From assembly GCF_964355755.1 (NCBI RefSeq), contig NC_092673.1:3663001-3727000 (forward strand): 64,000 nt of DNA, in the 5' to 3' direction. The position numbers were made by a program, and so were the translations under genes. This document shows positions 1 through 64,000 of the stretch, one piece after another (the stretch's first letter is position 1; every line of letters starts with the position of its first letter). Origin of the DNA: Antedon mediterranea. Taxonomy: Eukaryota > Echinodermata > Crinoidea > Comatulida > Antedonidae. Below the pieces are notes generated by a model, which was not told where the DNA came from, did no database searches, and was given only the letters and a program-made list of their open reading frames with translations.

Positions 1-1160
1 ATACTCTATGCACATATAGTATACTCTGTGCACATATAGTATACTCTGTGCACATATAGTATACTCTGTGCACATATAGTATACTCTGTGCACATATAGT
101 ATACTCTATGCACATATAGTATACTCTATGCACATATAGTATACTCTATGCACATATAGTATACTCTGTGCACATATAGTATACTCTGTGCACATATAGT
201 ATACTCTGTGCACATATAGTATACTCTGTGCACATATAGTATACTCTATGTACATATAGTATACTCTATGCACATATAGTATACTCTATGCACATATAGT
301 ATACTCTATGCACATATAGTATACTCTATGCACATATAGTATACTCTATGCACATATAGTATACTCTATGCACATATAGTATACTCTATGCACATATAGT
401 ATACTCTGTGCACATATAGTATACTCTGTGCACATATAGTATACTCTATGCACATATAGTATACTCTATGCACATATAGTATACTCTATGCACATATAGT
501 ATACTCTGTGCACATATAGTATACTCTGTGCACATATAGTATACTCTATGCACATATAGTATACTCTGTGCACATATAGTATACTCTGTGCACATATAGT
601 ATACTCTATGCACATATAGTATACTCTATGCACATATAGTATACTCTATGCACATATAGTATACTCTATGCACATATAGTATACTCTATGCACATATAGT
701 ATACTCTATGCACATATAGTATACTCTATGCACATATAGTATACTCTGTGCACATATAGTAAACTCTATGCACATATAGTATACTCTATGCACATATAGT
801 ATACTCTGTGCACATATAGTATACTCTGTGCACATATAGTATACTCTATGCACATATAGTATACTCTGTGCACATATAGTAAACTCTGTGCACATATAGT
901 ATACTCTATGCACATATAGTATACTCTGTGCACATATAGTATACTCTGTGCACATATAGTATACTCTATGCACATATAGTATACTCGATGCACATATAGT
1001 ATACTCTGTGCACATATAGTATACTCTATGCACATATAGTAAACTCTATGCACATATAGTATACTCTGTGCACATATAGTATACTCTGTGCACATATAGT
1101 ATACTCGATGCACATATAGTATACTCTATGCACATATAGTGTACTCAATGCACATATAGT
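1..1160. repeat. 20-bp satellite array
   Basis: About 57 head-to-tail copies of a 20-bp unit (ATACTCTATGCACATATAGT) run from the first base of the window, so the array continues to the left. Nearly every unit is one of two versions, CTATG or CTGTG; rare variants are AAACTC (near 761, 881, 1041) and CTCGATG (near 987, 1107). From about 480 on, the order A-G-G often repeats, suggesting a 60-bp higher-order unit. The long minus-strand open frames inside are an effect of the repeat and not genes. Confidence 0.97.
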
Positions 1161-1350
1161 ATACACCATGCACACAAAATGTGTGCATATAGTATATTGT
1201 AACCACGCACATTTACTTGTGTGAGTGCACTATATGTATGCAAATTTACTTGTGTGCATAGTATACTCAATGCACACAGAATTGAATGTGTGCATATAGT
1301 ATATTGTAACCATGTACATTTACGTGTGTGCAATATAGTATACTAAATGC
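1161..1350. repeat. degenerate edge of the satellite
   Basis: Diverged, rearranged pieces of the adjacent satellite: GTGTGCATATAGTATATTGTAACCA-like segments occur twice (about 1181 and 1288) with ACTTGTGTG spacers. It looks like an old, decayed boundary of the array. Confidence 0.7.
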
Positions 1351-1620
1351 ACTATGTAGCTAAACACTATTAATCTGCTAAAAGATTGTACAGATGCTGT
1401 TATATGTCAGAGAACACACTACAAAATACATTTAAATATTACAAGGCAGCTGCTTCAAACACAGGGCAAAGTACTGAGTTGGGTTCCTCCACTGGTATAT
1501 GTACCACCTATAATTATCAGATCAAAGTCCTTCAAATGTCAACACCTCATGTATTGAAAATCCATGCATTCACAGTAATATAAGACAATTCCGATCAAAT
1601 ATAATATAAAGATATACATG

Positions 1621-1815
1621 TTATTCATGTGACAACATCATCACCTGATAGTGAACTATGACCATTCATGTGACCACCCCATCATCTGATGATGAACTAT
1701 GACCATTCATGTGACCACACCATCACCTGATGATGAACTATGACCATTCATGTGACCACACCATCACCTGATGATGAACCATGACCATTCACCTGATGAT
1801 GAACTATGACTATAC
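1621..1815. repeat. 41-bp tandem repeat, about 4.5 copies
   Basis: Repeats of a unit beginning GACCATTCATGTGACCACAC and continuing CATCACCTGATGATGAACTAT. Copies differ at a few positions and the last is truncated. Confidence 0.9.
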
Positions 1816-2149
1816 TAGTAAATATTTTATTTAGACATCCCAACATTTTCAATGCCTTGTCCATTGTGAGAATAAATTATTATACAGTATATCAAATTTG
1901 GTCCTTAATCAATTTTGCAAAGTACCCATTTTATTTTGTTTAATAAGTGTATATTAAATATTTAAATAGTTGTTACACATTATTACATTTCAGTGAAACT
2001 CTATTATGGATGTGTCTATTAAAAACCACATTTTATCGGTAACAAATCTAGCCATTATTCTTTATCAAATTCAAACATTTCAAAAATACACACTTTAAAC
2101 ACTGTAAAAAAACTCACCCCTCTTGGGGAACCTTGAAATTCCCTCGTAA

Positions 2150-2385
2150 AATTGCCCACCCACACTCCAAAAAAAGCCCCACCCACCTTTCAAAATATCT
2201 CCACCTACCTTTCAAAATATTCTTACCCACACTAAAAAATATCCCTACCCACATTCAAAAATATCCCCACCCACCTTCCAAAATATCCCCACCCACACTC
2301 CAAAATATCCCCACCCACCTTCCAAAATATCCCCACCCACCTTCCAAAATATCCCCACCCACACTCCAAAATATCCCCACAAACT
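2150..2385. repeat. 22-bp C/A-rich tandem repeat
   Basis: About ten copies of ATCCCCACCCACCTTCCAAA plus AT, alternating CCTTCC and ACTCC versions. The 108-aa proline/lysine-rich open frame over it is a repeat artefact. Confidence 0.9.
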
Positions 2386-2732
2386 TCCCCAAAGGACATA
2401 TACTATACCAAACTCTCCGCATAGTAGAGTTTCTGTATAACCTCTACTATATACTTTAGTAGCACATAAATATAATAAATATTTATAATATATTGGTATG
2501 ACTGCATAGTAAGTTATAAATTACAGACACATTGTACTTATCTTCGGGACATACTCTTTTTATATCTTTTCAAGGTTCCATTGAACATTAAAAGGGAAAA
2601 AGGGAAGTATAAATTATTAGATTTCTATTGAAGACTTCAACAGCCACGATCTTGAGGAAGAATTGAGATCTCTATCTGTAAATAAAAATGTTAAAGAACA
2701 TACAACTTAATCTGAAAGCCATCTGTTGGATG

Positions 2733-2760
2733 TCTGGGTCGTCACTCACCACGACCCAGA
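2733..2760. other. perfect 10-bp stem hairpin
   Basis: TCTGGGTCGT (2733-2742) and ACGACCCAGA (2751-2760) are exact inverted repeats around an 8-nt loop. Function unknown. Confidence 0.6.
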
Positions 2761-4031
2761 TATTAGTACAGTAGACAAAGAACAAACATTAAATCGACCA
2801 AATAAAAAAAGTCCAGATAATCAAAACAGAATGGTGTATACTGGGCTTATAAACATGCACAGATTAAACTTCTATATTAAATATCACAACGTGGCAGGCT
2901 ATAGGCACTTGACCTTTGACAAGATCGCCTAAAATTTATAATTTAAATCTACGATACTTAGTATTGTATATTCAGGAATAGCCGCTCCATAGTCTCTTTG
3001 CTTTTCTTCCTTATATCTTATTCTTATTAACTCAAAATTATTTATACTAACAAACATTACTATTTATATGCCTAGTGTGTTATCATTATTGACATAATTT
3101 CATTAAACATCCACATACAGTACAACTCTTCTTAACAAAATTTTTTCAATCTTCTATCAACTAAAAGTCGTAGTTAGTTATGTCTCGGGTCACATTCTAT
3201 GGTCACCGTACAGATAGGCTACTACATCAGTACTTCTATGAATGGATGACTAGTGTTGGTGACAAGAACGCTAATTGGTCATACCCAGTACCGTTTTTAT
3301 TTTACGATCATTCGGGAAACCACCTCACGACCTTATAAACATGCAGATTAAACTTCTATATTTATTTAATTCAACAATATTTTACAAGGGTGGCTCATCC
3401 AGCAAAAGCTGATGTTAAATCGACCAATTACAATCCTTATAATAGTGAACGGAATTCTGAACACTGGGCATATATGCACATTAATCTTTTGTGTGAATTA
3501 CCCTCTCCTTCAGTCTTATCTAGTGTCCCAAAATTGATTTGATTATTTTATTTTTATTGATTTCATACGAATACAACATTAAACAACTCACTACTTACAG
3601 GATGGATAAACTATTTTATAATTTATCATGCTTATAAACGAAGGTTTAGGGAGTGGAGTTGAAAGAGTTTGTGAGCTACAACCAACCAACCAACTAGGTC
3701 AGGATTGAACCTTGGATCTAGACTAGGTTCTAGACCAAAATTAGTGAAAAGATAAATATTTTTGCACAAATGGAATTCCATACGTATAATACATGAGCTC
3801 ATATTTTTGGTCTAGGAAAAAATGTGCATGTCACATGTTTTATAATGCATATGATTATCTGGTTGACTATTTTCAGCCGAATGTGATTGGCTACTCACTA
3901 CCCTGGACCCTGAAATTGGGAGGCAAGCATGTTTCAACCATCAAGCTACAGCCCCACTACATTTTTGTTCCACATTACACTTCCAAATTCTAATCCTAAT
4001 AATAGTTTGCCTTGCTGTTTGCAGCTAAATG

Positions 4032-7000
4032 TTAATATTTAAAGGATACGACTCTGAGACCTCGTTCAAATGGATCTGTGATGAGAAGCCCTCTTGGTAC
4101 ATATATTTCATCGTTCTGTTGTTGTATGAACCGCGCTGCTTGTTTCAGGCACTGAAATGAAAAGATTACAAGACAATTAATGAGATTGAAAGAAGATGCA
4201 ATAATAATTGCAAGTCTCCTCCCGTCTCTCAATCTCATTGACGCGTCCTTCAGATGGGATATAATTGTCACACTCTTAATAATAATAATAATAATAGATA
4301 GATTTATATAGTGCAAATAAACCATGTCTCTATGTGTGATGTGCCCAAATATGGTAGTGATATGCCCAAACATGGAAGTGATATGACATCATCATGTCCC
4401 TATATGGGCATATCAAAGTTTGATAGTATAGACAGACACAGAGGAGATCACCTGCCAGTATAATGTGCTGATTATGGGTGTAGGGTGCTATTCTCTGTCT
4501 GTGGCAGTATGTTAACTAGAAGCACTTGTGTATATCCATGGACCTATACTCTAATGTATATATACATGATGTGTCTATTGCCTGAAACAAACACTAAAAA
4601 TAAACAAGTTGATTATTACCATCCGATGGTAAAGTATACACAATACAATTTAGCATTTGGCTGTGTATTGTCCAATTTGACATGACCTGTCAGTGTAATT
4701 AATTAAACTGCCAGTAGTCTGTGTTTATTAAATTATCTATTCCCTTAATTATTCATAAAATTCAATAAGCTACAAACAAGTGACACCCGAAGATCCAATT
4801 TCAGATAAAATGACAATTGTGTTATTATATTATAATTATTGTCTGAATTTCATTTAATAAATTTCTCAATATTTTCTTGTTTTTTGAAGAACATAGATAA
4901 TGTCTATGGCATGAAATAAAATGAGATTAAATAAGCAATAACTATCATATCTTTATTATATTACCGATATACAGCAAATTGCAAATACGCATTAATGATA
5001 TTAAATGATTAATAACTGCAAAGGGTAAATAATAAATAAAATCTCTGGGGCTCAAGCAACATTATCAATAATAAAATGTATTCATAAAATGAACTGACAC
5101 GGTCTGGAGAAAGTGAGAAAACATAGCAGTTTTTGAGAGGCCACTTTAGTTAAGGGTTTTCACAAAATTTGTATGGGTATTGAAATTCTCATTTATATGT
5201 ATTTCACTTTTTCACTGATTGAGTAGTAATAGTAGTAATATTAATAGTAGTTAGTAATATTTATATTTGTACTTTGAGCTGTCATAACAAACGAAAGATC
5301 AGTGTTGTAAGAGGTGGCTTCCACTAATAATCTTTTCCTGGTACAGACATATGGAGATGTATACCGCGTATGATACAAAAACATAACTCTGTAGGTCTGA
5401 AAAGGCCCTAAAACAGTGTTTTCTTTGTCCTTAGCTAGAAATGCATATTTTGTTATTAGGGTATGCAACATTGTAGATATAATCAAGATGTTTAAGTAGT
5501 GTACTATCTTATCATAAAGGTTTAGCCCTATACCCATTATTTATACAACACAGCTCAAAGGTAAACTGCTACTGATAAATAGTTAAATATAAATTTTTTT
5601 CTCATAAGGTTGGTTTTAGTTGAATGATTCAATGTATTGTCATTCTTAATTCACCGGTAATTAAATTACTGAATATACTGTAATTAACATAGCAATTAAT
5701 TAGTAAATCATTAACGAATGTGTAGGTACTGTAGTAGGGGCTAAACATATTAACTGACGTCCATATATATCTATATAAAGCAGTAGATTATGTATAATCT
5801 ATGCTCATAAAAAATATATGATCTAGTCTTCAAGCTAGATATTTATTATCACTGTAAAATCCATCTAACCCGAAAGGAAGGTTCATCAATAATGAAAACA
5901 TTTGCTGGCACAAACTAATTCACTACGCAGTTAAAACATCTTGTTTGCTTGCAAAATATCAAAAGAAATATTTTCAAAAGTCCAATTAATGGTTAAGTTA
6001 TGTTTTAGACATTAAAATATCAGAATTTTTGATGTATTAAAAAATGTACTATTAAAAAATGTTTTTATAAAAAGCGTTACTGAGCTGTTGAACAGAAAGT
6101 TAATAATAAAAGAATTTACAGTATTCACAGCAATTCAATCCAATACTACAGTATCCATGTTATTGTTTTAGAATAGAATAGTTTAATTGTGCGATTTCAC
6201 GTTATTTGGAAAGCATTTGTTGAATATTGTATTAAAAATATGACAATGACAATGATATTGTATCATAAAGACTATATAATGGGATAGATAATGCATATAT
6301 AATTTGTATGCATGGCTCATAATGTCCTAACACATCCAGGCTCAAAGTATGTATTTGTAACCCATTATCAATCAGTAAAAGGCGAGTAATTTAAGGTAAA
6401 ATAACCAGTGATAAGCGAGGGTTAAAACAGCAGAACTGTAATTCATAATATCAACTAAGGTTTGAGGCTCACTTGCTCTATGTTTCTGGTGGTAGAACAA
6501 GTCTTCTCGGAATATAAACTGTATGTCCATGTTACAAATAAAATATCAATACATCTTTCAAAGCGAGTAGGGGTAATCCTAGTGCACTTGTTCCCACATA
6601 GAAAATGACATGATGATGTCATATCACTACCATATTTGGGCACATCGCACTTCTTTTGGCACACTAGTTTGATAGCGTAGACAGAGCAATATTCAAAATG
6701 ACATTGTATAGTGTTAATACCTTCTCATAGTGAGTTTCCATACACAATAGTATTGTATAGGCTGTAAGACAGGCAAAGCATCCTTCACAGTACGTCACAG
6801 CTCCATACTTCTCAGCATCAGCATAAAATTCATTCAAGCGGTTCACAGTGTGTTCAAACAGGTGCCTGTCAATCTGTAAGAAAAGGATACAAACATTTTT
6901 GTCTCTTCTTCATTGTGAAAATAATATTTCAGGCTTAAGCTCTGTCTACACTATCAAACTAGTTTGACAAAAAGTAGTGATATGCCCAAATACGGTAGTG

Positions 7001-9359
7001 GTATGACATCATCATGTCCATATGGGCACATCACATTTTTTGTCATATAAAGTTTGATAGTGTAGACAGAACTTTATATAGCGCATTATATGTAAGATAA
7101 AATGCCGAAAATTTAAGATTTAATTTACTCATACTTAAATTTAAGTATTAGTAAAAAAGTTCAAACCTCTCTTAAAATAACTCTCCTGAAAACTATAGAT
7201 ATATATATATATAAATCTATAATATAGATATAGACAAAAAACTATCCATTAGTTTGGGTTTAAATGATGATTTTACTTACAGTAGTATGGCAAAGTAAAG
7301 AAGAACATTAAGAGTACCCATTGAGTCCTGGTGCAGGTATAACCCTAAAGTTGTGTCAACACTATTAATATTATCAAACTTTTGTGACAAATAAATGTGA
7401 TGGGCCCATATATGGACATGATGATGTCATATTACTACCATATTTGGACATAAAACAGTTCAGCAAACTACTATAGTATAATGGCACACACAATGGCACT
7501 TACCTTGTCTACCAACTCTGTTGGGAGTTTGCTTTGGAACTTGACAGACGTTCCACCAGAATAGTCTCTCTGGACAAACACCCTTCCAATAGGATGAACA
7601 TGAGGTCCTACCTTCTCCATTGGGATTCCCTATGGAAGACAAAACATTTTTTAAAATCAATTTTAAAATCAATCTCTAATACCATTAAGAAACTTTTTAT
7701 ATTTATAACATAAAAAAAAATTACAAATGATTGAAAGCAATCTTATTGTCACTGTTTACAATGTTTGCCACAATGTTATAATACATAGAAATTACATTAC
7801 ATTATGTTACTAATCTTAATCATAATTTTACAGACTTGCAACAATAGAGCTACTGTAGTAATAAAGAATAGAGATTGCCCAATATTTTTGTGAAAAACAA
7901 TGTGCATTGTTCATCACCTAGAGAATAATAAGGCAGGAGATGTGTTTAGTAGTCTAGAGACGGATTCAGGAGTTAATTAATTAATCTGACCCAATATATG
8001 GATGACAAATTGAAACTATAGATTCAACAGGAGTAACGGTTTGATTGAGAGTGATCTGTTATTGTATGTATGTATACATCTTTAAGGTAAACTTGATTGA
8101 TGTATGTACAGTATGCTCAAGCATGATAAACATACATAAATACATAATAACTAAGGTTAAAGGTCAACCAGATGATCCATATAAAATATTTTCCTATACT
8201 ATATCATATGGTTTTCCAATTATGAAGAAATTAAGTCAGTACAGCATGTAGCCAATATATAAAATGTTATGAGATTACAGTTAAAGACCCCTTCCCTGCA
8301 ATTTTGGACGTTTTTTGGAAAATAATACATATATATCACTTTAAAAACATTAAACCATGTCATTTCTTGTCTTAAATGTACGTTTTATGGTAAATTATGA
8401 TAAAAAGTGAGAAACAATGCACTACCTAAGTAGCTCGCGGCGATCGACCTCTCGTGGACGGTCTTTTGCCAGACTCCGTTGATACAAATTGGGGAAAACC
8501 CGGTATTTTCGCTAAAAAGTTAGGAGTCTTCCATTTGTTTTGGCTTCACGATCGATCGAAAAGTGGGCGAATTACAGGTGAAAAACAAAAATATCAATCC
8601 GCGCGCAATGCATTTTGGGATTTATAGCGGGCCGCTATAATTATTAGAATCGATTTATTTTTCACATTTTTAACCGTTTAAAGACGAAAAAAGTTATTGC
8701 AATAGGACCATATAGTATTATTTTTACATTAAATATAGTTTGTGATCTTAAATTAGATCTAAAAAACGTAGGGAAGGGGGCTTTAAGTTATTACTATCAA
8801 TACATTTTTCTAGAAATTTGGAAAGTTAATAATTAATCATCATACACATTACAGTTCATGTCTACAATAATACTATATTATTATAGGCTAGACCTATTTA
8901 TTCTCCAAAACATTTTAAACAAAAGTTGTTTAAAATTACAATTTAATAGCCATATGATAGATCTGGGTAGGATAGGCTATACATTTAATACTACTAAAGG
9001 CCCAGACCAAAGTAATTATTAAGGGAATGCAAAATAAGTTTATACCGGAAGCAAAAAAGAAAAAATCTAGGCTAGGCCTAAAGTATCAAGTGGGTTCCCA
9101 TCGAACATCAAATCAACCGCACTCACGAGTCACACTCTGAAGGCAACAAAAAGTTCATCGAAGCGATTTGACGGCCTAGCAAAATCATTAAATTCCAAGA
9201 AAGGAACAATTATTAAAACATTTAAACGTTATGAATATAACTTTAAACATATAATTTTCAAGTAAAAACGATCTAAATAAATGAAAACACATTTTTACAT
9301 AGAATTTAAGAGGAAATTAAAATACTGACCTCACGGTTGTTCGCTGCAGCAGCAGCCAT
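4032..9359 (-). CDS. GOLGA7: Golgin subfamily A member 7 (GCP16)
   Basis: Palmitoylated Golgi-associated adaptor; in vertebrates it partners the palmitoyltransferase ZDHHC9 that acylates Ras proteins. Four coding exons on the minus strand: 9359-9330, 7629-7504, 6873-6721 and 4151-4032, all with GT donors and AG acceptors and all joined in phase 0, giving 142 aa (human about 137). Exon 2 holds [13 protein letters not shown], exon 3 the strongly conserved block [20 protein letters not shown], exon 4 the block [15 protein letters not shown]84 and C87 match the cysteines palmitoylated in the human protein. The start is ATG at 9359 in an alanine-rich leader ([10 protein letters not shown]). The protein ends ...RVVSFKY, lacking the I/V-EITIYEDR-type tail of vertebrate forms; a further downstream exon using the GT right after the RV codons is possible. 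Introns carry M1 elements, a SINE fragment and a TTAA-flanked element. Head-to-head with the FADS6-like gene. Confidence 0.95.
4325..4441. mobile_element. M1 MITE, partial
   Basis: Contains the M1 core (GCCCAAATATGGTAGTGATA repeated, then the TGACATCATCATGTCC palindrome) and a degraded right end (AAGTTTGATAGTATAGACAG). The left end is lost. Confidence 0.8.
6455..6595 (+). mobile_element. tRNA-derived SINE fragment
   Basis: Matches the middle of the full SINE at 57613-57930: GAGGCTCAC, then TTCTGGTGGTAGAAC, AGTCTTCTCGG, and later ACATCTTTC with AGTAGGGG. Both ends are missing. Lies in intron 3 of GOLGA7. Confidence 0.75.
6606..6687. mobile_element. M1 MITE, half copy
   Basis: Right half of M1 only: GATGATGTCATATCACTACC, the GGGCACATC segment, and the terminal GTTTGATAGCGTAGACAGAG. 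Its end is about 33 bp from the exon 3 splice donor of GOLGA7. Confidence 0.8.
6935..7075. mobile_element. M1 MITE, complete
   Basis: Bounded by AAGCTCTGTCTACACTATC and its inverted copy GATAGTGTAGACAGAACTT. The inner part is the usual ACTAGTTTGACAAAAA, a tandem core and the TGACATCATCATGTCC palindrome. No coding capacity. Confidence 0.9.
7349..7455. mobile_element. M1 MITE, degraded
   Basis: M1 core recognisable (GACATGATGATGTCATATTA, CTACCATATTTGG); terminal repeats mutated or missing. Confidence 0.65.
8281..8786. mobile_element. TTAA-flanked non-autonomous element
   Basis: Left end TTAAAGACCCCTTCCCTGCA and right end AGGGAAGGGGGCTTTAA are inverted copies. Both abut TTAA, the duplicated target of piggyBac-type transposons. 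About 506 bp, no open frame. Lies in intron 1 of GOLGA7. The superfamily is inferred from ends and target only. Confidence 0.6.
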
Positions 9360-9942
9360 AGCGTAAATATTATTGTTATAACATCCGGGCTCTTTGTGTG
9401 TCGTCCGGATATACGTATGAAACGCTAACAGCGCTGTGAAAACCAGTATTTGTTCATGTTACATTACTTCCCTTTTTATATAATAATAATAAAATCTTTA
9501 TTTTAAAACGGAGGCTCGTTCACAACAAAATGTGTTCTTCCACGAGGCCGTATGAAAGAAATAAAACTACAATATCACAATTATCAAACTGATGAACAAA
9601 CAAGAAAATTATACATAATGCATTTTAATTTAATTGAAAAATCATAAATAATATTCATTTACAAAATCCATTATTATTATTATTATGAATTTTTTTAATT
9701 TGATATATTACAGAAAAACAGAAAAATTAAACATGTTATGCATTTCATTAAATATTCTATATTTGCTAAAAAAAAAACTGCGTACTAAAATATTTCATAT
9801 TAATTAATGCTGTTTGGTATACAAAATTTAGTAAAGTTTTCTTTTTACATGAACGCACTGTGTGTTGCTATTGTGCCACCGATCTATTTTTTTTTATTGT
9901 AAAAATGAAGCAAACTTACTAAATATTTTTTAATTAATAAAA

Positions 9943-9950
9943 TATAAAAG
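9943..9950 (+). promoter_or_regulatory. TATA box, probably of the FADS6-like gene
   Basis: TATAAAAG, a full consensus TATA element, lies about 590 bp upstream of the GOLGA7 start and about 1.06 kb upstream of the desaturase ATG, on the desaturase strand. Transcription would start near 9975. Predicted from sequence only. Confidence 0.45.
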
Positions 9951-9974
9951 GTGGCGCCCCGTATTACCAACACA

Positions 9975-10063
9975 TTTACTGTGTACACTGTAAATGAGGG
10001 TGTCCTATATACCATCAACAATAAATAAAGACGGGAGGAGTGGTGTTTCCCAATGCAATCCAG
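9975..10063 (+). other. possible 5' untranslated exon of the FADS6-like gene
   Basis: The stretch downstream of the TATA box ends in CAG at 10061-10063 followed by GTACGTA, a good splice donor. The coding exon at 10982 is preceded by a pyrimidine-rich tract and AG. Joining them would give a short non-coding first exon and a 918-bp intron. No transcript evidence. Confidence 0.35.
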
Positions 10064-11005
10064 GTACGTATTTATTTGACATTTATATCAGGGTCTGGTT
10101 TTATAGGCCCTAGGCCTAGATTTTTTTTAATGTAAAGTGAATTTTATGAATAGTCATCAACATACTTTAGTGTCAGACCAGGGAAGAGTGAAATTACACA
10201 TTTCACTCTTCTCTAATCAGACTAAAAACATGCCCGTAGCTGGCTAGGCATAGGCCTATAATAGATAGGCCAAGCTAGCTAGAGAGAGCCTATTCTAGAA
10301 TCCTAGTATGCCTACTAAGGCCCCTACTAAGTACTATACTAAAAGTAAAACAAGCCACGCCTACTACTAGGGGCCTAGGCTAGAGGCTATGTCTACCTTT
10401 TTAAAGCTAGAACGGTATTAGCCTTCTTTGCCTATATTACTGTTACTAGCATGTAATGCAGGCATTTAGTAATTTAGTAGGGCGGGGGGTGGGGGGTGGG
10501 GGTGGTATGAGGGGATGTTGGTGCAACGCAATCATTCCCAGTGGGCCTTCCTCCACCAACCCGGAGTTGGGCAGCAGAGTTCAGAGCCTAATGAAACAAT
10601 AAATGTTTTAGTGTACTAAGGCTATTATTAATACAATTTCTATAGAAATACTTTTGTGCTGCTGTTTTCGTATACTAAAAATAATAAATATGCTTAACAA
10701 TTTATTATAACAAATGGTATTAATGATAATAAAACAATTATGTGCATCATATACTGTAATACATGTTTGCTATTTTTAGATGAAATTAAACAATCCTCTT
10801 GATTGGTTAATGATTGACGTTAACTATGGATTTCGTCATCCTGTTCTGTAATTGACCTATCAGACTAAGATAAGCCATTGATATAATTGTTATATCTCTA
10901 TACTTAAATATAACCATTGATATAATTGTTGTTATGATATCTCTATACCTATGAAATAATGTTGTAACCTTCCTTTTTCAGTGGTTGAGTGTTGCGCCTT
11001 CAACC

Positions 11006-12082
11006 ATGCCAGGTGTTAGTCTCCGATCCGGTAAAAGCCTTGCTGCTGCTGCTACTGATGAAAATAAAAATGAAGATCAAATGGAAATAACACGCAATAA
11101 AAGCTTACAAGAGCTGAATAGGAAGGTGAGAGAGAAAATAGAAAAGCTGAGCTGGTGGCAATGTTACGGCGTGGATTGGACAGTTATTTGTTTAATATAT
11201 TCTCTCCTGCCAGTAAGCTTATATTTGCTTGCTTCTCCAAACTTTTTGACATACCTACTAGGTATAGCATGCTTTGGTCTTGTTCATGGAGTCAATTCCA
11301 CTCGCTGCGCTCATATGGGAGCCCACAACGGATTGTGCCGTTCGAAAGGATGGAATATATTCTGGCGTTACTTCTTCAGCGAGTTCTGCTCTTTGTTCTC
11401 CGTAGAAGTCGGCATGGATATTCACATCAAAGTTCACCATCCGCACACGAATGTTATTGGTCTTGGTGATTCAAGTTCTTGGCGGGTGCCACAACTTCCA
11501 CGTTATGTTTACATGTTTTTTGCGCCTTTATTTCTGCCATGTCTTTCACCGCTTATTTCCGTAAAAAGGCTCTTCCAGGCTGGGAAAATAAAATCTGCTG
11601 TAAAGTGCGCATTTATCATGTTTAGCGGACTTGCCACATTTATCTACCTCCTTCAAGTTTATTCGGGACTGTCTCTCGGTAAGGCTATTGTAACCTTGTT
11701 TGCATCACGAAGTCTGACAACACCGTCGTACATACACGTCAACATATTTCAGCACATCGGGTTGCCAATGTACTCGCAGAAGAATCGTCCGCCAAGGAGT
11801 ATCTTGATGTCTACCGGTTGTTTGAATCTCAACGGCGTCCCCTTTCTTGATGTCATCTTCGGACATTCCTTAATCAGCTGTCATTTGGAGCATCATCTGT
11901 TTCCTCATCTGTCGGACAACATGTGCAGGATTGTCAAACCTATCGTCCGGGAACACATTCTACAAAATGGTCTGACGTATAATGAAGATACATACTGGAA
12001 TAGACTTAAGCTATTTGTCAAGGAATATGATACCCTTATGGTTAATGCTCCGCCCATAACGCATTACATTGGTATTGCATAA
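11006..12082 (+). CDS. FADS6: Fatty acid desaturase, FADS6-like
   Basis: Membrane-bound di-iron fatty acid desaturase; the FADS6 group has no well-established substrate. Single coding exon of 358 aa. The ATG at 11006 has A at -3; the open frame extends upstream, but a splice acceptor (TTTTTCAG at 10974-10981) bounds the exon, so the earlier TTG is not a start. Histidine boxes: H103-x3-H107 (HMGAH), H140-x3-HH145 (HIKVHH), H293-x2-HH297 (HLEHH, followed by LFP). The segment HTNVIGLGDSSSWRVPQLPR after box 2 is typical of FADS6. Hydrophobic stretches at about 60-95 and 165-230 would form the membrane segments. No cytochrome b5 domain, unlike front-end desaturases. Divergent from GOLGA7. FADS6 is recognised from box spacing and flanking motifs; another family member is possible. 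Confidence 0.85.
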   Translation: MPGVSLRSGKSLAAAATDENKNEDQMEITRNKSLQELNRKVREKIEKLSWWQCYGVDWTVICLIYSLLPVSLYLLASPNFLTYLLGIACFGLVHGVNSTRCAHMGAHNGLCRSKGWNIFWRYFFSEFCSLFSVEVGMDIHIKVHHPHTNVIGLGDSSSWRVPQLPRYVYMFFAPLFLPCLSPLISVKRLFQAGKIKSAVKCAFIMFSGLATFIYLLQVYSGLSLGKAIVTLFASRSLTTPSYIHVNIFQHIGLPMYSQKNRPPRSILMSTGCLNLNGVPFLDVIFGHSLISCHLEHHLFPHLSDNMCRIVKPIVREHILQNGLTYNEDTYWNRLKLFVKEYDTLMVNAPPITHYIGIA

Positions 12083-12180
12083 TATAACAACATCTTATAC
12101 TGTAGTAATCATCATTTAACAGCCTAACAATGCAATTATCTTTATTTAGCAGTCCTTTTCTCTTTATTGTTTGTTGGCCA

Positions 12181-12198
12181 AATAAATGAATGAATAAA
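12181..12198 (+). terminator. polyadenylation signals, FADS6-like gene
   Basis: AATAAA at 12181-12186 and again at 12193-12198, about 100 bp after the stop codon. Confidence 0.6.
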
Positions 12199-12486
12199 AT
12201 ATTGATAGTAAGGTAGAGGTACTCACCCTAGTTAGTACAAAATCCTGGGTCCAATCCTAGTCAATGTTCTCATATCAGCCATGATATCGCTGCAGATTTA
12301 ATTTTTTTTTTTAGATTTAGAAAGTTTTTATATTAATTTCAAATTTATATATATCTATTGTTATGATAATTATCAAGGTCAGTGCCTAGAATCCTCGGGT
12401 TTTGAAGCTGAACATGAACTCGCCACTAAGACGAGTGATCAGCTTAAAATTAATTAATTCATACCAATGTTTGCTATTTTACAATC

Positions 12487-12648
12487 TAGAGCTCTGTCTA
12501 CACTATCAAACTGTATGTGACAAAAAAATGTGATGTGCCCATATATGGTAGTGATATGCTTAAATATGGTAGTGATATGACATCGTCATGTTCCTTATAT
12601 GAGCATTTTTTTGTCACATAAAGTTTGATAGTGTAGACAGAGCTTTAT
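12487..12648. mobile_element. M1 MITE, complete
   Basis: Ends GCTCTGTCTACACTATC and GATAGTGTAGACAGAGC, inverted. The inner part has two tandem core units and the TGACATCGTCATG palindrome. Confidence 0.9.
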
Positions 12649-14676
12649 AATTTCATAAATTGTGTGGTGCGCTGGTTTATATATGAATCTTTTGTGTGTG
12701 ATTATTATAAATATTATACGATGTGTTTATTGTGTGCAAAATTATTTACATAGGCACATATTTACAATTTGCTGGATTATTGCCAATATAACAAATTATT
12801 AGACACCAAAATTTAATTCATTTTATTAATTCTAATAATAATAATAATATAACAGAAATTGCCGAATGTTATAAAGGCAATGGCAATTCAACATTATGAT
12901 ACCAAAATTATAGAAAAGTGATATTTCAAAGCAAAGAATGACTGAACAGTTATATTATGAATTTAGTGACTGTTTTTACGAATGAATATACTAAATTATT
13001 ATATTTAATTGAACTATGCATTCATGTAATTGCAATATTGTAAGTTATCAATCAAATATATATATATCAATATGATATTAATGTATTAAATTTCTACATC
13101 TTGTGCTTTATATAAACTTTTGTCAAAATATTTTACGTGCACTGTTCGTCGAGTTGGTGGTTTTGTTAACACTGAATTATTAATTGCAATATATATATAT
13201 ATAATTATACTGGTACATTGTGATTGTGATTTTTGGATCAATATTTAAAGTTTACGTGATGTGCGCCCTCTATATACTTTGATATTTTAATTCTCTCGTT
13301 CATTTCAGATAACAGAATAAAAATGTAGCTTTAATGTGAAGACAATGTTTCTCTCTTTGTTCGATGTGTGATAACAGCGTACAAGGTGCATAAATCATTG
13401 CGTAATTTGATTATGTATAAAATTGAAATTATCTCATCTCATAATAATAATAATCTGCATAATTTGAACACAGTAAACCTCAAACTACAGGTTTCTCTAT
13501 ATGTTTTAACTTTCATGTTATAACATATAGAGTTACAACATAATTATGCCCACGCATTGTATACCTGTTGCAATTTTATATTGCACACGAATAATCACAT
13601 TGACAAACTATTTTGACGCGCGCGTTCAAACGCTGGGAATGATGGCGGTACGGCCTTTGTACGTGCGAACATACCTCTTCTGACTATGCTATCTTCTGAC
13701 GTATGTATATTTATAACGGTATGACGCGTAAACGATAAACATGTGTGACTAATTACGCTTGGCGCTATGCCCGAAAAACGTTAGGCCTACTAACTAATGG
13801 CCTTTGACCTGTCGATACTCTTTCCCGCCCGAATGGAGTGACACGGTGATAGCGTGCCAGTGACGTCAACTAAACATTTTGGAGTTCAACATAATTCCCC
13901 CTTTCAATAAAACATCACGTTCTGTACAAGCGCACTTTAGAAACGTTTTTTCCAACAATCATCTGGTTCTTTGTTCGTAATGTCGGAAATCGACCGAATA
14001 CCTTTACTCATCATTCGCTAAGCCTTCTCATAAATTTATATATTTCCAACTTCACTTCTGATTGCGGTCTAATCACACACACAAAAAATAAAACTATCGA
14101 ACATTTATCAGTAAATGTTAGTAATTAGTGAGAAGATGTTGTACGGCAAATAGCTGTGTATGACCTGTGTGAATCCTCGCTAGGGATTGGATAGGATTAG
14201 TTGCCGCTCGTAAATGAAAAAAGTCTGAGTAGATGGGTATTGCGGATGAGTTATCCGATAGTTGTTTTGTTCAATTTTTATGTCACACACAAGTATCACT
14301 TTCCCGTATTTAATTTATCCTCGCTTGGATTTAGTCAGCTATGTAAAGTGCATTTTGATAGATTTTATTCATAATTTATCTCGTGTATGCATATGTAATA
14401 GATGCTATTATGAAAGGAGAATAGTTTACCGTTTTTGCTCATCGTTAAAAATAACGTCAATCCTGGCAGATAGTCTACCAATATAAAGTATATACAATAA
14501 TCTGGTATGGATTTAACACAACGTCAATAAACCCAAATGGTAACTATAATGTGAATTGGAATTAGTTAGAGGTTACTCCATACATTAAAGTAAAGATGTA
14601 ATTCTCAAACCCCCCTCCCCCTCCCCCTCCCCTTCCCCTCCACCAAATGTTTGAAATGAATTTGTTACTCCATACA

Positions 14677-14990
14677 TTAAAGATGTATTGTTCCCATGAA
14701 AACATAATGTTTAAAATGTTGAATATGTCATTTTAATGTCATATCATAGTTATCGACTTTAAACAAAAAATGAATCGAAACAAATGTATTTACCTGAAAA
14801 ACTGTAATTTAAAACAAAAAAAGTAAAATTGGCTGCCAGCCAATGGGTTTTTGGTTGAATGTGACCATTTATTTTGTCATTTATATGAGAAAATTTGTTT
14901 CTCTTTTTTTTTTCTACAAAATAACCTATTCAAAGTCTGATTTAATTCATTTTCATTTTTCATGTTTTTGGTGGACAATACATCTTGAAA
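14677..14990. mobile_element. M3 MITE-like element
   Basis: Left end ATTAAAGATGTATTGTTCCC and right end GGACAATACATCTTGAAA are inverted copies. The inner part shares CATTTTAATGTCA, TATCGACTTTAAACAAAAA and GGTTTTTGGTTGAATG-type blocks with the copies at 58713 and around the retrotransposon. An extra copy of the left edge (GTTACTCCATACATTAAAG) lies just upstream near 14570. Confidence 0.75.
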
Positions 14991-15311
14991 TGCTCCTCCG
15001 TGGTGTAATGTATGACATACGCCCTTGTAAACAGTTCGCAAGTTCGATATTATGTTAACGATACTTCCGTTACAAGCTATATGTTCGATACGATATTGCT
15101 AATGTGTCTATGACTTACCGGTAGGCTATTGTAATATGTGACTTAAATTTCAATAAGTTAAAAGGTTCTTGATCATTTCAAGTTCATTGGAACTCGTTTT
15201 TCTATGAAGTTTTGAATCATCAACGAAATATGATATTACGGCCAGAAGGTCAACACGTTTTTCCAATCATTTATAACTATTATTAATAATTAATTTCAAC
15301 TGCAGTTAAGG

Positions 15312-15790
15312 CCCATTTACATTAGGAGACGATAGCGATCGACGATAAATATAAGCATGCATTTTTTAAACATAAAACAAAAGAATTTAGAAAGGTTTTC
15401 GTTTTAGAACTGCTGTCTTTGATAACAAATATTTTAAAAATTAAAATAACAATTTCCTACATAAAACAAATAAAACATTTAACAAGTTTTCACTATAGAA
15501 CTATACCCATCTATGCTATATATATTTTTACACGTCCCGAATCAAATGACGTCATGATAATAGTAATTAGAGCAATTATATCGTGACGATGCAACGATTT
15601 TATTGTTCGTATTGATAATGACGTCATTTGATTGGATTTAAAAAAAAATATTACTTTTATCAAAGACAGAATAAATGGTCATTCTATAGTTCTATAATAA
15701 AAACGTTTTCAATTTCTTTTGTTGCATTTAAGAAAAATACAATATATATCGTCAATCATTATCGTTGTAGTACAAACAGGCGAAATGTAA
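15312..15790. mobile_element. M5 palindromic element with two TGACGTCA sites
   Basis: Begins after TTAA with GGCCCATTTACATTAGGAGA, and its outer parts are inverted copies of each other (GACGATAGCG...ATCGTC; TCTTTGATAAC...TTATCAAAGAC). The centre has TGACGTCA twice (near 15547 and 15619) around ATATCGTGACGATGCAACGA. A second copy of the centre is at about 24960-25185. No coding capacity. Confidence 0.65.
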
Positions 15791-15795
15791 CTGTA

Positions 15796-18500
15796 AAGCG
15801 TGGTTCCCACTAGAACGCAACGCAGCAATTACGTATTGACGCAAAGTGAAGTATTGCGTAATCACAAGTAGGAACCGCAACGCAACAGTGCTGAAAAAAT
15901 CACAGATTTGATTTCACGCAGGCGGGGGCAAACACAATTATTGGAAGGGCATTTTCTTACGTTGCGTAGGTTGCGTTACGTTGCGTCGCTAGTGGGAACC
16001 AGACTTAAAGCTTTTCTTTTATTTCATGATTCTCGTATACGAGGCCTATCATGTCTAGAGATATAATAAACAGAGCCTGCAGTTTCTTGTCTCCTGACTA
16101 CAACCTTTCTCCAACTATATCATACGGTACACGTTAATATACATAGTTTCGATAACACGTATATACACAGATCCCTACGTGGTTCTCACTAGCGACGCAA
16201 CGCAAGGACGTAACGCAACGCAAGTGAATTGACCAATCACAAGCGATGGCTTATTCGCTTGTGATTGCTAACTGTTTATAACTTCGCTTGTCATTGGTTA
16301 AAACGCTTGCGTTGCGTTTACGTCCTTGCGTTACGTTCTAGTGGGAATCAAGCTTTAACGCTTGCGTTGCGTTTACGTCCTTGCGTTACGTTCTAGTGGG
16401 AACCAAGCTTTAAGCGTGGTTCCCACTAGAACGCAACGCAGCTACGTATTGACGCAAAGCGTTGTATTGCGTAATCACAAGTGGGAACCGACGACGCAAC
16501 AGTGCTGAACAAATAAAAAATCGCAGGTTTGATTTCACGCAGGCGGGGGCACAACAACACAATTATTGGAAAGGCATTTTCTTACGTTGCGTCGGTTGCG
16601 TCGCTAGTGGGAACCAAGCTTTACCGTATTTTTACACGATATTTCAATTTCAACAAACATTTTATTTCATCAAATGGCATACAAATAATACAATGCATAA
16701 AACAGAGGACGAACCTAGAAGTAAATTTGTCTCAGTTGCCATGGTTACAAAAAATAATAAGAACAAGGGAGAATATGAAGCATAATTTTATTTGGTTAAG
16801 AACATTAACTCGGTATCAAATTTATAATATTATGTAATGCTTGTATATATTAATATGACAGTCTGTTAGTGACAACGTATACGATAATGGAATTCAGTGT
16901 CTTCTGGGATTATTCGGTTTATATATTTAATGTATAATAGCGTTTCCCTTGTGAAAGTAAATGAATTGAGTATAAACAAGAGAGATGCGGGTTCTGTTGT
17001 CTTAATCAGATGTTTAATTTACCGAATGATTGCGTAAATACTAACAAAAATGTCACACTTAATTTGAAATTTGCAGTGATGACAAATCCTTTTGATTAAT
17101 CCTGACGCGATATTACACAAAGGACAATATTGAAAAACAATTTACCCGTCCCCGGCCGTCCGTTTGTAGTAAACAGGCCAATGAGCTTTATTTCGAAAAG
17201 ACAAGCTTTATTAAAGCTTGGTTCTCACTAGCGACGCAATGTAACGCAATCTACGCAACGTAAGAAAATGCCCTTCCCATCATTGTATTTGCCCCCGCCT
17301 GCGTGAAATCAAACCTGCGATTTTTGCAGCACCGTTGCGTCGTCGGTTCCCACTTGTGATTACGCAATACAGCAATTTGCGTCAATGTTGCGTTGCATTG
17401 CTAGTGGGAACCACGCTTTAAAAATGTAATCTTGACTATAGACATGTATATCTCGAAATGAATTGATAATTCACTTCGTTACGTGTTAAAGCTTGGTTCC
17501 CACTAGAACGTAACGCAAGGACGTAAACGCAACGCAAGCGTTTTAACCAATGACAAGCGAAGTTATAGACAGTTAGCAATCACAAGCGAATAAGCCATCG
17601 CTTGTGATTGGTCAATTCACTTGCGTTGCGTTACGTCCTTGTGTTGCGTCGCTAGTGGGAACCACGCTTTAAGCTTGGTTCCCACTAGAACGTAACGCAA
17701 GGACGTAAACGCAACTCAAGCGTTTTAAAGCATGGTTCCCACTAGCGACGCAACGCAAGGACGTAACGCAACGCAAGTGAATTGACCAATCACAAGCGAT
17801 GGCTTATTCGCTTGTGATTGCTTACTGTCTATAACTTCGCTTGTCATTGGTCAACGCGCTTGCGTTGCGTTTACTTCCTTGCGTTACGTTCTAGTGGGAA
17901 CCAAGCTTTAGCAATGACAAGCGAAGTTATAAAGCGTGGTTCCCACTAGAACGCAACGCAACGTAACGCAGCGACGTATCGACGCAAAGTGATGTATTTT
18001 GTAATCTCAAGTGGGAACCGACGACGCAGTGCTGTTTGATTTCACGCATGCGGGGGCAAACACAATTATTGGAAGGGAATTCTCTTACGTTGCGTAGATT
18101 GCGTAACGTTGCGTCGCTAGTGGGAACCAGGCATTAGCAATCACAAGCGAATAAGCCATCGCTTGTGATTGGTCAATTTACGTTGCGTTACGTCCTTGTG
18201 TCGCGTCGCTAGGGGGAACCACGCTTTAGAAGAGAAGGTAATTGTAGTTGTATGACACGGCTTGGTATGCCGTGCGTTCTTAAACGTGGTTCCCACTAGA
18301 ACGCAACGCAGCAACGTTCGACGCAAAGTGCTGTATTGCTTACTCACAGCAGGTGGGAACTGACGATGCAATGCAACAGTGCTGGAAACATCACAAGTTT
18401 GATTTCACGCAGGCGGGGGCAAACACAATTATTAGAAGGGTATTTGCCTACGTTGCGTAGATTGCGTTACGTTGCGTCGTTAGTGGGAACCAAGCATTAG
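15796..18500. mobile_element. cluster of M2 MITEs (A and B subtypes)
   Basis: At least eleven M2 copies or fragments. Subtype B: 15796-16012, 16412-16624, 17212-17421 (inverted), 17935-18136, 18282-18500. Subtype A: 16180-16357, 17486-17671, 17728-17912. Fragments: 16357-16411, 17671-17727, 18134-18230. All share ends AGCGTGGTTCCCACTAG or AGCTTGGTTCCCACTAG. A is a fold-back of about 180 bp whose centre holds ACCAATCACAAGCGATGGCT and its inverted copy. B is about 210 bp with a centre GATTTCACGCAGGCGGGGGC. Several copies abut end to end or have inserted into each other. Confidence 0.92.
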
Positions 18501-19585
18501 AAGAGAATGTATATCTCATCGTAGTTGTGTACGTCAAGGCTTGGTATGCCGTGCGTTGTTATGCAAATAAGATTGTGCAGGTGTAGTGGGAACTGGTCGA
18601 TGTCTTCAGTGGAAAATGGTTATCTTTGCTCAATTTAGGAACATTATTTTTGTAATGTAAATCTCGCAAATACGAAAAAAATTCGCTATTGAAGTTTGAA
18701 AAAGTTATCTTAATGGTCGAAATGAACACTCCGGTCTCCTCCAAGATATCATCGCCATGATCTAATCTTGTAAACAATATTCAATCTATAAATCATGCCT
18801 TCATATATTAATCTAACCATAAAGGAATTTCCTCCATTAACCATAGCGTTAGGCGATAGACAGGCAACCAAGCTTAATCGGTAGATCTTAGAGATCAAAC
18901 AAATTATGAAATGAAATAATATTGCAATAAGCCAGGCGCTCCTTCATTAGACATGGAACATTTAGAAATTGATCAGACAATATAATCCTTTATAATTTAT
19001 TTTCATATACAGATGAATTACTTTGTTCAAAGTAGATTTATTTTATAGAACGTCTTCAAATTAATGTCTTAAACTACACTAATCATGCATATCACGTAAT
19101 ACCCAATCGTCCTACCCCTGCGATAGTTATATACAGGTGTATTCTGGAATGTGATTCGCAGAAGAACATCTCGTTTGTTAATGGAAATTGATATAACCGG
19201 ATAAAACATCATTTATGTAGGAAAAACATGCAATTATAAATACTAAAAAAATATACTAAAACAGAAAATCATGCAAATGAACTTTAAAACACAACTTATA
19301 AAAAATGCAGAATGTTTTGAACAAAATCAATACATTATTAATATTGCTATCACTTTAAGTGTTTTCAAATTTAATTATTATAGACATTTCGTTTAAAATC
19401 CATAAATTCGTGCGAAGTCGACATTATAATTTATGCAGAGGAAAACATCGCAGCTTCTAGGTTAAGATGTTAACAGATATGACACTTATTCGCTCGTAAG
19501 TCTCCTCGAAAGATGTCGAAATCACGAGTAAAAATGGCCGTTTAATATCGCTTTACAGCCTCCATAAATTCTGCGTAATGTACAT

Positions 19586-19800
19586 TTAAAGCGTGTTTCC
19601 CACTAGAACGCAACGCAACGACGTATCGACGCAAAGTGCTGTATTGCGTAATCACAAGTGGGAACCGACGACGCAATAGTGCTGCAAACATCGCAGGTTT
19701 GATTTCACGCAGGCGGGGGCAAACACAATGATTGGACGGGCATTTTCTTGCGTTGCGTAGATTGCGTCATGTTGCGTCGCTGGTGAGAACCAAGCTTAAA
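19586..19800. mobile_element. M2B MITE
   Basis: Complete subtype B copy flanked by TTAA on both sides (CATTTAAAGCGTG and AAGCTTAAATG), matching a TTAA target duplication. Confidence 0.9.
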
Positions 19801-20219
19801 TGTTCTATGCGATATTAATGGTTTAAAATCTATTTTGGACGAATTCAAGAACGCTAAAATCGTCAATATCTCCGAATAGTTTATCACAAAACGGATTATC
19901 TACAATTTTAGTACGGTGTATAACTTTGCAATTTTGGGAGAACAAAAATATTCATACAGAACAATGTCTTATTCTAATGAAAGACCAAATTTGAGGATTA
20001 AGACTTTCGAGAACCAATTGCATGCAATAATTTCATGTTCTTAATCAAAATAATCATTACATATTTGCATTTATGCTTGATTTACGGGTTCTATACTGCA
20101 TGTCTTGTATGTCCGGCTTATAAGACAGAAAGTGAAACCTTACCGAGTCCGTATTACTGGCGTAATCCCTCTTATTCAAAGTTAGGCCTATATAAGTTAC
20201 TAACTGCTTACGTTAACCT

Positions 20220-20386
20220 ATCTAATGCTTGGTTCCCACTAGAGACGCAACACAAGGACGAAACGCAACGTAACTGATTTAACCAATCACATGCGGTGGA
20301 TTATGCGAACTGTCGCTTGTCATTGGTCAACACGCTTGCCTTGCGTTTACGTCCTTGCGTTACGTCCTAGTGGGAACAAAGCTTTA
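20220..20386. mobile_element. M2A MITE
   Basis: Ends GCTTGGTTCCCACTAGAGAC and GTCCTAGTGGGAACAAAGC. The inner fold-back is partly deleted. Confidence 0.85.
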
Positions 20387-21427
20387 AGTATTTATTTGTA
20401 TCGTTAAATAAGAGAGTCCACGTTTGTACTATAATATAGTGTGAATATATGGGCCCGTGGTCTAAAGATAAATAAAGGCAGGCAGCATTGCCTGGAATGA
20501 AATGGAATGAATCGCTGACGTATGTATTTTTGGCAGAAAATAAAGGTCCGGATAAAGAGCGCTCGAGTCTGCCTAAATTCATACAAATAATGCTTAATTT
20601 GTCAACTTGTTTGTTGAGGTGTTGATTTATCTATTCTAGTTCTAGGTAACCTCAGCATCAAACAGGACAGAAAGTAAATCTATTAAATTAAAACAGCTTA
20701 GGAGGAGAGTTAGTGGTTATATCTATCACTGCTGGGATTTTCGTTTCGTCACGTCAGCTTCCTATCGTCCGAAGAAGATCGTATCACACACGTACCTGCT
20801 CACAGGTTGTCACTTACACAATATAGTCCTAATATAGAAACAATAATAATACATTTGTATGTATATATATATAATAATCATCAATATTTAAATAATTTAA
20901 ATGCATGCAAAATACACATCAAATTGGTTCATTTTTGGTACAATTCAACACGGCGATAACAAATTGAAGCGTATAAAGAATTCATTAACAATGTTTAACA
21001 GTAAAGCATCAGGCGATGGTACGTCGGTTATAAACGTATTTAATTTGATCGTTGTCTACAGCTTAGATCTGCGGTCTTGTTAACGATTTTCAAACAATTC
21101 TTAAACATCATGTTTCGCACCATAAACGACCTATTTCTCGCCATACAATAATATTAATCATTAGAAATAGGAAACCATGTCTAGCCAAATTAAACACACC
21201 ATGCATTGTCCTGGTGGTAAAGCATGCTTTTAATTTGCAGATACAAGAATTTGTGCAGGTGTTTTACAAGGAATGTATTTTTGAATGGATGATTTAACAA
21301 AAGTATAATTAATAATGTGCAAGGAATGGATAATTTTACAATTCATGGTAATATTAATTTCGTGTATCCAGAGTAGAGTGACTTTCTCTTAATTGTACCC
21401 GATTACCAGTGCTGTATCTCCACATAC

Positions 21428-21584
21428 CATCTATTTTCGAAGTATCATAGGAATATTTGGTAATACAGCATCACATTTATATCACATTTGATGCCTGTAT
21501 CGTAAGGTTAGGTTAAACGTTGCTTACTACTAGAACATGTGAAATACATTACCAAATATTCCTATGATACTTCGGAAATAGATA
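21428..21584. mobile_element. palindromic element with 35-bp inverted ends
   Basis: CTATTTTCGAAGTATCATAG with GAATATTTGGTAAT (21431-21464) returns inverted at 21549-21582 with one or two differences, enclosing about 85 bp. Only one copy is seen in the window, so MITE status is inferred. Confidence 0.55.
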
Positions 21585-21999
21585 CAGTACCGAGAATCGG
21601 CTGCTTAATCGTTGTTATAGATTGTCTTACTAGTACTTATAGGCCTCGTGTAATTGTCACTCTTTTCAAATTTACAGCCACTTTGAACTGCGATATACGA
21701 GCATTATGCGCATAAAGATGAAACATTATTCATACAAATCCTATTATTTACTGCAAAATATTACTAAAACATAGATCAGGTTACATGCTATCATGAATCA
21801 ACACAAACACACACAAGTTCACCTCATCTCTCTCTCTCTCTCTTTTTGTCAGCTCTTCACTTTTAATACCACACTTGACAGGTATAACTCCCACATTAAT
21901 GCTTAACGTCCCATGACACAATAAAGCTCCGGGCTTTTTGGTTTTCATGGACGTATATTTGACATGCGTTTACATATTATTTTGACAGTACGCGCAGGG

Positions 22000-22148
22000 G
22001 TATCAAACTTTATGCGACAACAAAGATGTGATGTGCCCATATATGGACACGATGAAATCATATCACTACCATATTTGGGCATATCACTACCATATTTGGG
22101 CACATCACACTTTTGTTGTCAAACTATTAGATAGTGTAATCAGAGCTT
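22000..22148. mobile_element. M1 MITE, inverted
   Basis: M1 core in reverse orientation (TCACTACCATATTTGGGCAT twice). The ends are degraded but recognisable (TATCAAACTTTATG; TAGATAGTGTAATCAGAGC). Confidence 0.85.
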
Positions 22149-22177
22149 CGTACGATGGTTCTGGTTGGATCAGATCA

Positions 22178-22305
22178 GATAATTAATAATTGTAATTTGA
22201 CCAATCATGAAGCAAGTATCATCTGTTCTATCTCTTGTGATTGGTCAACTCACTTACGTTAAGGATACGTCATTGCGTTGTGTCAAAGTGGGAATCAGGC
22301 TTGAA
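22178..22305. mobile_element. M2A remnant
   Basis: Diverged copy: GACCAATCATGAAGCAAG, CTTGTGATTGGTCAACTCAC, GTGGGAATCAGGCTT. One end is lost. Confidence 0.6.
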
Positions 22306-22829
22306 GAACTTTATCTCTATATTTAGTAAATGCGCATAAACTAAATTCATTAGTATAATATTTGCTCAAAATTCAATCTACTATAAAAAAAACGGTGAGT
22401 CAAGCGCTGAAATTAATATTTATTAACTGGTCTTCGTCATGTGTATGAGCAATGGGGAGAAAATGGTAAACAGTTTGTTAACAGTTATATGAAATTTATA
22501 ATATGCTACGATTACGAAATAGAAAACCTTAGCAATAAAATAATATTATTAATAGTATCATTTTAAATGTACATCGGTGTTACGATTGTTCTTGTTTTAC
22601 TAAGTTGTTAAAAGTACTATCAACTCATGTTGAACGTTCAATAATCATCTCCAGTCTGTCGCCAATGTCTATTTGTTTCTACATTCGTTATACTGTGAAG
22701 CTAGCAAATAGTACTAATTGACTACGTATTATGACGTCACTGTATGTCACTAATTCTGCGCGGAAATCTTTTATTTTGTAGTATCGCAATCGTCTGCCGA
22801 TCACTTCATTTGGAGTACCTCTCAAGAGA

Positions 22830-22845
22830 GGACATCCGGATGTCC
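22830..22845. promoter_or_regulatory. 16-bp perfect palindrome beside an E-box
   Basis: GGACATCCGGATGTCC is self-complementary and is followed directly by CACGTG (22845-22850). It lies about 1.2 kb upstream of the kinase start codon, just before a possible first-exon donor (AAG|GTAATG near 22953). A role in the kinase promoter is inferred. Confidence 0.3.
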
Positions 22846-23166
22846 ACGTGATATATTTGGTTTATGGAGTGCGCCAGTACGGACAATATTTTGTTATTTT
22901 ATCGTATACATTATGGAAATAGTAAGTTGGAACGATGGGCGCTAACTGCAAGGTAATGTAATTTGTTTTCGTATTGATATGTAGTTCACCAGAGGAAAAT
23001 GTTTTCACTATTAATTAACTAACTACTAATCAAACTTAGTAATCATCCTTCTGAATTTCTGCTGTCGGTCTGTCTGTTTGTCCATCATATTTTGTGTATA
23101 TGTATCAATCCCAAATGGCTTTGACTATTGTGTTTTATTCTGGTTTATAGCAAATTATACAGTCAT

Positions 23167-23435
23167 ACAACTTGATCTATAGATGTACGAATTGAGAAAC
23201 AAACTAAATTCGAAATACATTTAAATTCAGACAAATATGATGATTATGAGTAATTTTCCATAAAGTGATTCCAGGAAAAAGTTGATCGCGTTTTAGAAAC
23301 AATGTATAATAAACTTGATCTATATAACTGTATGCGAATTGAGAAACAAACTTATTTCGAAATACATTTAAATTCAGATGATGATTATGAGTAATTTTCT
23401 ATAGTGATTCCAGGAATGGGATCGCGAGTTAGACC
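23167..23435. repeat. tandem duplication of about 140 bp
   Basis: Two diverged copies of a block running from ACTTGATCTATA through GAATTGAGAAACAAACT, CGAAATACATTTAAATTCAG and GATGATTATGAGTAATTTTC to GTGATTCCAGGAA. Confidence 0.85.
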
Positions 23436-23494
23436 CACATTTAGAAGTAATAGAAAGATAGTGTAGGCCTAGTGTGGGAGTGTTTGGCTTATTG

Positions 23495-23785
23495 TATGGA
23501 AGAGGTTTAGTCTGGTCGATGCCCTTCTCTGGGGGTGGGGTAGATTTAGTCTGGTCGATGCCCTTTTCTGGGGGTGGGGTGGGTTTAGTCTGGTCGATGC
23601 CCTTCTCTGGGGGTGGGGTAGATTTAGTCTGGTCGATGGCCTTCTCTGGTGGCGGGGTAGATTAAGTATGGTCGATGGCCTTCTCTGGTGGCGGAGTAGA
23701 TTTAGTCTGGTCGATGGCCTTCTCTTGGGGTTGGGTGGGTTTAGTCTGGTCGATGCCCTTCTCTGGGGACGGGATGGCATCTGAT
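23495..23785. repeat. 39-bp minisatellite, about 7 copies
   Basis: Unit TTTAGTCTGGTCGATGCCCT followed by TCTCTGGGGGTGGGGTAGA. Because 39 is a multiple of 3, both strands stay open (63 and 145 aa), but the frames have no start context or known domain. It lies upstream of the first coding exon of the kinase gene. Confidence 0.92.
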
Positions 23786-24043
23786 GCATAAGAAAATTAA
23801 GGGCCATACCTCTGTAACTCAGACAAATAAAGTTTCTTGTATCTTGTAACTTAATGAAACGTAGACTGTTTGGTATGAGTTTGATTGTCTCTTTATATCT
23901 TATCATCGTATCATTATTGTTTTATAGTGTGCTCTGAAAAATACTTGGATATACTGTTTCCGACACCGCTTGGACAACTTCCGATTATAAATCAATCTGT
24001 TAAGAACGTATGGTTTCAGTGTTTCTTGGCACTGGACAACGAG

Positions 24044-27000
24044 ATGAAATTTCAACGGTTAGGAATCGTGTTCTTTGTGACGTTATTCATGAATCGAATT
24101 CAAGCTCAATGCCCAAGCGAATGGCTTTGGAGTAAGTTTATATTATTATTATTTATATTATATATTATCATTAATATCAATACTATTATTCAACTACAAG
24201 AGGCACCGATCTGTTATAACACTTCTCTCTACCACCCCAGTAGGCCTAACTGAGGCACTAAAAGAGGAACATAATTTATTATTCGACACCATTGGGCCCA
24301 TTTCTACTACTAATAATATCCCTACTAGGCCTATAAGCTCTGTTTACACTATCAAATTTTATGTGACATGTGATGTGCCCATATGGACATGATTTGTCAT
24401 ACCACTACCATATGTGGGTGTATCAGTACCATATTTGGGCACATCACACTTTTAAAGAAATTATATGTATATTACGTATAGTATTACATACTTGTGGTTA
24501 AAAAAAACACAACATTTAATAATCTTAAATCGCCGACAATCATAAACAGATAGTATTAGTAAAGTTACATTTTTTTTTTCGGACTATACTACTGAACCAT
24601 TATAACAATATTAACACAAAACACAAGGTATTTTTACTCAAGCAAAAGTTCCCTGATGTTTGGCCAAACAAAACTACAGCCGCAAGAGACAGATATAATT
24701 CAAACTTACATAATATTGCCATTAACATTGGACTCTAAATTAAACAACGTTTGAGGCACTTGTAACATTCTATTTGTCACTGGTACTTAGCTCTCATGTC
24801 AAGACTGCTTTTAATTGACCCTGAGCAACAAATTTCATCCACTTCATTGACAATACCTATTAAGTACTTTCCCATAATCATAATACTATATACAATACAC
24901 AAGAGAATATCTAAATAATAATACTCTCTTGGCCATTTTGTTTTTAATATCTGATAATATATTTTGTATTATAAAATGACGTCATGATTAGTGAGTGCAA
25001 TAATATCGTGACGATACAATGATTTTATTGTATTTAATAATAATGACGTCATCAATTGATTGGATTTTTTTTAAATATCATTTTTATCAAAGTCAGCATA
25101 AATAGTTATCACGTATAATTCTAAAATGAAAACTTTTCTAATTTCTTGTTTTATGACGAAAATGTTATCATTGATCCCTATCATCCTAAATCTCTATCTA
25201 CACAATCAAATTATGATGTGCCCATATCATTATGGACATGATGTCATATCACTACCATATTTAAGCATATCACCACCATATTTGGGCACGTCACAATAGT
25301 TTGATCTGCAAATCCTAAAATGTATCTTATTGAATAGATAGATGAATGTCATTATCTTCATACGCCTCATCATTTATCATAAGTGACCATTATTTCTTTA
25401 AAAAAAATATGTAATATTATTTAACTTTTTGTAACAGATGCATTTAAGATGGAACCAAATAACGAGAATGTGAATGTGTCCCACGAAACGATAGACGACG
25501 ACACAAAAGAAGGGGAACATGTGACGTATTCGTTGATTCTCCACCTAAGTTGGAATAGACAAATTTCGTCATTAGGTACTGTCACATAATTGAAAATCAA
25601 AGAGTGAATCTTTCTTTCTTTCCTTCCATTCATCATACACATTCATAAACATACATAAATAAGCATAGTACAAAGAGAGAAAAAAGAATGAAGAGGGAAG
25701 AATCTCAGAAGCATAGTTTCGGAGATTTGGAATTTGAAAAATGGGCACTAAGGAATATATAGGCAAATAATTTAACTTCAGGAAAATGAAAACAATCTTT
25801 TTATAGCATAACAAAAAAGATAAAAAGTTGTTTTCTTTGAATTTCCTTCATTACAAAGCACTTAAATGAAAACATCATAAAAGCAGCAATTTGTTAACAT
25901 CAAAAATGATAACAATTTCAATCAGAATGATAGAATTGATACTTTAATCATGTACGGTAGTAAATTACTCAAAACATTAAACCATGGAGGAAATTCGTCC
26001 ATGATTAAACTATATATTATTATATCGTCTATAATTGTGTTGAAAATAATAGTCATCATTCACTGATAGCACCTAATGATCAGCTTCGGCTGGATGGACC
26101 AACCTCGTTAAATATTGAATGTTGAAATATTATAAAATAAAAGTCAAAAATTATTATAACAATAATAAGTAGCAGATGTATAGCCGCAAAGGTTTGTTTC
26201 GATCTATGCGTTTCTGACGTCACACGGATGTGTTCGGAAATGTTCAATCATTCTGTGTATTGATGTTTATAAAGCTCTAATTCATGTGGTCATGTTTGAT
26301 ATTGCGTCTCCGATATTGCGTGTTTGATATTTCGTCTCCAATATTGCGTCTCAGATATTGTGTCTCCGATATTGCGTGTCCGATATTGCGTGTCCGATAT
26401 TGCGTGTCCGATATTGCGTGTCCGATATTGCGTGTCCGATATTGCGTGTCCGATATTGCGTCTCCTATATTGCGTGTTGGATATTGCGTGTTTGATATTG
26501 GGTCTCCGATATTGCGTGGGTAATATTGGGTCTCCGATATTGCGTGTTTGATATTGCGTGTTTCATATTGCGTCTCCGATATTGCGTGTTTAATATTGCG
26601 TGTCCGATATTGCGTGTCCGATATTGCGTCTCCGATATTGCGTGTTTAATATTGCGTCTCCGATATTGCGTGTTTAATATTGCGTGTCCGATATTGCGTC
26701 TCCGATATTGCGTGTTTGATATTGCGTGTTTGATATTGCGTCTTTGTTTTGGTTTGGTTTACTATTATATCTCTCATATTAAGTACATTGTTCTACATTA
26801 ACGACAACGTGATTGGCTGGCAGACAATTTGAATATCAAAATATGTTTAACCAAAATTGAAGTTTTAATGCTCAAACATAAAACGGTTGCATTTTATGGC
26901 CATTGCTGTATTTATGAAGCAATAAATGTGTTGCTGGAAAGTAATGGTTCATAATTACAAAAACAAAAATTGTCAATATCTAACCTGATGTTCTATTTGT

Positions 27001-30000
27001 TTAATGCCGAGATATAAATAATGTGTATTTAAATATGTTTATAACCTTAGATTTTGATGGTTATGCTGTTTATACTGGCGTTGTTGGCGAACAGATAGAT
27101 ACCTTACGAGCATGTAACCTGAGTGAAAGTGGACTGCACTACACGGTAAATACACTGCATTTATTACGCGGAGCACCTTAAGCTGATTAAGCCAAAGATA
27201 TATGATTAAGTTTTAATATAATACGCTCGCGGGAATAAAAAAGTATTCAAAACTGTGAGATTTAATCTAGGTAATTGGTAGTAATTGCTTTCATTGATTA
27301 GATGCAAAATTGAAATGTTAATTTGTTACGTGACGTGTTTGTTGACTTGATACTTTAAGCAAGTGGTTAACAAAAATACTAAAAAAGATTATATTAGAAA
27401 TGTCTATTTAAAGATGTCAAAATAGGGATCTTTTTTTTCAGAAAAACAAATATTAGGAATACCATAAATGAACTTTTAAATATTAAAAATGACCTTTTTA
27501 AAAGAAAACTGGAAACATATGAATTATTCGAATTATAAATTGAAATTCGTCTAGTTACATGTGTTCATAGTTTATAGATATAAATAATATAAATAATATT
27601 TATAATAATTATAAATAAAACTCCTTTTCAGAACAAAAGAGAAACAGAGATCCAAATCAAATTCAATTATGACTACGAAATTAGGGTAAGTACTTGATTT
27701 ATGCATTTACATTATATCGTTAATAATAGAAATAGTTCATAACTAATTTCTCTTTTATTTTTAAATTGCACAAAATACGAATAATCCAATTATAAATCTG
27801 TTTATTAATATATTTACTAAATTAATAAATGAACTGTTTTGTTGCCCTAAAAAAATATTTTTTTTTTTCATTTTTTTTAATATGCCATTTTAATGTAATT
27901 GTAATAAATTACCATTCCCTAACATATAGAGTAACATAGTATTTACATGAACATTCTAGAATAAGATGTTTTGATTTAATAAACCATGTATAATTAATAA
28001 GAACAATCAAGAACATTCCAGAAGTGCTATTAATAGAAACTGTAATCATGTAATAATGAGAAGTATAAAGAATGATCTAGAAGGATAGGAGCATCTTGTA
28101 TATAAAGGGATGTAAACTATTGTAAGGTTGTTGGATTAGAGGTTGGATGTTATATTGTAAAGTCATTGTGAAGCTGTTGTTTAAAGTGCTTACTGGGTTG
28201 TTAAAGGTTGATTGAAATTAAAGCTTTGTTTTTGAGTTATTTTACAACTTTGTGGATTTTGTGTGTATACTTTTATGTCACAAGGGAGTTCCTAAAGTAT
28301 TTTCAACCGCTCGGAAACATACGTGAGAGGAGTTCGTGACATAATTTGGTGGCAGCGGTTATTTCGATCTACTGTTCGACTTAACTGTGTATTTATCTAC
28401 GGTTGTGATATTTTGTGGTAGCAGTTTGATCTACTGTATTTTGCCATAGATTGGTGGCTGTTTTAGGATCAACTGTACTTTATTGATATTTTGTGAAAGC
28501 GGTTCTTACGATACTGAGATATGTTTACGTCGGAAGCCGTGGTGCTACGTTTTGTTTAATCCTAAGTACACAAACATTGTTTTAAGAACACTACATTATT
28601 TATTTGGAACAGTAGACTTGTGAACGTCTCGGTAACTACGATTAACTAGTAACAAGACCCTCATCCAGATTTAAAATATGGCTGATAAACAATCAACAAC
28701 AAGATCCGGTAGAGAATACAGCGGCGGCGATGAATCTGATTCTGAGGTAGAATCGGTTCAGTCATTACAACCTGAACAACAGGCAGAAGAGTCTGTACCA
28801 ACCAGTGGACATAACCCTACAGGGGCTGACTCATCTTCAAAAGATGTTTTGTTGTTGATGCAGCAACAAATGCAACAGCAGAATCTAATGATGCAGCAAC
28901 AAATGCAACAACAGAATCTTATGATGCAGCAGATGATGGAACAACGCAAAGAAGATATGGAAAAACAAGAACGTTTACGTAGGGACGATATAGAGAAACA
29001 GCAAGCATTGGTAATGGCGTTAATGGATAAGCAAAAGGACAGTGAGGAGAAACGATTAAAAGATATAATGAGATTGAAGGAAGTTCAGATTGCAAAACTT
29101 TCTGATAGTGATGATATTGAAAATTATCTCACTACGTTTGAACGAATTGCTAACACCTATGAGTGGCGAAAAGAACACTGGGTAGTAAAACTGATACCAC
29201 ATTTGACAGGCAAAGCAAGAGCAGCCTATGCATCATTACCAGTGACAGAAAGTAACCAGTACGACATAGTGAAGAAAGCAATATTACAAAGGTATGACAT
29301 AACTGAAGAGACATATAGACAAAGGTTTAGGTCAATTAAAAAGAAAAGTGAAGAAAGTTATAGAGAAGTGTATGTTAGGTTGAAAGACTTATTTACTAAG
29401 TGGGCTAGGCCTGCTGATAAAAGCAAAGATGATTTAGCTGAAACTGTTATTTTAGAGCAATTGATAGATATTATGCCCACAGGGGTACAAATTTGGGTTA
29501 AAGAACATAAACCAGATTCTGGATTAAATGCTGCAGAATTAGCAGATAATTATTTTCAAGCTAGAAAAGGTACCGGTATCGATTTTGAGAAAAAGTTTCA
29601 AAATAGAAAACACGAAAATAGAAACAACCAGGAGAAAACAGTGAAAGGCACTCCTGAAGTTGACAGTAAGGGTAATAATAATCCCCCTGATAACTTTCAT
29701 AAATCACAATCTGACGCTAGACAACCTCTCGTTTGTAGACGGTGCAAAAAAGTAGGCCACATAGAACGATTTTGTCGAAGTAAGGATGGCTTTTTGTCGA
29801 CAAAGACAGATACTGTTTCAAAACCATGTACACCTTACATTTGTAGAGGCCTAGTTGAAGGATGTGATTGTGAAATTTTGATAGACTCTGGATGTGATAT
29901 GACACTTGTTCATTCTGATTTAGTAGCGGCTAAGAAAATTAATCGCGCGGAGCAAGCTAAAATTACATGCAGATGCGTCCATGACCATGTCCAAGCCTAT

Positions 30001-33000
30001 CCTACTGCATTCGTCAATATTAAGGTTAATAACGAAGACCATAATTTGTTGGTTGGCGTTTGCAGCGATTTACCAAGAGATGTAATTCTTGGTAGGGACT
30101 TTCCTAAATTTGGAGACTTATTAAGGAAGGGGAATAAGAATCATGATAGGCATAGTTTTGTTGCCACTAGAGATCATGCTAGAAAAGAAAAACTAAGAGA
30201 GGAAAACGAATTAAATTCGGAAAAAGGTTCTGGGGTTATTTCACGTCAGTTAGATGATGTGGTTAATTTTCAAGAAGAATTTGGACATTTAGATGACCAA
30301 CTACTCAGTGACAACCCTCCCAAGGAAACAGTTCATAAAACTAGAAGTGAGAAACGAAAAGTTAGGAAAGAGTTTGCAAAAACAAAGGAAGCTCAGGCTC
30401 AGTCTAGCCAAGATAGTGAATTAGACATTTTAGATATTGGCAGAGATAAAATTAACGATTATCAGGTTAAGGATAGAACTTTAATTTCACTTCGAGAACA
30501 GATGTTAGTACAGAAAGATGATGACACTATAAAGATAGTCTGTAAGGATGGAATTTTATTTAGGCAGGTTTTCACTAAACACCAGACAGAACCAATAGAG
30601 CAATTAGTAGTTCCATATCCTTGCCGTAATAGTGTATTGAAAGTCTCACATGATATTCCTTTGGCAGGTCATTTAGGTAGGAAAAAGACATTAGATAGGA
30701 TAAAGCAGAGATTCTTTTGGCCTGGTATTAGAAAGGATGTGACCGAATATTGCAACACTTGTGAAAATTGTCAGAAAACTTCAAAGTATAAAACTAAATT
30801 GAAGGCCCCGATGATTCCTATGCCAATAATCAGTGAACCATTCCGCCGAATCGCTATGGACATTGTTGGTCCACTAGCACGGAGTAAGACAGGAAATAAA
30901 TATGTCTTGGTTATATGTGATTATGCAACTCGATATCCGGAGGCTATCCCACTGAGAAGTATTGAAGCTCCAAAGATAGCGGATGAGTTGATTAAATTAT
31001 TTTCTAGGGTAGGGGTACCAACAGAAATTTTAACCGATCAAGGCTCTAACTTTACCTCTAAGTTGTTGAGTCAAGTTTATAATTTACTTTCAATTAAGGG
31101 CTTGACTACTTCTCCCTACCATCCACAAACCGATGGATTAGTGGAAAGATTTAATGGCACCCTCAAGGCTATGATTAGAAAATTTGTTCAGGATGATCCC
31201 AGAGAATGGGATAAATTGCTTCCGTACCTATTATTTGCTTATAGGGAGGTACCGCAGGAGTCAACTGGGTTCTCTCCATTTGAATTATTGTATGGTTGGA
31301 AGGTACGAGGTCCACTTGATATAATGAAAGAAATGTGGACAGGCACGGTGACAGGTCCTCAAAGTGTGGTTTCACACGTTGTTAAAATGAGAGATAGGTT
31401 AACTTCAATGAAAGATCTAGTCCAGGAAAACATTGAACTATCCCAAACAAGGCAAAAACAAAAATATGATCAGAAATCTGTTTGTAGAGAATTTAGTCCA
31501 GGTGATGAAGTCCTATTACTCTTACCATCTAGTAACGATGCATTAGAGGCAAAATGGCAAGGTCCTTACAAGGTTTTAAGGAAACTAGGTCCAGTAAACT
31601 ATGAGGTGGAAACTAATGATAAACGGAAAAAGTCAAAAGTCTACCACATAAATCTTTTAAAACAATTTCATCGTAGAACTATTGAGGTTATGCTGGCTAT
31701 AAATGATGTAACTGGACGAGACGAGGGTCAGGATAAGGACATTTCTTGGTCAAATATTTCTAGTTCCAATTTAACCTTAGATTCTGGTGAAGGATTAGAT
31801 GAATCTCAGCTTTCAGATTTAGCGGAGGTGTTTTCTGAATTTGATTCAGTGTTACAGGATAAGCCAGGGAAAACTACTGTAATAAAGCATGATATTGAAA
31901 TGAACCTAGGGGTACACCCAGTTAGATTAAGAGCTTATCCAATTCCTCAGGCTAAGTTAGGCAAAGTAAAAGAAGAGATAGAATCTATGTTGGAACTTGG
32001 GGTAATAGAAGAGTCTCACAGTCCCTGGTCCTCTCCTTATATCATGGTACCAAAGCCGGACGGTACAGCTCGCTTTTGCGTAAATTACAAAAAAGTGAAT
32101 AGCTTGAGCAAGTTTGATGCATATCCAATGCCTCGAATAGATGAAATAATAGGCAGGGTTGGTCCTGCTAAATTTATAACAAAGTTAGATTTATGTAAAG
32201 GTTACTGGCAGGTTCCATTAACTGAACGGTCAAAACCATATACTGCTTTTTCAACACCAATGGGTTTGTACCAATTTAAGTATTTACCATTTGGCTTGCA
32301 TGGGGCTCCTGCAACGTTTCAAAGAATGATGGATCAACTGTTGCGCAAGAAAGCAGCAGCTTATATGGATGATCTGGTAATATTTAGTCCAGACTGGGAA
32401 AGTCATATCCATCATCTTAGGGACATTTTTCGGACCCTCAAGCAAGCTAATCTGACAGTCAAACCTGCAAAATGTAGTTTCGCACATAGTAAAGTGCATT
32501 ATTTAGGGTATGTAGTTGGAGAGGGAATGATACGTCCTCAAAAGACTAAGGTAGAAGCGGTAGTACAATGGGAAAAACCTAAAACTAAGAAGGATGTTAA
32601 ATCTTTTCTTGGCCTGACAGGATACTACCGAAAGTTTATTCCTAATTATGCTGACATTGCAGCACCTCTAACTGATCTGACGGGGAAAAAACATCCAGAT
32701 AAAATCAAATGGACGCCTGAGTGCGAAGATGCACTTGTAAAGTTAAAACAGGCATTATGTTCAGACCCTGTGTTACGAAACCCAGATTTTAATGCAGAGT
32801 TTATACTGCAAACAGATGCGTCAGATCGAGGGTTAGGTGCAGTACTTAGTCAACTAGGTCCTGATGGTACTGACCATCCAGTATTGTATCTTAGTCGTAA
32901 GATGTTCCCAAGGGAACAGAATTATGCAACTATAGAGAAAGAGTGTTTAGCTATAAAATGGGCTGTCGAAAGTCTGCGATATTATCTACTAGGCAGAAAA

Positions 33001-36000
33001 TTTAAGATAGTTACTGACCATCAACCACTCAAATGGTTGGTTGAAATGAAAGAGACAAACAAAAGACTAACTAGATGGAGTCTTGATTTACAACCTTATT
33101 GCTTTACTGTTGTACATAGAAGGGGTATTTCTAATGGTAATGCTGACGGATTGTCACGAAAACCATTAACTTAAAGCAAGGGTTACTTTACAAATAGACA
33201 AAATAGGTTTTAATGTTTATAAGTTACTTGTTTCTTACATTTTGTTTGTAATGAGAATTTGGTTTTCACGTAATGTAGTTTGAATTTATATTCAACAGGG
33301 TTTCTAGGTCGAAAATGTTATATTTTGCCACGTCCGTGTATACTTTCCCCTCAAAACTCCAAGAAAGAGTTTTGAGCTCAGAAAGAGGGGGGAGTGTAAT
33401 AAATTACCATTCCCTAACATATAGAGTAACATAGTATTTACATGAACATTCTAGAATAAGATGTTTTGATTTAATAAACCATGTATAATTAATAAGAACA
33501 ATCAAGAACATTCCAGAAGTGCTATTAATAGAAACTGTAATCATGTAATAATGAGAAGTATAAAGAATGATCTAGAAGGATAGGAGCATCTTGTATATAA
33601 AGGGATGTAAACTATTGTAAGGTTGTTGGATTAGAGGTTGGATGTTATATTGTAAAGTCATTGTGAAGCTGTTGTTTAAAGTGCTTACTGGATTGTTAAA
33701 GGTTGAAGTTGATTGAAATTAAAGCTTTGTTTTTGAGTTATTTTACAACTTTGTGGATTTTGTGTGTATACTTTTATGTCACAAGGGAGTTCCTAAAGTA
33801 TTTTCAACCGCTCGGAAACATACGTGAGAGGAGTTCGTGACAGTAATGTAATAGTAGTATTCACTTTGACCAAAAACTGTATCGGAAATAAAAAATGTTT
33901 ACCTTAAAAAATGCAATTTAAAGCAAAAAATATTTAAATTGTCAGACAATGGTTTTTGGTTAGAATTAACCGTTTATTTTGTCTTTTTATATAAGTGAAA
34001 TAATTTGTTTTCCCTACAGAAGTGAATACATTTATTAAAACTGCAAAATGGTCTGATTTTATCCATCTTCTTTGTTCATGTTTTTGGGGGACAATATCTT
34101 TAAATATCATAATATGAAACTCCAAATAACGTCAGGGAAGTCATTTTTTAAACGCTTCGAAACAAATTGAAACATGAATTTCGCTCTCATTATATGGAGT
34201 AGGTTTTATACTATACCTGCATGTTATCTAAACATATTCAGTGCATCTATATTGGTACAAAATTAGCAAGAAAAGACTTGCGGTAAAATAGCAAAATATA
34301 AAAAATCCAATCAAAATTGGCATTTGTTAGGAATGTGGCCGTGCTTTTCAAATCGTATGGCTCTATTTATTTGCATTGACATCGATTTAATTTATTTAGT
34401 ATAATACCGATGTGATGATGATTTTTTATTTCTTTTTTCAACCGTTTCTTTCTGTATAGTTTTACTTGGCAAGCAAAGAACTTGACAAGAAATCTTTTTT
34501 AAACGATGGTGTTATACAATTTAATGGTGTTGGTAAGTAATGGATTGTAACACTCGTATCTGAATTAATGACGCAAATTAAGGCAATTAAAGTAAAAAAA
34601 GTGTGATGAGCCCAAATATGGTAGTGATATGCCCAAATATGGTAGTGATGTGCTCAAATATGGTAGTGATGTACCCAAATATGGTAGTGATATGCCCAAA
34701 TTTGGTAGTAATATGTCCAAATATGATAGTGATATATCATCATGTCCATATATGGGCATTTGTTTGTCACATAAACTTTGATAGTGTAGACAGAGCTTTA
34801 TACAAACAGTGGTTCTCCAATCTCGTCATTCCTTTGCATAGTTATGCGTTGTTTTTTAAATGTTGCTAACATTAATAAAATTAATTTATTATGATTCTCC
34901 TGTATATTTAATATTTTGTTGAATCTTTATGCTTAACATTGATATTCCACTAATGAATATTCAAATAACAAAACTTTGATTCTGTTAAAATTAATCATTT
35001 ATTTTGTCATAGATTGTTATCAAGAAACTAAAGATCGACATTTTTGTATGACGCAAGGTAAATTTATTATCAAATTCAATAATAAGCATTAACTGATGGA
35101 ATCAGAACTACAATTAAATAGAACCTCGTTTGGGACACTCTTATTTATGGTCACCTCTAGTAGGGGGACACTTTCCTGCTAAATTAATGAGGGGAAATAT
35201 ATGTTTTCACTAAATTGGACCTCTGTTCAGGGGACACTCCTATCAAGACAAGTTTTACCTCGTTCATGGTACATACGGATTCCTTAAATAATTGAACTTT
35301 TCTATTGACCATATCTAATCACCGTTAATTATACAAATAGCATATAATGTAATTGTATTAATAATCCTGAATTGTTTTTCGTTTAAATTTTCGAGAAAAA
35401 AAAGAAGAGTGAAGATTAGAGTAATACATAATATACTACGACAAATAATAATAATACATTGTATAACAACGGATACAGTACAAGGTGTTGATCCTGGCCT
35501 ACAAAGCTCAGCACAAGTTGACGGCTGGCTACCTATCTGAGCTTGTGCAGAGTTACCAGCCAACTAAATATCTTAGGTCCGGTTCCCAGTGCCTACTTGT
35601 GGTTCCAAGGACATCTACCTACGGTCAGAGAGCTTTTGGAGTGGCAGCGCCAACTTTGTGGAACTTCCTACCGATCACAATCAGACAGTGTACTTCCCTT
35701 AATTTATTTAAGACTCAACTCAAGACATTCCTTTTCCAACAAGCTTTTCATTAATTTTACATTTCCTCCTTTTATTTTTGATGTAAAGCGCATTGAGAGC
35801 TTGCTTATATGCGCTTTATAAGAACAGACTATTATTATTATTATTATTAGTTGGAAACTGAAAAACACGACAATAATTAGACATAACAGAAGTACAGTAA
35901 CTGTTTTTCAATTATGTATTTATGCCATAGATGCGCAATACGTTAGTGCGCCCATTGATGTACGTATAGAAAACATCACAATGTCACAAAGATCACACAC

Positions 36001-39000
36001 TACGTGGGTTTCTATGTACCCACCAGCAAGTATTAACAGCCAGGCGGCATTACATTCATATAGAGCTACAATTATAGACTCAACTACTCAAGATTTTCTT
36101 AGTCCCGAGCCCGAAACTCTCGACGAGGTATGTGGTGTATATTTTAAAGAAAAGGTCCATTTAAAAAGCTATTTACAGTGGAAAAGGAATTAGGCCTATA
36201 CTCTATACTCTTTATCTCTTTACTTCTTTATTTTCTTTTTTCCCCTTTTTTTGTTTGTTTGATTGCTTTTCTTCTTGACGTTTTTCTTAATCAAATATGT
36301 TTTGAAGTATTAATAAAGAATTAAATTAATTAAAATGTTTAGGCCTATATAAATTATTCCGTTCTTTTCCAGGTATTTTACGATGTAACAGAGCGAGAGT
36401 ACTTTAGTATGACTACGGATTTAATGACACAAGAAACTTCATACTATCTGACGGTAAGTGAAATGGTATTTTTTTATTGATCCAAACTTTATCCGATTTC
36501 TATTTAAAAGTCTAATTATTATCCTACACACTTCTTAACTTCGGTTTCTAAATACCTTCCACGATTCTATTTAATGTTACAATGTCCGAAATAGCTTTTA
36601 CGATTATCGAACCGAGTATTGTGGAGTAAGCTTAAGTATCTATGTAGCTTAAGTATCTATATAGCTTAAGTATCTATATAGCTCATGACAAAATTAACGA
36701 TGCCATGTAAGTCGGCTCGTTAATTCGGTTAAGTGTGGCTTAAATTCGACATGTATGGGTTAATGAAATCTAATTTGAGGTGAAAAGTTAACACAATACG
36801 AAAGCCAAATTCAAATTCCATTTTAATAATTTAATATACGGTTACATGTTTAAGATTAATTAATGTTTTTTGAATGCCGAATGTGAATCTATCATATACT
36901 TTATTCGAAATCTAGGATTAGATTTGATATTGGAAACCATGTATTTCAAGGACACTCAGGCTATGCATTATGTTATATATATTATAGCATTTAGATCAAG
37001 ACACAACTTTGCGCTGATTACTAGCTGCATATATGGGAGTATGTTTCCATATAGGTGTTTGATCAGGAAATGACTGGGGTAATAATGTTCAGCGCATTGA
37101 GAGCTTGCTTATATGCGCTATATAAGAATGAACTATTATTATTTATTTATTTTGGAATGTTTCTAAAATTTCAAACTTTGATTGGTGTGACACTTTCTAA
37201 CAAACTCATACAAATCTTGTCTGCTTTATATTTCTTATATTTCTTTCCTAAATATTCCCATTCCTGACAAAAAAAACAAGTTATTTTTCGAAAGCTTGAC
37301 ACTTCCTTCTGGCCGTTTTACTTTGCCATTGTGATAATAGCTTTCTGCTTGTTTAATTGATATGCAGCCCCCACCGAATTGTCTTTTTTTCCCAGTAATT
37401 TGCCTTTGGATATACTTATATTATACACTTATTACGTTACATATACAAACATTGTTTTCTATGAGCGCACAACACCAACCAACTATACATTCCGATCATA
37501 AAGCTCTGTTTACACTGTCAAACTAGTTTGACAAACAAAGTGTGACGTGACAAAATCTGGTAGTGATGTGATGTCATCGTGTCCATATGGGCACATCACA
37601 CTTTTTGTCACATAAAGTTTGATAGTAGATAGAGCTTTAGAGGTAAGATTGACAAAATATGAGTGGAAGCTATATTCTATGGTGGACAAACCATTATTAT
37701 GGTTTGACATTAACATTTAATTCAGCATTATATATTTTCCCTTCGTTTAGGCCTACGGTAACCACTTTTATTTTGTCTTACTATATTCGGATGCTACACG
37801 ATGGTATATTATTAAATCATGTTTTGCCCCGTATTGATTAATTGATTGATTGAAATATATATTTATACTGGGTAACCTCTTCAGTCAAAGACTGGTCTCC
37901 CAGAGAGCCCAGTTATGATCAGTGGCTGTAATGTACTAATACACCGGGATAACCCCCTACTCGTCTCGAAAGATGTACTAGGTTCTTTAGAGTGCGTTTT
38001 ATCCCTGTGTATGGTATATTCTAATCTAATTTAACATTAATCATGACAAGGAAATGAGAAATTCACTTTCTGCAATTACATAATAGCTAATTAAAGATTC
38101 TACATAATTATCCTGTAGTGCATCTGAACTAAAAAATGCATTCATTCTTCAATACACTGCAGTCTGATCCATTACATCAATAATAGAAATCCAATTTAAA
38201 TTGCTGATTAAATACACGATTTATTTTCGTTGTCTTAATGAGATATTTTGATTATTGGCTTTTGAAAAATAGTTGACGATAAGATTTCCTGTTTGGGTAT
38301 ATTCCTCGACTGTCTCCGGGAAATCATATGCCAATATTTATTGGATGTATTGGGTTGTTAGATAAAATAATTGTGGTTGTAATTTTGTTTTTGAGGTGGA
38401 GATCTAACTTTAACCCTCTAAATAAAAATATTAATTATTCGGTTACAATTTATATAGAGAATTCGGCCCATGCTACAATCAGAACCTGGATATATGAATT
38501 TTGAAAAACAACTTCAACCTTGGATTTTCCTTTCATCACCATTTTGCTTTTAGTAAAATTAGTATTGACCTAGAAACTTACTTAGCAGTCCCTATTCAGG
38601 GGTTTTAACTTACTTATTAATCAGCAGGTTTTTTTAATTCCTATTTTGTTTTTGTTTATTTCCAGGTAGTAGCGCAAGCAGACATCAATGAAACACTTCT
38701 AAGAGATAGTATAGAATCAATTGTCTATTTCAATCTCAGTGATTTTCTTATTGAAGAAATCAGTAAGTGTACCTTCTTCTTAAAACAGGTTATCTTGAAT
38801 TCTGGAGAACTCTTTTGAAAATACCCCAGGCATTTCCACCCAAAAAAAAAATGTGTACCTGCAGTTGTGGATGCAGGATTTTTAAATGGAGGGGATAGAG
38901 GAAGGACGTAAAAATGGTGAAATCAAATTGTGAATTGAGTGTCCTAATTGTATTATAATTTGGTTTGGTGGGATTTTCACTGGATCCGCCTATGATATTA

Positions 39001-42000
39001 TTTGTACAAGACCAATTTCCATTTTGGTGAGCCACTTGACAGTGATCCATTTCGCCTTTTGGTTAACCAGTCTTTTGGATTTTTTTTAATCTTTTCTTTT
39101 GCTTTTTGTTATTTTCTTTCTTTTTTTTCCTTCTTCTTCTTCTTTTCTTTTTTTAATGTAATACAATGAAATGGAAAACCTTCTCTCGAATTAGGGTCTA
39201 TGTTAGATGTTCAAAAAAGTCATAAATAGGCTACTGTTCTCAAGTTTATTCATCAGACTAACTTTAATATTAAAATAGTAAAGTAATAATTTAGTAACCG
39301 TTACAATTATTTCTGACGGAGTTTCAAGATGAATAGAGGACTTTTTAAATTTTTAAATAGATACAAATTTCGGACATAAGGACACCACAATTGAGAGTCT
39401 AAGTATATACTACACTTTAGTTATACCAGTTCTCATCGGAGCTATACTGTTTGCTACGGTAGTTATTTTTCTTGGATTTTATACTCGGAGACAAAGAAGA
39501 AAGGAAACAATACCGCAATTTAAGCGGGAACCAGACGATATGTTTATCAAGTCTAAACATGGTAAGTGCGGTTAATAAGCGGTTGTAGGAATCGCTATTT
39601 ATTATTTTAATGGTGTTGTTATGCGCGATTTGAACGATTTGCGCAATTTGAAATTGCGCAATTTGAATTGAAACATGTGTTTCAAATTGCGCAAGCAACG
39701 TATTAAATTGCGCAAGTAATCTGCAAATTGCGCAAGGTTTTTCGACAGATTGTGAAATCATGCACACCCATATTTTTTTAGTAATTTCTAGAATGATTCA
39801 AAATTGAAGATAATATCGCTTTTCCTTACCCTCCCGGGAGCCTCCCTCCCGAATTTTTTTTTCCGAATAAAAAAAATCTCGAATTCCCAATGGTTCTATA
39901 AAATACCATATTCACACATAATATGAGGAGAAGGCATAAATAAATACCAATAGTAATATAATCATTTCAATTCAAATATCAGTACAAATGAGTACAATAA
40001 TAAAAATAACAAACAGTTCGTTTTCAAATTGCGCAAAGGTGTCATATTGCGCAAGAACTATCTATTTACAAATTGTGCAGCGCAATTTGAAATTGCGCAA
40101 GTTGATTGCGCAATTTAATATTGCGCAAGAAAATCCTTGCGCAATTTCAAATTGCGCAAGAATTCTTTGCGCAATTTTAAATTGCGCAAATCGTTCAAAT
40201 CGCGCATAACAGTGTTCCTCTGACTGGGTTTATGGTCTATTGAACATAGTATCTCTAGTCTAGTGTGAAGGGAGTAAGTTAGAAAGAAGTGTCGGGCCAC
40301 TTCGGAACATCACCGTTCCAGTCCAGTAAACCGAACGGGTTTATTCCAATAATTCACCTTCCTTACAATTGAAAATTGTTTCAGAAGGTTGTCCAATCTA
40401 TCTCTAACTATCAAACTAGTGCGACAAAAAAAAGTGTGATATGCTAAAATATGATGTAGACAGAGCTTTAGATTAGTTTCCTTTAGTTTGTGTGTAATTC
40501 TATTTTTCCAATATTTTTCCTGCAGATTACTTTGAATACCGCGAGGTGGACCCACTATTTGCAAAGAAAGAATTCGATCGCGATATGCTAAAGATTGAGG
40601 AGGAGCTCGGAAGTGGTCAATTTGGTGTCGTGTGCAAAGGCTTCGCTTGTGGTATCGATGGTGGAAATGATTACATCCCGGTAGCAGTGAAAAGTTTAAA
40701 AGGTAGGCTTACTTGTATTTTTTCCATAGCCAGATAACTTGCCCCAAGTCTGTGGTTATTTCGAGGCTTTTCGATGTTTAAAAGTACACGTATGAAACGC
40801 CATAAGTGCCAAAATATGTTGGCGTTTCATACGTATAGTACTTTTTTCAGACAAAAATCGAAACGTCGACTGGTGGACTAACATTAAAAAAGACAATAAA
40901 TACAGACTTGGGGCAACAACTTATATTTTCTATTGCCATAGCCAGATATCTAGACTTGCCTCAAGTCTGTGGTTATTTCGAGGCTTTTCGATGTTTTTCA
41001 AGCTCAAGTAGTACACGTATGAAAAGCCATATGTGCCAAAATATCTTTTATTTAACTAATATTAAGTTAAAGCTCCGTCTGGAACCCAGACTACCAGATA
41101 TCATTAAATTGCCTCTAATGTTTTGCAAGATAAACATGGCACTTTCATCACCAGGAAATGCAGTAGAGCGCCTCTTTTGAGACATAGTTTATTCAGTGAA
41201 CACCCGTAATCAGGGGATCGGACTGTATCTCATTTAGACTTGCCCCAAGTCTGTATTTATTCTCTTTTTTATGTTAGTCCACCAGTCGACGTTCCGAATT
41301 TTTTTCTGAAAAAAGCTCAAATACTATATACGCCATATTAGGTGCCAAAATATTTATCTTTTTACTAATATTAAGTCATAACTATATAGGGGCCTACTAT
41401 ATTTCAATAGATAACAGTTTCGGTCCTCTCTCCTTTTTTTTTTGTGTAATGTATTATACCATGGACAATTGTCTGAAATAAAGTTGAATTGAATTGAATT
41501 GAATTAAAGGACCGAGCGGTTTTGACAAACTAACCCACCATTATTCAATAGACACCACCAATTAAGAAGACACTTTATTTGGTTAAAAAACAGTTCTTCA
41601 ATAATAATTTTCAAATTGTTTTCATCAAACATTAGGTCACGTTTCACGTTCAATGAAGGAATACTTTCTTGACGAGATCAGATTGATAATTGATATTGGA
41701 AGCCACCCTAATATACTCGGAATACTAGGATGTTGTACCAGCGATGAGCCATATTACCTTATAACAGAATTCATGCATTACGGAGACTTGTTCCACTTTT
41801 TACTTAAGTGCCGAGAGGTAAGCATTTTTATTTATATAACATATAGTTATAAATATTCATGAACTATAAGGCGTACGCGAAAAAGAGACTTTTATAGACA
41901 CAGTTGCAGGCTTTAATGTATGGCTTATTTTTAATCATTCCGACAGCCACCCGAAAAACGACTAAAACGATTAATTACTTGTCAGATCTATGAAACGCCT

Positions 42001-45000
42001 TAGAGGCATAAACATGTTATTATTCACAAAGTAAGTAAGTTAATTGGTCGTTTAGTATGTTTTATTATCTCCTTAATTTGAATAGTTCGTTTGATTTTGG
42101 CGATGAAAAAATAATACAATATAATAATATGCAATTTACTATGACCTTTAGGCGCGTACTGTTATTTTTACTTCGGAATTCATTTATTAACAACAACTAA
42201 CCAAGTGAATATATAATTTTAAATGCATTCACCAGCCTTTGGTAATCGGGAATTTATTATAAAATAAAAACTATGCATCATATTATGCATTTATTGTCAT
42301 TGTGTGGGTTCGTCCAACTTTTATTTAAATTCTCTGTTATGAATATGTACATTTGTGATGTGTTAAAAATGTCTGTCATTTGTATGGTAGGCCTTCAAAC
42401 AGATTTGTACAGTGTTAAACGTAGTTAAAATAGGCCTACACATATTTACATACGATGATGATTGATTTCAATATTAAACCATATTTATTTTGACACTATA
42501 TACTTTCCCTAAGTCTCTGTTATTGTATTTTTTATTTTGTTAGTAATTCCAGTCGCTTTCGAGTTTTGTTTGTGAACTATCAAGGGTTATACATATGAAA
42601 CGCCATGTGTACCAATATGTTTATATTGTTACTAATATTAAGTCGTTGTCTAGAACCTATAACCATAGAGATATTATAGTGAATATTATAACTATAATAT
42701 CTCTATGCTATAACACAAGCTTACATATAGAAATCTAACGAAACACATTGTGTAATCATCTACATCAAAGCTGAAAAATGTACTAAGCCTGGCAGCCAAA
42801 TAATTCATGACCTAAAGGTAAAACTGTTACATGAGCGACATTATAGATATGTATGTATCGGTATTGCAAAGTATATTATGCACTTACACAATTGAGATCA
42901 GGATGAAAATTGAGTTTTGTCACATTTAAGTAACTGACGCTATTGAAGCCTCTTTCAGATAAGTCTTCGTTAGGAAAGGATTATGTCCCACTCTGTCAAA
43001 TCAAAGATCATTTCAGGGAAATAATACTTAAACGATCTTGAACGTCTAAATATAAATATTATGTATAGCAAACACGCACGATATATAAACAAAATATACA
43101 ACAAAAATATGAGCTGTTTTAAAACAATTCCAAAATAGGTATTGATCCTACAATCAATAAATCGATACAATAATTATATATGAAATATCAAAATATAATG
43201 TTAATGTAAAGTACCAGTGATTATGATTTTATTGTAGAAATGCGTTACACGATATTAATGTCAATGTTATAATGTGCTTGTCTTATTTAAATGTTTTCGT
43301 TTTAAATTTTTAACCCCATTAAATATTTTGACATGAGTTGTAAGACATCTGATCAATAATCAGATTAGGATCTATAGGTTTCCAATATAGCACCATCAAC
43401 TTTCGATATCGATTGATATTCGATTATATAATTACTGATTTCTATTAAATAAAAACACTAATAGGCCTATATTATTAGAAAACAAGAACTAATCTATTAC
43501 ACGTATATAGTAAACATCATATGACAATAAAAGGGGAACGAGTCTACGAAAGACACAAAAAAAGGAACTATTTTACGCAGAAAACTGACTGCAGTTGTCA
43601 GGCTGGCTAAAGAATATATTATACAGTATCAGCAAGAATAAATTCGGTCTACACTATCAAACTAGTTTGACAAAACAATTATGATGTGCCCAAATATGGT
43701 ACTGATATACCCAAATATGGTAGTGGTATGACATCATCGTGTTCATAATAGGCACATCACATTTTTCTGTCACATAAAGTTTGATAGTGTAGACAGAGCT
43801 TTGCATTTCGTGTTATTGCCTATGGCATATATTATACGGTGTAACCGTACATCTAGTTCGTGTGTATATTACAGGTTTGACGCAGCATTGTTATTTTAAA
43901 ATCCCAAATTAGACCTATACCATACAATAATGATTGATTAAAGTGTCAACAAATACGTTATGTACGTAGGCGTATTTTTAGCTGGTCTTAACAGAAATAA
44001 TTGATTTGATTTTACAGGCAAAATACGCCCTAGAAGATCCTATATTTCATTTGGTTTATCAAAACCAAGTACAGATTGCTCGACAGATTGCTCGTGGCAT
44101 GGTAAGCAAGCCAAATCCTCCATTCTAAGCCTTTTCAATGTGATGTGTCAGTTCACGATATGATTGATGATGAGATTGAAAATTGTAAGTTGTTTATTTC
44201 TTGCCGACATTGAAAACGGATTTTATTCAAACGTTATATCTGTAATTTTGTACGAAACGTACGATTAATAGCTGGCTATGAGTATCCCCTACATAATATT
44301 CTGTGCGCGCATAAGCCGTATCATTTTTATCACAGTTTCAACGCACGCGTAACGTATAAAGACCAATTTACACAGACGAACGATAATAAAAGTATAGGCT
44401 AGAATCTATTCTTTATGACCATATACACACAACGCGGAGTGTGGACGGGCGGTTTCCGCTCAGGTCGGATAAATACAGATTCTACGTGGGACAAGCTACG
44501 TGGTTCTTTGCTTACTGTTACCGCTTTCGTCTGTGTAAATTGGCCTTATATTAACACTTCATCGCATCTCTACATGATAAATTAAATTTATGGATAGGGC
44601 CTAATCATTTTATAATTACTACAGGATTACTTGTCAAGCACACGATACTACCATGGAGATCTTGCAGCAAGGAACATCCTAGTTGACAAGGGTCTAACAA
44701 TAAAAATTTCAGATTTTGGCTTAGCGGATGACATCTACCAGAGCGACTACAAACATCTTGCACCGGATCGCAAGAGGCCTATAAAGTGGGTCAGTTTGGA
44801 GACAAACTTGCAGGGAATATGTACTATTCAAAGTGACGTGTAAGTTAATAATTTGCCATTCAAAATATTTGGGAAAATGCATATGTCGTCACCAAAGTAA
44901 CCCGGATGCACGACCCGGGTTGTTGTAGTGGTCAATTTTAAATTTACTAGAATTGATATTTCATTCGAATCACAGATCGTTAAACGCAAGGTTCCCCGCA

Positions 45001-47084
45001 TACATAGGCAAACCTCATAATGAATTGTGAGCAGAGAGCGACAGATCGGATGATCTTTCGCGCCTTCGAATCATATTACTTGGTGGGGGGGGGGGGGCGC
45101 TTACATCCTTGCGTTACGTACAAGTGGAAACATCTGATTACGTGATCTTAAATCACGTACCGGTAATCAGTTGCTTACTTTCCAAACTTTCAACAAAAAT
45201 TAATAACAATGCTGAAAACCCGAAATTATATTTTTGATCAAGCCTTCTTTCAATGTCACTTTGTCATATTATATATCACCTTTTATTTTGTTACCATGAC
45301 ATTGAAAGTAAATAAATGTTTAAATGCAAGTTAAATGCAAGATTCCCACTAGCGACGCAACGCAAGGACGTAACGCAACGCAAGTGAATTGACCAATCAC
45401 AAGCGATGGCTTATTCGCTTGTGATTGCTAACTGTCTATAACTTCGCTTGTCATTGGTTAAAACGCTTGCGTTGCGTTTACGTCCTTGCGTTACGTTCTA
45501 GTGGGAACCAAGCTTAAGACAGGTGTCAGAAAAAGTAACACAATATAACAACACACAAAATATAAGATATACAGTATACTTTACGTAGCAATGTGATTAT
45601 TTATTATTTTATATATTATTTATTATTAAGTGATTTTTAAAATAGCACGTTTATCTATCAATATGTTGCAGGTGGTCTTTTGGCATTGTTCTGTACGAGA
45701 TATCAACTCTGGGAGAAATGCCATATACAGGTATGCAGTCCATTGAAGTTGTCGAGAAACTAAAGGAAGGCTATAGAATGGAACAACCAGAAAATTGTTC
45801 CAATGAATGGTACGTTTCACACTATTGTTATGGATGATTTAATATCATTGTCTAATATTCCCAGGGAACATTTTCTCCATGCTACAAATGCTAAAAAAAC
45901 TAAAGTATTGCTATCTAAATTCAGTACAACCTATGTTCCCTATCTCAGACTTCTTATCGTGTAATAACCACATTTTTCTGTCTGATCCCGCTATTCGTTT
46001 GGTTGGAATATTTTAACAACATAGGCCTAAAATATGGGCCTTGGTTAATAAGTGACATGTTACTCAATCCCTTAGCCGCTAGCCTCCTAGCATTCTCGAT
46101 TTAATGCATTCTCTTTTTCTCACAGGTACCAAATGATGCTGGAATGTTGGGCAGCAACCCCATCACGAAGGCCTAAGTTCAGTGAGCTGTTTAGTCGATT
46201 GGACACAATGCTCGGAGAGGATGCAGTTGATTACCTGTTACCTTTAGATGGAGATACACAACCAATATTAGAAGACGACCTAGCTCTTGGTACTAGTGCA
46301 AAAAGCTATACACCAGTATCAGAAGATGTGACAACGGGTTATGAAGGATTTGAGGGTCACCTATCAGAAGGAACCATTGGAAAGGTATGCAGACATTCTT
46401 GATAGAACCCTCTCCATATTATCAAACGTCCACAATCCGATGGTTATTCGTCTTAAAGCGTGGTTCCCACTAGAGACGCAATGCAAGGGACGTACGCGCA
46501 ACGCGAGCGAGTTGACCAATGGCAAGCCACTGCTCGAATAATCTATCGCTTGACATTGGTCAAATCACATCGTTGCGTTACGTCCTTACGTTGCGTTACG
46601 TCGCTAGTGGGAACCAAGCTTTAAGGAGCGCGTTGCAGTGGCTATCATAAATCCCGGCTCAATTCCCTGACCACTCAGCTGTATATATAAGTACCTGGTT
46701 AAAAATACTACCCTAATTCATAATGCCGAGACAATATGCTCCTAACAGCTCATTCCCCTACATTCAGAATGAATACGGGACTGACTTTTACCTATATAAA
46801 GTGACCTAACTAATTCCATTGGTTCACATCCGTAAGTTAGTATCCTACCTTTTAATGTTGTATGTTAGCCTTCATTTTGTTTTAATATATAATATAACTC
46901 TATCTGTGCGAATAACATTTAGGCCTAAAAATACAATTCTCATTAATACACAGTAAAATCAAATTTGTTTTATATTATGTAGTAATGTTAATGACATGTT
47001 ATTTTTCAGAGCGTGTCTACAGATAATATGGTGAAAGCTGTTGGCGCTGATTCGGCATTTTATGAAGACATTGGATACACGTAA
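24044..47084 (+). CDS. Receptor tyrosine kinase, unclassified, HGD-type catalytic loop
   Basis: Predicted single-pass receptor tyrosine kinase of 732 aa from 17 exons: 24044-24131, 25438-25575, 27051-27145, 27632-27685, 34460-34532, 35013-35057, 35931-36127, 36373-36453, 38666-38762, 39361-39561, 40526-40702, 41636-41817, 44018-44101, 44625-44839, 45672-45809, 46126-46384, 47010-47084. All junctions are GT-AG and all phases match. Signal peptide about 1-21 (ends NRIQA), two fibronectin-III-like regions, membrane segment about 308-330 followed by RRQRRK, kinase about 378-665. Kinase landmarks: GSGQFG 385-390, VAVK with K412, helix-C glutamate E429, HGDLAARN 514-521, DFG 534-536, activation-loop Y542 and Y546, SLE in place of APE. 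The usual HRD arginine is G515. The tail ends FYEDIGYT, an SH2-ligand-like tyrosine site. No orthologous family could be named. Intron 4 holds the intact LTR retrotransposon. Confidence 0.9.
24334..24456. mobile_element. M1 MITE
   Basis: Left end AAGCTCTGTTTACACTATC; core CCACTACCATATGTGGG and ACCATATTTGGGCACATCAC. The right terminal repeat is missing. Intron 1 of the kinase gene. Confidence 0.8.
24960..25185. mobile_element. M5 element, central part
   Basis: AATGACGTCATGATTAGTG, TATCGTGACGATACAATGAT, AATGACGTCATCAATTGATT and TTTTATCAAAGTCAGCATAA match the M5 copy at 15540-15760. Intron 1 of the kinase gene, directly adjoining an M1 copy. Confidence 0.75.
25189..25310. mobile_element. M1 MITE, degraded
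   Basis: Left end AATCTCTATCTACACAATC; core CATATCACTACCATATTTAA and GGGCACGTCAC; right end ATAGTTTGAT only. Confidence 0.75.
26296..26745. repeat. 14-bp minisatellite, about 32 copies
   Basis: Unit ATATTGCGTGTCCG with frequent ATATTGCGTCTCCG and ATATTGCGTGTTTG versions. The overlapping open frames reading ...YCVSDIACPILR... are artefacts of the repeat. Intron 2 of the kinase gene. Confidence 0.95.
27900..28341 (+). repeat. 5' LTR
   Basis: 442 bp, TGTAATAAATTACC...TTCGTGACA. TATATAAA at 28099-28106 is the likely promoter TATA box, and ATTAAA near 28218 a possible polyadenylation signal. Confidence 0.96.
28347..28358 (+). other. probable primer binding site
   Basis: TGGTGGCAGCGG starts five bases after the LTR and begins with TGG, complementary to a tRNA CCA end. 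The matching tRNA was not identified. Weaker look-alikes follow in the leader near 28412, 28450 and 28489. Confidence 0.55.
28678..33174 (+). CDS. Gag-Pol polyprotein, Gmr1-like Ty3/Gypsy element
   Basis: Single uninterrupted ORF of 1498 aa. Order: glutamine-rich coiled coil (about 55-145), gag core, CCHC zinc knuckle C353/C356/H361/C366, aspartic protease with DSG 403-405, integrase zinc finger H658/H665/C695/C698, integrase catalytic D728, D787 and E823 (35-residue D-E gap), a GPY-type module (KWQGPYKVL near 965), reverse transcriptase with LDL at 1170-1172 and YMDD 1229-1232, RNase H with D1380, E1422, D1447 and D1490. Integrase precedes reverse transcriptase, the reverse of ordinary Gypsy elements. 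All key catalytic residues are present and there is no frameshift or stop, so activity is plausible. Gag and Pol share one frame, so any Gag excess must come from a mechanism not visible here. Confidence 0.97.
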   Translation: MADKQSTTRSGREYSGGDESDSEVESVQSLQPEQQAEESVPTSGHNPTGADSSSKDVLLLMQQQMQQQNLMMQQQMQQQNLMMQQMMEQRKEDMEKQERLRRDDIEKQQALVMALMDKQKDSEEKRLKDIMRLKEVQIAKLSDSDDIENYLTTFERIANTYEWRKEHWVVKLIPHLTGKARAAYASLPVTESNQYDIVKKAILQRYDITEETYRQRFRSIKKKSEESYREVYVRLKDLFTKWARPADKSKDDLAETVILEQLIDIMPTGVQIWVKEHKPDSGLNAAELADNYFQARKGTGIDFEKKFQNRKHENRNNQEKTVKGTPEVDSKGNNNPPDNFHKSQSDARQPLVCRRCKKVGHIERFCRSKDGFLSTKTDTVSKPCTPYICRGLVEGCDCEILIDSGCDMTLVHSDLVAAKKINRAEQAKITCRCVHDHVQAYPTAFVNIKVNNEDHNLLVGVCSDLPRDVILGRDFPKFGDLLRKGNKNHDRHSFVATRDHARKEKLREENELNSEKGSGVISRQLDDVVNFQEEFGHLDDQLLSDNPPKETVHKTRSEKRKVRKEFAKTKEAQAQSSQDSELDILDIGRDKINDYQVKDRTLISLREQMLVQKDDDTIKIVCKDGILFRQVFTKHQTEPIEQLVVPYPCRNSVLKVSHDIPLAGHLGRKKTLDRIKQRFFWPGIRKDVTEYCNTCENCQKTSKYKTKLKAPMIPMPIISEPFRRIAMDIVGPLARSKTGNKYVLVICDYATRYPEAIPLRSIEAPKIADELIKLFSRVGVPTEILTDQGSNFTSKLLSQVYNLLSIKGLTTSPYHPQTDGLVERFNGTLKAMIRKFVQDDPREWDKLLPYLLFAYREVPQESTGFSPFELLYGWKVRGPLDIMKEMWTGTVTGPQSVVSHVVKMRDRLTSMKDLVQENIELSQTRQKQKYDQKSVCREFSPGDEVLLLLPSSNDALEAKWQGPYKVLRKLGPVNYEVETNDKRKKSKVYHINLLKQFHRRTIEVMLAINDVTGRDEGQDKDISWSNISSSNLTLDSGEGLDESQLSDLAEVFSEFDSVLQDKPGKTTVIKHDIEMNLGVHPVRLRAYPIPQAKLGKVKEEIESMLELGVIEESHSPWSSPYIMVPKPDGTARFCVNYKKVNSLSKFDAYPMPRIDEIIGRVGPAKFITKLDLCKGYWQVPLTERSKPYTAFSTPMGLYQFKYLPFGLHGAPATFQRMMDQLLRKKAAAYMDDLVIFSPDWESHIHHLRDIFRTLKQANLTVKPAKCSFAHSKVHYLGYVVGEGMIRPQKTKVEAVVQWEKPKTKKDVKSFLGLTGYYRKFIPNYADIAAPLTDLTGKKHPDKIKWTPECEDALVKLKQALCSDPVLRNPDFNAEFILQTDASDRGLGAVLSQLGPDGTDHPVLYLSRKMFPREQNYATIEKECLAIKWAVESLRYYLLGRKFKIVTDHQPLKWLVEMKETNKRLTRWSLDLQPYCFTVVHRRGISNGNADGLSRKPLT
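33380..33394 (+). other. polypurine tract
   Basis: AGAAAGAGGGGGGAG directly precedes the 3' LTR; plus-strand DNA synthesis is primed here in LTR elements. Confidence 0.85.
33395..33842 (+). repeat. 3' LTR
   Basis: 448 bp. Differs from the 5' LTR by one substitution (GGATTG for GGGTTG) and a 6-bp duplication (GGTTGAAGTTGATT). Followed by the target duplication GTAAT. Confidence 0.96.
34600..34802. mobile_element. M1 MITE with expanded core
   Basis: Six tandem versions of GCCCAAATATGGTAGTGATAT instead of the usual one or two, then the TATCATCATGTCC palindrome and the right end GATAGTGTAGACAGAGC. The left end is lost. Both strands are open as an artefact. Confidence 0.88.
35481..35850 (+). pseudogene. 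3' end of a CR1/L2-type LINE ORF2
   Basis: The frame at 35485-35754 reads LILAYKAQHKLTAGYLSEL, TSTYGQRAFGVAAPTLWNFL and LFKTQLKTFLFQQAFH, the conserved C-terminal end of CR1/L2-type reverse transcriptase ORFs. The catalytic part is absent (5' truncation). A 3' tail follows with AAAGCGCATTGAGAGC, GCGCTTTATAAG and an ATT microsatellite. Intron 6 of the kinase gene. Confidence 0.8.
36628..36682. repeat. 17-bp repeat, 3 copies
   Basis: AGCTTAAGTATCTATAT in tandem with small changes. Confidence 0.7.
37093..37150 (+). mobile_element. LINE 3' tail
   Basis: AGCGCATTGAGAGCTTGCTT, then ATATGCGCTATATAAG and ATT repeats, the same tail as the LINE remnant at 35785-35850. No coding part is left. Confidence 0.75.
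37500..37641. mobile_element. M1 MITE, complete
   Basis: Ends AAGCTCTGTTTACACTGTC and GATAGTAGATAGAGCTT; a single core unit (AAAATCTGGTAGTGATG) and GATGTCATCGTGTCC. Confidence 0.88.
37838..38005 (-). mobile_element. tRNA-derived SINE, 5'-truncated, inverted
   Basis: Reverse complement of the 3' half of the SINE at 57613-57930: ATTGATTGAAATATATATTT, ACTGGGTAACCTC, AGACTGGTCTCCCAGAG and CTACTCGTCTCGAAAGATGT. The tRNA head is missing. Intron 8 of the kinase gene. Confidence 0.85.
39361..39561 (+). other. kinase receptor transmembrane exon 10
   Basis: Codes for residues 291-356: a hydrophobic stretch YTLVIPVLIGAILFATVVIF, then LGFYTRRQRRK as stop-transfer, then the juxtamembrane start. Entry and exit are both phase 1. 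Confidence 0.9.
39617..40211. mobile_element. 595-bp non-autonomous element rich in TTGCGCAA
   Basis: TGTTATGCGCGATTTGAACG at the left is inverted at the right (CGTTCAAATCGCGCATAACA, with one mismatch). Each end continues into several TTGCGCAATTTGAAATTGCG palindromes. A GTGT duplication flanks it (39613-39616 and 40212-40215). The centre is AT-rich without coding capacity. Intron 10 of the kinase gene. Confidence 0.75.
40396..40471. mobile_element. M1 MITE, internally deleted
   Basis: Left end TATCTCTAACTATCAAACTA, half a core, then GATGTAGACAGAGCTTTAG. 76 bp remain of about 150. Confidence 0.75.
40728..41400. mobile_element. M4 palindromic elements, nested cluster
   Basis: CTTGCCCCAAGTCTGTGGTT at 40739 faces CAGACTTGGGGCAA at about 40902, enclosing TACACGTATGAAACGCCATA and its inverse. 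A second, larger unit with the same ends spans about 40952-41247 (left CTTGCCTCAAGTCTGTGG), followed by a partial third. The ORF at 40908-41180 lies entirely in repeat sequence. Confidence 0.7.
41450..41512 (+). mobile_element. LINE-like 3' tail
   Basis: ATTATACCATGGACAATTGT, CTGAAATAAAGTTG, then four copies of AATTG. Microsatellite tails of this kind end CR1-type elements; no coding part is present. Confidence 0.45.
42588..42660. mobile_element. M4 fragment
   Basis: ATACATATGAAACGCCATGT, ACTAATATTAAGTC and GTCTAGAACC match the other M4 copies. Confidence 0.55.
42664..42707. other. perfect 17-bp stem hairpin in intron 12
   Basis: CATAGAGATATTATAGT (42664-42680) and ACTATAATATCTCTATG (42691-42707) around a 10-nt loop. 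Confidence 0.65.
43644..43803. mobile_element. M1 MITE, nearly complete
   Basis: Left end GGTCTACACTATCAAACTAG; two core units; GACATCATCGTGTTC; right end GATAGTGTAGACAGAGC. Intron 12 of the kinase gene. Confidence 0.88.
44359..44550. mobile_element. palindromic MITE-like element
   Basis: Left AAGACCAATTTACACAGACG and right CGTCTGTGTAAATTGGCCTT are inverted repeats; about 190 bp without coding capacity. The ends resemble those of M5 (GGCCCATTTACA). Intron 13 of the kinase gene. Confidence 0.65.
45336..45516. mobile_element. M2A MITE, complete
   Basis: ATTCCCACTAGCGACGCAAC to GTTACGTTCTAGTGGGAACC with the full fold-back centre. A further M2 scrap lies at about 45095-45135. Intron 14 of the kinase gene. 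Confidence 0.9.
46453..46624. mobile_element. M2A MITE flanked by TTAA
   Basis: CTTAAAGCGTGGTTCCCAC at the left and GGGAACCAAGCTTTAAGG at the right show TTAA on both sides. Intron 16 of the kinase gene. Confidence 0.9.
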
Positions 47085-47275
47085 TGCCAAATTTAATTTT
47101 AATGTAACAGTGGAATGACGTCACGTCTCAACATATTTAATGCGACGAATGCGCTACGGGTACTGTACTACGACATTGGTGCGATGTGCATATGTAGACG
47201 TAGTGGAGAAGAACACAGGGCGATGTTACGAAAACCTTACTAAAGTCGGTTTACTCGACCAAATGGGTTGTATAT

Positions 47276-47281
47276 AATAAA
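47276..47281 (+). terminator. polyadenylation signal of the kinase gene
   Basis: AATAAA about 190 bp downstream of the TAA at 47082-47084. Further AATAAA occurrences near 47425 and 47692 could give longer 3' ends. Confidence 0.5.
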
Positions 47282-47769
47282 CATATTGCATTCTGTTGTC
47301 GCGTTCTCACTCAATGTTGCGATGTTGACATCACTGTCCCTCCCTTGGGTAATCTTCACTTGTAAAAATTAAATGCTTTTAATAAGGTCACAGCAATGAA
47401 ATTTACGAATAATGTTACAATCCAATAAATATAGTCTACTTATTGCCAACAAATCAAGATTAAATGCAGTGTCTTTATGTTATAACGAGTATAGGGAACT
47501 TTTGTGATATTTTATTGTTCTGTACATATAGCCTAAATGGTGAAAACGATAAATTTGTCTATTTTTGCTAAAAGTGTTATTTATTCACTTTACAATCAGG
47601 GATTTGATAATTTAAATACTGCGCAACTCTCGAAATTTAAATAAATTAAATGTATATATACGTATTACCTGTACAATATGCGTATTAAGAATAATAAAGT
47701 ACTGGATGTCTGTACATAAATTTCTGATAAATATTTATTTTACTAGTTGGTATAAGCAAGTACAGTTAT

Positions 47770-48110
47770 AAGTCAATTGGTAAAAGTGCCGATTTGTATA
47801 GTTGGTGTTGTGTGACTTCTTATGGACGAGGACTGTTTAAAGCACTTTGGTTGGTCCTATCATTGATCAAGGGCTTCTCTCGTCTAGTAAGCACCTTAAC
47901 CAGAGGAGAGGCATGGTCCAATACGTCTGAGGTAGGTACTAGATGCAGGGGCTGCCGTAAGAGTCAGCAATACGGATTTCTAATGCCTAATAGGACCCCA
48001 GCTCCATATACACACCAAATGGCCTCCCATCCAAGCTCTTACCATGCCCAACGTTGCTTAACTTCGGTGATATGACGAGAACTGGTGTTTCAACGTGGTA
48101 AGGCCGTATT
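47770..48110 (-). mobile_element. 5S rRNA-derived SINE
   Basis: The minus strand from 48110 reads like a decayed 5S rRNA: AATACGGCCTTACCACGTTG, AAGTTAAGCAACGTTGGGC and GCTTGGATGGGAGGCC, the last two being the strongest 5S signatures and covering its internal promoter. About 240 bp of non-5S body follows (CTCTTACGGCAGCCCCTGCA), which argues for a SINE3-type element instead of a plain 5S pseudogene. It lies between the convergent ends of the kinase and heparanase genes. The 93-aa plus-strand frame here is an artefact. Confidence 0.7.
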
Positions 48111-48213
48111 ATTTCATTTTGTAAAAAAATAGTACGTTACAATTATATTTTTCTTTGAATATATCAAAGTATCAACTACCGTATATAAAACCAAGAAAGA
48201 ATCCTTACCTCTT

Positions 48214-51200
48214 TCACAAGCATACCGATGCCTTAGCCCCTTTCATAACATAAAAACCGAATGAGAGAGGCGGTAATAAGATGCCATCTGTTGGGCTCAA
48301 TGTCTTTGGCAACAAGGCTGGTAACGTTCTTTCGTCGATCATTTTGAGCTTTTTGCCATTCAAATCAACTATCCTGAAAAATTACAATGTATTTTTACGA
48401 ACTTTTCCCAAAAGATTAATACTAAATGTGTTTACAATAGACACACGGAAAGACTATACGCAAAGTAGCAACAAAAACATATTTGCATACGCAAAAATAA
48501 ATAAATCGGTTTATGGTTGCTTACTGTGATCTTATGTCGCCGTTTCCGTGTGGTGTTAGCAAATACTGACCAATACCCTTAAGATCTTTGAATTGCTCAA
48601 TAGCTACATTCTTGCTCCGAGTCTTGTCCAGATTTAGTAAAACCACTGTGACGTCACCTTTGGTATATTCACTAATTTGAAGGAAAGTTAAGAACATGAA
48701 ATTGTAGACGTACGACATGTCCGGGATGAAAAGTTTTTTGAATAATTACGCATGCGCATTTATCAATGGGCGGAGTTATAGACATAAACGTTTAAGATTA
48801 CTACATTGTATGGCTAGTCGTGCTTTACTTTTAATAGCTTAGATACAGAAAAGTACTTCAAAGTATCTCATGTCTAGTATTGAAATTACTTTATAATTAC
48901 GTACGTAGGCATATTATTTTTACTTTCTATGGACCAGAGATTCCGAAATAAAAGATTGAATGAATTAATGAATGAATTATCTTTAGGGAATGGGACTTTA
49001 AATTAGTTGATTGAACAAACCTAAAGTTACGTTTATATTATTTACCTGCTTGGTAATGTGCAATGCGCATAAGCACGGATCAGTCTCAAATTCGTATCCC
49101 TTCCGTGTGCAGACGAAGTGACGTTTAAAACTTTCTGACCAACGAGTCGTTTATAGAGCAAAGACAGCCAATAATCCTTAAAAAAAAAACCCGATTGTCT
49201 TTATTTCCAATCTAAGGTCGCTAGTATTGAAGATAAAGTGGGTGGGTCAGTGGGAATGTTGGGTGTGAGTAAGAAGAGGGTAGACGGAGTAAGAAGGAGA
49301 AGAGGGTAGACGGAGTAAGGAGAAGAGTGTAGACGGAGTAAGGAGAAGAGGGTAGACGGAGTAAAGAGAAGAGTGTAGACGGAGTAAGGAGAAGAGTGTA
49401 GACGGAGTAAGGAGGAGATGGTAGATGGAGTAAAGAGAAGAGGGTAGACGGAGTAAGAAGGAGAAGAGGGTAGACGGAGTAAGGAGAAGAGTGTAGACGG
49501 AGTAAGGAGAAGAGGGTAGACGGAGTAAAGAGAAGAGTGTAGACGGAGTAAGGAGAAGAGTGTAGACGGAGTAAGGAGAAGAGTGTAGACGGAGTAAGGA
49601 GGAGATGGTAGATGGAGTAAGGAGAAGAGTGTAGACGAAGTAAGGAGAAGAGGGTAGACGGAGTAAAGAGAAGAGTGTAGACGGAGTAAGGAGAAGAGTG
49701 TAGACGGAGTAAGGAGAAGAGGGTAGACGGAGTAAGGAGAAGAGGGTAGACGGAGTAAGGAGAAGAGGGTAGACGGAGTAAGGAGAAGAGTGTAGACGGA
49801 GTAAAGAGAAGAGGGTAGACGGAGTAAGGAGAAGAGTGTAGACGGAGTAAAGAGAAGAGTGTAGGCGGAGTAAGGAGAAGAGTGTAGACGGAGTAAGGAG
49901 AAGAGGGTAGACGGAGTAAGGAGAAGAGGGTAGACGGAGTAAGGAGGAGATGGTAGACGGAGTAAGGAGAAGAGGGTAGACGGAGTAAGGAGAAGAGGGT
50001 AGACGGAGTAAGGAGAAGAGTGTAGACGTAGTAAGGAGAAGAGGGTAGATGGAGTAAGGAGAAGAGACTTAAGCTGATGTAGAAGTAGAGTATCAATGAC
50101 GCTGTGATGAAACATCCCCCAATTTCCGAAATCAAGCTCAAGTAGTATACGTATGAAACGCCATATGTGCCAAAATATTTATCTTTTTACTAATATTAAA
50201 TCAAAACTGCGTCTGGAACCAAGACTACCTTGTGTCACACAGTGGTGCCTCAACAATGTTTCAGGGAATCGCACGTTTGTGTCACACAGTGCTGTCTCAA
50301 CACCAAGATATAAAAGAAAACAAAATAATATCTAAAACAAGGTCGATGTCTTACCGGAAGAGGATCCAATTCAGATGTTAAAAGCGAGTAACTGCCTCCA
50401 TAAAGTGTTTGTCTAATTACTGTATCAATTCCATACAGAGCCGCTATGCACAGTTTATCCAGCCACCTGATATCAAATATATAACATTTAAAATATGTAT
50501 ACATGTAGATATCATTTTTACAAAATTAAGTGATATCGATCACATTTTACCATCAGTCAGCTGAGCTATTTGTGTGGGCCTATTATTATTGTTGTTGTGC
50601 GATGGAAAGTTCAGCAAGGGCCAAGTACAACTTTTGATTTGCTAGACAAGTTTTATACGAAACAAGTATAAGAAGAATCAAATGCAACGACATCATATGT
50701 AAAATTCAATACTCTCTGTATCAGTTTCTCTTCCTTTCAACCTATTTCACTTTAGCTTAGAATTATGATCAGATATTCGTACACTACTGATGATGAAGTC
50801 AAAATGAAATATAAACATCATTTTAACAGTGGACCTCTTGGTATACATAATATACTAAAGTTCTGTCTACACTATCAAACTTTATGTGACAAATAAATGT
50901 GATGTGCCCATGGACATGATGATGTCATATCACTACCATATTTGGGAATACCACTACCATATTTAGGCACATCACACTTTTTTTGTCAAACTAGTTTGAT
51001 AGTGTAGACAGAGCTTTACATGTCTGAATGATATACTGATGGCATGAAGGGTCGATACTTTTAAAAATGAAACTAATTATTTCTTTCGGTTCAGTAGAAT
51101 TGGCTAAATTTATCTGTATATGAAAGTATTTTATGCTTACATGAAACCAGAAGCATATGCATTTGATAGGCCTTTCGTACCACCACCATAAGTAGAACTG

Positions 51201-54200
51201 GTTTCACCAAGCCATATCTTGGCGCTAGGGTTATACTTATACACGACTTCATTCATCGTCTGTATCTCGCGTATTAAAGAATCTAAAAGATCTGGATCTG
51301 TAAAATTATCGTCGGTTGCTATTCTACCATCCATGTAATACTGATGCCATGTTGTTGCGTTGATTACCTCGCCGCCGCCATTTTGATAGAATCTGTAAAT
51401 ATTATAACAATACGGCAAATAAAGATGTTGATCGATTCGTGGGTTATTTATTTTTTGCCATATTTTTTATACACATCCAACGGAGAAAAACTCGCCAATA
51501 AATTGATGGATAAATTGTAATTGATCGTACTAAAATAAACCTGGACACAAGGTCAGGATTGAATCCTGGGGCCCGGGAGCCAATCGCGTTAACCACTGAG
51601 CTATACGGCTCATTCTAACGATAAAATATCAATAAAATACTTCACACAATTAACACCACAAACTTTAAACACAAACGCCTTCCAAAAAACGCACATGCTT
51701 TCTGAGTCTCTAATACCAGTCTATTAACAAGCTACAAGTTACTGTGACGAAACTAGGATTCGAACCTAGGACATTATGATTCGTCAATCATCTTGTAGTC
51801 GTAAATTTAATACACTTTTCTTACTCATCCATGAATATCTGAGAATGTTAACTTTATCCATCTGTAGGCCCTCTGCCCACTCGTGGACAAGTTACGGACA
51901 TACGAACGAAACGAGGATTCGAACCTAGGACATTATGGTTTGTCAAGCATTTTGTAATCGTAAATTTAATACATTTTTCTTACTCATCCATGAATATCTG
52001 GGAATGTTCACTTAATCCGTGTGTAGGCCTTCTCCCTATTCGTGGGCAAGTGACGGACGGACCCATAATAAAATTGTGCCGATATTTGACAGAAGCATCA
52101 AGTAGACTTCGAAGATGACGGTAGTCCTGGGCAAGCTGTTTACTTGTAACTGTTGTGTTGGTTACTTTCCCATCTTCAAAGGCATTTGGTTCTAGAGTAA
52201 TATAAACAAAATTATTAAATATTTCGCTCAATCAATTCAGCGGTATAGAATATTATACAGCTCACTATGTCGGTCGGTCGGTTGGTCGGATGGTCGGTCG
52301 GTAAACACTAACTCAAATTTGAGCACGCGACTGCAGCCATGTATATGGCCTAGTTTGCATACAAAAGGCTTGTCCTTATGAATGCAAATCGGTATAATTA
52401 TTTTGGCAATAAATTAAAATCATGGAGAAATATTCAATCGGAAATTTTGCTCGTAAGACCTAGCGTAAAAGTCAAATAGGCCTACCACTACCACTACCAC
52501 TACCACCACCACTACTATTATTTCATGCGTCGACAGTTATAAACTGTCTATCGAATGATATGATATTGTATACTGTTATAATTTATTTGCTCTTGCATAT
52601 TCCCAACATTAGTTTAAAGCTAGGTTTCCACTAGGACGCAACGCAAGCAAGTTGACCGATGACAAGCGACCGTTTCGAATAATTCATCGTGTGTGATTGG
52701 TCAAATCCCTTACGTTGCGTTACGTCGTTGTGTTGCGTTTCTAGAGCGTGGTTCCCACTAGCGACGCAACAGAAGGACGTAACGCAACGGAAGTGAATTC
52801 ACCAATCACAAGCGATGGCTTATTCGCTTGTGATTGCTAACTGTCTATAACTTCGCTGTCATTGGTTAAAACGCTTGCGTTGCGTTTACGTCCTTGCGTT
52901 ACGTTCTAGTGGGAACCAAGCTTAGTGGGAACCACGCTTAAAACATTTACACCAAGGCAGATATCAACAAATAGAATGTATGGATTCTTCATACAAGCAG
53001 AATTAATTTGTCACCGAGCCTACCGTTCCCTAGCTCCCAGTAAAGTATGTAGCCTTGTTTGGCGTTGTATTCCAGCAGCTTGCGGAAATTAGTATCATCC
53101 CATTGTTGTCCTGTGCGTAATAGGACATTTACGTCAAATATCAACTGCCAGCCAACTTGTGTACTGAACTTATTAATATCATCCCAGTCAGCATCTGATA
53201 AAAACATATATAAGATATATACATCACAACACGGACAGTATAATACAATGGAAGAAGGCAAATCAACAACTCCCTGGATAAAGTGTGTGTCTATCCTCTA
53301 ACATTATTCTAGAGAAGCTTAAGTTCTGTCTACATCAAACTTTATGTGACAAAAAAAATGTGATGTGCCCATATAATAGACATGACGATGTCATATCACT
53401 ACTATTTTCTGTGTTGGAGAGACGTCACACACTACCGGTGACAGCGTTTTCAATGCCTTTGTCTCTCCTCGGCTCCGTCTTCTACTTTTATATTTGATAT
53501 TTCTATATTTTGTAAAGTTTATCATGTCTATTGCAGAAATGAATAAAATTTTAAAGAATAAATAAATAAATACACATTTCGCGCTTTTTATTTTGTTATG
53601 TATGTTATTCTTACCAGACATGGTAAAGTTTGTAAAGTCTTTGTGTTTTGTTCCGTGTAAGCCTCCATTGCTGTAGATTAAAAAGTCGGCGCTCGTTCCT
53701 CCAAGGCGAAGATAACTTGGGCTCAGTGCCGTGGATAGTGTTTGCAACTGTGGAGAACTTAATCAAATAAAACGTAAGAACATTCGTCCTGCAAATGAAG
53801 TATAGGCCAGTACTTAATAACTTTCGAGACATTTTGAGGACATACATTGTATCAAGATCGGCCTATAAATACACTCAATTAACAAATCAAAGTCCTTATA
53901 AGTAGGTATATGCCTATAATACCTCTCTGTGAAGTAATTGATTACGATACAATTATAATTATATTCGTGCTAATACGTTGCTAACCTCATCCACAGCCGA
54001 ACCAGCACTCACCTCGTCTTTAAATTTTCACCAACCATCTCAATTCACCATCACAGATCGTCATATTTTTTAGGCCTATTAATAATTATATTTAAAGCAT
54101 TTTTGCCTCGTTTGTTTTTAACCTCGGCCTTGTCTAACTCATTCGGAAGTCTTACCTAAAATTCAACTTTCCCTGACTCCATTGTTTCTGGACTTCACTC

Positions 54201-54379
54201 GTATCAATGGCTACCGATAAAAATCGTTTATTGACAACATTGACAGCTTGTCCTTTATCAATAAAAAGTTTGATATGATCGACGTTACTTCCGACATGAT
54301 TCTTAATCCACAAACATGCATAACATGGAATAGAAAAGACACATAGAAGATAAAACCAACGGTGAAAGTGATTAAACAT
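48214..54379 (-). CDS. HPSE: Heparanase (endo-beta-glucuronidase, GH79), short-linker form
   Basis: Cleaves heparan sulfate chains in extracellular matrix or lysosome. Nine minus-strand exons: 54379-54156, 53757-53615, 53194-53024, 52191-51984, 51392-51141, 50466-50355, 49176-49046, 48671-48525, 48373-48214; all GT-AG with matching phases; 515 aa (human 543). Exon 2 uses the acceptor at 53758-53759; only this keeps the frame and gives [11 protein letters not shown]-terminal hydrophobic signal segment ([18 protein letters not shown]). Conserved blocks: [32 protein letters not shown] with acid/base E180, [23 protein letters not shown] with nucleophile E312, [13 protein letters not shown], and a C-terminal beta domain ending [15 protein letters not shown]. 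The stretch between DFLIY103 and L140 is only 36 residues, about 40 fewer than in vertebrate proheparanase, so most of the excised linker is missing. Divergent from the SLC16-like gene. Confidence 0.95.
49240..50075. repeat. 23-bp minisatellite, about 36 copies
   Basis: Unit GAGGGTAGACGGAGTAAGGA plus GAA, with GTG/GGG and AAAG/AAGG variants and a few 26-bp insertions. It lies inside heparanase intron 6; read on the gene's strand it is almost pure pyrimidine-rich sequence and ends about 65 bp before the exon 7 acceptor. The 304- and 306-aa minus-strand frames are artefacts: a 23-bp unit without stops stays open in all three frames. Confidence 0.96.
50138..50220. mobile_element. M4 fragment
   Basis: AGCTCAAGTAGTATACGTAT, GAAACGCCATATGTGCC, TTTTACTAATATTAAATC, GTCTGGAACC: same order as the M4 copy near 41000-41085. 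Confidence 0.6.
50857..51017. mobile_element. M1 MITE, complete, inverted core
   Basis: Ends AAGTTCTGTCTACACTATC and GATAGTGTAGACAGAGCTTT. Heparanase intron 5. Confidence 0.9.
51552..51613 (-). mobile_element. tRNA-like SINE head or tRNA pseudogene
   Basis: The minus strand has a perfect A box, TAGCTCAGTGG (51603-51593), and a near B box, CAGGATTCAATCC (51569-51557), at tRNA-like spacing with a GCTCCCGGGCCC segment between them. The acceptor stem does not close well and no CCA is visible, so it is more likely a SINE head than a working tRNA. Heparanase intron 4. Confidence 0.5.
51744..51983 (-). repeat. tandem duplication carrying a dead copy of a heparanase half-exon
   Basis: A block of about 159 bp is repeated in tandem across the 3' boundary of heparanase exon 4 (donor at 51983). 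The extra copy includes the end of the exon plus its GTAAGA donor (donor copy near 51824), but in the exon frame it holds two stop codons (GGATAAAGTTAA). Both copies share CGAGGATTCGAACCTAGGAC, whose reverse complement carries a B-box-like GGTTCGAATCC. Confidence 0.75.
52614..52942. mobile_element. two adjacent M2A MITEs
   Basis: A degenerate copy (52614-52744, AGGTTTCCACTAGGACGCAA) adjoins a nearly complete one (52744-52925); a stray AGTGGGAACCACGCTTAA follows. Heparanase intron 3, about 80 bp from exon 3. Confidence 0.88.
53317..53404. mobile_element. M1 MITE, left half
   Basis: AAGTTCTGTCTACATCAAAC, GTGATGTGCCCATATAATAG and ACGATGTCATATCACTAC; the rest is replaced by other DNA. Heparanase intron 2. 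Confidence 0.75.
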
Positions 54380-56548
54380 AGTTTCTACTTCTGAATTCAG
54401 TTAGCTACTCTGAACCAACGACCGGAAGGAAACGAGCGTTTGTTGAACCATGGAACTATAGTGCCATAACGTAGTAAATTCGTCACGATTATGCATTTTA
54501 CCATTACGTCACACCTTTTACTATATGCAAATACGGCAAGCTGGATTTTTCATGTATTTTAGAACAGCTGATAGTGATACCGTTTAATGTCTTAATGATC
54601 CTAATATTATCTGAGTTGATCTATTATTATCCTAATGTTGTGTATAACAATGTTTACACTCTCAATACGAATTGTACACATACCAAACATGTCATTTTTG
54701 CATGCGGAATAGCTCATGTGTAACGTAAAGAAAAGAAATACCCTGGACGAATTATTCCAGTTTAAAAGTATATTGATGGCGCAATATTTCTTTATTGTTA
54801 TGTTGTTACGGATTTATGCTTTCTTTTCAGGATTTAATAGGCCTTTCCGTTTTGGTTTTGTTGGTATTTTTGTTGTTTATTATTTAAAAGCACTCATGTT
54901 AATCAGTGGTGTTCGTAACTAGGTTGTAATATTGGTTCGTATCTGTATTTTTTATTTAGTGAATAGGGCGTATTTTTGTTCAGTTATACTTGCTCGTCGA
55001 TATGTTCTACAGTGTACGCTTTAGTTTACTTATAATAAACTTAATTAAGCGAAATGGTAGAGGTTGTGATTGCTACTATGGTATCAACATTACCCGTCTC
55101 TGTGTAATTCATTTTGCTTGAATGACAGTATAGGCTACAGGTTTGTTCCAATGTTAAAGTAGGCCTATATTAAAATAGACAGGACCTGCCAAACTATAGT
55201 AAGGGGAGGGAACTGTCTCACTCTACACTATTCCTTTAGATTTAGGTTAGGTTTTACAATCATAACAATGATATTTATCATTATATTGAATGTATTTTAG
55301 TCAAGTATTACACAAGTCACAAGTCGATTTATTTGTTCCAGAAAGAAAATATCATAACATTAATAGAAAACAATGTAGGACCAGCCTTCCATTAAGAAGG
55401 CCAAGGCCGCATGCATGAATAGACAAAAGCCTCACTAGACAGTCTGATACAAATGTATTTAACTATTGGTATAATATAAATCCGTAACCCTCTACCTCCA
55501 CACCAACCCACTTCGATCACGCCACACGCACACCATTATACTAGTCTAGGTCCCACGTAACGTTTTTTAAACTTGTGGCGAGGGAATCCTTAGATGGCCG
55601 GAAATGGTACGCTCGCACGTAAAATTCACGATAAATAGAAGTGATACTCTATATCGGACTATACAGTAGCAAACAGATCGTATCACGCTGTTTTTTCCGC
55701 CAGTAAAAAAAAGCGAAAACCAATAGGATAACATTTTTTTGGTAGGTAGCCTACTTCCAGTAATTTGATCAATTCTAGCAATTAAAATCAATGAATAAAA
55801 ATTAAGTATTATCAATTAATAATTAAAACAATTTAGAAAAAAAAATGTGAAGCTGCTGCTATAAATATATTGAGCAAAGCGTTAAATTGTTAAATAAGTC
55901 AGTAAAACCACAATTTCCATTCATTTTCATTTATCCACATAAACTGTACAACCACCATCGAAATTTGCAGAAAGAAGCAATTAAAAACTGTTATTTCAAA
56001 GTTCGGAACGTCCGTAATTATTACGGAAATTCGCTCAAATATTACGGACGTGGGGAAATGAAGATAAATATAGTCTTTTCCAACCCTGGACTTCTATAAC
56101 GTTAATTAGTTAATATTATAATATGATGAAATGGGATCTAAATTTAAATTTAATGGCAGAAAAAAACATTTAGTATGAAATTAAGGTGTTTCCCGGGCAA
56201 CTGGGGCAACACCCCCGTGTCCGCCCCTGATTAGTAAAAAGATTTTGGCACATATGGAGTTTCATACGTATACGTGACTTGTTTTCATACAAATATCGAA
56301 AAGCCGACTGGTGAACTAAAATAAAAAACTACAGACTTATGGGCAAGTCTACCTATCCTGTATTCATGTTCAATAATAATATTTGTAAAATACAATAGGC
56401 CTAGTTTTATTTCACTAGACGGCGCTATTTACTTTGGTTCCCGGACAAAGATAATACCAATACCCAACTGTTGATCTTATTTGGAATAACATAAACATGA
56501 TTTTTGTTTAGGCTGAAGTACTATGCGTTACATTGTCAGGTGCTCAAG
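54380..56548. other. intergenic region between divergent heparanase and SLC16-like genes
   Basis: No exon was recognised. It should contain both promoters and the untranslated 5' exon of the SLC16-like gene (an acceptor GTTTAG lies at about 56505-56510). Only an M4 fragment was identified as a repeat. No convincing TATA element was found. Confidence 0.5.
56222..56352. mobile_element. M4 fragment, inverted
   Basis: TTAGTAAAAAGATTTTGGCA, CATATGGAGTTTCATACGTA, AGCCGACTGGTGAACTAAA and ACAGACTTATGGGCAAG match M4 in reverse. Confidence 0.65.
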
Positions 56549-59500
56549 ATGAATTGGGGATACCTTGTTGTTATGTCTGGATTCATAATGTACACACTAT
56601 TTTACGGTGTTCTTTACAACTATAACCTTCTGAACATCGAATTCAAGCACCATTTCAATGCATCCGCTACTGGAACAGGTACGTGATTCAGTATCCGTTT
56701 TAAATTATGAACATCGTTTAGGCCTACCTATCCTGATGAATTCTTCTATGCATATTACCCTTGGCCGGATAGGCCTACTGAAATATAATAATGTATGAAC
56801 TAGGCCTTAAAACGAAAATGAATACATTAGGATCTCACTGTACAAAATAAAATGCTAAATTAACACAAAAACACGAACGTTTGTTGCTTAGTAGCCAGAG
56901 GCCTATATAATTATTTTTATTTCATTCTTAATTCAGCTTGGTTCCCACTAGAACGTAACGCAAGGACGTAAACGCAACGCAAGCGTTTTAACCAATCGCA
57001 AGCGAAGTTATAGACAGTTAGCAATCACAAGCAAATAAGCCATCGCTTGTGATTGGTCAATTCACTTGCGTTGCGTTACGTCCTTCTGTTGCGTCGCTAG
57101 TGGGAACCACGCTTTATATTCTTTACTTAAACGCAAGCAATAATAATGAGTATACCTAATACGATAAATTTACACTAATCATACCAAAAATATAGCTTTT
57201 ACACACATTATAATGACAAAGATAAGAATGATTTAATCGTGTCGTAAATATTCTACACGCATGAAGCAAACTCGTCTTAATATTACCATACTATTGTATT
57301 GTATTGTATTTTATTGTATAGTATTGATTGTGTTTTCCTGCCAAGAAAACAATTATCATTGTACTATGTATGAATGACTTAATAAATCGAATCTGAATCT
57401 AATAAGTAACCATATTAACAAAAATAACGCTCGTAAATATTAAGCGTACATTATAACAAAAACACAAACATCTGTAGCTTCCGTTTTTCTTAATAAGGCA
57501 TAATAGGCCTAGTTTGTTTTTTTTTTGGGGGGGGGGGGGTGGGGGGGGGGAAACATATTACTGTATTATACTATTTTCCCTTGAAATATTTAGTAGTTGG
57601 TAAGTATATAATGAGTGAGTGGCCGAGTGGTTAAGACAGTGGAACCGTAATTACGTAGCCATAACATTGGCAGGGGTTCGAGGCTCACTCGACTCCATGG
57701 TTCTGGTGGTAGAACGAGTCTTCTCGGATAAGGACTATAAACCGTAGGTCCAGAGTACACATCTAGCTTGTGTGCACTTTAAAGAACCTAGTACATCTTT
57801 CGAGACGCGTAGGGGGTTACCCTGGCGTATTAGTACATCACAGCCACTGTTCACCAACTGAGCCCTCTGGGAGACCAGTCTTTGATTGAAGGGAGGTTAC
57901 CCAGTATAAATATATATTTCAATCAATAATTTGTTTCTCCGGACATCTTCTCCAATTTCATAGCTTTTTTTGCAAATATCAAGAAAACACAGTGAATGCA
58001 TGCCGAACACATAGATATGTATTTGTATATATTTGTGTGTGAGAAATACAAAGAACACAAAGTATTTAAATGTCCTAATCGATATAAATTCATCTTCATA
58101 GCGCTTCCAGGTTCCATTGCAATTATGTCTAGTGGAGTATCTGCATCTGTGGTCACCTACATCTATCAGGTCATCGGTCACCGCAAGACCATATGCATTG
58201 GCGTTGCCTTGTCGTCTCTTGGCCTACTCGCAACTTCATTTGTACATGACATACAGGTTGTGTGCATTACATATGGGGTAATGTTTGGACTGGGTTGTGC
58301 TTTCATGCATCTACCGTTCGTAAGCGTGACGTCATGTTATTTTAAGGGCCGGTATTTAACCAGGGTCCTCTGCTTCCAGTTTGTCGGGGCAAGCGTTGGT
58401 AAGTATAGGCCGCGCCTATAGACATTGTGATAACTCTTGACAAGGTAAACATGGACAGTAAATTTAGGATAGATGTCATGGTCATCCTGCGACATGACGC
58501 TTTCCACTGTAACGCATGGTTCCCACTAGTGACGCATAGTAACCCAACCACGCAACGTAAGAAGATGCCTTTATACAATAAATGTGTTTTCCCCAGCCTG
58601 CCTGCGATGTTTGTTGCACTATTGCGTCGACGGTTCCCACTTGTGGTTACGCAATACAGCACTTTGCGTCGATACGTCGCTGCGTTGCGTCGCTAGTGGG
58701 AACCACGCTTAAAGATGTATTGTCCCCCTGCAAAATAATTGTTTTAAATTTTTTTTTTTTTAATAGGCCATTTTAATGTCACATAATAGTTATTGACTTC
58801 GACCAAAAATTGTATCGAAAGTTTCAGGTTTTCATGGTACTCTAAGCTCCTTAATTTCATTAATCAACCTTTTGAATGGTTTAAAAATATAGTTAATGGA
58901 TGTTTTGTTGAATTTAACCATTTATCATGTTATTTTATAAGTGAAAACATTATTTTTTTCATTCACTTTATTAAAACTACAAAATAATAACATATTCAAA
59001 GTCTGATTTAATTAAGCTTTATTGTTCATGTTTTGGGGGGGGGGGGGACAATACATCTTTAATGGAACATGATGGTAGAATTAGGCCTAGTGATGAGATT
59101 TTTAGCTTGACTTTCGAATGATCCCCAATACTGCATATAACATTGCAATACTTTCAACTTCTCTCGCAGGTCTTTCATTGGCGCCAGGTATTGAATGGCT
59201 CTACAGTAGATATTCATGGAGGGTGGCCCTTCGCATCATTGCCATCGTACTAACAGTTATCGGGCTACCTTGTACAGCAGTTGCCACTGGCAATCGTAGC
59301 CAGGAGGAAAATATTAATGAAGATTCAAAAGATACTAAGAAAGTTGTTAAAAAATCTCGAAAACAAACGTCGAGTTTATTCCGCTACATGACATTAATGA
59401 AGACATTCAATTACGTTATTTCCATGCCAGCTTTTTTGTTGATGTCCGTGTCTGTAGCATTTTCTTATATAAGTCTTGTAAGTACAGTCACCTGCCAAAC

Positions 59501-61243
59501 TAATGTGCCTTTTCCTGCTTATTTATTTACCCGGGTAAGTTGATTACATCCACCAACCAACTTATATTACCCGGGTAATGGGTCTTGTTTGCTTTAAAAC
59601 TACTTTGCCCGTGTGGTTCCTAATATCCACCATATTTTGCGATAAGTCAACTTATCCGGGTAAATAGCCAAGTTATCCGGGTAAATAACTAAGCCTTATC
59701 CGTGTAAATAACTAAGCCTTATCCGTGTAAATAACTAAGGCTTATCCGTGTAAATAACTAAGCCTTATCCGGGTAAATAACTAAGCCTTATCCGGGTAAA
59801 TAACCAAGTTATCCGGGTAAATAACTAAGCCTTATCCGGGTAAATAACTAAGCCTTATCCGGGTAAATAACCAAGTTATCCGGGTAAATAACTAAGCCTT
59901 ATCCGGGTAAATAACTAGAACTTATCCGGGTAAATAACTAAGCCTTATCCGGGTATCCTTATGTTTTTTTTACAATATTGATTACTATATTTTTAATTGC
60001 AGGGTATCTATTTAGAAAATGCAAGTCTAAATACAGCCACCATCTCGTTGATATTAAGTCTTATGGGAGCTGGTGATATCGTTGGTCGACTATCAATTTC
60101 CTTTGGTTCCATGCACGTACCTCTCTCACTCACTGTGCAATATATTCTGGTGATCATTACAACAGCCGGGTTCACTGTGGCAATTCCGTTTTCAACCACA
60201 CAGACATCACTTATAGTTGTATTGACAGGTAAATTAAAAAAATAATGTGATAATAAAAAAACGACCTCCAAGAGCAAATCTTTGTAGAACTAGAAAATCC
60301 TTCGTTGTAAATAGCATTCATATTTTTAATTCTAATGTAAGACGTTAATGCAATTTTTAATAGTTTTACATTTTTAACAGCATTTTTAACTTTTTATCTT
60401 GTATTTTTAATCTGTTATAATACTGCACGTTTTTAAATTGTTGCAATATTGTTGTTTTAATCTACCAAGCAAAGTGAATTTCCATTTTTATGGACAAATA
60501 AAATTTCTTGAATCTTGAATCTTGAATGAGTGCACCACTATTTGCTAATCTATCTACATTTGCGTCGATACGTGGCTGCGTTGCGTTCTAGTAGGAATCA
60601 AGCGTTTGGGCCTCGACGTTTAAATGACGACGCACGCGTCATTAGTGTTACTAAATTATTATGTTACTTTATTATTTTGTATTTAGGTTTGGGTATGACT
60701 AGAGGCATGTTATTTACAGCAGTGGTCTCAGCCGCAATTGACGTAGCACCGACTGCCTTGAGTGCCGAAGGACTTGCAATGATGTATATATTTTTTGGTA
60801 CAGGCACGTTCTTGGCTCCTTATGTTACAGGTAATATACCTAACTATCTATTCATTAAATAATATTAAATATATAATAAATAGTGAAAAAAATGTTTTTA
60901 AATGCATTTTTTTCGGTATATAATCAATATACATCTGTAATAATAACTGAATAAAATCAATGATTGACAATATTAACTTACGTTTATCATCATTGACTTT
61001 TTGATATTTTTATATTATCATATTAATAATATTTTTTGTTTTTCAGATAACATCTATGACAAGACTGGAAGTTATAAATTAGGTATATTTGTTTGTGTTG
61101 GAACGTATATTCTAGCAGCGGCACTGTTTACAATTGGACATATATACAAAAGATACACCAATAGGAGTAACATGCACAGCGAACTAATGGAAACAAAGTT
61201 TGAAAGTGTGCCAATGGATGAAGCGACCGAGCAGCCAGTCTAA
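56549..61243 (+). CDS. Monocarboxylate transporter-like protein (SLC16 family, MFS)
   Basis: Predicted plasma-membrane major facilitator carrier of 433 aa. Six exons: 56549-56678, 58102-58398, 59170-59477, 60003-60228, 60687-60830, 61047-61243, all GT-AG with matching phases. TM1 is NWGYLVVMSGFIMYTLFYGV, the position of the SLC16 signature, but the acidic residue and the full GGWGW pattern are absent. TM2-4 lie in exon 2 (SVVTYIYQVIGHRKT between TM2 and TM3, then GVMFGLGCAFMHLPFVSV). A charged loop of about 30 residues (NRSQEENINEDSKDTKKVVK) separates TM6 and TM7 as in MCTs. GAGDIVGRLSISFG in exon 4 matches the TM8 region. The C-terminus is cytosolic and short. The ATG at 56549 is preceded by LK codons open upstream only into the intron, so the first exon is probably non-coding. 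Substrate not predictable; several SLC16 members are orphans. Confidence 0.85.
56935..57116. mobile_element. M2A MITE
   Basis: AGCTTGGTTCCCACTAGAAC to GCGTCGCTAGTGGGAACCAC with intact fold-back. Intron 1 of the SLC16-like gene. Confidence 0.9.
57300..57405 (+). mobile_element. LINE- or SINE-like 3' tail
   Basis: TATTGTATTGTATT run, then CTGCCAAGAAAACAATTATC, CATTGTACTATGTATGAATG and AATAAATCGAATCTGAATCT. Resembles other microsatellite-ended tails in the window (41450, 60490). Confidence 0.4.
57515..57551 (+). repeat. poly-T then poly-G tract
   Basis: TTTTTTTTTGGGGGGGGGGGGGTGGGG-type run, a candidate G-quadruplex on the coding strand of the SLC16-like intron 1. Similar G runs occur at about 45075-45095 and 59030-59048. 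Confidence 0.7.
57613..57930 (+). mobile_element. tRNA-derived SINE, full length
   Basis: The head resembles a class II (Leu/Ser-like) tRNA: GAGTGAG at the 5' end pairs with CTCACTC; A box TGGCCGAGTGGTTAAG at 57620; B-box-like GGGGTTCGAGGCTC. A body of about 230 bp ends in AAATATATATTTCAATCAAT. Two truncated relatives lie at 6455-6595 and 37838-38005. Intron 1 of the SLC16-like gene. Confidence 0.85.
58510..58712. mobile_element. M2B MITE, inverted
   Basis: ATGGTTCCCACTAGTGACGC to GTCGCTAGTGGGAACCACGC with a partly deleted GC-rich centre. It starts about 110 bp after exon 2 of the SLC16-like gene and is joined directly to an M3 copy. Confidence 0.85.
58713..59064. mobile_element. M3 MITE-like element, complete
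   Basis: AAAGATGTATTGTCCCCCTG at the left and GGACAATACATCTTTAATGG at the right are inverted repeats. It ends about 105 bp before exon 3 of the SLC16-like gene. Confidence 0.8.
59640..59957. repeat. 23-bp minisatellite, about 13 copies
   Basis: Unit AACTAAGCCTTATCCGGGTA plus AAT; some units are 21 bp (AACCAAGTTATCCGGGTAAAT). Single TTACCCGGGTAA palindromes precede it at about 59528 and 59565. It ends 45 bp before exon 4 of the SLC16-like gene. Confidence 0.93.
60490..60530 (+). mobile_element. LINE-like 3' tail
   Basis: GGACAAATAAAATTTCTTGA, then three CTTGAAT units. A similar AATAAAGTTTCTTGTATCTT lies at 23826. Confidence 0.4.
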
Positions 61244-61269
61244 AATCCTGGTGTTATTCATCGACTGCT

Positions 61270-61480
61270 GCAGATGGGTGACCGTGGGTGGGTGACCGTG
61301 AGGTGGGGTGACCGTAAGGTGGGGTGACCGTGAGGTGGGGTGACCGTGAAGTGGGGTGACCATGGGTGGGGTGACCGTGGGGTGACCGTAAGGTGGGGTG
61401 ACCGTGAAGTGGGGTGACCGTAAAGTGGGGTGACCGTGGGTGGGGTGACCGTGAGGCGGGGTGACCGTGAGGTGGGGTGA
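61270..61480. repeat. 17-bp minisatellite, about 13 copies
   Basis: Unit GTGACCGTGAGGTGGGG with GTAAG, GTGAAG and GTGGGTG versions. It begins about 30 bp after the SLC16-like stop codon and so probably lies in its 3' untranslated region. The three overlapping minus-strand frames are artefacts. Confidence 0.93.
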
Positions 61481-61517
61481 CCATCCGTGTTCTCTTGTAT
61501 GTTGTACCGGATTAAGA

Positions 61518-61656
61518 TTGGTTCCTTCTCGGACGCAACACAACGACGTAAGCGCAACGAAAACGAGTTGACCAATCACAAAGCGACATTTCGAATAATT
61601 CATCGTTTGTGATTGGTCAAATTACCTGCGTTGCATCTAAATGGAAACCAAGTTTA
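61518..61656. mobile_element. M2A remnant
   Basis: TTGGTTCCTTCTCGGACGCA, GAGTTGACCAATCACAAAGC, CATCGTTTGTGATTGGTCAA, GGAAACCAAG; diverged ends. Confidence 0.7.
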
Positions 61657-62350
61657 GGGATTACACCTCACCAATTTGATGGCAAAGAACTCAACTATCG
61701 ATTGTACACGTTAATAACCCAAGCCAAGGGGTGGACTGTGTTCCTATAAAGCAAATCGGCGCCGTTGGTTTGTAAGCCTACCAAAAAATGATATCATACC
61801 AAGTGATCATGTCAAGCATCTTTAAAAAATTACAGAATAATCTACCGGAAACGAAATGTCACCTTTTGTAATCGATTTTGGAACAAATGGAACAGACTTT
61901 GTTTATAAATACTGTTATAAGAAAGCATTATTTTGCCACATACAACAATGTTATATATATTTTTTCAATGTTTAAAATTGTAGGCCTAATTGTATTTAAA
62001 ATTGTAAAATGGTACTTAGTCATTAAAAGCAAGTGGTTGAAAATAAACTTAGCTCTTACACTTTTTTCTTTAAAAGCAAACACTTGTAATAATTCAATAT
62101 AATTAAACATTAATGCAAGAAACGCCTCATAAAGATGATTGCACGGTAATAAAACAATCATTCTTCAACAATTTCAGTCACAAACTCGAATAGAGTAAAC
62201 AACAGTCTGAAAACACTCGAGACCTGCCATCTCAAAGTACCGATGCTCAAAGTCCAGGTGTTCGTAATTGTCAAGCGGCAACCGTTAAATTACCTGTTTG
62301 TAATTAATGAATACCTGTATTATAATCAAGACTACAGATAATGTAAAGCT
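61657..62350. other. no gene recognised
   Basis: AT-rich sequence. AATAAA occurs at about 62042 and may serve the SLC16-like transcript if it reads through the minisatellite. Nothing else identified. Confidence 0.5.
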
Positions 62351-62352
62351 TA

Positions 62353-63960
62353 AGCTTGGTTCTCACTAGCAACGCAACGTAACGCAATATACGCAACGTA
62401 ACGCAATCTACGCAACGTAACGCAATCTACGCAACGTAACGCAATATACGCAACGTAACGCAATCTACGCAACGTAACGCAATATACGCAACGTAACGCA
62501 ATCTACGCAACGTAACGCAATCTACGCAACGTAAGAATATGCCCTTCCAATCATTGTGTTTGCCCCCGCCAGCTTAAAATCAACGATGTTTGCAGCACTA
62601 TATTGTGTCGTCGGTTCCCACTAAAACGTGGTTCCCACTAGCGACGCAACACAAGGACGTAACGCAACGCAAGTGAATTGACCAATCACAAGCGATGGCT
62701 TATTCGCTTGTGATTGCTAACTGTCTATAACTTCGCTTGTCATTGGTTAAAACGCTTGCGTTGCGTTTACGTCCTTGCGTTACGTTCTAGTGGGAACCAA
62801 GCTTTACTGATTACGCAATACAGCACTTTGCGTCGATACGTCACTGCGTTGCGTTCTAGTAGGAACCACGCTTTAAGCTTGGTTCCCACTAGAACGTAAC
62901 GCAAGGACGTAAACGGAACGCAAGCGTTTTAACCAATGACAAGCAAAGTTATAGACAGTTAGCAATCACAAGCGAATAAGCCATCGCTTGTGATTGGTCA
63001 ATTCACTTGCGTTGCGTTACGTCCTTGTGTTGCGTCGCTAGTGGGAACCACGCTTTAAGCTTGGTTCCCACTAGTGACGCAACGTAACGCAACCTTCGCA
63101 ACGTAAGCTTGGTTCCCACTAGAACGTAACGCAAGGACGTAAACGCAACGCAAGTGAATTGACCAATCACAAGCGATGGCTTATTCGCTTGTGATTGCTA
63201 ACTGTCTATAACTTCGCTTGTCATTGGTTAAGCGTGGTTCCCACTAGCGACGCAACGCAAGGACGTAACGCAACGCAAGTGAATTTACCAATCACAAGCG
63301 ATGGCTTATTCGCTTGTGATTGCTAACTGTCTATAACTTCGCTTGTCATTGGTTAAAACGCTTGCGTTGCGTTTACGTCCTTGCGTTACGTTCTAGTGGG
63401 AACCAAGCTTTAAAACGCTTGCGTTGCGTTTACTTCCTTGCATTACGTTCTAGTGGGAACCAAGCTTAAGAAAATGCCCTTCCAATAATTGTGTTTTCCC
63501 CCACCTGCGTGAAATCAAACCTACGATGTTTGCAGCACTGTTTGGTCGACGGTTCCCACTTGTGATTACGCAATATATCACTTTGCGTCAATACGTCGCT
63601 ACGTTGCGTTCTAGTAGGAACCACGGTTTAGTTCCCGCTAGGACGTAACGCAACAACGTAAGCGCGACGTAAAGCGTGGTTCCCACTAGCGACGCAACAC
63701 AAGGACGTAACGCAACGCAAGTGAATTGACCAATCACAAGCGATGGCTTATTTGCTTGTGATTGCTAACTGTCTATATAACTTCGCTTGTCATTGGTTAA
63801 AACGCTTGCGTTGCGTTTACGTCCTTGCGTTACGTTCTAGTGGGAACCAAGCTTGAACAATTTAACCAATCACAAGCGATGGATTATCCGAATTTTTGTT
63901 TGTGATTGGTAAACTCACTTGCGTTGCGCTTACGTCCATTGCGTTGCGCCCCAAGCTTTA
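62353..63960. mobile_element. dense array of M2 MITEs
   Basis: About ten copies or pieces follow one another almost without spacer: B-type 62353-62620 with an internal expansion, A 62622-62806, B piece 62806-62876, A 62876-63058, B piece 63058-63110, A truncated 63108-63232, A 63232-63412, A piece 63412-63466, B 63467-63630, A 63672-63856 and an A-like remnant 63860-63960. Junctions such as CACGCTTTAAGCTTGGTTCC show that neighbours share a single TTAA. Confidence 0.92.
62372..62533. repeat. 19-bp tandem expansion inside an M2B copy
   Basis: About eight copies of ACGCAACGTAACGCAATCT or ...TAT. Ordinary M2B copies have one such unit, so the array grew inside the element. Confidence 0.9.
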
Positions 63961-64000
63961 AGACTTATAGTAGTAAAACATAAAGAATGCACAAAGTTTA

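What the first reader, a model, noticed from the sequence alone, without database searches (positions are those of the whole stretch)
27900..33842. Young, intact Gypsy-type element with Copia-type domain order
In the single 1498-aa ORF the integrase triad (D728, D787, E823) comes before the reverse transcriptase YMDD (1229-1232) and RNase H, the reverse of normal Ty3/Gypsy order. This is the known trait of Gmr1-like elements. The copy is complete: 5-bp GTAAT duplication, LTRs differing by one base and one 6-bp indel, polypurine tract, all catalytic residues. It is probably a currently or very recently active member.
Basis: partly seen in the sequence, partly recalled or inferred. Interest (0 to 1): 0.75.

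Follow-up and report, generated by a model that had tools for sequence, protein, structure and literature searches.

The report
Young Gmr1-like retrotransposon, damaged polymerase
A recently inserted jumping gene of an already known kind (Gmr1-like, with its integrase placed before its reverse transcriptase) sits in a feather-star genome, and although it looks complete, this copy lacks three amino acids beside the active site of its reverse transcriptase that the relatives examined keep.

Summary
Window 27900-33842 is a complete-looking LTR retrotransposon with one 1498-codon ORF in the order Gag(SCAN)-protease-integrase-RT-RNase H, a GTAAT duplication, a primer-binding-like site and a polypurine tract. 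The host is a crinoid close to Antedon mediterranea. Membership in the known Gmr1-like clade is supported: integrase-first rows form one side of a branch in both RT and integrase trees, the capsid carries SCAN, and integrase lies upstream in all 76 of 127 genome RT rows that could be paired. The family is recent: 12 of 20 two-LTR elements examined have identical LTRs.

It lacks nine in-frame bases directly before YMDD: the F-to-YxDD spacing is 15 here and 18 in 81 of 81 integrase-first homologs, and 17 of 17 sibling RT hits keep the nine bases. Two further private 6-bp indels lie in gag and the 5' LTR. Loss of function is inferred; an AlphaFold model keeps the palm fold. New member of a known kind, of modest interest.

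The parts
27895..27899 (.). left target-site duplication GTAAT
27900..28341 (+). 5' LTR (442 bp); TATATAA at 28099, ATTAAA at 28217; private substitution at 28197 and private 6-bp deletion at 28206/28207
   Evidence: promoter and polyadenylation roles inferred
28347..28358 (+). primer-binding-like site, five bases after the LTR; tRNA-Leu match recalled, not tested
   Evidence: the same in 15 of 15 sister elements
28678..33174 (+). single gag-pol ORF, 1498 codons
29305..29568 (+). SCAN domain (capsid C-terminal domain)
   Evidence: Pfam E 8e-24; PDB 3lhr by sequence and by predicted structure
29569..29574 (+). private 6-bp in-frame insertion just after SCAN (placement by aligner)
   Evidence: absent in 13 of 13 other copies aligned
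29734..29775 (+). CCHC zinc knuckle
   Evidence: motif
29851..30102 (+). aspartic protease
   Evidence: Pfam just under cut-off; DSG motif
30610..31662 (+). integrase: H2C2 zinc domain, DD35E core (D728, D787, E823), C-terminal p58/GPY domain
   Evidence: best solved relative Ty3 integrase
32047..32514 (+). reverse transcriptase; YMDD at 32362-32373
   Evidence: best solved relative Ty3 RT
32352..32353 (+). junction of the private 9-bp in-frame deletion, directly upstream of the AAAYMDD strand
32710..33099 (+). RNase H
33380..33394 (+). polypurine tract
33395..33842 (+). 3' LTR (448 bp)
33843..33847 (.). right target-site duplication GTAAT

Best explanation
A recent insertion of a Gmr1-like Ty3/gypsy retrotransposon (Metaviridae) in a crinoid. 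Shown: LTR-bounded structure, one gag-pol ORF in the order Gag(SCAN)-PR-IN-RT-RH, target duplication, sister copies with identical LTRs, agreeing RT and integrase trees. Inferred from knowledge of the family: the LTR drives an RNA, the polyprotein is cut by its protease, capsids form with the SCAN-type domain, a tRNA primes reverse transcription, and integrase joins the DNA to a staggered cut. Inferred for this copy: the private deletion directly before YMDD probably weakens or kills its RT. It is then either a copy made with sister-encoded proteins (deletion before insertion) or one that decayed afterwards; the data do not say which. The two LTR differences most simply arose after insertion.
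For: Structure. Clade: 81 of 120 listed homologs have simple IN-RT order and 64 of these match the capsid piece; IN-first rows are one side of a branch, RT 100/100 and IN 90/99, then 100/99 and 98/97. IN upstream in 76 of 127 genome RT rows, downstream in 0, unpaired in 51. SCAN. Recency: 12 of 20 two-LTR elements have identical LTRs. Defect: spacing 15 against 18 in 81 of 81 homologs; nine bases longer in 17 of 17 sibling RT hits; alignment gap in the window alone of 14 copies.
Against: The ORF is open end to end, and 4 of 8 private substitutions are synonymous, so there is no other sign of decay. AlphaFold keeps the palm fold around the deletion (mean pLDDT 79.4, with the model not tuned to activity). 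The IN split was 90/99 in the first tree, and rose only after five long canonical rows were dropped and two more IN-first rows added. 20 of 23 canonical segments come from one arachnid. Sister copies were picked as best matches to this LTR, so recency is biased upward.
Confidence: 0.75

Rival explanations
1. One reading: this copy itself is intact and able to move; the shorter stretch before YMDD is tolerated.
For: Open ORF and all catalytic letters; near-identical LTRs; predicted RT keeps helix and catalytic strands.
Against: Spacing invariant at 18 in 81 of 81 homologs and nine bases longer in 17 of 17 sibling RT hits; non-Gmr1 rows show 17-20. Two further private 6-bp indels.
Confidence: 0.15
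2. The private indels are errors of the assembly and the real copy is like its siblings.
For: Three short indels are private to this copy.
Against: All three are multiples of three or six bases, lie outside homopolymers and leave the frame open; 13 other copies aligned show no private gaps in the three pieces.
Confidence: 0.06
3. A chimera of an unrelated integrase and RT.
For: The order is the reverse of canonical Gypsy.
Against: RT and IN have the same four nearest rows (P0001, P0002, P0005, P0006) and the IN-first group holds in both trees; 81 of 120 listed homologs and 76 of 127 genome rows share the order.
Confidence: 0.02

Closest known systems
Gmr1-like clade of Ty3/gypsy elements
   Same: Integrase upstream of RT, as PMC3587641 and PMC8220671 describe the clade (passages); SCAN in the capsid, as reported for over half of frog Gmr elements in PMC4131045 (passages).
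   Different: Host is a crinoid; nearest named non-crinoid relatives are amphioxus, fish, frog and turtle elements at about 57-62% over RT. This copy has a shortened RT. No named Gmr1 sequence was available to compare.
Element of the Antedon mediterranea protein P0001
   Same: 99% over the RT region; same neighbours in both trees.
   Different: P0001 keeps the three residues before YMDD; its gag lacks a stretch inside SCAN, perhaps through its gene model.
Ty3 of yeast (PDB 4ol8, 7q5b)
   Same: Homologous RT-RNase H and integrase.
   Different: In 7q5b RT (chain 594-1004) precedes integrase (1087-1445); no SCAN model match was looked for there.
SCAN domains of vertebrate zinc-finger proteins (ZNF24 and others)
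   Same: The capsid C-terminal domain matches by sequence and by predicted fold.
   Different: Here it is part of a retrotransposon Gag. The origin of host SCAN from Gmr1-like capsids is reported in PMC4592553 and PMC3406341 (passages).

Membership tests
Gmr1-like Ty3/gypsy | integrase encoded upstream of RT-RNase H | tested here: met
   definition from passages of PMC3587641 and PMC8220671
Gmr1-like Ty3/gypsy | RT and integrase both group with other integrase-first Gypsy elements | tested here: met
   IN support 90/99 in the first set
Gmr1-like Ty3/gypsy | grouping with the named Gmr1 element itself | not tested
   no record bearing that name was among the rows
Gmr1-like Ty3/gypsy | SCAN-type capsid domain (common, not universal: over 50% of frog Gmr elements) | tested here: met
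   PMC4131045 passages
Gmr1-like Ty3/gypsy | tRNA-Leu primer-binding site (recalled, may not define the clade) | not tested
   pattern search did not complete
Ty1/copia | RT and integrase closest to Copia | tested here: not met
   best solved relative is Ty3 for both
currently active element (this copy) | undamaged RT | tested here: inconclusive
   private deletion before YMDD against retained predicted fold
currently active element (this copy) | polymorphic empty site or transcript | not testable with these tools
   one assembly, no reads or RNA

The most novel reading that the evidence does not exclude
The integrase of this family may join to its target with a flexible stagger: of 20 two-LTR elements 13 have 5-bp and 7 have 4-bp duplications, and copies with identical integrase pieces show both lengths. 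Four of the seven 4-bp cases could be 5-bp if the LTR's first T is shared with the target; three cannot be read so.
Probability: 0.35. Interest if true: 0.4.

Novelty: new member of a known kind. Interest (0 to 1): 0.27.

Why it matters
It adds a crinoid family with a SCAN-type capsid to the Gmr1-like clade, the group from which vertebrate SCAN domains are thought to come (PMC4592553, PMC3406341, passages), and shows that integrase-first elements are numerous and partly very recent in this genome. It also shows that an open reading frame with every catalytic letter can hide a likely defect that only sibling copies reveal.

Tried and rejected
Chimera of unrelated RT and integrase: rejected by agreeing trees. 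Copia membership: rejected by best solved relatives. Exact age from LTRs: not claimed, because no crinoid rate is at hand; one substitution in 442 sites would be about 0.1 million years at an assumed 1e-8 per site per year and about 1 million at 1e-9. Primer tRNA: the genome search for a tRNA-Leu 3' end did not complete, so tRNA-Leu stays recalled. A second LTR search with another copy's LTR did not complete. A genome search with Pfam RVT_1 did not complete. Structure of the shortened RT: obtained, judged not diagnostic. Pattern artefact: one search listed a spacing of 14 for P0039; the stricter pattern, run on the 81 IN-RT proteins, gave 18 for all. A paper search on deletions near YXDD (three listed) was not followed. 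Literature on crinoid or echinoderm Gmr1 elements: (listings only) showed no title on it; that is no proof of absence.

Selection and limits of counts: sister copies are the best LTR matches to the window (40 scored of 388 candidates) plus four further RT hits, so they lean to the same young subfamily. Of the 40 LTR hits, 32 are the two LTRs of 16 elements, window included. Of the 8 others, 3 are solo LTRs with 5-bp duplications, 2 belong to shortened two-LTR elements (L027, L035), and 3 are truncated or unclear. Of the four RT hits, two had both LTRs in the stretch. That makes 20 two-LTR elements. Trees used 21 of the 81 IN-RT homologs plus the window, and 23 canonical segments, 20 of them from Cordylochernes; one search dropped five long canonical rows and added two families of this genome.

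Full report
What is there. Window 27900-33842 is an LTR retrotransposon on the + strand. The LTRs are 442 and 448 bp, begin TGTA, end GACA, and differ by one substitution and one 6-bp gap. GTAAT flanks both sides. Between the LTRs lie a 336-nt leader with a primer-binding-like site (28347-28358), one 1498-codon ORF (28678-33174) and a 220-nt stretch that ends in the polypurine tract.

Host. The nearest database protein is from Antedon mediterranea, 99% over the RT region. A fatty acid desaturase 6-like gene in the window has, after the window's own record, the crinoid Anneissia japonica as next relative at 73%. The genome has 354 Mb in 18 contigs; the eleven whose lengths were shown, C1-C11, run from 41.4 to 22.3 Mb. 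The host is a crinoid, probably Antedon. The exact species is not proven: the contig length given with the Antedon protein (38,962,182) equals none of the eleven, the nearest being 38,956,436.

Clade. Of 120 listed homologs 81 have simple integrase-RT order, and 64 of those match the capsid piece. The other 39 are canonical RT-first or mixed rows, mostly arachnid tandem models, some with RT only, and a few rearranged integrase-first ones. Maximum-likelihood trees of RT and of integrase, built apart on the same 45 rows, both put all 22 integrase-first rows on one side of a branch: 100/100 for RT, 90/99 for integrase. With two further families of this genome added and five long canonical rows dropped, support is 100/99 and 98/97. 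The window has the same four nearest rows in both. 'Integrase upstream of RT' is how PMC3587641 and PMC8220671 describe Gmr1-like elements (passages). The original description (Goodwin and Poulter 2002) is recalled, not seen.

SCAN. The capsid C-terminus matches human SCAN domains by sequence (ZNF24, E 4.2e-13), and the predicted capsid structure (mean pLDDT 83.9) matches SCAN crystal structures (3lhr_A, TM-score 0.80 on the target). SCAN in Gmr elements is known (PMC4131045, passages), as is the proposed origin of vertebrate SCAN domains from Gmr1-like capsids (PMC4592553, PMC3406341, passages). This is a confirmation, not a discovery.

The family in its genome. An RT search scored 127 of 1185 candidates: 18 rows, window included, at 98-100%; two rows at 93 and 96% that are pieces of one further copy; and 107 rows at 45-51%. 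In 76 of the 127 an integrase hit lies within 2.5 kb on the same strand, upstream in each; 51 have no listed integrase nearby, which may reflect the capped list. Two of the distant families were read directly and also have integrase first with a capsid match. So integrase-first elements form several families here. Among 20 elements with two LTRs, 12 have identical LTRs. The other eight differ by 0 to 3 substitutions, and three of them (window, L027, L035) have a gap, of 6, 24 and 85 bp. Three solo LTRs were also seen.

This copy. The RT reads from the helix before YMDD into the catalytic strand three residues short. The 17 sibling RT rows are each nine bases longer over the same piece, and of 14 copies aligned over RT the window alone has the gap. 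The spacing from the conserved F to YxDD is 18 in 81 of 81 IN-RT homologs and 15 here; among non-Gmr1 rows saw 17-20, and its single 14 was a pattern artefact. A 6-bp insertion after SCAN is absent in 13 of 13 other copies aligned there. The 5' LTR substitution and 6-bp deletion occur in none of 30 LTRs of 15 sister elements. Window-private substitutions in the three pieces number 8, of which 4 are synonymous and 4 nonsynonymous; other copies have 0 to 24. The LTR differences most simply arose after insertion, since both LTRs are made from one template. The RT deletion may be older or younger than the insertion; if older, this copy was made with sibling proteins. That it harms the enzyme is inferred from its invariance elsewhere. 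The AlphaFold model of the RT piece (mean pLDDT 79.4) keeps the helix and both catalytic strands, which neither shows nor excludes a defect.

Target duplications. All 20 two-LTR elements have one: 13 of 5 bp and 7 of 4 bp. Copies with identical integrase pieces (residues 621-1000) show both lengths (L009 with L012, L012 with L013). Four of the 4-bp cases have T as the next base on the right and could be 5-bp duplications that share the LTR's first T; three cannot. This is the only part that goes somewhat beyond a standard description, and it needs empty sites to settle.

Verdict. The claim that this copy is complete and probably active is not. New member of a known kind.

Noticed in passing
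flanks of L009-L023, L027, L035, L040, L043 and window 27895-27899: Target duplications are 5 bp in 13 and 4 bp in 7 of 20 two-LTR elements of one family.
   Followed up: partly
G000:C8:7464966-7470389 and G000:C2:40540599-40546953: Two family copies have the integrase region split by about 4.3 and 5.1 kb, as if another element had inserted there.
   Followed up: no
L020, L023, L027, L035: Shortened two-LTR elements (1.85 to 3.8 kb) with target duplications and few LTR substitutions; possibly non-autonomous forms moved by full-length siblings.
   Followed up: partly
window 28856-28921: A 33-nt tandem repeat in the glutamine-rich gag N-terminus; ORF length differs among sister copies.
   Followed up: no
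window 29038-29667 against 31918-33147: Over the capsid piece the window is nearest to L019 (0.8%) and about 2% from most copies, but over RT it is about 0.4-0.5% from most copies and 1.1% from L019, which suggests recombination within the family.
   Followed up: partly
window 10985-12082 +: An uninterrupted fatty acid desaturase 6-like ORF, nearest to the crinoid Anneissia japonica (73%).
   Followed up: partly
window 47993-48111 -: One full-length 5S rRNA match at 48.7 bits against a gathering score of 38.
   Followed up: no
window 1-1174, 26298-26741, 49272-50066: Long minisatellite arrays with periods 20, 14 and 23; the last coincides with long minus-strand ORFs that look spurious.
   Followed up: no
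window 57996-58418 + and 59106-59540 +: Two open stretches with weak major-facilitator matches below the Pfam cut-off, perhaps exons of one transporter gene.
   Followed up: no
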